Below, piece after piece: positions 1 to 45,315 of a stretch of 45,315 nucleotides of DNA. The stretch covers positions 1-45,315 of the forward strand of contig JAHFPP010000003.1 of the NCBI GenBank assembly GCA_023266675.1, given 5' to 3'. This DNA comes from Candidatus Woesearchaeota archaeon. GTDB taxonomy: Archaea > Nanobdellota > Nanobdellia > Woesearchaeales > BM511. Every line of letters begins with the position of its first letter. Within the stretch, counting starts at the first letter, position 1. The notes under the pieces were generated by a model, which ran no database searches, was not told where the DNA came from, and saw nothing but the letters and a program-made list of their open reading frames with translations. The translations under genes and the position numbers were made by a program.

Positions 1-2
1 TT

Positions 3-752
3 GCAGAAGGCGCCGACCACGTACTTGGGTGGCGTTCCCCGAATTTTTTGTATACACCTGTTTCATGCAGCAAGATTAAACTTCTTTTAAAAAATTACAA
101 ACTGTCAGATGACATAGCATTCAGGTTTTCAAACAGGGGATGGGAAGAGTATCCTTTAAACTCCGAAAAATTTGCGGATTGGGTTTCCAAGGTTAATGGA
201 AACGGCGAAGTTGTGAATCTCTTTATGGATTATGAAACGTTTGGCGAGCACCAGTGGGAAGACACAGGTATATTCAATTTTTTAAAGCAGATGCCGTATG
301 AGATATTAAGGCATCCTGACAATGAATTTTTGCTGCCACGCGAAGTTGCAAAGAAATATCATTCAAAGTCAGAGCTTGATATTCATAATTTTATAAGCTG
401 GGCTGACATCGAGAGGGATTTGTCTGCATGGCTTGGAAACAAGATGCAGCAGATTGCAATGAGCGAGATTTATGCAATTGGAAACATGGTTAAAAAATCC
501 AATGACGCAAAATTGATTCAGGACTGGCGACGCCTTACAACTTCAGACCACTTTTATTATATGTGCACAAAATGGTTTTCAGACGGAGACGTTCACAAAT
601 ATTTCAACCCTTACGACAGCCCGTACGATTCATACATAAATTTTATTAACGTGTTAAATGATATAATGCTAAGAATGAGAGAAAAAGATTCAAAAAAGCA
701 TTTTGAAATAAGTGAGCGCCCAAGCCAGTTTTTAACAAATACAATAATTTAA
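3..752 (+). CDS. GH57-family alpha-amylase/glycosidase, C-terminal part (5' truncated by window)
   Basis: Frame is open to the window edge (AEGADHVLGWRSPNFLYTP...); VNLFMDYETFGEHQW...IFNFLKQMP and TTSDHFYYMCTKWFSDGDVHKYFNPYDSPYDSYINFINVL are typical of GH57 alpha-amylases. Confidence 0.85.
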   Translation, partial: AEGADHVLGWRSPNFLYTPVSCSKIKLLLKNYKLSDDIAFRFSNRGWEEYPLNSEKFADWVSKVNGNGEVVNLFMDYETFGEHQWEDTGIFNFLKQMPYEILRHPDNEFLLPREVAKKYHSKSELDIHNFISWADIERDLSAWLGNKMQQIAMSEIYAIGNMVKKSNDAKLIQDWRRLTTSDHFYYMCTKWFSDGDVHKYFNPYDSPYDSYINFINVLNDIMLRMREKDSKKHFEISERPSQFLTNTII

Positions 753-840
753 CCTTTGTGTATAATCATGATGAATCATAAATGATTTATCGATAACAAA
801 AAAAGAGAATATCATTTTTTTAAAAGAGAGGTGTGTTTAA

Positions 841-1203
841 ATGAGTAAAGAGCATTTAACAAAGGAAGTAGAACATAAAAAGGATACTAAAAAGAAAGGA
901 AGGCCTAAAAAAGAGAGCTCACAAAAGAAAGTTGTAAAAAAAGTCATTAATCCTGAAAATTATTTCTTCATGCACGACGGCAGGGTTCTAAAGGAGATTA
1001 TTGAACTTGCAGAGATTCTTGAAACAATTGATAACGAAGTATTTTATCATCACGTAAATGAATCCAAAAATGATTTCTCAAACTGGATAAGGGATATTTT
1101 TGAGAATCATGAACTTTCACAGGAGATATTTGCAGTAAGGGAACCAAGACAAATGCAGGTCATCATATTGAAGCATCTAGCAGGAAAAGAGGGAAAACGA
1201 TGA
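841..1203 (+). CDS. DUF5752-like small protein with AT-hook-like KKGRPKK N-terminus
   Basis: ORF preceded by GAGGTG SD; YFFMHDGRVLKEIIELAEILETI...VNESKNDFSNWIRDIFENHELSQEI. Confidence 0.6.
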   Translation: MSKEHLTKEVEHKKDTKKKGRPKKESSQKKVVKKVINPENYFFMHDGRVLKEIIELAEILETIDNEVFYHHVNESKNDFSNWIRDIFENHELSQEIFAVREPRQMQVIILKHLAGKEGKR

Positions 1204-1751
1204 TTGAAGCAGAAGAACACAACAGTTTCTTTTTTGGAGACAAGAAAATAAAAAACTTAAAGCAGCTTGTTGAAACGCTTGAAGATGAGAATCATATAGA
1301 GACTGCAAAAAGGCATATTAGTGAGAACAATAATGATTTTGCAAACTGGATAAGGCATGTTTTGAAAGATGGAATATTGGCTGACAGAATATCAAAGGAA
1401 AGCGATGTAAGGACTATTGCAAAAATAATAAAGGAGAATATAAGCTATACTGAAACCCCGGTACAAGATAAGGAATCTATAAAACATGAGACCGGAATAA
1501 TAGATCATTCAGATCCTGCCATGTATGACATGCGAAAAAATGAGAATGAAAAGATGCATAGTGACTCGTCTGAACTTCACCTTAAAACAAAAATTACCCA
1601 TCATGATGATGTACTAAAAAAGTCAAAAGAAACAAGGCATTTTTGTCCTCTGTTTTTTGACTGCATGAAAAAAGAATTTTTATTCGGACTTGGCCTTGGA
1701 ATAATTGTTGGCATATTTGTAGCAGTATTCATAAAGATTGGAGCCATATAA
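1200..1751 (+). CDS. DUF5752-like protein with C-terminal transmembrane anchor
   Basis: 4-nt ATGA overlap with upstream gene; paralogous FFFGDKKIKNLKQLVETLED...NNNDFANWIRHVLKDGILADRI; C-terminal FLFGLGLGIIVGIFVAVFIKIGAI. Confidence 0.6.
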   Translation: MIEAEEHNSFFFGDKKIKNLKQLVETLEDENHIETAKRHISENNNDFANWIRHVLKDGILADRISKESDVRTIAKIIKENISYTETPVQDKESIKHETGIIDHSDPAMYDMRKNENEKMHSDSSELHLKTKITHHDDVLKKSKETRHFCPLFFDCMKKEFLFGLGLGIIVGIFVAVFIKIGAI

Positions 1752-1770
1752 AATGGATATAACATAAAAA

Positions 1771-3555
1771 ATGGGAAAAAACAACGTAGAGATATTATTT
1801 GAAACATCATACGAAGTATGCAATAAGGTTGGAGGCATTTATACTGTTCTCATCTCAAAGGCCGCTTTGATGAAAGAAAAGTATCCTTCATACGTTGCAA
1901 TAGGGCCTTATTACCATGACAAGGCAAATCTCTCGCTTGAACAGCTTCCAGCTCCAAAAGAATACTCAGACATATTTGATGATTTAAGAAAAGAAGGCAT
2001 TGAATGCATTTACGGCAGGTGGTTAATTCCAGGAGAACCAAACGTAATACTTATTGACTTTAAAAATTACCTTTCAAAAACAAATGATATAAAAAAAGAG
2101 TTGTGGGAAGCATTTGGAGTTGACACGCTATACTGTTCCTATGATTTCACAGAGCCAATGGTCTGGGCGTGGTGCGTTGGACGGCTTCTTGACAGGATTG
2201 GGAGAAAGTATCCGGATAAAAAGATTGTCGCGCAGTTTCACGAGTGGCTTGCAGGAATCGCTCTGCTTAACTTAAAGAAAAATAATTCCACGATACGCAC
2301 AGTTTTCACTACGCACGCAACAATGCTTGGACGCGCGATTGCAGGCAGCGGTGAAGATTTATACTCTATGCTTGACAGAATCAACCCTTATGAAGAAGCA
2401 AAAAAGAGGGGTATACTTGATAAATTTACAACAGAAAAAGCCTGCGCAACTAACTGTGAAATATTTACAACTGTTTCAGAAATAACAGGGATTGAAGCTG
2501 AAAAGATACTTGGACGTAAACCAGAGGTACTTGTATTAAACGGGCTTGATGCTGAAAAATTCCCAACAATCGAGGGAACATCAATTAAGCACCAGCAGAC
2601 AAGGGAAATTATAAGGGAATTTTTGGCGTACTACTTTTTTCCATACTACGAAATTGACCTTGAAGAGAGTCTAAATTTTTTTCTTTTGGCAAGATACGAA
2701 TTTAAAAACAAAGGAATTGATGTTTACATAAAATCACTTGGAAAGCTGAATAAGAGATTAAAAGACGAAAAATCCGAGAAAACAGTTATTTCGCTTTTTT
2801 TTGTACCAATGGATTCACACGGAATAAAGACGTCACTGCTTGAAAACAAGAATTTTTATCATGAAATAAAAGACGCTGTTGAGGCACAGAATGTAATTGT
2901 TAAAACACGCCTTATACGCGACCTTGTGTCAAACAAGAAAATTGAGATAGAGAACCTATTGCCAAAAGATTTTATAATGTCAATAAAAAAAACAACCCAG
3001 AGTTTCATAAAACAGGGTGAGTCTCCTCCTCTTTCAACGCACACGCTTCAGAATGAAAACGAGAATGAAGTGATAGTTGCCTTGAGAAATGAAGGTCTTC
3101 TAAATAAAAGAGAGGATAAGGTCAAGGTGATAATTTACCCTGTGTATTTATCTGAGTCTGATGGAGTTCTTAATATGAAATATTATGATGTTGTTTCAGG
3201 ATGCCATCTTGGAATTTTCCCAAGCTACTATGAACCTTGGGGGTACACCCCTCTTGAATGCGGAGCACTTGGAGTGCCGTCTATAACAACCGATCTGTCA
3301 GGTTTTGGAAGATACATTGAGAATATTCCAAATGAGAAAAAAGGCGGTGTTTACGTTCTTAAAAGATATCATAAAAGTGATAATGATTTTGTAGATGATT
3401 TCACAGAGACTCTTTACAGGTTTACAAAAATGAAAAAGAATGAAAGGGTTAATCAGAAAGTCCTTGCAAAGGAATTATCGCTTCTTGCTGACTGGTCAAT
3501 TCTTATTAATAATTATATTGAAGCGCACAACAGGGCGCTTGAAGCGAAAAGGTAA
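1771..3555 (+). CDS. Glycogen synthase, GT3-like (eukaryotic-type)
   Basis: ILFETSYEVCNKVGGIYTVLISKA N-terminus; FTTHATMLGRAIAG; GIFPSYYEPWGYTPLECGALGVPSITTDLSGFG. Confidence 0.88.
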   Translation: MGKNNVEILFETSYEVCNKVGGIYTVLISKAALMKEKYPSYVAIGPYYHDKANLSLEQLPAPKEYSDIFDDLRKEGIECIYGRWLIPGEPNVILIDFKNYLSKTNDIKKELWEAFGVDTLYCSYDFTEPMVWAWCVGRLLDRIGRKYPDKKIVAQFHEWLAGIALLNLKKNNSTIRTVFTTHATMLGRAIAGSGEDLYSMLDRINPYEEAKKRGILDKFTTEKACATNCEIFTTVSEITGIEAEKILGRKPEVLVLNGLDAEKFPTIEGTSIKHQQTREIIREFLAYYFFPYYEIDLEESLNFFLLARYEFKNKGIDVYIKSLGKLNKRLKDEKSEKTVISLFFVPMDSHGIKTSLLENKNFYHEIKDAVEAQNVIVKTRLIRDLVSNKKIEIENLLPKDFIMSIKKTTQSFIKQGESPPLSTHTLQNENENEVIVALRNEGLLNKREDKVKVIIYPVYLSESDGVLNMKYYDVVSGCHLGIFPSYYEPWGYTPLECGALGVPSITTDLSGFGRYIENIPNEKKGGVYVLKRYHKSDNDFVDDFTETLYRFTKMKKNERVNQKVLAKELSLLADWSILINNYIEAHNRALEAKR

Positions 3556-3557
3556 CT

Positions 3558-4523
3558 ATGCCTCAGATAAGAAAGGATTATATTCTGGAAAAGTATGTGA
3601 TAATATCAGCTGAAAGAGCCAGACGGCCGCTGGAATTTATTTCCAAAAAGCACGAGATAAGCTCTAAAGATAACTGTCCTTTTTGTCCTGGCAACGAGAA
3701 AATGATTCCAGGAGTCATTGAAGAAGTCAAGGATGGCGCCGCGTGGAGTTCGCGCGCTATATGGAATAAGTTTAAAATCGCTTCAAAGAGCTCAAACAGC
3801 TTGATTAGAACAGACAATGAATTCTACACGTTTGGCGACGCAAATGGCGAACATGAAGTCATTATTGACACGCCATCACATGGTGTTGAAATGGAAGATT
3901 TAAGTGAAGAGCATATAAAAAAACTTTTAAATTTAATAATAAAAAGAGTAAATGAAAATTATAAACTTGGATATGAGTACGTTGTTGTTTTTAAAAACAG
4001 AGGGGATGAAGCTGGCGCATCACTTTCTCACTCGCATCACCAGATAGTGTCATATAACATGCTTCCTGTCGAGATTAGAAAGGATATTGAAGCTGTTGCC
4101 TTGTATAGACTTAAAAATAATTCCTGTCCGTATTGCAAGATTATAAATTCTGAGAAGGATTCAGACAGAAGAATATATCAGGATTCCTGTTTTGTATCGT
4201 TTACGCCGTACGCGTCAAGGTTTCCTTTTGAAGCGTGGATTTTGCCAAAGAGATGCGTGCATTCAATAACAGAATTAAGTGACAAGGAGATAACATCACT
4301 TGCTTTTGTGATTAAAAAAATACTTATGACGCTTGACAAATTGAATTATCCGGCATTTAACATGTTTTACAAAATTTCAAATGATAAGAATAGGAATTAT
4401 CATTTCAGAATTGAGATTTCACCGCGCCTAGCAAAGTGGGCTGGGTTTGAATATGTGACAGGAACAATTGTAAACAGCATGACGCCAGAATCTGCTGCAA
4501 AGTTCTACAGAAATGAGGAATAG
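3558..4523 (+). CDS. Galactose-1-phosphate uridylyltransferase-like (HIT superfamily)
   Basis: CPFCPGNEKMIP; ASLSHSHHQIVSYNMLP (HxHxQ); second half YRLKNNSCPYCKI. Confidence 0.85.
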   Translation: MPQIRKDYILEKYVIISAERARRPLEFISKKHEISSKDNCPFCPGNEKMIPGVIEEVKDGAAWSSRAIWNKFKIASKSSNSLIRTDNEFYTFGDANGEHEVIIDTPSHGVEMEDLSEEHIKKLLNLIIKRVNENYKLGYEYVVVFKNRGDEAGASLSHSHHQIVSYNMLPVEIRKDIEAVALYRLKNNSCPYCKIINSEKDSDRRIYQDSCFVSFTPYASRFPFEAWILPKRCVHSITELSDKEITSLAFVIKKILMTLDKLNYPAFNMFYKISNDKNRNYHFRIEISPRLAKWAGFEYVTGTIVNSMTPESAAKFYRNEE

Positions 4524-4593
4524 GCTCTGTTCAGAGTTATAATAAGAAATTATATAAATAAAATGAGATAAGACTTGTTAAAACTAATGAAAG

Positions 4594-5589
4594 GTGATTT
4601 ATATTAAGGCAATAATACCGCTCGCAGGAAAAGGAACAAGGCTACGGCCGCATACGTATTCAAAACCAAAGCCGCTGCTTCACGTCGCAGGAAAACCTGT
4701 ACTTGGACATATTCTTGACTCGCTAAAAAACTTAAATATTGATGAGATAATCTTTATCACTGGCGACATGGAAGACCACATAGTAAAATATGTCAGCAAA
4801 AATTATGATTATAAATGCACTTATGTCAAGCAGAATGAAATGCTTGGAGATGGCCACGCAATAAGCCTTGCAAAGTATAATGTTGAAGAAGACGTCATCG
4901 TTGTTTTTGTAGATACACTCTTTGTTGGCGACATTAAAAAAGACATTAAGAATATCGGCGATAATGAAGGGATAGTGTGGACTTCAAAGACAAGCGACCC
5001 GAAAAGGTTTGGGATTGTTGAGATAAAAAATGACAGCATAGTTAGCATTGAAGAAAAACCTGAGCATCCAAAATCCGACCTTGCAGTGATAGGTCTTTAT
5101 TATTTTAAGGACGCAAAAAAAATGTTTAATTATCTTGAAAAATTGCATGAAAATAAAATTTCGTCAAAAGGCGAATACCGCCTTGCTGACGCCATGGGTC
5201 TCATGATTAAAGATGGCGCAAAATTAAAATCAGAAACAGTTGACATGTGGCTTGACTGCGGAAAGCCTGAAACTCTTATTGAGACAAACAGGTATCTACT
5301 TGAAAATGGAAAGCAGACTGTAAACCATTACAAGAACTGCGTGATAAATTATCCTGTTTATATTGAAAACAGCGTATTTGCCGAGAACTCTGTAATTGGG
5401 CCGAATGTTTCAATAGCAAGAGGCTCAAAAATAATAAGTTCAATAGTCTCAAACAGCATCATAGGTGAAGATGTCATAATAGAGAACACTGTTCTTGACT
5501 ATTCGCTTGTTGGAAACAAGGCAGAAATAAGTTACACCAAGAAAAAACTTAACGTGGGAGATTCAACGCAGATACTTTCATCCCACTGA
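4594..5589 (+). CDS. NDP-sugar pyrophosphorylase (glucose-1-phosphate nucleotidyltransferase type)
   Basis: KAIIPLAGKGTRLRPHTYSKPKPLLHVAGKPVLGHIL; C-terminal hexapeptide-like repeats. True start may be ATT at 4603 (see findings). Confidence 0.88.
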   Translation: MIYIKAIIPLAGKGTRLRPHTYSKPKPLLHVAGKPVLGHILDSLKNLNIDEIIFITGDMEDHIVKYVSKNYDYKCTYVKQNEMLGDGHAISLAKYNVEEDVIVVFVDTLFVGDIKKDIKNIGDNEGIVWTSKTSDPKRFGIVEIKNDSIVSIEEKPEHPKSDLAVIGLYYFKDAKKMFNYLEKLHENKISSKGEYRLADAMGLMIKDGAKLKSETVDMWLDCGKPETLIETNRYLLENGKQTVNHYKNCVINYPVYIENSVFAENSVIGPNVSIARGSKIISSIVSNSIIGEDVIIENTVLDYSLVGNKAEISYTKKKLNVGDSTQILSSH

Positions 5590-5596
5590 TAATAAA

Positions 5597-7420
5597 ATGG
5601 TAAAAGTTGTTTACGAATTTGATGATGAATCCTTAAGGGAGGAGGTTGTTGAGCCTAACATCCTTTTGACAAACAAAAAAGGAGGATATTTTCTTGATTT
5701 TAAGACAACTAAATACAGAGGACTGTTTACCACATGCAAAACAAATGATGGATGGAGTCTTATAAAAAGCATAGATACGATATCAATCAGTGAAGTATCA
5801 ACTGAATTTATAAAAAAACTTTGGGGCTTTGAAAAAAAACACCAGAGCGGAGCTACTGAACAATTCTTTTTACATAATGATACGCTTCTTTATGAAGTCA
5901 ACAATTATGAAGGAACGTCACTGTTGACGCTTGACACTCGAGACATATACAACTTTGACGCTTTTGGAAAAAAATACAGCGTAAGTAAAGAGAAGGAATT
6001 CATAATAATAAAATTCTCAAAAGGAGATTTTGTAAGATACATCGCGATAAAGACAAATGTTCCGTATACCTCGCAGGACAAATGGGTTGAGAACTTTTTT
6101 GAGTTTGACAGCAAAAGAAACAATGCACCGATATCATGGTACGTTTATGAATCACTGCTTTTCAAAATTATCGGAAGCGCGAAAATAGCGATATCATCGT
6201 CTGATGACAGAGAAAAAGCGATGAGCGAAGCGAATTTTGTTTATTACAGCTCAGATTTGCTTAAATCGCAAAAAGAGACTGAGCTTAGAAATATTCTTAG
6301 CAGAAATGCTCCGCGAAGGCACATAGATATTGCGTATAAATGCAGCCTTGTAGCCCTTGACAGCCTGTTTGTTTCGCTTGACGGAATGAAAGGACTCTAT
6401 GCAGGTCTACCATGGTTCTTCCAGGTTTGGACACGTGACGAGGCAATTTCACTTGGCGCATATATACGTGAGAAAAAATTTGAATTTGCCAAAGAGATAA
6501 TACTGCGCGAGACGTCAAACATTCTTCCTGACGGCAGGCTTGTGAATAAGATACCATTGTCAGGGCTTGGAAGCGCTGACGGCGTTGGATGGAGTTTCAA
6601 GAGATTTTCTGATATGTTTTATGAATCACAAAAGGAAAAGAAACCTGAGAATGTTTTTCCAAAGGCTGACGTTGCAAAACTTAATGAAAGGCTAAAAGAT
6701 GCAATTGAAAAAATGTCGGAGAGTTATATAAAGCAGAAATTGACACTTAATAGAAAAAAAGAAACATGGATGGATACTGATGTAGGAAACGACCCACGCG
6801 ACGGCGCAAGGATAGAGATACAGGCATTGACTTTGAATATGATAAAGACTGCAAAAGATGTTTGCAGGTATTTGAATGATATTGATCTTAAGAAATATGA
6901 GACGCTTGAGAAAGAAATGAAGGATGAAGTGAAAAAAGTTTTTTATAAGAATGGAGTGTTATATGATGGATTTAATGACCCGACGATTCGTCCTAACATA
7001 TTTTTGGCTTACTATATTTATCCGGAACTGCTGACAAATGCCGAGTGGGAGGGCGTTTTCAAAAAAAGCTTGGAAGCACTGTGGCTTGACTGGGGCGGCG
7101 TCTCAACGATTGATAAAAAGAATTATTTATTTTGCGAAGAGTACACAGGGATGAACGATAAAAGCTATCACCGTGGCGACTCTTGGTATTTCTTGAATAA
7201 CTTAACCGCTATTTGTTTGTATAGGCTGAATAATGAGATGTTTAAGAAGTATATTACAAAAATCGTTCACGCAAGTACCGAGGAAATATTAAGAATGGGT
7301 GTTTTAGGATGCCACTCGGAAGTGTCTTCAGCGAAAGAGCAGCGAAGCGAAGGAACAATTTCGCAGGCTTGGTCGTCAGCGATGTACATTGAGATGGTGA
7401 ATGAGCTGTTTTTAAGATGA
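5597..7420 (+). CDS. Amylo-alpha-1,6-glucosidase / archaeal glycogen debranching enzyme
   Basis: N-terminal GDE-like domain plus catalytic module GLPWFFQVWTRDEAISLGAYI, WMDTDVGNDPRDGARIEIQALTLNMI, EYTGMNDKSYHRGDSWYFLNNLTAI. Confidence 0.9.
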   Translation: MVKVVYEFDDESLREEVVEPNILLTNKKGGYFLDFKTTKYRGLFTTCKTNDGWSLIKSIDTISISEVSTEFIKKLWGFEKKHQSGATEQFFLHNDTLLYEVNNYEGTSLLTLDTRDIYNFDAFGKKYSVSKEKEFIIIKFSKGDFVRYIAIKTNVPYTSQDKWVENFFEFDSKRNNAPISWYVYESLLFKIIGSAKIAISSSDDREKAMSEANFVYYSSDLLKSQKETELRNILSRNAPRRHIDIAYKCSLVALDSLFVSLDGMKGLYAGLPWFFQVWTRDEAISLGAYIREKKFEFAKEIILRETSNILPDGRLVNKIPLSGLGSADGVGWSFKRFSDMFYESQKEKKPENVFPKADVAKLNERLKDAIEKMSESYIKQKLTLNRKKETWMDTDVGNDPRDGARIEIQALTLNMIKTAKDVCRYLNDIDLKKYETLEKEMKDEVKKVFYKNGVLYDGFNDPTIRPNIFLAYYIYPELLTNAEWEGVFKKSLEALWLDWGGVSTIDKKNYLFCEEYTGMNDKSYHRGDSWYFLNNLTAICLYRLNNEMFKKYITKIVHASTEEILRMGVLGCHSEVSSAKEQRSEGTISQAWSSAMYIEMVNELFLR

Positions 7421-7747
7421 TTAACCCATCTCTATGACTAACTTTCCGTCTTCTGGATGAACATAAGCTTTTTTTCCTTCATTTATTTTTAAGTAATCTG
7501 CAATATTTTTTGGTATCCTGACAGCAAGAGAATTTCCTGTTTTTGTGAATTTTGTCTCTTTGCCAAGACCCCAGACACCTTTCTTCTTTGCTGCTTCCTC
7601 AATTGCCTTTGTTGTCTCCTCGCTTGTAAATGATTCTTTGCATTTTGAGCATATTTCAGCTGGAAATTCACCTAGAAAAACACCAAACATCTGTTCTTTT
7701 ATTTTTCCCTGTTTTAAAACTCCTTTATCGCATACTGGGCATTTCAT
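7421..7747 (-). CDS. Antitoxin-like: YgiT-type zinc finger fused to AbrB/MazE-like DNA-binding domain
   Basis: CPVCDKG...EICSKCKESFTSEE followed by FTKTGNSLAVRIPKNIADYLKINEGKKAYVHPEDGKLVI. Confidence 0.75.
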   Translation of the reverse strand: MKCPVCDKGVLKQGKIKEQMFGVFLGEFPAEICSKCKESFTSEETTKAIEEAAKKKGVWGLGKETKFTKTGNSLAVRIPKNIADYLKINEGKKAYVHPEDGKLVIEMG

Positions 7748-7751
7748 TTGT

Positions 7752-7952
7752 TCACCTTGGTTTGACAGTTATGATATAATAAATGTCATTTGATTTTTTA
7801 TACACTACACAAAAATATTTGTGGTATGACAGTATTTTATCGGGCTTTTGTATTCCTTTTGATCCTCTTATAATCGCTTCTTTGACTTCTAAAGCCGATA
7901 TTCCTCTTAAAATCATTCTTTCTCTTGCGTGTTTACTGTATTTTATATCCAA
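7752..7952 (-). CDS. DUF4258-family toxin-like protein
   Basis: MDIKYSKHARERMILRGIS...YIITVKPR; 4 bp upstream of the antitoxin-like gene; apparent TTG start. Confidence 0.72.
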   Translation of the reverse strand: MDIKYSKHARERMILRGISALEVKEAIIRGSKGIQKPDKILSYHKYFCVVYKKSNDIYYIITVKPR

Positions 7953-7981
7953 TGTAACACCTGTAATTACAATAAGTACTA

Positions 7982-7999
7982 GTAATATTTAAATATTAC
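7982..7999. promoter_or_regulatory. 18-bp perfect palindrome GTAATATTTAAATATTAC in divergent promoter region
   Basis: Direct sequence symmetry, centred on TTTAAA between the TA module (start 7952, -) and dtdA (start 8018, +). Confidence 0.6.
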
Positions 8000-8017
8000 C
8001 CTTTAATCTCAATTAAA

Positions 8018-8808
8018 ATGAAAATCGCTTTGATAATTTCTTTGAAGGATACAGCCGCATTGAATATAAAAAAACATTTGATAAAAGATTTTATTTTAAC
8101 TGAAGAGATATTTAGAGAAAATAATGTTTACAAATTGAATGAAGATGTAAAATTGTATACTACACCTTTGGATTCTGTTCACTCTGAGAATATTGATGAT
8201 GAAATAAATGCTGACTTGTTTATTTTTTGCACACGGCACAGGAGTGAGTCAGGAATACCTTCACTTTCTATTCATTCTCCTGGAAACTTTGCGGTTGCAA
8301 AGTATGGCGGAACTGATAGAGAATTGAATTCATGTCCTGCTTCGTTTTTAAAAAAAGGTTTACGACTTTTAGAAGAAAATAAAATGGATGGTTTTGACAT
8401 TATACAGGAATGCACTCATCATGGACCTTACATGCGTAAACCCGTTATGTTCATTGAAATTGGCTCAACTGAAAAAGAGTGGGAGCGCGATGACGCTGGA
8501 AGCGTGATTGCAAAAGTAATAATTGAACTTGTTAGCTCTTCAGTTACAGAATGCGAATCGGCGGACCTCATCATACGCCTAACTTTAAAAAAATACAGCT
8601 TGAGTCAGATATTGCTGTCGGACACGTCTGCCCAAAGTACAACTTGGAGAATCTTGATAGAGAGATGATATTACAGGCTTTGGAGAAAACAGTTCCTAGG
8701 TCAGAGTTGATACTTGTTGACTGGAAGGGTCTAGGCGACCACAAAGAAAGGATAGCTGAGATATTAGATAGTATTGGCGTTGAGTGGAAGAAGACAAAAG
8801 ATTTCTGA
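8018..8808 (+). pseudogene. dtdA: Archaeal-type D-aminoacyl-tRNA deacylase (DtdA), reading frame broken near 8550
   Basis: ORF 8018-8668 supplies the N-terminal two thirds (FCTRHRSESGIPSLSIHSPGNFA...QECTHHGPYM) and ORF 8551-8808 supplies IGGPHHTPNFKKIQLESDIAVGHVCPKYNL; one missing base around 8549-8556 restores one frame. Confidence 0.8.
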
Positions 8809-8818
8809 AAATTATTAT

Positions 8819-8863
8819 TGTACCCCTACTAAAACATAAAGTTTAAATATTTGTAGGGGTACA
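8819..8863. promoter_or_regulatory. 11-bp perfect inverted repeat TGTACCCCTAC...GTAGGGGTACA flanking a TATA box
   Basis: Arms 8819-8829 and 8853-8863, spacer contains GTTTAAATAT at 8841-8850, upstream of the Fic gene start at 8872. Confidence 0.7.
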
Positions 8864-8871
8864 CTATTAAT

Positions 8872-9822
8872 ATGGTCAGCATTAAAACTAAAAAACGAAA
8901 TAAAAAAATCAATTTATACGCAGAATACTCGTTTAGAATGCCTGATGGAAGTATAAAAAAATTATCAAAATTCATAGAAAAAAAAGATGATATTAGTAGC
9001 AGTGATATAAAAGAATATTTCCTGGTAAAAGAAACAGAAGCCTATCAGGATTACGCGAACAATAGATACACGCCTGACCTTATTTTTACAAAGGAAAAGA
9101 TATCAAAGATGGAAACTTACAGGGTTGAATATAAGAAGATAATAAACACGCTTTCCAAAAATCAGATGAATGACGTTCTGGATAGGTTTACTGCAAACTT
9201 CACATATGAAACAAACGCAATTGAAGGAAACTCATTGACGCTAAAAGAAGTTACAATGATGTTTTCTGAAAATATTGTGCCAAAAGGCAAAAATCTTAGA
9301 GAAGTGTATGAAACAAGAAATGCAAGAGAAGCAAATGAGATGCTATTTGGCAATAGAGTAAAAATAGATAATGAGAGCATAATAAGCCTGCATAAGCTTA
9401 TTGTGAAAGAGACTGGCGTTAATTCTGGTTTTAAGAAACTTCCAAACTTCCTGGTTATGAGAGATGTAAAAACAACAAAGCCTGAAAATGTTGAGGAAGA
9501 AATACAAAAGCTGATTGACTGGTATAATAAATTTAAAGACAGTACTCATCCTTTGAAGCTTGCGGCGGAGTTTCATGCTCGTTTTGAAAAGATACACCCA
9601 TTTGAAGATGGAAACGGAAGGGTTGGAAGAATACTGATAAACGCTATATTGCTTGAAAATAAGTATCCTCCGCTAATTATAAGGAAGACTATTCGACAAT
9701 CCTATTTTGAGGCATTATCAGCATACGACAAAGGACATAAAGCGAAGCTTGAAAGATTTCTAATAGAAAAATACGAAGAGACATTTGAGAAGTTTTTCAG
9801 GATATATGTGAAGTATCTGTAG
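8872..9822 (+). CDS. Fic family protein (predicted AMP-transferase), class II-type inhibitory motif
   Basis: HPFEDGNGRVGRILIN (HPFx[D/E]GNGRxxR) and TNAIEGN matching [S/T]xxxE[G/N] in the N-terminal half. Confidence 0.92.
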   Translation: MVSIKTKKRNKKINLYAEYSFRMPDGSIKKLSKFIEKKDDISSSDIKEYFLVKETEAYQDYANNRYTPDLIFTKEKISKMETYRVEYKKIINTLSKNQMNDVLDRFTANFTYETNAIEGNSLTLKEVTMMFSENIVPKGKNLREVYETRNAREANEMLFGNRVKIDNESIISLHKLIVKETGVNSGFKKLPNFLVMRDVKTTKPENVEEEIQKLIDWYNKFKDSTHPLKLAAEFHARFEKIHPFEDGNGRVGRILINAILLENKYPPLIIRKTIRQSYFEALSAYDKGHKAKLERFLIEKYEETFEKFFRIYVKYL

Positions 9823-9825
9823 AAA

Positions 9826-9903
9826 TTCAGGAATCGCTCACTGGCTTGTCAGTTATTAGAACGCTTTTTATCACATTCAAGCTGAGCGCCAGCGATTTCT
9901 GAA
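9826..9903. repeat. Imperfect inverted repeat / potential stem-loop downstream of Fic gene
   Basis: TTCAGGAATCGCT (9826-9838) against AGCGATTTCTGAA (9891-9903); the single DNA mismatch becomes a G-U pair in RNA. Confidence 0.5.
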
Positions 9904-10097
9904 ACCAAAGCCACTCTTTTTTCTCCGCTTTGATAAGGTATTATATGTCTTCATAACTTATAAGGTTATTGGTTAAAAAGTAGATATATTAACTCTATTT
10001 TTCATTATGTAGTTTGTTAACATATAAGTTATAGAATAATTAAATATATAAAGCGAAGGCACCATAATTTCTATGTAATTTAAAGTGGGGTTAAATA

Positions 10098-10469
10098 ATG
10101 GGTCAACTTATTCGCAACGTGTCGTCTGGTGGAGTCATCAGATTTATCAACGGCAAAGATGCGGACAATAAACCAGTTGTGAAAAAAACAAATTCTAGCT
10201 TACTTAAGTTTGACAAAATTGAAATAAACGAAATTCCTTCAAATTTAGAGGATGATGGAAAGCCACTTGAGAACGAATTTCTTAAAGACGTTAGAATGCG
10301 CGAAGAAAAGCAGAAACTAAAAGAGAAATTGATATTGCAAAACCACAAAGAAGAATCATACAAAAGCTTTGTTAATGGTTTGCTGGAATCATCTGACGAC
10401 ATATTCGACTCCAAAGGCGACGACATAACCAAAAAAGACTTCTTAAAGAATGAAATGGAATTGGATTAG
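10098..10469 (+). CDS. Hypothetical charged protein, 123 aa
   Basis: ORF with TATA-rich upstream region; no recognised domain. Confidence 0.45.
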   Translation: MGQLIRNVSSGGVIRFINGKDADNKPVVKKTNSSLLKFDKIEINEIPSNLEDDGKPLENEFLKDVRMREEKQKLKEKLILQNHKEESYKSFVNGLLESSDDIFDSKGDDITKKDFLKNEMELD

Positions 10470-10595
10470 GAGCATATAACTCAACTACTAAAATGTACTA
10501 GATTAGTAGATAAATTTTATTTCTAATTATCCTTTGTGAAAAGCTGAAAAAGATAGATAAACCTTTTATATTAATCAAGGGTTATAATAATCTCA

Positions 10596-11066
10596 ATGAA
10601 TACAACAGAACAATTTTACCAAGACTGTGGAAATATAATCTTGTTATCAACAAGTATGGAACATACCTTAGGAGTACATTTAACAATGTTCTTAAAAAAT
10701 CGTCGTTTATTACAGTCACCTGAAAACGTAAATGAATTTACTCACAAAACCTTCAACGAGAAGATTAAATTACTACAGAGATTATGCGAAGAGAAAAAGA
10801 CAAATATAGAAAGAAAGGAACGTCTTCTAAAAGCATTACGTGAAATGAAGAATATACGCAATCAAGTCGGACATTGGGGGATGTTTTATATCCCTGAAAC
10901 TGGAGGATATAAATTACAAAATATAAAATCAGAAAAAGAAGAGCCACTTGATGCAGGAAATGCAGTTAAACAAATGAATGATAACTATTCTATCGCGTAT
11001 CGTGAACTACTAGAACTTTATAACCAACTTTTCTATCCTGAAACAAGCAGAGATGAAAACACATAA
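10596..11066 (+). CDS. HEPN-like domain protein
   Basis: All-alpha-looking 156 aa ORF with RNQVGH, matching the HEPN Rx4-6H motif with polar residue after R. Confidence 0.5.
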   Translation: MNTTEQFYQDCGNIILLSTSMEHTLGVHLTMFLKNRRLLQSPENVNEFTHKTFNEKIKLLQRLCEEKKTNIERKERLLKALREMKNIRNQVGHWGMFYIPETGGYKLQNIKSEKEEPLDAGNAVKQMNDNYSIAYRELLELYNQLFYPETSRDENT

Positions 11067-11136
11067 TACTCGCACATCACAAAACCAACGAGAAAAATGA
11101 TATATCTTATACTACCGCAAGACCGAGATATATCCA

Positions 11137-11802
11137 TTAGACTAATTTTCTTTTTCCAAGTTTCCTAGATTTGGTTTTAATCTTACTTTTAAATGTTAAT
11201 TCTTTAATAAATTTTGATAAAGAATAGTAAGTAACAATGGTGAGGATTATAGTAAGAATTGAGAATAATATACTATAAGATATCGTGATTTTATACCAAG
11301 TCAGAAAAACTAAATAACAAAATATGAACACTATTGATAAAGAGAAGAGAAAAAATATTAAATATCCTGAAACTTCCATGAATTTAAGAATATTGAATTC
11401 ATCAATTCCATTTTTTCTAGTTCGATTATGATGTAAAAAAGAGATTATAATAAAGGAATAAACAATCATAATTAAAAAACCAAAAATATTAAGTTTTACA
11501 AGATAATCTTTCTCATTGTATAATATACTTCTAGTAATTACATAAAGTAGAGTACTAAAAATAGCAACAAAATAAGCGACTGCACCGACAAGTAACGCTA
11601 AACCACCTTTAGTTAAAGAATCAAGACTTATCCAAAGTTTATCACGCTTCGTTATGACAAATGATAAGGTAAGAGCAATAAAACCTGCAACAAGCATAAA
11701 AATGATAGTGAGACTCATTTCTTCAGGACTATGTATATTAGGAATCAATTCAGTAACATTTAATTGTTGAGTAGCATTAGTTAATAATTGAAAACCGTCC
11801 AT
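11137..11802 (-). CDS. Hypothetical multi-pass membrane protein
   Basis: Several hydrophobic segments, no recognised family. Confidence 0.55.
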   Translation of the reverse strand: MDGFQLLTNATQQLNVTELIPNIHSPEEMSLTIIFMLVAGFIALTLSFVITKRDKLWISLDSLTKGGLALLVGAVAYFVAIFSTLLYVITRSILYNEKDYLVKLNIFGFLIMIVYSFIIISFLHHNRTRKNGIDEFNILKFMEVSGYLIFFLFSLSIVFIFCYLVFLTWYKITISYSILFSILTIILTIVTYYSLSKFIKELTFKSKIKTKSRKLGKRKLV

Positions 11803-11854
11803 TATGCTAGAAAATCATTTTTTATTTATAAATACTATCCTAATTATTCTGAAG

Positions 11855-13246
11855 TTAAGAACATTTTGTAGTTAAAGTTATATTTAGTTTTACAGGTGTA
11901 TCCATTCCATGATTAGTAAAACGTATGGCATTATTATTAATCTCGGTACTTAAGGAAAAATCAGTATTATTACTCCTAACCTCAAAACTACACTTTTTAT
12001 CAGAACAAAATATATTATTGTTTTTATTACTCAATAAATTTTCATCTGAAGAAATAATTGTAAAATTAGTAAAATTACAAGATTTTTCATCATTCCCAGC
12101 TATAACTGTGGATTCCTGATAAAGATTAGCATCCAGCTTATTATCTAAATCAATCTTAATAAAATAAGAATTATTACCTAAGCTCCATGATTGAGATGAG
12201 AATGAATAATTTAGAGTAGTTGCTTTTTCAAGATAATCTATGGTTATATTAGTTATATTTTTCTCAAGAAAGACATTTCTATCAAAACGAATAAACAAGT
12301 CTCCCGTATTATTAAAAAAGTGTATCTGAGAAATACCATACTCATTATCAGATTGTCCTATCATGTTAAAATCTGATGTGTGGATTAATTGATTTTTATT
12401 ATTTATAAGGTTAATTCTAAAAAAATATTTGCTCTTTATTGAGTCTAGATCTAATTTATTAATTCCGAAATTCAGATTTAAATCATTAAAATAAGAACCT
12501 AATTTTCCAAATTTATCTATTTTTAATGTTAAACTTTTTTCAATATACCCCACACTAGAATACGAAACTTGGTATCCGCGAAGGATAGGTTTTTCTTGGG
12601 TATATGAAACAGTATTTAACGTACCCCACGAAAATGAAATTACTGAAAATAATAAAAAGATTGCTAGCCCCCAATAAATTATATTTGAATTTTTAATCAA
12701 TAATTTATTATTTTTCATAAGAGTATATAATAATACACATGAGATTATGAATAAGATAAACATTAAGGTGAAAACAAAAATGAAAGGTAGCGTATAAATA
12801 TTGATATTCGAAATAAAAAGTCCCCATACAACAAGTCCGAACATAATCCCTAAAGGAATAATCTGGATAGAAAGTATTGCTAAGATTCCTTTACTAAATT
12901 TTTGTTTAGTTGGTCTTTCTTTCCAGTTATTTAAAAAGAATATACAAAGTATAAAAAAAATGATGCCTGTATAAAAGTTAAATAAATTAAATAGGAAATT
13001 AAGATTAGTGTAATTAAACATAAAATTCTTTATTAAATCAATTAATCCTACTACTGATAGTATAGACATAAACGATATTATAATTACTACAAAGATGGTG
13101 CTTACTTCACCAACTTTATTTGTGGTATTCAATTTTTCAAATTTTCCCTTATAAAAATATTTAACCCATAAGATATAAGAAAATATGCCTATAAGAATTA
13201 TTGAGATTGGTACTGAAATATTTAATCCTAATAAATTAAGCTCCAT
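11855..13246 (-). CDS. Hypothetical membrane protein with C-terminal extracytoplasmic domain
   Basis: N-terminal hydrophobic helices, then about 250 aa polar, N-rich, beta-like region ending in TKCS. Confidence 0.55.
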   Translation of the reverse strand: MELNLLGLNISVPISIILIGIFSYILWVKYFYKGKFEKLNTTNKVGEVSTIFVVIIISFMSILSVVGLIDLIKNFMFNYTNLNFLFNLFNFYTGIIFFILCIFFLNNWKERPTKQKFSKGILAILSIQIIPLGIMFGLVVWGLFISNINIYTLPFIFVFTLMFILFIISCVLLYTLMKNNKLLIKNSNIIYWGLAIFLLFSVISFSWGTLNTVSYTQEKPILRGYQVSYSSVGYIEKSLTLKIDKFGKLGSYFNDLNLNFGINKLDLDSIKSKYFFRINLINNKNQLIHTSDFNMIGQSDNEYGISQIHFFNNTGDLFIRFDRNVFLEKNITNITIDYLEKATTLNYSFSSQSWSLGNNSYFIKIDLDNKLDANLYQESTVIAGNDEKSCNFTNFTIISSDENLLSNKNNNIFCSDKKCSFEVRSNNTDFSLSTEINNNAIRFTNHGMDTPVKLNITLTTKCS

Positions 13247-13378
13247 AGCCTGAAAATATAATCTTTTATTTATAAAGACTTTCCCAAAAAATGAAAATTT
13301 AACTAAATTATACTTCTGTAAAAAAATTTCTCTCGTAGAAAAAATCTGAAATAAAAAAATAAAAAATTAACGAAGAAA

Positions 13379-14158
13379 TTATTTCTTCGCTGGTGTTCCT
13401 GGCATTGCTTTGCCGCCTGCTGCTGGAGCTGCTCCTGGCTTTGCTGCGCCTGGTGCTGCTTCTGCGTCCTGCGGTAGGAACTGCTTGATGATTGCTTCTG
13501 GTAGGCCAGCTGTAACCATTGCTGCTTTCTTCTCTGCTCTTGTCTTTCCTTCCATTGTTGCAAGGATTGACTTAGCTTTTGATTCGTATTCGGCTCTCTT
13601 AGCTTCGATTTCAGCGTGCAGTTTGATTCTTTCAGCTTCAAGCTCTTTAAGCTCTTCTGCTGTTAGCTCAGTCTTCTGGTCAGCTATCTTCTTGTCGTAT
13701 TTTCCTGCAATTAAATCAATGAAAGTTTCTGGAACTGCTTTTCCTTCAACCATGACACCCATTGACTGGCATGTTCCCATGATTTCTTTGCATTTTTCCT
13801 TTAAGGTTTTTCCTAGAAGCGCATCCTGCTTTGTTAGTGCGATTTTGATTATCTGCTCGATTTTTAGGTCAGCGACTTTTTCAGTCAAAGCGTTTGAAGC
13901 TCCTTTTTCAATTCCTGTTTCTTTTTTGACAAGAGCTGATACTGGAGGTGTTCCTACAGTTATTTCAAATGTCTTTGTTTCTGTGTCAACTGTTACTGTT
14001 ACTGGCACCTGCATTCCTGCAAGTGCTGCTGTTTTTTTGTTTATCTCTGCAACTACTTGTCCTATATTTATCTTTAAAGGTCCAAGAGCTGGTCCGAGTG
14101 GTGGAGCTGCTGTTGCTTTTCCGCCTTCAATTTGTACTGATACTTTTTCTTTTGCCAT
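13379..14158 (-). CDS. rpl11: 50S ribosomal protein uL11 with long C-terminal extension
   Basis: VQIEGGKATAAPPLGPALGPLKINIGQVVAEINKKT; GTPPVSALVKKETG; KEIMGTCQSMGVMVEGK; extra about 100 aa charged and Ala/Pro/Gly-rich tail. Confidence 0.93.
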   Translation of the reverse strand: MAKEKVSVQIEGGKATAAPPLGPALGPLKINIGQVVAEINKKTAALAGMQVPVTVTVDTETKTFEITVGTPPVSALVKKETGIEKGASNALTEKVADLKIEQIIKIALTKQDALLGKTLKEKCKEIMGTCQSMGVMVEGKAVPETFIDLIAGKYDKKIADQKTELTAEELKELEAERIKLHAEIEAKRAEYESKAKSILATMEGKTRAEKKAAMVTAGLPEAIIKQFLPQDAEAAPGAAKPGAAPAAGGKAMPGTPAKK

Positions 14159-14278
14159 ATTTTTTCATCTCCGTTTTAAACGTTGGATACCCGGGTAATC
14201 ATATCGATTTCCAAGCCACCAGTTTCTTATAAGTCAAAGAAAAACCATTTCATTTAAAAACCTTACTGGTTTTTTATG

Positions 14279-14302
14279 CCCAGCGACCATCGGTCGATTG
14301 GG
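14279..14302. other. Hairpin CCCA-G-CGACC-ATC-GGTCG-AT-TGGG in uL11/cmk divergent intergenic region
   Basis: 9 complementary base pairs with small bulges. Confidence 0.45.
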
Positions 14303-14404
14303 TATTTAAAAAAGTGATGGTTTTTTATGAGAAACTCAGCGTTTTTTTAGAGTATCCACAAACATAGGATAAACCTTTATAAACAAAGACAGCTTACACG
14401 TTCC

Positions 14405-14947
14405 ATGATAATCTCAATCTCAGGCAAAGCAGGCTCAGGCAAAAGCACTGTTGCAAGAATGCTTTCAAGGGAGCTTGGATTTAGGCATTATTCTTCAGGC
14501 GACTTCATGAGGCAGATTGGAAAGGAAAGAAATCTAACACTAATTGAACTTTCACATCTGGCAGAGAAGGAAACATGGGTTGACGAAGAGCTTGACAGGC
14601 GGCAAAAAGAGCTTGGAGAAAGAGAGGATGACTTTGTTATTGACGGACGCCTTTCATGGCACTTTATCCCGCGCTCAGTAAAAGTATACCTTGATGTTAA
14701 CGACAAAGTTGCTGCAAAAAGAATATGGGCTGACAGAAAAAACCGGAAAAACGAGGGGTTTTCAACAGAGAAAGAGCTTGTGGCAAAGCTAAAAGAAAGA
14801 CATGATTCAGAGATAAGAAGATACAAAGAGTATTATAATCTTAATTACCACAACAAAAAAAATTATGATTTAGTCATTGACACATCAAAGAGTACTGTAG
14901 AGAAAATCATAAGTGAAATTAAAAAATTTGTGATAAAGTCACCGTAA
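14405..14947 (+). CDS. cmk: Cytidylate kinase (archaeal type)
   Basis: IISISGKAGSGKSTVARMLSRELGFRHYSSGDFMRQIG; DFVIDGRLSWHFIP. Confidence 0.88.
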   Translation: MIISISGKAGSGKSTVARMLSRELGFRHYSSGDFMRQIGKERNLTLIELSHLAEKETWVDEELDRRQKELGEREDDFVIDGRLSWHFIPRSVKVYLDVNDKVAAKRIWADRKNRKNEGFSTEKELVAKLKERHDSEIRRYKEYYNLNYHNKKNYDLVIDTSKSTVEKIISEIKKFVIKSP

Positions 14948-15031
14948 AGCTTTTAAATACCGTGCTGTTTCTCATCGTTATAACTTCTAGAGTCGTTTAA
15001 TCGAACTAGAGTGCAAAAGGAGAATTTCAAA

Positions 15032-15718
15032 ATGACAAAAATCGAAAAAAATGATTTTGTAACAATTGAATACACAGGAATACTGAAAGAATCAGGACAG
15101 ATATTTGACACAACATCAGAGCAGATTGCAAAAAAAGAAAACATCCACAACATGAAGATGGCGTATGGACCAATAACAATCTGCGTTGGACAAAACCAGA
15201 TATTAAAGGCAATTGATGAGAATCTTCTTGGAAAAGAGGAAAAAGCAGAATTTTTGCTTGACTTAAACCCTGAAAACGCTTTTGGCAAAAAGAATGCAAA
15301 ACTAATCAAGCTTGTGCCTTCAAATATTTTCAAAAAACAAAACATCCAACCATTTGTCGGACTTGAAGTTCAGCTTGACAGCATGCCAGGAATAATCCGA
15401 AGCGTGTCAGGAGGACGAATACTTGTTGACTTTAACCATCCGCTTGCAGGACGAGATGTGAAGTATGATATAAAAGTGAATAAGAAAGTTGACGACATCA
15501 AAGAAAAAATCAAAGCATATTTACAGATAACATTTGGAGTAAAAGAAACCAAAATAACAGTAAGCGGCGACAAAGCCGAAATTGAGATGCAACTTCCTTT
15601 ACAAATAAGCAAAACACTTGCTGAAAAAATAAGAGAAGTTATACCAGAATTAAGGACTATTGAATTTTTAAGCAAGAATATTGAAAACACTAAAGATAAG
15701 AAAGCGGATAATAATTAA
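15032..15718 (+). CDS. FKBP-type peptidyl-prolyl isomerase (archaeal/SlyD-like)
   Basis: VTIEYTGILKESGQIFDTTSEQIA; LLGKEEKAEFLLDLNPENAFGKKNAKLIKLVP; FNHPLAGRDVKYDIKV. ATG at 15032 with AAGGAG SD preferred over GTG at 15011. Confidence 0.9.
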   Translation: MTKIEKNDFVTIEYTGILKESGQIFDTTSEQIAKKENIHNMKMAYGPITICVGQNQILKAIDENLLGKEEKAEFLLDLNPENAFGKKNAKLIKLVPSNIFKKQNIQPFVGLEVQLDSMPGIIRSVSGGRILVDFNHPLAGRDVKYDIKVNKKVDDIKEKIKAYLQITFGVKETKITVSGDKAEIEMQLPLQISKTLAEKIREVIPELRTIEFLSKNIENTKDKKADNN

Positions 15719-15786
15719 GCGAAAAATACGACACGTTTAAATATAAAATGAATAAAAGTTTATTATTATAATGTGTGGTGAGAAAT

Positions 15787-16926
15787 ATGGTTGATGGAAT
15801 AATAAAAAGCGTCGGAGAACGGGAAGTTTTTAAGAGGTCAGTCAAAGGGACACCTATATCAAGTTCCAAGATAAAGAATCTTATGGACGAAGAGCTTGAA
15901 GAGCTTTTAAAAAAGCACAAAGCAACAATAAAAGTTATTGGATGCGGCGGCGGCGGAAACAATACAATCAACAGAATCACTGAAGTAGGTGTTGTTGGCG
16001 CTGAAACAATCGCCATAAACACAGATGCGCAGGATTTGCTTTACACAACAGCTGACAAAAAAATACTCATAGGAAAAGATATCACGCAGGGACTTGGAGC
16101 AGGCTCAATACCGAAAATCGGAGAAGACTCTGCACGGGAATCTGAAGGAGAGATAAAAACAGCTATCCAAGGTTCAGACATGGTTTTTATCACATGCGGC
16201 CTTGGCGGCGGCACCGGAACAGGCTCAGCGCCTGTAGTTGCAGAAGTAGCAAAGAAAATGGGAGCATTAACTGTTGCAATCGTAACTTTGCCTTTCACAA
16301 TGGAGGGACACAGAAGATACGAAAACGCTGTACTTGGGCTTGAAAAACTTGAACAGAATGTTGACACACTCATAGTAATACCAAATGACAAGCTTCTTGA
16401 GCTTGCACCAGACTTGCCGCTTCACACAGCATTCAAAGTAGCTGACGAAATACTCACAAATGCAGTAAAAGGAATTGCTGAACTAGTCACTAAAGCTGGC
16501 CTAGTCAACCTTGATTTTGCAGACATAAGAGCAGTCATGGGCAACGGAGGCGTAGCGCTTATTGGTGTAGGCGAATCAGACACCCAAAACAGAGCTATTG
16601 AAGCAGTAGAAAAAGCAATCCAAAACCCACTCCTTGACGTGAGCATTGAAGGCGCAAACGGCGCACTCATAAACGTTTCAGGCGGATATGATATGACACT
16701 TGAAGAAGCAAGACGCGTTGTTGAGACGATATCATCAAAGCTTGACCCTGAAGCAAGAATAATTTGGGGAGCGCAGATATCAGAAGAGCTTGAAGGAGTA
16801 ATAAGAGCTATGCTTATAGTAACTGGCGTTAAAAGCTCGCAGATATTTGGAAGCGGAAAAAAAGGATTTTCAACAGTAAAGAAGAACGCAATGGAAAACG
16901 AGCTTGGAATCGAGTTTGTAGATTAA
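15787..16926 (+). CDS. ftsZ: Cell division protein FtsZ
   Basis: IKVIGCGGGGNNTINRI; FITCGLGGGTGTGSAPVVAEVAKKMGALTVAIVTLPFTMEG; N-terminal extension as in archaeal FtsZ. ATG at 15787 likely instead of GTG 15775. Confidence 0.96.
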   Translation: MVDGIIKSVGEREVFKRSVKGTPISSSKIKNLMDEELEELLKKHKATIKVIGCGGGGNNTINRITEVGVVGAETIAINTDAQDLLYTTADKKILIGKDITQGLGAGSIPKIGEDSARESEGEIKTAIQGSDMVFITCGLGGGTGTGSAPVVAEVAKKMGALTVAIVTLPFTMEGHRRYENAVLGLEKLEQNVDTLIVIPNDKLLELAPDLPLHTAFKVADEILTNAVKGIAELVTKAGLVNLDFADIRAVMGNGGVALIGVGESDTQNRAIEAVEKAIQNPLLDVSIEGANGALINVSGGYDMTLEEARRVVETISSKLDPEARIIWGAQISEELEGVIRAMLIVTGVKSSQIFGSGKKGFSTVKKNAMENELGIEFVD

Positions 16927-16949
16927 AAATAAAAAAGAATTGAAACAAA

Positions 16950-17120
16950 ATGGTAAACTTAAAAGAATTTTTTGGAGAATGCAAACGAGTGCTTACAATA
17001 ACAAAGAAACCTGATAAAGTGGAATTTAAGGCCATAGTCAAAGCGTCAGGACTTGGAATCCTGATAATAGGTTTAATAGGATTCCTGTTAACACTTGGAA
17101 AAGAATTATTATTCAAATAG
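16950..17120 (+). CDS. secE: Preprotein translocase subunit SecE/Sec61-gamma (56 aa)
   Basis: Short ORF not in supplied track: MVNLKEFFGECKRVLTITKKPDKVEFKAIVKASGLGILIIGLIGFLLTLGKELLFK; located between ftsZ and spt5. Confidence 0.88.
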   Translation: MVNLKEFFGECKRVLTITKKPDKVEFKAIVKASGLGILIIGLIGFLLTLGKELLFK

Positions 17121-17159
17121 TAGAGATAAAAAAGAGGATAAACCTAAAAATAAAATTGA

Positions 17160-17675
17160 ATGAGTGAAAAAAATATGAGCGACGAAAAAAAAACAATATC
17201 AACAAAATTATTTGCTTTACGAACAACAGCAAACAGAGAAGACCAAGTGCTTGCATTTATATCAAGCAATGTAGTAAAGAAAAAAATACCAGTCTACTCG
17301 GTTATAAGACCTCACGGAATGAGAGGGTACATATTCATTGAGACAGAAACAAAAACTGATGCGGAGCAGGCAGCTTTCTCAATCCCGTACTCACGAGGAG
17401 TGCTTCCAAAGGAAGTCGACTACAAGGAAATCGAGCACATGCTTGAACAGGTCAAGAAGGAAGTCAATATCCAGAAAAACGATATTGCTGAAATCATCTC
17501 AGGACCATTTAAGCGGGAAAAATGCAAGATTACGCGAATCGACCAGGTCAAAGAAGAAGTTGTTGTCGAACTGCTTGAAGCAGCTGTTCCAATCCCAATA
17601 ACACTTAAGATGGACGCTGTAAAAGTCATAAGACGTGAAGGCGATGACTCAATCGGCGACGGTTCAGACGATTAA
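17160..17675 (+). CDS. spt5: Transcription elongation factor Spt5/NusG (archaeal NGN+KOW)
   Basis: LFALRTTANREDQVLAFI...MRGYIFIETE...GVLPKEVDYKEIEHML...AEIISGPFKREKCKITRIDQVKEEVVVELLEA. Confidence 0.92.
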   Translation: MSEKNMSDEKKTISTKLFALRTTANREDQVLAFISSNVVKKKIPVYSVIRPHGMRGYIFIETETKTDAEQAAFSIPYSRGVLPKEVDYKEIEHMLEQVKKEVNIQKNDIAEIISGPFKREKCKITRIDQVKEEVVVELLEAAVPIPITLKMDAVKVIRREGDDSIGDGSDD

Positions 17676-17720
17676 TTTCTTTTAAATTATTTTTTTATTA
17701 ATTATTTTTATAGTTCTAAC

Positions 17721-18392
17721 TTAGAAGAATCTTATTATCGCTGTTTGATCATCGTTTTTAAAAAAATTATAGACGTGTCCAATATTCGCTCTTTTTTTAT
17801 ATAATAATAAAGATTCTAACCTATTGACAACTACGTCTGGATTTCGTGCGTTTTTAATTACACATTCATAAAGTTCATCAGGGGATATATTGTCTGTAAT
17901 GCCATCCGTAGCCAAAACAAGCCTGTCATTTTGTCTTAATTTGAATTGTTTTCTATGAATGTCTAGTTTATCTTCTATACCCATGGATTGACTGATAACT
18001 GAAGGATTCTCAGGTAAAGAATCTGAAGTTGTAAGTTCTATTGCTTTTCCATTTCTAAATATATATGCAGGACTATCACCGACATTGAAAACATATAATC
18101 TGTCTTCAATTTTTAAAGCAACGGTTGCTGTAGTTAGAGCTTTTCCCATAAATTGATTAGATAAATTGATATTAGCCCCTGTAAGAAGATTTTTTACATC
18201 TGTTGGCTTATTAATTTCTGCATTTAATAAATAAGTTCTTAATGTCAGACTAGCTTTTGAACCTTCACCTGCTGTACTGACACCATCAAATACAGCATCA
18301 ACAATAGACTCAGAACTTAAAAGTCGGGATAGATAATTATCTTCGCCATGCTTAGAATTTTTAAAATAAACTGCATAATCACCATTTTCCAT
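17721..18392 (-). CDS. PP2C-family serine/threonine phosphatase
   Basis: VDAVFDGVSTAGEGSKAS; ALTTATVALKIEDRLYVFNVGDSPAYIFRNGK; DRLVLATDGITDNI; NDDQTAIIRF. Confidence 0.85.
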   Translation of the reverse strand: MENGDYAVYFKNSKHGEDNYLSRLLSSESIVDAVFDGVSTAGEGSKASLTLRTYLLNAEINKPTDVKNLLTGANINLSNQFMGKALTTATVALKIEDRLYVFNVGDSPAYIFRNGKAIELTTSDSLPENPSVISQSMGIEDKLDIHRKQFKLRQNDRLVLATDGITDNISPDELYECVIKNARNPDVVVNRLESLLLYKKRANIGHVYNFFKNDDQTAIIRFF

Positions 18393-18512
18393 AATTTAAG
18401 AAATAGAGTTTTATTTAATAATATTCCTCTTGTAATTACTGTTGAAAGATAAAACAATATAAAAACTAAAAAAATGTTATTTTTGTTTAATAATATAGTC
18501 ATTTATAATATT

Positions 18513-18530
18513 TAGTAGTAATAACTACTA
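18513..18530. promoter_or_regulatory. Inverted repeat TAGTAGT-AATA-ACTACTA in divergent promoter region
   Basis: 7-bp perfect arms between the PP2C gene (-) and the IMPase-like gene (+). Confidence 0.45.
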
Positions 18531-18584
18531 CATAGTAATTATAAAATAGAAAGTATTAAATATAGGTTTTAATTTTATTATTTT

Positions 18585-19400
18585 ATGGATAAGAATATAG
18601 AACAATTAACGCAAACATGCTTAGAAGCTTTACTTATCGCAAATAATGTATTAAATACACTTGGCAACAAAGGAAGAGATGAAGTCCATGATGAACATGT
18701 TGTTGACATATCTACCAAAGGAGACATGGCTGCTTCTGATGCATTAATAAAATTCTTTAAAGAGCAAAATATTCCGGCAATTCTTTATAGTGAGGAATCT
18801 GGAAGAATTGAACTATCAAAAAATCCGAAATACACAATTACTTTTGATGATATTGACGGAACAGATAATTACCATCGTGGAAAAGGAATGCTTCCATATT
18901 GCACTGTTGTCACTATTTTTGATTCGCCAAACCCAAGTTTTGAGAATGCATTAATCAGTGGGGTTATTGAACATAATTCTAAGATGACGTGGCATGCCAT
19001 TAGAGGAAATGGTTGTTATTTGAATGGTGAGCTGGTAAAAACATCAGAGAGAAGAAACCTTGATAGACGAGCGCTTGTAATTATTGATCATTATGCATCA
19101 AGCGATGATATTTCAAATTTAGTAAAAGTTTATCCTGAATCCTGGGTAAAAGATTTTGGTTCTGCAGCTTTACATTTAGCCGGAGTAAGCAGCGGATTAT
19201 TTGATGCTTATATATCCCCATCACAAAAAGCCCATGAACTAGGGGCAGGATATCTTCTGATAAAAGAAGCCGGCGGATTCTTATCTGATAAGAAGGGAAA
19301 TAAGTTAGATAATTTAAAGTATGATTTCGATGCGAAATATAGTATTGTTGCTGCCTCAACAAAAGAGCTTGGTGAAATATTATTGTCAAAGATTAATTAA
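18585..19400 (+). CDS. Inositol monophosphatase / FBPase-like family phosphatase
   Basis: DISTKGDMAASDALIKFF; YSEESG; ITFDDIDGTDNYHRG; DFGSAALHLAGVSSGLFDAYIS; HELGAGYLLIKEAGG. Confidence 0.88.
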   Translation: MDKNIEQLTQTCLEALLIANNVLNTLGNKGRDEVHDEHVVDISTKGDMAASDALIKFFKEQNIPAILYSEESGRIELSKNPKYTITFDDIDGTDNYHRGKGMLPYCTVVTIFDSPNPSFENALISGVIEHNSKMTWHAIRGNGCYLNGELVKTSERRNLDRRALVIIDHYASSDDISNLVKVYPESWVKDFGSAALHLAGVSSGLFDAYISPSQKAHELGAGYLLIKEAGGFLSDKKGNKLDNLKYDFDAKYSIVAASTKELGEILLSKIN

Positions 19401-19405
19401 ATCAG

Positions 19406-19735
19406 TTAGATATTCTTATTTTTCTCAAAATACTCTTTTACTTCTGTTTTTATCTGCGCTTTAGCTTCTTTTCCAAGCTTGTAATAAGTCTTTTCAACAG
19501 ATGCTCCCCACGAGAAATCTCCGCTTTCAGTTTTTATCTCAACAATCTCAAACTCACCTGTTGAAATACCTTTTTTTAGGTTATAGTAGATTACCTCAGA
19601 CGTACAGTTAGGGAATAATTGGTTGTAAATCTTATGGATTTGGTAACCATATCCATGTCCTAGAAAATAAAGTATCTCAACAATGTTCTGCCTTACTTTT
19701 GATGACAATGGTCGGCCGCGTGTCTGCATAATCAT
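19406..19735 (-). CDS. Small winged-helix (PadR-like?) DNA-binding protein
   Basis: NIVEILYFLGHGYGYQIHKIYNQLFPNCTSEVIYYNLKKG...YYKLG. Confidence 0.45.
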   Translation of the reverse strand: MIMQTRGRPLSSKVRQNIVEILYFLGHGYGYQIHKIYNQLFPNCTSEVIYYNLKKGISTGEFEIVEIKTESGDFSWGASVEKTYYKLGKEAKAQIKTEVKEYFEKNKNI

Positions 19736-19779
19736 TAAAATATAGCAATCAATATAAAAACGTTTACAAACCTAAGAGT

Positions 19780-20721
19780 ATGAAACAGATATTTGAACTC
19801 TCAAAGAAGGACCTGGAAATTTCAAAGTTTGAAGTGCTAAGTTTATACAACCCAAAAAAGCATGAGTTATTGGATGACTTATTGATATTTGATTCGAAGG
19901 ATGATTTCTCAAAAAGACTTGCGTACACAAAAAATGTTTATGAGTTTGTTTTTGAATGCAACAATAAAGAAATTGACGAGACAATAAAAAGTTTTGACTG
20001 GAATATGATATATAATAAATCGTTCTCTGTAAGATTCATTGACAACACTGATAGAGAAAGAAAAATTGCAGGATTAATCTTTGACATCATAAAAACCCCT
20101 AAAGTTGACCTGAGAAATGCAAGCACAAAAATTGTTTTTTTCAGGAAGAAAGACAAGATTATTTGTGGCGTGCTAAAACATGAGAATGACAACGAGTTTT
20201 TGAAAAGACGAGCGCACATGCGCCCACAGCTTCACCCGACATCTCTACACCCTCAGCTTGCAATTGCGTGCATAAATATGACAGGAAAAACTGATGGCAC
20301 GCTACTTGACCCATTCTGCGGAAGCGGCGGCATACTTATTGAAGCAGGAATAATTGGTTTTAAAACAACCGGCTACGACATAGACAGAATAATGGTGAAT
20401 CGAAGCAGAATAAATCTTGATTACTATAAAATAAAAGATTATAACATAACGCTTCATGATGCCACAAAAATAAAAGACAGATTTGACTGCATAGTCACAG
20501 ACCTTCCATACGGGCGAAATTCAAAATTAAGCAGTGAAATAGAAGTTCTTTACAGAGAATTCCTAAAATCTGCGTATGAATCAACAGACTCAGCAGTTGT
20601 CTTGTTTCCTGATTTCACCGATTATAAGAAATTCATTGGCAAATGGAAAGTAAAATCTGTTTTTGACTACTACCTGCATAAAAGCCTAAGCAAGAAGATT
20701 GTTGTGCTTGAAAAAGGATAA
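19780..20721 (+). CDS. tRNA (guanine-N2)-methyltransferase, Trm-G10/Trm11-like
   Basis: RAHMRPQLHPTSLHPQLAIACINMTG; LLDPFCGSGGILIEAGIIGFKTTGYDID; DCIVTDLPYGRNS. Confidence 0.85.
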   Translation: MKQIFELSKKDLEISKFEVLSLYNPKKHELLDDLLIFDSKDDFSKRLAYTKNVYEFVFECNNKEIDETIKSFDWNMIYNKSFSVRFIDNTDRERKIAGLIFDIIKTPKVDLRNASTKIVFFRKKDKIICGVLKHENDNEFLKRRAHMRPQLHPTSLHPQLAIACINMTGKTDGTLLDPFCGSGGILIEAGIIGFKTTGYDIDRIMVNRSRINLDYYKIKDYNITLHDATKIKDRFDCIVTDLPYGRNSKLSSEIEVLYREFLKSAYESTDSAVVLFPDFTDYKKFIGKWKVKSVFDYYLHKSLSKKIVVLEKG

Positions 20722-20726
20722 TTAAG

Positions 20727-22256
20727 TTAATAGGTTTTTAATGACGAAAAGATTGAGTCATCAGCGTCTTCATCATATTTGGGTTTTTCTTCATCTTTTT
20801 CCTTGTCAATTTTATCTGAGTTTTTTTCTTTAATATTCTTTTTATCAGGAGTTTTTTCTTTTTCCTTATGAAGAAGTTTTTCTTTCTCATCACTAATTTC
20901 TTCATCTTCGCTGTCCAAAGTGAGATAGGCGGTTTTTTCTTCCTCTTTTTCATCTTTTTTTCTTGACAATTTTGGTTTTAATTGCGTTTTTTTCTGTTTT
21001 TTATCAGACTCATAATCATTTTCATAAACTTTTATATCTTCCCTGTCAAACTCCTCTCTTAAATCATCCTCTTCATCATAATTCACTGCTCCGTCTTCAA
21101 TTTTTTCGCGTATAGGATGAATTTCTTCCTTATGTATTAGCTCAACTTTCAGCTCTTTTTTCTTCAAAGGTTTTTGCTTTGATTCGTTTTCTGCTTCCAA
21201 AGAATCATATATCTTTATTTCGTCTTTTATGACTTCGTCTTCTTCTGATGCGTCATCCTGTTTTTGTGAAACTTCATAAACTTCAAGTTTTTGCATATTT
21301 TTTTCAAAAGGAGCAGTTTCATAAGTCGCTTCTATATCTTTAATTGATAAGACAAAGAAATCTTCTTTGCATATCGCAATTTCAACAAGTTTGTTCTTCC
21401 CGATTTCGCTTGCAATTTTTGATGATTCCAATATTTCTGTTTCACTTAATTTTTGCATTTTCCCAATTTCGCCTATGCTGATTTTGTCAGATTTAGTTTT
21501 GTTACTTATTTCATACTTTATTTGCTGTTTTTTCACGCTTATTTTTTTTAACCTGAAATCCTTTTCCCCAACATAATATTCGTCCGGAGTAATCTCCTTG
21601 TCATTAAAACCTTCATACGCTCCAAATATCGCTTTTAAAGTTATATAGTCTGTGCTATTTGTAAAAATCTGTACAGATTTTTCAGGATAAACCATTTTTT
21701 GAACTATGACTGCAATTTTGGAATCTAATGAGGAGTTAGTTTTAAGTTTTAAAGAAAGATTCCTTGAGGTGAACTCTGATGCATAAATGACTTTGATAGC
21801 TGTTAGTAGCTCGTTCTCTCCTTTGATGTTGAGTAGTGAAAGACTTTCTGTGTTGTTTTCTTTTTTATCATTATGGCTAACGCGTATTGCAACGCTGATT
21901 TTTTCATCTTTTGATTTTAAGAGTTCTACTGCCGAAAGCTTTTTTTCTGCAGCAATTGCAAGGTAATTTTCAATTATAAGAGATGAAAGATCCTGTGGAA
22001 ATTTTGTTTCAATGATGAGTTTTTGGATGTTATTTGCCGTTTCCTGCACGTTAATGCTGTTTAGTTTGGATAAAATTTCTGTTATTTTTGTATGAACCCC
22101 TGTGGTTTCCAGAAAATATTTGTGTCCAAGTGTTGTTAAAACAAATCCTGCAGGAATTTTTTGCTTTTGATATATCATAGCAATATTTAGCGCTTTTACC
22201 CCTATTATCTCAGAATTTATAAGTTTTATTTCGCTAAAAAGCAGTATTTGTGACAT
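20727..22256 (-). CDS. Degenerate PEP synthase/PPDK N-terminal-domain-like protein with acidic low-complexity C-terminal tail
   Basis: EIIGVKALNIAMIYQKQKIPAGFVLTT; GENELLTAIKVIYASEFTSRNLSLK; IAVIVQKMVYPEKSVQIFTN; KAIFGAYEGFNDKEITPDEYYV; tail rich in K/E/D. Confidence 0.65.
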   Translation of the reverse strand: MSQILLFSEIKLINSEIIGVKALNIAMIYQKQKIPAGFVLTTLGHKYFLETTGVHTKITEILSKLNSINVQETANNIQKLIIETKFPQDLSSLIIENYLAIAAEKKLSAVELLKSKDEKISVAIRVSHNDKKENNTESLSLLNIKGENELLTAIKVIYASEFTSRNLSLKLKTNSSLDSKIAVIVQKMVYPEKSVQIFTNSTDYITLKAIFGAYEGFNDKEITPDEYYVGEKDFRLKKISVKKQQIKYEISNKTKSDKISIGEIGKMQKLSETEILESSKIASEIGKNKLVEIAICKEDFFVLSIKDIEATYETAPFEKNMQKLEVYEVSQKQDDASEEDEVIKDEIKIYDSLEAENESKQKPLKKKELKVELIHKEEIHPIREKIEDGAVNYDEEDDLREEFDREDIKVYENDYESDKKQKKTQLKPKLSRKKDEKEEEKTAYLTLDSEDEEISDEKEKLLHKEKEKTPDKKNIKEKNSDKIDKEKDEEKPKYDEDADDSIFSSLKTY

Positions 22257-22313
22257 ATAAAGTTTATATGCTGCTTCTTATTTAAATTTTTCGACGAAAG
22301 AGGGTTATTTAAT

Positions 22314-22457
22314 TTATTTTGATATTGTAAGCACGAACACCACAAAGACCATTATTGCCAGAAATAATCTTAATATTGAGCCGATATGCTTATTCATCAA
22401 TAAATTTTCTTTCTCTAAATTTTTTTTTAGATTAATGTCAGGATCAGTTATTCCCAT
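22314..22457 (-). CDS. Small single-pass membrane protein, 47 aa
   Basis: MGITDPDINLKKNLEKENLLMNKHIGSILRLFLAIMVFVVFVLTISK; not in supplied ORF track. Confidence 0.4.
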   Translation of the reverse strand: MGITDPDINLKKNLEKENLLMNKHIGSILRLFLAIMVFVVFVLTISK

Positions 22458-22521
22458 CCGATTATATTGTATTATTTTAAAACACCTTTATGATAAATAC
22501 CAAGTTTATCAGATATATACT

Positions 22522-23499
22522 TCACTTTTTAAGGTTTATGTTTTTAATTTTAATCTTTGACTTAACAATTAAGTCATGGGCATCATTTGCATTAAGAAGT
22601 CCCTGTTTTGGCCCGACTTTTGACACAACCGACGCAGAATTTGCAACTCCAAGCTTAATTGCGTACTCAACTGAATTTTTTAATAAAAGCCCTGACAGAA
22701 ATGATGCTCCAAATGCGTCGCCAGCTCCTGTTGTTTCAAGAACTTTAACTTTTACTGCGTCAGCCTGGTATATTATGTCTGAATGGAGTAACTCGACGCC
22801 GTTTTTTCCCTGTGTTATTATAACCATATCAGGCCCAAGCTGATTAAGCTTATGGAGAAGAATTGGAATTGGTGCACTTCCGATAAGAAGCCTTGCCTCT
22901 TCATCATTTAATATCAATAAGTCAGTATTTTTAAGGATTTTTTTAAGCGAATCGCTTCCCTTGCTTGCAAGGTAATTGCTTGGATTAAAAGCCACTTTTA
23001 TTCCTTTCTTGACTGCATAGTCTGAGAGTTTTTCAAGAAGTTTGACGTCAATTGCGCAGAAATAAAACCATCTGCTCATTAGTTTTTCTTTGTCAAGATG
23101 CGCATAGTTTAGCTTTTCACTGGCGTCTTTGTAAACAAGTATCGTCCTGTCATCATCACTGCTGTCAAGGATAACAGAGTAATTTGTCATATCTTCAGAT
23201 ATTGTTCCAAGAAAATCAACGTTCTCCCTTTTCAATAAGTCTATTATACGCCGTCCATGGTCATCGTTGCCTATGTTTCCAAGGTATCCTGCCTTAAGGC
23301 CGAGTCTTGAAACAGCAACTGCAGTATTTGTTCCGCCGCCGCCTACTGAAAAATTAAGGCTTTTCATAAGTATCTTTGAGCCAGATGGATACGCTATCAA
23401 TGACTCTTTTGACTTTCCATTGTTTATTGTAATCAATTCTGCTTCGGTTTTTGCAAAAACGTCAAATGTTGCGCTTCCAATGGTGATTATATCGTACAT
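22522..23499 (-). CDS. PfkB/ribokinase family carbohydrate kinase
   Basis: MYDIITIGSATFDVFAKT; FSVGGGGTNTAVAVSRLGLKAGYLGNIGNDDHGRRI; VLETTGAGDAFGASFLSGLL. Confidence 0.93.
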   Translation of the reverse strand: MYDIITIGSATFDVFAKTEAELITINNGKSKESLIAYPSGSKILMKSLNFSVGGGGTNTAVAVSRLGLKAGYLGNIGNDDHGRRIIDLLKRENVDFLGTISEDMTNYSVILDSSDDDRTILVYKDASEKLNYAHLDKEKLMSRWFYFCAIDVKLLEKLSDYAVKKGIKVAFNPSNYLASKGSDSLKKILKNTDLLILNDEEARLLIGSAPIPILLHKLNQLGPDMVIITQGKNGVELLHSDIIYQADAVKVKVLETTGAGDAFGASFLSGLLLKNSVEYAIKLGVANSASVVSKVGPKQGLLNANDAHDLIVKSKIKIKNINLKK

Positions 23500-23592
23500 A
23501 CAACAGTAAAGGAGACATTAGTTTAAATAATTTTAGTGATGATTAACTAGTGGGTACAAAAAAATGCATAAATTAGAAAAATTAGAGAATTG

Positions 23593-24618
23593 TTATTTTA
23601 TATTATCAAGTATGTTATGCGCATTTTTTGTGTTAAGATAGTTTTTTAGCTTTTCAAAGTTCTTTCCAAGTTTCATGAATAGTTGCGTACGCTTGACGTC
23701 AACCTCTTTGTTTTGCACTCTTGCAAACTTGTCAGCTTCAATAAGCCCGTATGGGTATCCTAAAAAAACAGGGTCTTTTGAATTAAGATAAAGAAGTGAT
23801 AAAAGTATTTCAATTTTATCACTCTCCGGATTGTTTGCTTCAAGCCTGAAAACATATTTTGATTTTTCATTTAGCTTCACAATGTAAACTTCCGCCTTAT
23901 GATCATGGTTATCAATTTTTACGAGTGGATGATAATACCATTCACCGTCAACATTTAATGAGTTTAATATAGCTATGACTGAGTTTCCGCTTTCAGTTAG
24001 AAGCGACGTTGTTTTTGAAAGCGCTGATATCATAACATTATTTTCCATTGAAGCTTTATACATTTCATCAAACAATTTTTTCTCTCCGTTTACCGTTGCT
24101 TCAAGTGTTGTATCAAGAACGATGAATCCGTTTTTCAGTTCTTGGCAGAGTTTAGTTGCAAGTTTAATCTCAAGAAATTTTCTGGATATTTCTCCAATGC
24201 TTTCAACCTTAACCATTCTTCCGCCAGTTGAAAGTGTTGCGTCATAAGCGTCAAAACTCATTTTATCAATACCCAAAGCATCTCCTGAAGATATCTTCAC
24301 TTCGTAAGAAATTGATTTCTCTTTTTTTATTGCGTTTATTAGCACAAATGCCTCATAAGTATTTTTTTTTATTCTTTTGTTATTTTGGTATATACAGTAA
24401 TACAGTCTTATCATCTGCAAAGAAAAATTGTGTGCGCCAGTTATCTCCTGATTCCCACCATCGATGAATGCTATTAAATTAGGTGAATCTGATTTTTTTA
24501 TTTTGTGAAAGTTTTCTTTTGAAAGCTTTACTGGTGTATATCCTTCCCTTGGAAAATGAGGAATTTCGCTATCATGAAATGAAAGACGTTCTAAAAGGTC
24601 AATTACTGATTTTTCCAT
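23593..24618 (-). CDS. nurA: NurA-domain protein
   Basis: LIAFIDGGNQEITG...; GFIVLDTTLEA; VFLGYPYGLIEADKFARV. Confidence 0.65.
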   Translation of the reverse strand: MEKSVIDLLERLSFHDSEIPHFPREGYTPVKLSKENFHKIKKSDSPNLIAFIDGGNQEITGAHNFSLQMIRLYYCIYQNNKRIKKNTYEAFVLINAIKKEKSISYEVKISSGDALGIDKMSFDAYDATLSTGGRMVKVESIGEISRKFLEIKLATKLCQELKNGFIVLDTTLEATVNGEKKLFDEMYKASMENNVMISALSKTTSLLTESGNSVIAILNSLNVDGEWYYHPLVKIDNHDHKAEVYIVKLNEKSKYVFRLEANNPESDKIEILLSLLYLNSKDPVFLGYPYGLIEADKFARVQNKEVDVKRTQLFMKLGKNFEKLKNYLNTKNAHNILDNIK

Positions 24619-24692
24619 GAAAATAATTATTAGGTTGTTATATTTATAATTGATGTAAAAGATTGAAAGGATTATACGTTTTAGTTTTTAAA

Positions 24693-25004
24693 TTATTGAA
24701 GAACTGCAAAAATGTTTGAAATTTCCTTTGCTGTATTTTCATTGTATGCCCAGATGTCTATCTGTTCTGGATTAACGCATGCTTCATAATAGTTTCCCAT
24801 ATAAATACCACCAAATTTTGAACCAATAACATGTTCTCCCCTGGAAGGATGCATCTCTTTTATAAAATTATTTAACAATCTTGGCGCTGCATTTAAAAGT
24901 AAATGTGTTTTAAAATGGTAAGGCAAGTCTATGCTTCCAACAACTTCCGGAACTTTATCTCCATGGAATGTATGTTTAGTTTCTATAATATCATCTAATA
25001 CCAT
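24693..25004 (-). CDS. Hypothetical protein, 103 aa
   Basis: Intact ORF, no recognised domain. Confidence 0.45.
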   Translation of the reverse strand: MVLDDIIETKHTFHGDKVPEVVGSIDLPYHFKTHLLLNAAPRLLNNFIKEMHPSRGEHVIGSKFGGIYMGNYYEACVNPEQIDIWAYNENTAKEISNIFAVLQ

Positions 25005-25099
25005 AACCTAATAAAATAATAGGATTAATTTAAGCTTTTTGTTTTTTTTAGGGTAATATAATACAAAGTTTTATATAAAAAAAGGTGAAGGGAGTGTAT

Positions 25100-26980
25100 A
25101 TGAGAAAGGAAGGTATTCCACTATTGATTATACTGCTGTTTTTTGTTGTTCCATTTGTGGTTTCTGACGATTTTAAGGGTTACAAATACCCAGGCGATGA
25201 ATTCAGACTTAACGGTGACAATTTTTCAATTAAACTAAGCAAAGACTGGAAATCATCATACTTAAGCTATAATAAAGATGAACAGCTGATATTATCCAAT
25301 AATAGCTGTAAAGAAACAGAGAAAAAACTATATCTAATATGCTTTAAGGGAAGTGTAGTTGATTTTGACAAAAATATAGGCAAAATTGACGACCAAAGCG
25401 GAGAAACTGTACCTGGATTGAATTTAACAATAAGCTATAGAAGTCCTGAGATTATACTAATCAGAAATTTTTCAAAGATTAATCCTTTGATAATGGAAGC
25501 TGTTGATGTTAACATAACAATTGAGAATATTGGTAGAACTTCTGCAAATGTTGATTATTATGAAGTCATTCCAAGGGATATTGAAGTGACCGCATTAAAT
25601 GGTCTGGTTTATGACGGAGGAAATATAACATATTCAGCGGCATTAAATCCTGGTATGCTTCTTTTATTAAAATATAAGTTAAAGCCTTTAAAGAATCTAT
25701 CCTCAAACATAACAGGAAACATAACAGTATCATTTGAAGCACATAAAATAGTAACCCAGCTTGAAAAAATTAAATTTAGAACAAACGAAACAATAGTTCT
25801 CACCAAAAATATTACAAATAATTTAAGCGTAGAAGATTATGGTGTTTTAAGACTTGGTTTAAAAAATAAAGATAATGATGAGGCTATAAGAGGAAAGGTA
25901 TCTTTTGCTCTTCCAAAATCATTTAAGATAACAGGCATAAATGAGGGTAAAGTCCAGGAAACATCAAATTCATCATTTGATTATGAGTATTATATTGAGA
26001 GTCTTGGCTCAAGAGAGATAATCATCAATTTTACTCCAAAAAAAACAGGACAATATAACATTCCATTTATGATTAATTATACAACGCACGGCATAAATCG
26101 GATAGTAAAGGAAAATCTTAGCATAAAAATCATGTCTGGAAAGATAAATGCATCCATTATAACAAGTGACGATGAGGTTATGGGAAATCAGTTGATGAAT
26201 CTTAAGCTTATGATAAGGAATACTGATGATAATCTTGATTTTTATGATATAAGCGCAAAAATGAAAAATGAGGTTTTAAACAGAAATTTCTCCATACAAA
26301 AACTTCCTCCAAATTCAGAAGCAGTAATATTTGAGGATAATATTAGCATACCAAATTTTGAAAAAGTGGAGAAGATAACGCTTAATATTTCAGGGGTATA
26401 CATGTCCATAAATAATGAGAATTTCACTTTTTCAACCTCAAAGACAATAAAAGTGACTCCTCCATCAGAGATTATTGTAATAACACATGAATTCAATAAA
26501 TACATCAATGACCCTGACAAGGCAAAGATAACAGTCTATGTTGAAAACAAAAGAGATGTAACAGTTAAGGATATTGAGGTTAAGGAAAAAATTCCTTCAA
26601 ACATTAAAGTCCTTGACGGCGATACAAGAAATGTTATAAGCATAAGTCCAAAAAGAAAAAGTCAGGTATATACCTACACAATACAAACCATGGATAACAA
26701 AACAATTGACAATATAATAACTTCGCTCACATTTAAAGATGGAGAAAATGATATTTCTATAACACAGCCCCTTAAAGTAAACATTTCGTCAAAGAATGCC
26801 ACAAAATTAAGCGCGTCCACAAGAATTGTCAATGAAAAAACAAACAAAACAGTTGAAGTCAAAAAGAATGATATGATAAATGCGCAAACAATAATCAATA
26901 AGACAACAACCCCTCCAAGAGTAGACAACAGCAAGAAAACATTATGGCAAAAATTTGTAATCTGGCTTGGTAATATTTAA
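25100..26980 (+). CDS. Secreted or surface protein with DUF11/CARDB-like beta-sandwich repeats
   Basis: Signal peptide KEGIPLLIILLFFVVPFVVS; NITIENIGRTSANVDYYEVIPRDIEV and similar repeats; ATG at 25100 with GGAGTG SD. Confidence 0.7.
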   Translation: MRKEGIPLLIILLFFVVPFVVSDDFKGYKYPGDEFRLNGDNFSIKLSKDWKSSYLSYNKDEQLILSNNSCKETEKKLYLICFKGSVVDFDKNIGKIDDQSGETVPGLNLTISYRSPEIILIRNFSKINPLIMEAVDVNITIENIGRTSANVDYYEVIPRDIEVTALNGLVYDGGNITYSAALNPGMLLLLKYKLKPLKNLSSNITGNITVSFEAHKIVTQLEKIKFRTNETIVLTKNITNNLSVEDYGVLRLGLKNKDNDEAIRGKVSFALPKSFKITGINEGKVQETSNSSFDYEYYIESLGSREIIINFTPKKTGQYNIPFMINYTTHGINRIVKENLSIKIMSGKINASIITSDDEVMGNQLMNLKLMIRNTDDNLDFYDISAKMKNEVLNRNFSIQKLPPNSEAVIFEDNISIPNFEKVEKITLNISGVYMSINNENFTFSTSKTIKVTPPSEIIVITHEFNKYINDPDKAKITVYVENKRDVTVKDIEVKEKIPSNIKVLDGDTRNVISISPKRKSQVYTYTIQTMDNKTIDNIITSLTFKDGENDISITQPLKVNISSKNATKLSASTRIVNEKTNKTVEVKKNDMINAQTIINKTTTPPRVDNSKKTLWQKFVIWLGNI

Positions 26981-27022
26981 AACTGTAAAAGAAAATCCAG
27001 AAGTAAAGTAAATCCTAAAAAG

Positions 27023-27436
27023 TTATTTAACAATAATTCTTCCTTTCATTGAAGAATGAATGCCGCACACGTATTCATATGTTCCTGGAGTGTCAAACTT
27101 AAACTCAAAAAATCCTCCGTTTCCAATTGAAGGTGAGTTTACTGTTTCTGATTTGATAGTGTGAGTTGCTGAGTCCTGGTTTACCCATTTAACTTTGGTT
27201 CCGGTTTTAATGGTCAAAGTTTCTGGGATGAAAGCAAAATTCTTGATTGTAACAAGGGAAGATGCAGAGTTTGAATCAGAATTCTGGCTTGATATTATTG
27301 TGCTTGATTGACCACCTTTCGTGTTATCCTGAGAATCAGATGAAACAACCACATTGTTCTGATTACTGCACCCTGATAATAAGACTAAAAATGTAAGTAA
27401 CATTAATAATACCAGACTAAAAATTTTTGTATCCAT
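27023..27436 (-). CDS. Cupredoxin (plastocyanin-like) lipoprotein
   Basis: Lipobox LVLLSGC; VTIKNFAFIPETLTIKTGTKVKWVNQDSATHTI; FDTPGTYEYVCGIHSSMKGRIIV. Confidence 0.9.
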   Translation of the reverse strand: MDTKIFSLVLLMLLTFLVLLSGCSNQNNVVVSSDSQDNTKGGQSSTIISSQNSDSNSASSLVTIKNFAFIPETLTIKTGTKVKWVNQDSATHTIKSETVNSPSIGNGGFFEFKFDTPGTYEYVCGIHSSMKGRIIVK

Positions 27437-27567
27437 AAAAATAAATAGTTTATAACTATATATAAATGTTAAGATTAAGATGGCAAAGAGAGTAGAAATA
27501 GAAAAAAATATGCGCCGTTAAAGAGTCATTACAAAGATTTTTAAAGAATTACAATTCACTATATAGT

Positions 27568-29955
27568 ATGAGTTATGAACTGATAATTACTGAAAAGCCA
27601 TCAGCTGCAGAAAAAATAGCGCAAGCACTGGCTGACACAACAGCCAAAAAGATATCAGATAATGGCGTGCCTTATTACACGCTAAAACATAATGGAAAAG
27701 AAATTGTAGTAACATGCGCTGCAGGTCATCTATATACTGTTACTGAATCAGAAAAGAAAGGATGGACTTATCCTGTTTTTGACATTAAATGGGAAGCGTC
27801 ATCAAAAGTTTCTAAAGATGCTGCATTTAACGCAAAGTTTCTTTCAACAATAAAGAAGCTTGCAAAAGACGCAAAAGAATTCACAATAGCAACAGACTTT
27901 GATATTGAAGGAGAAGTCATAGGTTACAATGTTCTCAAATATGCCTGCAAACAAAAAGACGGCAAAAGAATGAAGTACTCAACTCTCACAAAAGATGAGC
28001 TTGTAGAATCATACGAGCATGCTTCTAAACACCTTATTTGGGGGCAGGTTCATGCAGGTATAACACGACATGAGTTAGACTGGTATTATGGTATAAATTT
28101 ATCACGGGCATTGACACTCGCTGTTAAGAATGCGAAAGGAGGATTCAAGCTTTTGTCAATCGGACGTGTGCAGGGACCTTCACTTAAGATAGTTGTTGAC
28201 AAAGAAAAAGAAATAAAAGCATTTATTCCAACGCCTTACTGGCAGCTCCAGCTTGATGGCGATAAGGATTCTCAGAAGATTGAAGCGCTTCATGAAAAGG
28301 ATAAATTTCTAAAGAAAGAAGAAGCTGAAAGTTCGCTTAAAAAAACCAAAGGACAAAAAGCTATTGTAAAAAGCGTTGAAAAAAACGAATTTAAGCAAAC
28401 GCCTCCAAACCCATTTGACCTTACAAGCCTCCAGCTTGAAGCGCATAAAACTCTTGGAATCGCTCCAAAAAATACGCTTGAAATAGCGCAGAGCCTTTAC
28501 CTTGACGGATTGATATCATATCCTAGAACTTCAAGCCAGAAACTTCCTCCATCAATCGGATACAAGAAAATCATCACAAACATATCAAAAAATCCTGATT
28601 ACAAAATTGAGGCGGAAGCGATACTCAAAAAACCAGTTCTTCACCCTCATGACGGTCCAAAAGTTGATGAGGCGCACCCAGCGATTTACCCTACAGGCAT
28701 AAGCAAAAAATTGAATGACAGGGAAGCGAGGCTTTATGATTTGGTTGTAAGACGATTCCTGGCAACTTTTGGTGACTCTGCAAAAAGAGAAACTATGACT
28801 ATCAAGATAAATGTCAATGGCGAAGTGTTTGTAACTAACGGCACAAGAACTGTTGAGAAAGGATGGCACTTGCAGTATGGAAGATTCACGATGTTAAAAG
28901 ATGAGGAGCTTCCAAAATGCGAAATTGGTAACGAGATAAAAATCAAAAAGATAGAATTATTGTCAAAAGAAACCGCTCCTCCAAGAAGATACACTGCGGC
29001 GTCAATAATCAAGGAGCTTGAAAAAAGAAACCTTGGAACAAAATCAACAAGAGCCCAGATAATAGACAACCTCTATCAAAGAGGATATGTAAACGAAAAA
29101 TCAATTGAAGCAACGGAGCTTGGTATAAAAACAGTTGATATACTCACAAAATATTCACCTCAGATTCTTGACGACAAGCTTACGCGCCATTTTGAAAATG
29201 AGATGGAAGCGATAAGAAAAGAAAAAATGACTCGCGAAAAAGTCATTGAAGAAGCCAAGAAAGTTCTAACAGAGATACTTAAAGATTTCAAAACAAAAGA
29301 AAAAAAGATTGGAGCAGAATTACTTGAGGCAAACAAGGGAACGATAAGCGAAATGACAAGCCTTGGCAGTTGCCCTGAGTGCAAAGAAGGGACAATTCAG
29401 ATAAGAAAAGGAAAATTTGGAGCATTTGCAGCGTGCAACAAGTATCCTGAATGCAAAACAACATTTAATCTTCCAAAATCAGCAATTCTAAAACCATTAA
29501 AAAAGAACTGCGAGACATGCAATTATCCTATGATACAGGTTTTTCGAAAAAGGCAAAAGCCGCAGGAATTATGCATAAATCCAAAATGCCCAACAAAGAA
29601 GCCTTCAGTTGAAGAGGCAAAAGAAATCAAGAAGATTGAAAATCTTAAAGTTGCAAAGAAATGCCCAAAATGCGGAAAAGATTTAATCTTGCGAACAAGC
29701 TTTTACGGAAAATTCTTTGGCTGCACAGGATTCCCTGCGTGCAGGCATACTGAGAAATTAATTGAAGATGTAAAAAAAGAAGTGCCAGCTGTTAATCCAG
29801 TTTCAACAGATAATGCCACACCAGTAAATAATATCCAGAAAGTTGCAACAGCAAAAACCGCTGAAGCAGTAGCTAAGAAAGTTAAAACCAAGGAGAAAAT
29901 AATAAGTATTGATGATATACCTGAAGTTCCTGTCAAAACTAAGAAGAAGAAATAA
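27568..29955 (+). CDS. topA: DNA topoisomerase I (type IA) with C-terminal zinc fingers
   Basis: LIITEKPSAAEKIAQAL; FTIATDFDIEGEVIGYNV; LYLDGLISYPRTSSQKLP; CPECKEGTIQIRKGKFGAFAACNKYPECKTTF and a second CPKCGKDLILRTSFYGKFFGCTGFPAC. Confidence 0.95.
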   Translation: MSYELIITEKPSAAEKIAQALADTTAKKISDNGVPYYTLKHNGKEIVVTCAAGHLYTVTESEKKGWTYPVFDIKWEASSKVSKDAAFNAKFLSTIKKLAKDAKEFTIATDFDIEGEVIGYNVLKYACKQKDGKRMKYSTLTKDELVESYEHASKHLIWGQVHAGITRHELDWYYGINLSRALTLAVKNAKGGFKLLSIGRVQGPSLKIVVDKEKEIKAFIPTPYWQLQLDGDKDSQKIEALHEKDKFLKKEEAESSLKKTKGQKAIVKSVEKNEFKQTPPNPFDLTSLQLEAHKTLGIAPKNTLEIAQSLYLDGLISYPRTSSQKLPPSIGYKKIITNISKNPDYKIEAEAILKKPVLHPHDGPKVDEAHPAIYPTGISKKLNDREARLYDLVVRRFLATFGDSAKRETMTIKINVNGEVFVTNGTRTVEKGWHLQYGRFTMLKDEELPKCEIGNEIKIKKIELLSKETAPPRRYTAASIIKELEKRNLGTKSTRAQIIDNLYQRGYVNEKSIEATELGIKTVDILTKYSPQILDDKLTRHFENEMEAIRKEKMTREKVIEEAKKVLTEILKDFKTKEKKIGAELLEANKGTISEMTSLGSCPECKEGTIQIRKGKFGAFAACNKYPECKTTFNLPKSAILKPLKKNCETCNYPMIQVFRKRQKPQELCINPKCPTKKPSVEEAKEIKKIENLKVAKKCPKCGKDLILRTSFYGKFFGCTGFPACRHTEKLIEDVKKEVPAVNPVSTDNATPVNNIQKVATAKTAEAVAKKVKTKEKIISIDDIPEVPVKTKKKK

Positions 29956-30041
29956 TTCTAAAAGTGTTTAAGCAGTAAGAAAGTAACTTTTCACCAAAAT
30001 CTTTATTAAATATGGGAATATTTCGTTTAATGGTGGTACCT

Positions 30042-30527
30042 ATGAGAAAAATTATTTTTACAATTATGACATTATGTTTGGTGGTTATTGCAGGATGTTC
30101 AGCATCTCAGGTATCAAAAACTGAAACTTCAAAAGAAAACATACAAAACTGTGTGTCAAACTGGGTGTGCCAGGAATGGGGGAGCTGCATAAGCAATTTT
30201 CAGACAAGATACTGTGCAGACCAGAATAACTGCATTCAATCAAATAATATTCCTGAAATGAAAAAATCGTGTGTGACCCAAACAACAAACAATTCAGGCG
30301 TTCCAAACGGAGTTGTTGGCGACAATAAGTTAAATATTGGAGACAAGATTATCTTTAACGGAAAACCAATAACACTAGTAAAAATTCTTGAGCTAAAAGC
30401 CACATTAAATGTTGATGGATACTTAAAAACATTGCACACTGGCGACGAGATATCTGCTGGCGCAGTAAGAATAAGAGCGGTTTCTGTAACTGATAATGAT
30501 ATAATAATCTACTTAAACACAATCTAG
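30042..30527 (+). CDS. Lipoprotein with Cys-rich TSP1-like segment
   Basis: MRKIIFTIMTLCLVVIAGC lipobox; NWVCQEWGSCISNFQTRYCADQNNC; start at 30042 behind GGTGG SD. Confidence 0.65.
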   Translation: MRKIIFTIMTLCLVVIAGCSASQVSKTETSKENIQNCVSNWVCQEWGSCISNFQTRYCADQNNCIQSNNIPEMKKSCVTQTTNNSGVPNGVVGDNKLNIGDKIIFNGKPITLVKILELKATLNVDGYLKTLHTGDEISAGAVRIRAVSVTDNDIIIYLNTI

Positions 30528-30616
30528 TTATATCTCCTTTTTTTATTTTTATTAGTTGGAGTGATTAAGTAGTAGATAGTTATGCTTAAATAATAAGATA
30601 AAATACTTTTTTTAAA

Positions 30617-32359
30617 ATGAGAATCAAAACCAAATTTGCGTTTATTTCATTAATACTTCTATTAATACCAATAGCATCAGCTGCAGGAAATATTGGTCAC
30701 ATAAATCTTCTAGCCGTATCAACAATAGGAGAAAATGAGACTGGAAGCGTTGCCGACTTATACCTTGAAATTAAACCAGGAACAGGACGAGTATTCTTGG
30801 ATACTTACCCATTGACAAAGATTGACACGCAGTTCTCTACAAGACTTGCAAACTCACTTGCATGTGATTATACAAATATAGATTGCGATAAACTTGATTT
30901 CTTTTATACTATAAAGTCAAGAAGCACAATAGTTGGCGGGCCGTCAGCTGGTGCTGCAACAACAATTTTGACGATTATAATGCTAAAAGGAGAAAAAATC
31001 CCTGATGACTTTGCAGTTACTGGAACCATTAACTCAGGAGGACTAATAGGCCCTATAGCTGGCGTAAAATCAAAAGTAAAAGCCGCTGAAGAAAAAGGAC
31101 TTAATAAAGTTTTGATACCAACAATAAATGTAGGAAACACAACCGAGATTGAAAATTTCCTGAACAGTTCAAAAATAACTGTTGTAAAAATTTCAAATAT
31201 TGATGACGCTTTGTATAACCTTACAGGAAAAAGAAAATGGAAAAATTCATCTCTTGAAGTAAGCACGGTTTTTACTGAAGTAATGGGAAAAATTGCAGAG
31301 TCCCTATGTGATGCTACAAAAAAAATAATGGTGAATTGGACAAATACAACATTTGAAAACAGAGGAAAAGCGCTATATGAAAAATCACTTAATGCAAGCA
31401 AGGATAGGGCTTATTATTCACAGGCTTCATTTTGTTTTGGCGCAAATGTGCAGTTTCGAAATCTTGACTTAAAAAACAAAACAAATCCTGAACTTAAAAA
31501 TGTGTTAAATAAGATAAGAAGAGAAATAATTAATCTTGAGGATAGTATTGACAGCATGGAGATAAGCACAATAGATGACCTTCAGACTTATATTATAGTT
31601 AAAGAAAGAATAAATGATGCCAAGGAGTATATAGTGAAAATAGACATTGGCAAGAATTATACAAATCTTTCAAGCGAAAACATAGCTTATTCAATAGAAA
31701 GATACAACAGCGCAGTTGCATGGTCAAAGTTTTTTGGCACTGGAAAGAAAGGAAAGACATTAAGCAAAGAATCACAAAGGACTGCCTGCATAGGTAAGAT
31801 TTCTGAGGTTCAGGGATATAAACAGTATATATCAACATACATTGACACTCCTCTTGTTAATATTGATAAGGATATTGATGACGCTGCAAACTATCTTGAA
31901 AAAGGAGATTACGCGCTTTGCATATCAAAAGCATCACGCGCAAAAGCAGAGAGCTCTATGATTCTTGAGGCATTAAGCATCTCAAATGATGAAATGAAGA
32001 CGCTTTTATCACAGAAAATTGAAATAGCAAAACAAAGCATCATATCTGAGCAGGAAAAAGGTATTTTTCCAATACTTGGGTATAGCTATTACGAATACGC
32101 TAAAAGCCTGAGTGAAAGCGACCCTAACTCTGCACTATTATACACTGCATACTCAATTGAGCTTTCAAATCTAGACGTTTATTTTGAGCAGAAAAAAGAT
32201 GACATAGTCATGAAAAAAGATTATACAACAACCTATATTTTCATGTTAGGGATTGTTTTAGGAATAATATTGACAAGTTCAGTTGTAATAATCAAGAATA
32301 AAATGTCAAATTCTAAGAAGCATAAAAATTTTAGAAAACCCAATAATAAGAAAAGATAA
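30617..32359 (+). CDS. Secreted, membrane-anchored Lon-type (S16) protease domain without AAA+ module
   Basis: Signal peptide; TIVGGPSAGAATTILTIIML (catalytic Ser) and GLIGPIAGVKSKVKAAEEKGLNKVLIP (catalytic Lys); C-terminal TM TTYIFMLGIVLGIILTSSVVII. Confidence 0.85.
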   Translation: MRIKTKFAFISLILLLIPIASAAGNIGHINLLAVSTIGENETGSVADLYLEIKPGTGRVFLDTYPLTKIDTQFSTRLANSLACDYTNIDCDKLDFFYTIKSRSTIVGGPSAGAATTILTIIMLKGEKIPDDFAVTGTINSGGLIGPIAGVKSKVKAAEEKGLNKVLIPTINVGNTTEIENFLNSSKITVVKISNIDDALYNLTGKRKWKNSSLEVSTVFTEVMGKIAESLCDATKKIMVNWTNTTFENRGKALYEKSLNASKDRAYYSQASFCFGANVQFRNLDLKNKTNPELKNVLNKIRREIINLEDSIDSMEISTIDDLQTYIIVKERINDAKEYIVKIDIGKNYTNLSSENIAYSIERYNSAVAWSKFFGTGKKGKTLSKESQRTACIGKISEVQGYKQYISTYIDTPLVNIDKDIDDAANYLEKGDYALCISKASRAKAESSMILEALSISNDEMKTLLSQKIEIAKQSIISEQEKGIFPILGYSYYEYAKSLSESDPNSALLYTAYSIELSNLDVYFEQKKDDIVMKKDYTTTYIFMLGIVLGIILTSSVVIIKNKMSNSKKHKNFRKPNNKKR

Positions 32360-32443
32360 GAAAAAGATAATATATATTTCTAAAATTTGAAAATATTAGA
32401 TAGATATGAATTAATTTTTTATTGTTTTCAAACCCTTCAGAAC

Positions 32444-32461
32444 CCCCTGATTGCTCAGGGG
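32444..32461. other. Hairpin CCCCTGA-TTGC-TCAGGGG
   Basis: 7-bp perfect stem with 4-nt loop, about 85 nt downstream of the Lon-like gene stop. Confidence 0.6.
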
Positions 32462-32698
32462 ATCCTGCAGGGAAAAAGAGGTGATAATGAAATTGATATT
32501 TCCTGATTATATTGTGAGAAGTTTATGTCCCTCTTCTTCCTACAGTTGATTTGTTTCTACTTTTGAATAGTTCCACTAATATTTAAACTTTTCCTTTTTG
32601 TTTCCATTTTAAAATAGTAACAATATAATACTTTTTCATAAAAGAATATGCTTAATCCTTCCAAAACAAATTTAAACAATTGGAGATATACCTGTAAT

Positions 32699-33310
32699 AT
32701 GAAATGCATCAAGTGCAATAATGACTCAACTGTGAAGACTGAAGACAAATATTTTTGCAGCAGCTGTTTCTGCGAAGTCATAGAGAAGAGATTTAGAAAA
32801 GAGATAAGACGCCAGGAAATGTTTTCAAGAGATATGAAGAAAAGTTCCGTTGATAAGAATAATAGTGTTGCTGGGAACATAAAAATCCTTATTATTGATG
32901 ACAATTCAGAAAAGGCAGCATTAAACAAATACCTTCTAAAAGAGATAGTCAATGACAGGCGTGTTAAATTTAAAATAAAGAAAATCACATCGTTCAATGC
33001 ATTGCACGAATATGACAAAAACAATGAATTTGATAAGATGGTTATTCCATGGAATATTGACGACGAAGTAAATGGATATATTGCCTACATGCTTGAAAAC
33101 AAGATGATAAGCATGAAAAAAGACAGCAGGATTATTAAGCCGCTAATTGGCGTGACAACAAACGAGATAATCCTTTTCTTAAAAATAAAAAAGTTAAGTT
33201 TCAAGAAAAACAAGGAAAAAGACGACATAGAGATCATGATTGAAAGGCTTGACAACAGGTATCCTGGCACAAAATTCTCAATATTAAAAACAATTAAAAA
33301 AGTAAGTTAA
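32699..33310 (+). CDS. Ncs2/Ctu2-like degenerate tRNA thiolation (TtuA/Ncs6-superfamily) protein
   Basis: N-terminal CIKCNN...FCSSCFCEVIEKRFRKEIR; VIPWNIDDEVNGYIAYMLEN at the position of the GHNLDDE motif; RIIKPLIGVTTNEI; RLDNRYPGTKFSILKTIKKV; PP-loop SGGxDS absent. ATG 32699 with SD preferred. Confidence 0.6.
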   Translation: MKCIKCNNDSTVKTEDKYFCSSCFCEVIEKRFRKEIRRQEMFSRDMKKSSVDKNNSVAGNIKILIIDDNSEKAALNKYLLKEIVNDRRVKFKIKKITSFNALHEYDKNNEFDKMVIPWNIDDEVNGYIAYMLENKMISMKKDSRIIKPLIGVTTNEIILFLKIKKLSFKKNKEKDDIEIMIERLDNRYPGTKFSILKTIKKVS

Positions 33311-33311
33311 G

Positions 33312-34313
33312 ATGAAGAAAATATTTTTTGCTTTGATAATAATTGGAATATTGGCAATATCTGCGTACGGCTATTATGACCTGATAAATAGCAGTGGCGG
33401 AATGTCCGCACTTGTAATATCTGACTCCAATTCAAATGAGATTAAAAACGTTCATGAAGAAAATAAATTTCCAGAAGTTTATTTTACAACTTATGAAAAC
33501 ATTACGCCAATACTGATTAACCTGATAGAAAACTCAAATGAAATTAAATGCGCATTGTATGAGATAAGCGAACCTGCAATTCTTAAGGCATTCAAAAAAA
33601 AGAACGCAATGATAGCTGTTGAAAACGATAATTACCACGGTGATTTTCATACAGGTAACTCAAGTGGCGAAATGCACAATAAATTCTGCATATTTGACAA
33701 TGAAACAATTATTACAGGCTCAACAAACCTGAACTTTGAAGGTGTCTACAAAAACGACAATAACCTGATTGTGATTCATTCAAGATACATTGCAAAAAAC
33801 TACCTTGATGAGTTTGATGAGATATACAATGATAGATTTGCATCTGGCGAGAAAGTGAAGTATCCTGTTGTTATATTAAACAATGAGACAACAATACAAA
33901 ACTATTTCTGCCCTGAAGACGAGTGCCAAAAACACGTCTTAACTGAGCTTAACAAAGCCAGAAGAAGCATTTACTTTATGACGTTTAGTTTCACTGACTC
34001 AAGAATTGCAAAAATCCTAGTTGAAAAAAACAATGAAAGCATTGATGTTAAGGGAGTTTTTGAAAAACAGAGATGGAACAACCAATATGAAGTTTATAAG
34101 TATCTCAATCAGTCCGGTGTAAAATTAATCCCTGACAATAATAAGTACATCATGCACCATAAAACTTTCATAATCGACAACGAAACAGTAATTACAGGAA
34201 GCTACAACCCGACTGGCTCAGGAAATAAAAACAATGATGAAAACATAATTATAATAAAGGATAAAGAAATCACAAAACAATACTTAAAAGAATTTGAAAG
34301 GTTGATAAATTAA
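33312..34313 (+). CDS. Phospholipase D-like protein with N-terminal membrane anchor
   Basis: Two HxKx4D motifs: MHNKFCIFDNETIITGSTNLN and MHHKTFIIDNETVITGSYNPTGSG. Confidence 0.88.
   Translation: MKKIFFALIIIGILAISAYGYYDLINSSGGMSALVISDSNSNEIKNVHEENKFPEVYFTTYENITPILINLIENSNEIKCALYEISEPAILKAFKKKNAMIAVENDNYHGDFHTGNSSGEMHNKFCIFDNETIITGSTNLNFEGVYKNDNNLIVIHSRYIAKNYLDEFDEIYNDRFASGEKVKYPVVILNNETTIQNYFCPEDECQKHVLTELNKARRSIYFMTFSFTDSRIAKILVEKNNESIDVKGVFEKQRWNNQYEVYKYLNQSGVKLIPDNNKYIMHHKTFIIDNETVITGSYNPTGSGNKNNDENIIIIKDKEITKQYLKEFERLIN
34261..34300. repeat. Direct repeat copy A (3' end of PLD gene)
   Basis: ATAAAGAAATCACAAAACAATACTTAAAAGAATTTGAAAG, identical to 34758-34797. Confidence 0.9.
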
Positions 34314-34316
34314 AAA

Positions 34317-34661
34317 TTATTTCTTTTTTTCCAGATAATTCGCAGTTGCTTCAAGTATTGATGAGACCATATGAACAGGATTTTCAAAAGTATATCCCCA
34401 CTGAGAAATATAGTCACCCATAGCATTTTTATAAGGTGCTCTAGCAACAGAGAAGTGATGTGGACTTATTACAGGACACTTTGGTCTTTCAATATCTGCT
34501 CTACTTTTAGTTTTAGGATTTAACAAAAATTTGTAGAAATTATCTATTTCTTCAGGATTAATATAATAAATTAATGCATTACGAGTAACCGGAATTACAG
34601 GATTATTGAAAGGAGTTAATAAGGACAGTATTAATTCTAAATTTTGATTTATCTTTTTCAT
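34317..34661 (-). CDS. Hypothetical protein, 114 aa
   Basis: Intact ORF lying between the two direct repeat copies; no recognised domain. Confidence 0.5.
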   Translation of the reverse strand: MKKINQNLELILSLLTPFNNPVIPVTRNALIYYINPEEIDNFYKFLLNPKTKSRADIERPKCPVISPHHFSVARAPYKNAMGDYISQWGYTFENPVHMVSSILEATANYLEKKK

Positions 34662-34757
34662 AACATTAAGAAAAGTGGGATTTGTATATAAACTAATGTT
34701 TGATTTAACTATTTAAAAGAAAATATTATAAAATAAACTAATTAACCCATAATTATA

Positions 34758-34797
34758 ATAAAGAAATCACAAAACAATACTTAAAAGAATTTGAAAG
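34758..34797. repeat. Direct repeat copy B (remnant of PLD C-terminus)
   Basis: 40-nt identity to 34261-34300; in frame encodes KEITKQYLKEFERLTI* with TGA overlapping the next gene's ATG. Confidence 0.9.
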
Positions 34798-34806
34798 ACT
34801 GACAAT

Positions 34807-35457
34807 ATGATTAAAGCTGTGTTATATGATTTAGATGGAACATTAATAGATTGCCATAGGTACACTTTCAATGCATACAGAACTGCAATTTTAAGTTTTG
34901 GGATTAAAGTAAGGCAAAAGGAGATAATAAAGAAATGTTTTAACATCCTTGACAAAGACGTTGTGAAGAACTTTAATCTTAAAAGTTTAGAAAGATTCTC
35001 AGATATTTACAGGGAAGAATCCCTAAAAGGATATAAAAAAGCCAAGCTTTTCCCGGATGCAATTAGAACCATAAAGCATCTAAAAAATAGAGGATTAAAG
35101 CTTGGTATAGGAACTTTAAGGGAAAAACAAATTATCACTGATACGCTAAAAAAGACAAAACTTGAAGGATATTTTAATGTGATTGTTACAAACGAAAAAA
35201 AATTAAGCAAAGATAAATTATTTTTTGAAGCAATGAAACAATTAAGCATTTATCCAACAGAAACAATAATAATTGGCGACGCACAAAATGATATTATCGC
35301 GGCAAAAAAATTAGGGATTAAATGCATCTTATTTTACCCAAAAGAAAACAAGAAGTATTATAAATTTGCAGATTTAAAAAAATTAAAGCCTGATATAATT
35401 GTAAGAAATCATAGCGAAATAATCAAGGCGATTGGTAAATTGGAGAGTAAAAAATGA
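34807..35457 (+). CDS. HAD-superfamily hydrolase
   Basis: AVLYDLDGTLIDCHRYTF; ETIIIGDAQNDIIAAKKLGIKCILF. Confidence 0.88.
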   Translation: MIKAVLYDLDGTLIDCHRYTFNAYRTAILSFGIKVRQKEIIKKCFNILDKDVVKNFNLKSLERFSDIYREESLKGYKKAKLFPDAIRTIKHLKNRGLKLGIGTLREKQIITDTLKKTKLEGYFNVIVTNEKKLSKDKLFFEAMKQLSIYPTETIIIGDAQNDIIAAKKLGIKCILFYPKENKKYYKFADLKKLKPDIIVRNHSEIIKAIGKLESKK

Positions 35458-36461
35458 AAGAGCACGAATTTGACGTTTTTGGGATTGGAAGCCCGCTTAT
35501 TGACATGTTTTTTGAAACAGAAGACCATCAGTTGGTTGAGTTAAAATTGAAAAAAGGGCAGATGCACCTTATTAACCACGAAGATTTTTCTGAAATGAAG
35601 ACTAAAATTAAAAAGAGCCCTGTAAAGACAAGCATTGCAGGCGACGTTGTTAACACGATGATGGGTGTTGCATCAATGGGAGGGCGCGCAGTTTTTTGCG
35701 GCAAAGTCGGCAAAGATGAATACGCTAATATGTTTGAGGAAGTATTGATTTCTGACAACATAAAGCCTGCGCTTGCAAGATGCAGCACTTATTACACAGG
35801 GCAGGTAATCTCGTTTGTAACTAAAGACGCAGAAAGAACAATGACTGTTCACCTTGGTGCAGCTGTCGGTCTTAAGAAAGAAGAGGCAACGCTTTCAGAC
35901 ATAGCAAGAAGCAAATTCTTTTACACTAGCGCCTACGTTTTTGACTCGCCTGACTTAAAAGAAACAGTAATGCACGCATTAAGCATTGCCAAAGAAAACA
36001 GAGTAAGAATCGCATTTGACTTGGCAGACCCTGGCGCCATAACTCGGCATAAAGATGAGATTGAGCAAGTCATAGAAAACTATGTTGATATACTCTTTGC
36101 AAATGAAACAGAAGCTGAGAGGTTTACTGGTGAAAAAGACCCAAAGGCCGCTCTTATAAAGCTGTCAAAACTTTGCAAGATAGCTGTTGTGAAACTAGGA
36201 GAAAATGGTTCACTCATAAAAAGAGCTGAAGAGTTTATAGAAGTGAAAATTGAAAAAAAGAAAGCAGTAGACTCAACCGGCGCTGGCGACATGTACGCAG
36301 CAGGATTCCTATTTGCACTGACTAAAACCAATGATTTAGAACTGGTGTCCGAAGTCGCATCATACGCGTCAGCAAAAATAGTTCAGCAGTTTGGCGCAAA
36401 ACTAATTGACCCGATAAAAGACGATGTTGAAAAGATTCTTGAAGGGAAAAAGATAGAGTAA
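35454..36461 (+). CDS. PfkB family carbohydrate/nucleoside kinase
   Basis: DVFGIGSPLIDMFFE; TSIAGDVVNTMMGVASMGGRAVFCGKVGKDEYA; KAVDSTGAGDMYAAGFLFAL; ATGA overlap with HAD gene. Confidence 0.92.
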   Translation: MKEHEFDVFGIGSPLIDMFFETEDHQLVELKLKKGQMHLINHEDFSEMKTKIKKSPVKTSIAGDVVNTMMGVASMGGRAVFCGKVGKDEYANMFEEVLISDNIKPALARCSTYYTGQVISFVTKDAERTMTVHLGAAVGLKKEEATLSDIARSKFFYTSAYVFDSPDLKETVMHALSIAKENRVRIAFDLADPGAITRHKDEIEQVIENYVDILFANETEAERFTGEKDPKAALIKLSKLCKIAVVKLGENGSLIKRAEEFIEVKIEKKKAVDSTGAGDMYAAGFLFALTKTNDLELVSEVASYASAKIVQQFGAKLIDPIKDDVEKILEGKKIE

Positions 36462-36463
36462 AA

Positions 36464-37123
36464 TTATCTATAGAATTCTTGAACTTTTGCATCTAAATAT
36501 TTTGCTTCATTAATTGGTCGACTTAAAAATCTAGGTGAATTTAATGTCATTCCCATGACTGGTGCAGATATAGCAGATATTGTAGTTGGGAGTATAACTT
36601 GTTGAATAGTCATCATTTGTTGAAATTCTTCTTGACTCAGATTCAAATTTGGTGCAAACAGATATCTTGACAACAAATAGCAAGTTCCAAAGGTCATCGC
36701 AGTTATTTCTGCACCTGCAGTAATTAAATTATCTGGTGCAAATATTCCATATGTTCTCAAACCTAATGTTCCAGAAATTAATTCTTCAATCTGATTTACT
36801 CTTTTATTATGAACACTATTTTTTACCCTTGGTAAAATTTTTCTAATTCCTTTATTGACTTTTGAAAGTTCATTTAACGAATCTTCAATGCTTTGTTTTC
36901 CGCTGACTGCATCATAAAAGACAGGATTTGATTCATAACTTTTTATAAGTTCTTTTTGAACAGAGAAAATATCTATTTGTGGAGGTATTTCGGTTAAAAC
37001 AGAAGAAAATCCTGGCAATGATTCAAATTCTTTTAAAGAAGTTCTTGCTGAATCTACAAGGCGTTTAAGTCTTTCGTTGATTGATTCTGAGCTTCTCAAC
37101 TTATAATATAAAGTTTTTTCCAT
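36464..37123 (-). CDS. Hypothetical protein with C-terminal hydrophobic segments
   Basis: Intact ORF; LITAGAEITAMTFGTCYLLSRYLF and VILPTTISAISAPVMGMTL; own TATA-like TTTATAAAT upstream. Confidence 0.5.
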   Translation of the reverse strand: MEKTLYYKLRSSESINERLKRLVDSARTSLKEFESLPGFSSVLTEIPPQIDIFSVQKELIKSYESNPVFYDAVSGKQSIEDSLNELSKVNKGIRKILPRVKNSVHNKRVNQIEELISGTLGLRTYGIFAPDNLITAGAEITAMTFGTCYLLSRYLFAPNLNLSQEEFQQMMTIQQVILPTTISAISAPVMGMTLNSPRFLSRPINEAKYLDAKVQEFYR

Positions 37124-37249
37124 ATTATTTTGAATAAATAATTATTATTTATAAATCTTACTATTATTTTACCACTTTATAGTCGTTATAATTATCAATA
37201 AGAGTTTACAAACTTCAAAATAACGGATAGTGAATATATTTTAAAAAAA

Positions 37250-38170
37250 TTAGTTTGATACACTCGATAAGAATCTTGATAAAATCCCATCGGGTTTTTT
37301 CTTTGGCGACTCATAATTATTTTTTCCATGTCCTGTATCATTTCTTAGACTTATAAGATAATCAACAATCCTATCTGCGTAGTAATTATCTTTGGTCTCC
37401 ATTGGTGTGAAATCAGGATTTCTATTGCATTCCAGCACATAATAATCTCCTTTTCTTGTTATTACAACATCAGTTCCTAAAATTTTTGCAGGATTATTCA
37501 TAATAACTTTTTGTGCTATCTTTTCTGCAACATAACTTCCGGTAAAATTTTTGGTTCCATAGCAAAAACTATGACCTGCAACTTTTCCACCGATAGTTAA
37601 AACCCTGATTGAAGTGACTATATCCAGATATTCCTGAAATATTGCCCAAGAATGCTGATTTTCATTAAAATAATCCCTAACTTCTTGTTCATTTGCAACT
37701 ACTTTAAATCCTCGTTTTTTAGTTCCATCATTTGGCTTAATAATCATAGGGAAAGTTAGATTAGTTGTTATCTCCTCCAAAGTCTGCTCTGATAACCCTG
37801 ATGCAAAAATAGTTTTGGGAGTATATTCTGATGCTCTTAAAACTTGGGATGGAAATTTTGATACTGGATATATTAATGATGCTGATGGGTCAACGACAAC
37901 TTTTCCTCTTGATTCCATTGCAGTTGCAAGCTGATAACTTTCTAATTCCGCACCTCTTGTTCTGCGAATAATAACTATGTCTGAATCCGAGATGTCTCTG
38001 CCTTGATAATTAACCCTTAAATCTCCTGATGCAAAATGATAAGTAATCATTGATGGGTCAAGAACAATTGTATCTAAACCTTTTCTTTCAGCAGATTTCA
38101 ATATCAATGAATCTCCTTTACTTGGTCTTTTATTATCCGTAAGTTTTGTCGAACTTAATACTAACTTCAT
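37250..38170 (-). CDS. RimK-like ATP-grasp ligase
   Basis: FPMIIKPNDGTKKRGFKVV; WAIFQEYLDIVTSIRVLTIGGKVAGHSF; YYVLECNRNPDFTPME. Confidence 0.8.
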   Translation of the reverse strand: MKLVLSSTKLTDNKRPSKGDSLILKSAERKGLDTIVLDPSMITYHFASGDLRVNYQGRDISDSDIVIIRRTRGAELESYQLATAMESRGKVVVDPSASLIYPVSKFPSQVLRASEYTPKTIFASGLSEQTLEEITTNLTFPMIIKPNDGTKKRGFKVVANEQEVRDYFNENQHSWAIFQEYLDIVTSIRVLTIGGKVAGHSFCYGTKNFTGSYVAEKIAQKVIMNNPAKILGTDVVITRKGDYYVLECNRNPDFTPMETKDNYYADRIVDYLISLRNDTGHGKNNYESPKKKPDGILSRFLSSVSN

Positions 38171-38173
38171 TTT

Positions 38174-41100
38174 TTAGCCACCTATTACTTGCTTTGCAAT
38201 TTTTGTAATATAACTCTCTTGTTGTTGAATAACCGGATTTATTGTTGTAGGTAACTGTGGTTTTAGGACATACACTTCTGCATTTACTTCTATTTTGCCA
38301 AGTAATGTTTTTTTAGTTGTTAAACCATCTCCATAAAATGCATTAAAATGTGCAGGTTCAATCTGAACTGACCTAATCTCTTTAGTTGCTTTTCCCTGTG
38401 ATACCATGTTTTCTAATAATGATGACATTGATTGCGGCGTAAATGTTGTTGGGATCATTACATCTTGTTTTGTGTGATTAGCAAAGTTACCAAGATAATC
38501 TACCCATGCATTATTTAAATTCATATTTCCATTTTGATAAAATCTTGTGCAAAGAATTCCTTTATCTGTTAATGCTGTTCTGTTTCTGCCAACATATTTT
38601 CCATCCTCTGTTTTTGCGTAGATGACATTCTTGTTTAAGTCCACTGTCTGAACTACTGACGCCCAACCATTGCATCCACCATAAGTTTTGGATAAGCTCA
38701 GACATGAATCAAAGTATTGCCCCATATGCAATGATTCAATTGGGTCTTGGCTGACATAAAAGAGAGTATCTGCTTTCATTTCCTTTAATGTTCCTGTAAT
38801 GCTACGAGCAGTCTGTATGTGTCCCTTTATCTCTAATTTCAAAGGTTTTGTTTTTTTAGTAAATTTATAGGTTCCTAAGAATTTTTCTACACTATCAAGT
38901 TGCTCTCTTAAACTTCCTTCTTTAAGACTGTTAAGTTCATCTTCCTCAAGTTCAAGCTGTTTTAATCTGTTAAAAATTTGGTCAACTTCTGCATCTATTT
39001 TTTCTTTTGACCTTTGAAGTGAACCTTCATCTGTTGCAAGTTCATAAGTCTGTTTTATTCCTGTCTTGAATGCGTGAATATCTATTCCTTGTTTTTTCAA
39101 TCTCTTCTCAAGTGATTTATTTCCGTCTAATCCAGAGATGGCAGCTCTTGCCCCGTCCGCTCCTTTTTCAAGATATGCTGAAGTTATTAATTTCAATGCT
39201 GGTCGAATTTCAACGCCATAAAGAGTTCCTGAATTTTGAGAATATCCAATAACAATATTACCAACAGAATCCTCTAATGATCTTGGAACTGCTTTACCGT
39301 CAGTCACAACTGAAAAATATTCTTTTCTTGATGAAGCTATAGCATTAAATATGATATCATAACCTGCATCATTATGAATCGCTGCCAATCTTTTTTCTAA
39401 AAATTCAACTGCACCTACTGTCTTCAAGAAACTATGAGTTCTGTTCAATTCAGCAAATGCTTTTACAAACTCTCTTTTTCCTGCTTTATCGCCAAGTTTT
39501 GATACAACGCCACTTACTAATTCATCAGGTGCCTTATTCATCAAGTCTTTTATCAAATCCCTGTTTCTTTGTTTTCCGACATAATTCAAAAATGCTTTTA
39601 ATTGTGTTTCATCTAAAAACTTTTCATATCCTTTTTTAATGTCAGGCAATTTCTGGAAGTCATTTCCTGTGGCTTCAAAATCTCTTTCAAACTGAACAAA
39701 ACTCTTTCCAAGAAACCCATCATATAATTCCAAAGTATGCTGTGCAGATAAATCATTAAACCCAAGATTCATATTAGCGTTTTTTCTCTGCTTATCAGCA
39801 AACTCAATATACTGCCTTGCTCTTGATTCAGTTCTATTAGCCCACTCAACAAATTCGTTTATACCTGCAACTTTTGGAATAGCAAATAGATGAGTTTCTA
39901 TCAATCTTTCATTAATGTTAGAACTTTTACATAGAGAATAAAGTTTTGCTGTCTCATTAAAAGCAGATATTAAGTCAACATCTGAAACACTGCTTGGTAA
40001 ACTTGAATATACAAAAGAGACTGCTCTGCGGTGCATTGCATTATTTGTCAATTCATTAATCGCATTAAGTTGATTAGTGTCAAGGTGACTTCTTAATAGA
40101 CTTCTTTTTCTTTCTGATGGCAAATCAACATATTTATCTGTAAAAGTAGGAATACTAAATAGTTCTTTTCCAAGAGTGGAATAATCTGCTATAAGCATGT
40201 CTAAATCCAAACCAAGCGATTTTTGATATGCTACAACTGTTGGTCTTGATTTTAATGCAAACTCTCTTCCTTTGCTCCATTCAGATTGGAATAACTCGTT
40301 TACATGTCTTAACCAAGCACCACCGACTTCTACCCCTGCTTGTCTGTAAACTTCTTGTATCTCACTAAATAAAGAGGTATTTTCATTCCCTCCATGAGAT
40401 TTTAAATCAATATCATAAATATTAAATTTATCAAATCCAGAGTCTAATCCAAATGCTGAATACTCAGATTTCAAACTTAATAATGAAATATCAAATTTGG
40501 GTCTTGCCAGATTTGAAAAAATATATGTCTCTGGTTCAGAAAAGTTTTTATCATAAAATCTAATCTTTTTTGACTCATTGAGAAAATAGTTTTCAGGCTC
40601 TTTAATTCTTAAACCAGTATATCCTCCAAATTCATCGTATTTTATTTTTCTTGACAATAAAAAAGGGTCATCTTTTTCAACTCTTGGAGAAATCATTGAT
40701 AATCGTGTCATCAAAGGATTTCCGTTCATTCCACTTGTTTGGTCAGGAAATAAAGTTGTTACAGCAGTCGTATAAGCAATAATATCTGTTGCTGGAATAC
40801 TTCCAAGTGTCGTTAAAAAATCTTGTGCAGATGTTGATGCAGATGTCGCTACCCTATGTGATGCATCCAAAAGAGCATCTAATGTGGTTTTCTCGCCTTT
40901 TTGCTGTAACTCTAAAAGTTGCTGTCTAAATCTTTTAAGACCCCCATCATGTTGAACAGCATTATTCGCAAAATTCCAAGATGCATTTATTATATGTGCT
41001 TCATCAGGGTCTGCTTTCCTTTCAGGTTCATCATTAATAATTTTAGAAATATAACTTACTCTTCTTTCATTTTGCCGTGAGTTTATATATATTAAACTTT

Positions 41101-41338
41101 CAAGATTATTTATAATATTTTCATTTTTCTTTATTTTTGAAGATTCTACTTTCTTTGATGCAATCTCCGCCCTAATATTCATTTCTGCCATTTGCTGATA
41201 AATAATTAGGTGAGCAGATTCCATTTCTCTTAAAGCAAGATTAATCCTTGCTGTTAAATTACCTACCTCACTAGCAAGAGGATTATGCTTAACTTCATCC
41301 AAGAATGGTTGTGCATCAATTAACTGATTATAAACCAT
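38174..41338 (-). CDS. Giant uncharacterised protein (about 1054 aa)
   Basis: Single long ORF; ATG at 41338 is likely (ORF track starts at 41356); C-terminal conserved-looking block DPIESLHMGQYFDSCLSLSKTYGGCNGWASVVQTVDLNKNVIYAKTEDGKYVGRNR; stop 3 nt before the ATP-grasp start. Confidence 0.75.
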   Translation of the reverse strand: MVYNQLIDAQPFLDEVKHNPLASEVGNLTARINLALREMESAHLIIYQQMAEMNIRAEIASKKVESSKIKKNENIINNLESLIYINSRQNERRVSYISKIINDEPERKADPDEAHIINASWNFANNAVQHDGGLKRFRQQLLELQQKGEKTTLDALLDASHRVATSASTSAQDFLTTLGSIPATDIIAYTTAVTTLFPDQTSGMNGNPLMTRLSMISPRVEKDDPFLLSRKIKYDEFGGYTGLRIKEPENYFLNESKKIRFYDKNFSEPETYIFSNLARPKFDISLLSLKSEYSAFGLDSGFDKFNIYDIDLKSHGGNENTSLFSEIQEVYRQAGVEVGGAWLRHVNELFQSEWSKGREFALKSRPTVVAYQKSLGLDLDMLIADYSTLGKELFSIPTFTDKYVDLPSERKRSLLRSHLDTNQLNAINELTNNAMHRRAVSFVYSSLPSSVSDVDLISAFNETAKLYSLCKSSNINERLIETHLFAIPKVAGINEFVEWANRTESRARQYIEFADKQRKNANMNLGFNDLSAQHTLELYDGFLGKSFVQFERDFEATGNDFQKLPDIKKGYEKFLDETQLKAFLNYVGKQRNRDLIKDLMNKAPDELVSGVVSKLGDKAGKREFVKAFAELNRTHSFLKTVGAVEFLEKRLAAIHNDAGYDIIFNAIASSRKEYFSVVTDGKAVPRSLEDSVGNIVIGYSQNSGTLYGVEIRPALKLITSAYLEKGADGARAAISGLDGNKSLEKRLKKQGIDIHAFKTGIKQTYELATDEGSLQRSKEKIDAEVDQIFNRLKQLELEEDELNSLKEGSLREQLDSVEKFLGTYKFTKKTKPLKLEIKGHIQTARSITGTLKEMKADTLFYVSQDPIESLHMGQYFDSCLSLSKTYGGCNGWASVVQTVDLNKNVIYAKTEDGKYVGRNRTALTDKGILCTRFYQNGNMNLNNAWVDYLGNFANHTKQDVMIPTTFTPQSMSSLLENMVSQGKATKEIRSVQIEPAHFNAFYGDGLTTKKTLLGKIEVNAEVYVLKPQLPTTINPVIQQQESYITKIAKQVIGG

Positions 41339-41486
41339 TGTCAACTGGCACCTCAATTACTTTAATTGTTATCTCAACTATTGTTTTCGGTTTAAGGTCA
41401 TCTCTCAACAATTTAGGTATGACTATTATTGAGTTATCCCCGTGCTTTGCAATTTTCTTTCTTAATATGTATTGTTTTGTTTCCAT
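41328..41486 (-). CDS. Small AbrB/SpoVT-like DNA-binding protein, 52 aa
   Basis: METKQYILRKKIAKHGDNSIIVIPKLLRDDLKPKTIVEITIKVIEVPVDNGL; not in ORF track; overlaps the start of the giant gene. Confidence 0.6.
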   Translation of the reverse strand: METKQYILRKKIAKHGDNSIIVIPKLLRDDLKPKTIVEITIKVIEVPVDNGL

Positions 41487-41495
41487 TGTGATAAA

Positions 41496-41514
41496 ATTGT
41501 AATTTTATTACAAT
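41496..41514. promoter_or_regulatory. Inverted repeat ATTGTAA-TTTTA-TTACAAT upstream of AbrB-like gene
   Basis: 7-bp perfect arms; TATA-like GTTTATAAACC (minus strand, about 41530-41540) lies just upstream. Confidence 0.55.
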
Positions 41515-41618
41515 AAGTAAAGTATATTGGTTTATAAACTTTTCGATATTTTTACTACTTAGCAGTTGTTATAATACCTTGTAAATATTTATAAACTCTA
41601 TAGGAGAAGAAAGATAAT

Positions 41619-42239
41619 ATGCAAACTTCAAAAGATGCCAAAATTCATTTATCGCTTCTAACTTTTTTTATAATAATATTTATCTGGTCAGCGATTAATC
41701 CTCATGATTATTTTACGTGGTTCCTTGAAGTCTTTCCTGCGGTTATTGTAATAATCGCATTGATTTTTACTTACAACAAATTTAGGTTTAGTAATTTAGT
41801 TTATTTGCTTGTATTCATCCATGCAGCAATCCTTCTTATTGGAGGACACTACACATACGCAGAAGTACCTTTGTTTAACTGGATAAAAGATTATTTTGAA
41901 CTTGCACGAAATCATTATGATAGGCTTGGCCACTTTGCTCAAGGAGTTATACCTGTTATCTTATTACGAGAAATATTAATCAGGAAAAATGTTGTAAAAA
42001 ATAAGAAATGGCTTTTTTTCATACTGATTGCAATTGTAATGTTTATCAGCGCCTCATACGAGCTTTTGGAGTTTGGAGTTGCAAAAACAACAGGCTCAGC
42101 AGCTGATGCATTCTTAGGAACTCAAGGCGATGTTTTTGACACGGATTGGGACATGTTCTTTGCACTTATCGGCGGATTGACAGCATTGTTAACTATAAGT
42201 AAAATTCATGATAAATCCATTGAGAAATTAAAAAGTTAG
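41619..42239 (+). CDS. DUF2238 / YjdF-like integral membrane protein
   Basis: NHYDRLGHFAQGVIPVILLREIL; ASYELLEFGVAKTTGSAADAFLGTQGDVFDTDWDMFFALIGG. Confidence 0.85.
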   Translation: MQTSKDAKIHLSLLTFFIIIFIWSAINPHDYFTWFLEVFPAVIVIIALIFTYNKFRFSNLVYLLVFIHAAILLIGGHYTYAEVPLFNWIKDYFELARNHYDRLGHFAQGVIPVILLREILIRKNVVKNKKWLFFILIAIVMFISASYELLEFGVAKTTGSAADAFLGTQGDVFDTDWDMFFALIGGLTALLTISKIHDKSIEKLKS

Positions 42240-42339
42240 TGCAAATAAATAATTCTAAACCGAAACCTTTTTAATAAGCCTAAAAATTCAGTTTTAAAGA
42301 GAGTGTGAGATATAACTCAACATATAAAGGTGAAAGATT

Positions 42340-42747
42340 ATGACTATTGTTGGATTTTTATTTACAAAAATGCATGCAGAAAAAAATGACGGTGTAAAAG
42401 GCAACGTCAACATATCAAACAATGTATCAATAACAGATGTTAAAGAGTCAGATGCATCCCTTGGTGCTCCAGATCAAAAGGGACTTAGATTCGTATTTAA
42501 ATTCACATCAAAATACTCTCCTGAAATTGGTGAAATATCACTTGAAGGAAATGTTCTTTATATGGATAAGAAAGAAGAAGTAAAAAAGATGGTTGCGAAA
42601 TGGAAAAAAGACAAAAATATAGACAAGGAAGTTATGAAAAACATATTAAACACAATATTGACAAAATGTTACATAACCGCTCTCATACTTTCAAAAGAAA
42701 TTGCGCTTCCACCACCAATTCCTATGCCTAAAGTAGAGTCAAAATAA
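42340..42747 (+). CDS. Conserved hypothetical protein, 135 aa
   Basis: ORF ending ALILSKEIALPPPIPMPKVESK; TATA and SD upstream; no confident family. Confidence 0.5.
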   Translation: MTIVGFLFTKMHAEKNDGVKGNVNISNNVSITDVKESDASLGAPDQKGLRFVFKFTSKYSPEIGEISLEGNVLYMDKKEEVKKMVAKWKKDKNIDKEVMKNILNTILTKCYITALILSKEIALPPPIPMPKVESK

Positions 42748-42834
42748 ATATTTTTTCTTTTAATTTTTCAACTTAGTATCTAAACAAAAGCTTTATTTAT
42801 AAGGAGTTCAATTCACGAGAAGGAAAGAGAAAAT

Positions 42835-45315
42835 ATGACGCCAAAAACATTAAAGCTAAAAGTTGTTGAAGCAATACAGGATGACCTATACAAGGGAATA
42901 ATACGATTAGACACAACTTTTATGCAACAAATAGACATACGACCAGGTGACGTTGTCGAGATTGAAGGCGAGAGAAAGACTGTTGGCATAGTTGAAAGAG
43001 CGTACCCTGGAGATATCGGACTTAACATAATAAGAATCGACGGACTCATGCGAAGAAACGCAAAAACAGGAATTGGCGACATGGTTTTGATAAGAAAAAT
43101 TTTTGTTAAAGAAGCCAAAAAAGTCGTAATTGCGCCTGCAAAAAAAGGAATAATAGTAAAAGCTAATCCAATAATATTCAAACAGGGACTTCTAGGGCGC
43201 CCAGTCCTTAAAGGCGATATGATTTCACTTGGCGGCTCAAAAAGAAGAAAGGCTGTCATGAGCAACAATCCGCTTTTTGATGACGTTTTTAACATGCTTG
43301 ATGAAAGCCTTATGAGTTTTGGACTTGGAGACTTAAAATTTGTTGTTGTTGACACTGCCCCATCAAAAGAGGCTGTAATAATCACGGATGCAACAGAGAT
43401 TGTATTCAACCCTGAAGCAATAGAGCTTGAAGAAGAGAAAGAGCTTGAAGTAACATATGAAGATGTTGGTGGGCTTGATGAAGAAATAAGAAAAGTAAGG
43501 GAGATGGTTGAACTTCCACTTAAGCGTCCTGAGATATTTGAGCGACTAGGTATTGAGCCTCCAAAAGGAGTGCTACTTTATGGACCTCCTGGAACAGGAA
43601 AAACACTCCTTGCAAAAGCAGTTGCTAACGAAACACAGTCAAGCTTCTTTTTAATAAACGGTCCAGAGATAATGAGCAAATACTACGGGCAGTCAGAAGA
43701 AAATTTGAGGAAAAAATTTGAAGAAGCTGAAAAAAACGCGCCTGCAATAATATTCATTGATGAGATAGATGCAATAGCATCAAAAAGAGAAGAATCAAAA
43801 GGAGAAGTTGAACGAAGAGTTGTCGCACAGCTTCTTGCACTGATGGATGGACTAAATTCTAGAGGAAAAGTCGTTGTCATGGCTGCTACAAACATTCCAA
43901 ACCAGTTGGATTCTGCTTTACGGCGACCTGGACGTTTTGACAGGGAAATCGAGATTGGAGTGCCGTCAAAAGAAGGAAGATTAAACATAATCAAGATTCA
44001 TACTAGAAACATGCCGCTATCAGGACAGTTATACCCTGACCTGCTTGAAAAAAATTACAACCTGCTTTATAAGAATATGACAGATAAAGAAAAAAGCGTT
44101 GACATAAACAGGCTGAATAAAAAGATTTCTGAACTTGAAAATGAAAAAGAAGAAATCATCAATTCAAAGAAGAATCTTATGAACGAGAAAAAAGAGCTTG
44201 ATACAGAACGAAAAACTATTGAGCAAAAACTAAAAGAGCTTGAGAATAAAGCGCAAAGGGAAGGAGTTATGCAATCAGTTGCAAACCTTATAACAAATAT
44301 AAGAGCAAGGATAGAACAGACAAAATCAAAAGTCAATAATACACAGAATAAGATTGAAGAAAAGGACTCAAAAATTAAAGAGACAGAATCAAATTTATCA
44401 AATATTCATAAAGAAATTGAAAGAAAAAAGATAGAAATAGACAAAATATTAAAGTTAAGAAAAGAGCTTGGAAAAGAAGAATTAAAGATAGCAAAAAATA
44501 TTTTTAACGAACTAAAAAGGCTTGATGAGCAGAAAACAACTTTCTCAGATATACGTCAGGAATTAATCAATAAAACTGTTGAGCCAAAAATAAAAGAATA
44601 CTACACGTACCTTTTCAAACTTGGAATAATTAATGAGGATTTGGTTAAGCAGACAAAAAAGGAGAGAGAAGCTGTTGACAGGGATTTAAAGGATTTTGCT
44701 GACATAACTCATGGGTTTGTCGGTGCAGACTTGGCTGCCCTTGCAAAGGAGGCTGCAATGAGTCTTTTGCGAAAAAATCTGTACAAGCTTAAGGCACTAA
44801 AGGAAGATGAGCCTATACCGCAGGAAATGCTTGATCAGTTTGAAATCACAAGAGAAGACTTTATGGATGCATTAAAGACAGTAAGACCAAGTGCACTTCG
44901 TGAAGTTTTAATTGAAGTTCCAAATATAAAATGGAGTGATATAGGAGGACTTGAAGATGTCAAGCAGGAGATAATTGAAGCTGTAGAGTGGCCGCTAAAG
45001 TATCCTCAAGCATTCAAGAAAGTAGGCATAACACCTCCAAAAGGAATTCTGATATATGGACCTCCGGGTACAGGAAAAACACTTCTTGCAAAAGCAGTTG
45101 CAAATGAATCACAGGCAAATTTCATAGTTGTAAAAGGCCCTGAACTCCTTTCAAAGTGGGTAGGGGAATCAGAAAGAGGAGTAAGAAAAATATTCGAAAA
45201 GGCAAGGCAGGCAAGCCCGACAATAATATTCTTCGATGAAATTGACGCAATTGCACCAAGCAGAAGCGCATCAAGCGACAATCATGTTACAGAGAAAGTT
45301 GTAAACCAGTTGCTT
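42835..45315 (+). CDS. cdc48: CDC48/p97-type AAA+ ATPase with coiled-coil insertion (3' truncated by window)
   Basis: CDC48 N domain; D1 [22 protein letters not shown]...[16 protein letters not shown]2 [22 protein letters not shown]...[16 protein letters not shown]; open to window end, not in supplied track. Confidence 0.95.

Follow-up and report, generated by a model that had tools for sequence, protein, structure and literature searches.

Three open reading frames (ORFs) lie on the minus strand of the window (the whole 45,315-nt stretch of DNA analyzed) in the order AbrB-type regulator, giant protein, ATP-grasp ligase. The regulator and giant ORFs overlap by 11 nt, the ligase ATG lies 3 nt beyond the giant stop codon (positions 38174 to 38176), and the last giant codons, GGT GGC, supply a GGTGG Shine-Dalgarno-like stretch for the ligase; our ORF check found all of this as a first-pass annotation of the DNA had described it. 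The giant measures 1054 aa from its ATG, or 1060 aa from an upstream TTG, and is present in a single copy in its genome. Because it has 1054 codons at about 33% G+C and homologues that match over 500 to 700 residues, we do not regard it as a chance ORF. Its GG C terminus was considered as a ubiquitin-like tail, an idea that we dropped because the GG is not conserved in relatives and because the GGTGGC codons double as the Shine-Dalgarno sequence. The neighboring genes are ordinary chromosomal ones, e.g., PfkB and HAD. We rejected a compositionally distinct acquired island, as the G+C content of the 37- to 41-kb region resembles that of its surroundings.

Table. Features of the locus and their positions in the window
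Feature	Position	Strand	Basis
Promoter-upstream element ATTATAACNACTNNNNAGTNGTAAAA, copy 1	41550..41575	-	sequence
TATA box TTTATAAA, operon promoter, 52 nt upstream of AbrB ATG	41531..41538	-	sequence
Two overlapping inverted repeats (8-bp arms) around expected transcription start; possible operator	41491..41514	-	sequence
Plausible AbrB/MazE-type DNA-binding protein, 52 aa, first gene	41328..41486	-	ORF, weak PF04014 match
Giant protein, 1054 aa, with predicted C-terminal GNAT-fold domain	38174..41338	-	ORF, AF2, homologues
Predicted GNAT-fold domain of giant, about residues 857-977	38408..38770	-	alignments, AF2, Foldseek
RimK-like ATP-grasp ligase, 306 aa	37250..38170	-	PF08443, TIGR00768, alignment
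Promoter-upstream element, copy 2	37167..37192	-	sequence; TATA spacing identical to copy 1
TATA box TTTATAAA, 219-aa gene	37148..37155	-	sequence
219-aa protein, predicted to be co-regulated with operon	36464..37123	-	ORF, promoter element

Upstream of the operon promoter lies a 26-bp element, missed by the first-pass annotation, whose AGTNGT half ends 15 nt ahead of the TATA box. The 1.22-Mb genome contains exactly two copies, one ahead of the AbrB gene and one ahead of the gene for the 219-aa protein, and none of 1,000 Markov simulations produced a pair of elements as similar. Since the element also precedes the 219-aa gene, this gene is probably part of the AbrB-giant-ligase unit and co-regulated with it. 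The 219-aa protein, the C-terminal half of which is moderately hydrophobic, matched no family and has no paralogue in the genome better than an E value of 0.08. The element is a much stronger signal than the 7-bp inverted repeat noted earlier at the transcription start site. A repeat is indeed present there, though it really consists of the two overlapping repeats listed in the table, and these constitute weak evidence because 8.4% of shuffled 155-nt sequences contain an equally good one.

The 52-aa ORF matches PF04014 with an E value of 6e-4 and 20.1 bits, below the Pfam cutoff of 24.7, which makes an AbrB/MazE-type identity plausible. Over 40 aa it is 50% identical to the ORF that immediately precedes the giant in genome G358, the only close relative with an intact 5′ end, and the AbrB-giant synteny, kept in these two genomes in all, supports the earlier proposal of one transcription and translation unit headed by a small regulator. 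An RHH-like ORF overlaps the giant start in genome G200, so that in three genomes a small ORF for a DNA-binding protein, AbrB or RHH-like, overlaps the giant or immediately precedes it, with the regulator type swapped. In most relatives, among them every bacterial one encountered, we could recognize no small ORF of this kind.

The description of the giant as an orphan proved wrong. A conserved domain within its last ~200 residues, with conservation extending to about residue 1029, recurs in some 20 further proteins, in nearly every case close to the C terminus of a large protein, and its carriers include Woesearchaeales and related archaea, Planctomycetota, Obscuribacterales, and Chloroflexota. 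The distribution within the order is patchy, amounting to about 3% of 353 genomes, every one in a different genus. These relatives surfaced only through whole-genome searches and domain alignment; whole-protein pattern scans of genome and viral contigs returned none, and an 8-member alignment was too diverse for use in such scans. No relative of the domain was found in the viral contigs, tblastn against phages and plasmids gave no match, and no PADLOC model matched up to an E value of 1. We treated as spurious a match in a 7979-aa frame of genome G224 (E value of 4e-4) and further matches at E values of 0.002 to 0.008.

AlphaFold modeling of a giant segment, as the first-pass annotation had suggested, yielded a GNAT topology for the C-terminal domain (b1-a1-a2-b2-b3-b4-a3-b5-a4), preceded by a helical part (residues 635 to 856). 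In all, two AF2 models of different family members, the window giant's region and the domain of L028, gave this topology, with moderate confidence (pLDDT of 71.5 and 69). When the domain-only model was compared with the PDB by Foldseek, GNAT enzymes alone appeared among the 50 matches listed (best E value of 3.9e-4, probability mostly 1.00, TM about 0.5 to 0.57 for the best); with the window-giant model, GNATs ranked first, but at E values of only 0.1 and up. At the sequence level, the domain has no match in Pfam, NCBIfam, PHROGs, or PADLOC, profile searches (5 and 16 members) reached no acetyltransferase family up to an E value of 10, and searching PDB sequences with the giant or the domain gave nothing meaningful; weak Pfam and NCBIfam matches of the giant (EcoR124_C, Complex1_49kDa, and Topo VI) were rejected as helical noise. 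The models predict a highly divergent, previously unnamed acetyltransferase-like (GNAT-fold) domain. Nine positions are invariant across archaea and several bacterial lineages in the domain alignment, and family alignments single out C879, N902, K903, and R918 as invariant and Y934 as nearly so. The Q/RxxGxG/A acetyl-CoA P-loop between b4 and a3 is absent from every aligned member, and for this reason catalysis by the domain is not assured; the missing P-loop together with the invariant Cys, Asn-Lys, and Arg suggests that the domain probably uses a donor other than canonically bound acyl-CoA.

The RimK-like ATP-grasp identity of the ligase is, on sequence grounds, solid: it scores 32.3 bits against PF08443, above the Pfam cutoff of 21, and the ATP and Mg positions K105, K145, D234, E247, and N249 are kept in the alignment. 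The ligase lacks the substrate-side R..N.HAGG loop and has Ser in place of the DIR aspartate, and its scores against TIGR00768 (57.8 bits; curated cutoff, 143.4), R2K_2 (23.7 bits; cutoff, 26.2), and R2K_3 (13.5 bits; cutoff, 26.3) all fall short. Relatives within the phylum are 18 to 25% identical, and 371 genomes of the phylum held no close homologue (best, about 40 bits); none was detectable in the genomes of the closest relatives (G358, G503, and G285), and the viral contigs held no relative. This ATP-grasp gene lies nearby in none of the about 20 relatives examined. Because the ligase stands beside no relative, and because the searched genomes contain nothing closely homologous to it, the idea that giant and ligase form a conserved, obligate unit is not supported, giant homologues without the ligase being the counter-evidence that the first-pass annotation itself had named; the AbrB-giant pairing is not affected. 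With an ATP-grasp partner unique to this genome, the one pointer to functional coupling of ligase and giant is their position in the operon. In G358, the slot after the giant is occupied by an ADP-ribosylglycohydrolase (PF03747, E value of 3e-83). This gene could be a chance neighbor.

Our best reading, plausible if short of probable, is an autoregulated, sporadic protein- or peptide-modification module with interchangeable accessory enzymes. The AbrB-type protein would regulate the operon that encodes it, with the shared promoter-upstream element as the probable route of control, and the 219-aa protein would be co-regulated. The product would be a giant of roughly 120 kDa in which the N-terminal part probably serves as a scaffold or binds the target, the GNAT-fold domain being the likely catalytic or ligand-binding part, and the ligase, translationally coupled behind it, would attach an amino acid or a peptide to the substrate of the giant; in G358, the glycohydrolase would take the ligase's place. 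The modification-type activity proposed earlier gains support from the predicted GNAT-fold end of the giant and from operon precedents: R2K ATP-grasp genes share operons with GNATs and with ADP-ribosylglycohydrolases, for which protein modification has been proposed (Burroughs, Zhang, and Aravind 2015, PMC4431377). The same precedents, together with the tight 3-nt spacing and the ligase Shine-Dalgarno sequence inside the giant gene, speak against a chance pairing, in which only AbrB and giant truly belong together and the ATP-grasp gene, having inserted after them in this lineage, shares their promoter while its product works on a small molecule or protein with no connection to them. We consider such a pairing somewhat doubtful, although it would account for a ligase absent beside the relatives and from the closest genomes, with no close homologue in the phylum.

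A conflict-type system, also raised by the first-pass annotation, is conceivable, given the patchy distribution and the swapping of antitoxin-type regulators. In its toxin-antitoxin-like or defense form, AbrB (RHH in G200) would act as a labile regulator of the antitoxin type, the giant, as an effector, would on induction modify a target of the cell or of an invader, and the accessory genes would vary; the small DNA-binding ORF at the giant start in three genomes would fit, and GNATs are found in toxin-antitoxin and conflict systems (PMC5512222). We nonetheless judge this improbable, in view of the PADLOC result, the small ORF going unrecognized in most relatives, the failure to find viral, phage, or plasmid relatives, and the ordinary chromosomal neighbors. 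That the GNAT fold serves binding only, making the giant a structural or adaptor protein, would agree with a CoA P-loop motif found in no family member and yet appears very unlikely, polar residues invariant across phyla being more usual at active or ligand sites.

Most genes of Woesearchaeales have no assigned function. The supposed orphan now belongs to a family that spans archaea and bacteria, with a recognizable fold and a few invariant residues open to mutation, and a minimal module of regulator, giant, accessory enzyme, and shared promoter element is defined in this order. Should the GNAT-fold domain prove active despite the missing CoA loop, a large enzyme superfamily would gain a new chemistry. 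An unlikely extension is that the domain founds a CoA-independent new class of GNAT-fold transferases on very large scaffold proteins of archaea and bacteria, whose exchangeable tailoring enzymes (an ATP-grasp ligase, an ADP-ribosylglycohydrolase, perhaps a GCS-like ligase) under antitoxin-type regulators would make up an undescribed modular protein-modification or conflict system.

Among known systems, PcfJ-like plasmid and phage proteins gave weak Foldseek matches, ranked 2 and 18 for the viral library, but these were insignificant (E values of about 0.01 to 0.14, TM below 0.2). Giant domain and PcfJ presumably share a similar order, a Cys-containing loop and then b-strands. PF14284 (PcfJ) matched no family member and nothing in the genome itself, and the relation, suggested by sequence reading and weak fold matches, is not established. 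The 52-aa protein resembles AbrB/MazE autoregulators and antitoxins in its small size, weak PF04014 match, and position as a first gene overlapping the next, whereas its partner is a 1054-aa protein rather than a small toxin. The giant domain has the predicted b1-a1-a2-b2-b3-b4-a3-b5 topology and Foldseek matches of GNAT acetyltransferases; unlike them, it shows no sequence match or CoA motif and is carried on very large proteins. Like RimK, the ribosomal protein S6 glutamate ligase, the ligase has an ATP-grasp core with ATP and Mg residues, but it differs in the R..N.HAGG stretch, the DIR aspartate, and its TIGR00768 score. As in the operons of PMC4431377, an ATP-grasp peptide-ligase gene adjoins a GNAT-fold gene here, an ADP-ribosylglycohydrolase adjoins the same GNAT-fold family in G358, and the distribution is sporadic. 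In contrast to those operons, the ligase has its best score with RimK and stays under the cutoff for R2K_2, the GNAT-fold domain represents a divergent family and is borne by a 1000-aa protein, ATP-grasp and glycohydrolase are not seen together, and an AbrB regulator heads the operon.

The three-gene arrangement described in the first-pass annotation, in which an AbrB-like regulator, a giant protein and a RimK-like ATP-grasp ligase form one operon, was found with all its coordinates and spacing. The AbrB (52-aa) and giant (1054-aa) open reading frames (ORFs) overlap by 11 nt, and the ligase gene (306 aa) begins 3 nt past the end of the giant gene, whose last codons contain GGTGG as a Shine-Dalgarno-like stretch for the ligase. 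The Gly-Gly codons of the giant protein's C-terminal VIGG tail double as the ligase Shine-Dalgarno; the tail itself is not kept in relatives. That the third gene encodes an ATP-grasp enzyme is secure (PF08443 match over the cut-off; rimK_fam, 57.8 bits). The AbrB/MazE assignment falls short by domain match alone (PF04014 type, below the Pfam cut-off) but is strengthened because a 50%-identical ORF occupies the same position in another genome, G358, 13 nt upstream of the giant gene. The inverted repeat proposed ahead of the operon is present, as two overlapping repeats with 8-bp arms, although an equally good one arises in 8.4% of shuffled sequences.

Coordinates of features in the window and in related genomes (G, genome; L, locus; C, contig; G000 is the window's own genome)
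Feature	Coordinates	Remark
AbrB-like ORF	41328-41486 (-)	
Giant gene	38174-41338 (-)	
VIGG tail of giant protein	38174-38185	
ATP-grasp ligase gene	37250-38170 (-)	
Overlapping inverted repeats	41491-41514	
26-bp element, AbrB copy	41550-41575	
26-bp element, second genomic copy	37167-37192	In promoter of orphan 219-aa gene
Orphan 219-aa gene	36464-37123 (-)	
Orphan 455-aa gene	L074:1042-2426 = G000:C22:2041-3425	
Glutamate-cysteine-ligase (GCS)-like ORF, G196 (single-cell genome)	L024:10613-11980	280 nt downstream of giant gene; PF03074, E 5e-4, below cut-off
ORFs just upstream of giant gene, G233	L009:2720-5984	
Palindrome ACTACT...AGTAGT, G196	L024:7131-7146	At giant start

The giant protein, a single-copy product in its own 1.22-Mb genome with no match in curated libraries, had been called an orphan, a description that no longer applies, as relatives exist in archaea and bacteria. 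Whole-genome searches recovered relatives within the same class; searching with aligned C-terminal segments (127-185 residues) added more. The C-terminal domain occurs confidently in 10 further genomes, each of another genus, among the 353 searched from the same order; its other carriers are related archaea and, in the bacteria, Planctomycetaceae, Pirellulaceae, Obscuribacterales and Ardenticatenales (Chloroflexota). It almost always forms the C-terminal end of a large protein (~820-1320 aa when complete) or lies close to that end, and the N-terminal parts differ. The closest relatives are those in G503 (43.5% identity over 519 aa), G476 (35% over 358 aa), G358 (31% over 698 aa) and G285 (29% over 266 aa). 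Searches of viral contigs, phages and plasmids yielded no relatives. One genome, G542, encodes two paralogous giants (L080 and L087/L091; contigs C46 and C61).

An AlphaFold2 model of residues 635-1054 (15-sequence alignment; pLDDT 71.5, mostly 75-90 in the domain) predicts a helical region followed by β1-α1-α2-β2-β3-β4-α3-β5-α4. GNAT enzymes ranked first for it in Foldseek searches of the PDB, not significantly (best E 0.11). A second model, of the domain alone from the family member at L028 (129 aa, pLDDT 69), matched only GNAT enzymes among the 50 matches listed (best listed match, E 3.9e-4, probability 1.00; TM ~0.5-0.57 for the best). The GNAT signature is Q/RxxGxG/A at β4-α3, and it is missing from every aligned family member. 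From the models and the missing signature, the domain is GNAT-like in predicted fold yet lacks the sequence hallmarks of an ordinary acetyl-CoA GNAT. Residues kept throughout a 16-member alignment comprise the α1 Leu, Met and Gly, the Cys (C879) and Leu of an S/T-C-L loop, Asn-Lys ahead of β2 (N902, K903), Arg in β3 (R918) and the Tyr that closes β4 (Y934); among these positions, the close relatives in G503 and G476 differ only at the Tyr (His, Phe), and G476 also at the Leu after Cys. A Foldseek similarity of the domain to PcfJ-like phage proteins was too weak to use.

The element ATTATAACNACTNNNNAGTNGTAAAA is common to the regions upstream of AbrB and of the 219-aa gene, whose product has no family match and no clear paralogue. 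Both promoters have 15 nt between the AGTNGT half and the TTTATAAA box, which is identical in the two. Genome-wide there are exactly two copies of the 26-mer (allowing up to three mismatches adds 2 degraded matches, against 1 for a reversed control), and neither 1000 Markov simulations nor the other 377 upstream pairs in the window yielded a similarity as high. On this evidence the 219-aa gene probably belongs to the regulatory unit of the operon. A third ACNACT-N4-AGTNGT palindrome in the same genome lies past a TATA box, 1 nt before the ATG of the 455-aa gene. Related palindromes of the form ACTACT...AGTAGT were also seen at the giant start in G196 and, in G200, just before a ribbon-helix-helix-like ORF (L023, ~150 to 136 nt ahead of the giant start). 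Across the whole genome, however, this general palindrome is no more frequent than its reversed control, which leaves a regulon shared between genomes as no more than a lead.

The proposal that giant protein and ligase form one conserved unit, for which co-occurrence had been set beforehand as the test, is not supported, as giant homologues regularly occur without ATP-grasp: no relative of the ligase lies near any homologue examined. Among searched genomes, some of them incomplete, the closest-relative genomes G358, G503 and G285 have none anywhere, G476 has only a 70-residue match (E 0.003) and G582 has distant RimK-like matches. The conserved partner of the giant protein is instead the regulator, represented by the AbrB ORF of G358. 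In G200 a 47-aa ribbon-helix-helix-like ORF (match below cut-off) overlaps the giant start; in G503, G476 and G285 contig ends cut off the 5' end of the giant gene and with it the position of any regulator. In G358 an ADP-ribosylglycohydrolase gene (E 3e-83) follows 59 nt past the giant gene. The ORFs ahead of the giant gene in G233 resemble what we take to be a ClpX-like AAA protein, a JAB-type protease and a ThiF/E1-like protein, possibly a ubiquitin-like conjugation cluster.

The main rival explanation makes the ligase an incidental passenger. Searching 371 genomes of the phylum gave no close homologue of it (best, ~40 bits), and a separate standard RimK is encoded elsewhere in its own genome. 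Compared with RimK-family relatives of the same phylum, the ligase retains both ATP lysines and the Mg-holding Asp, Glu and Asn (K105, K145, D234, E247, N249), but neither the R..N.HAGG substrate segment nor the DIR aspartate is present, a pattern suggesting an enzyme that is probably active, on a different substrate. A toxin-antitoxin or defence role is conceivable, though nothing observed points to it directly. Read together with published operon precedents (PMC4431377), the findings best fit an autoregulated module whose large scaffold protein, bearing a GNAT-fold, transferase-like domain, would work with an interchangeable accessory enzyme. Its operon structure and fold are supported; a common substrate, the donor and autoregulation we infer.

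Within the reach of our searches, neither the domain family nor this gene combination has a counterpart in libraries or the literature. The kind of operon is already known: ATP-grasp genes that share operons with genes for GNATs and for ADP-ribosylglycohydrolases have been read as protein modification systems (PMC4431377), and the likeness here lies in the pairing of ATP-grasp with a GNAT-like domain and in the ADP-ribosylglycohydrolase that follows the giant gene in G358.
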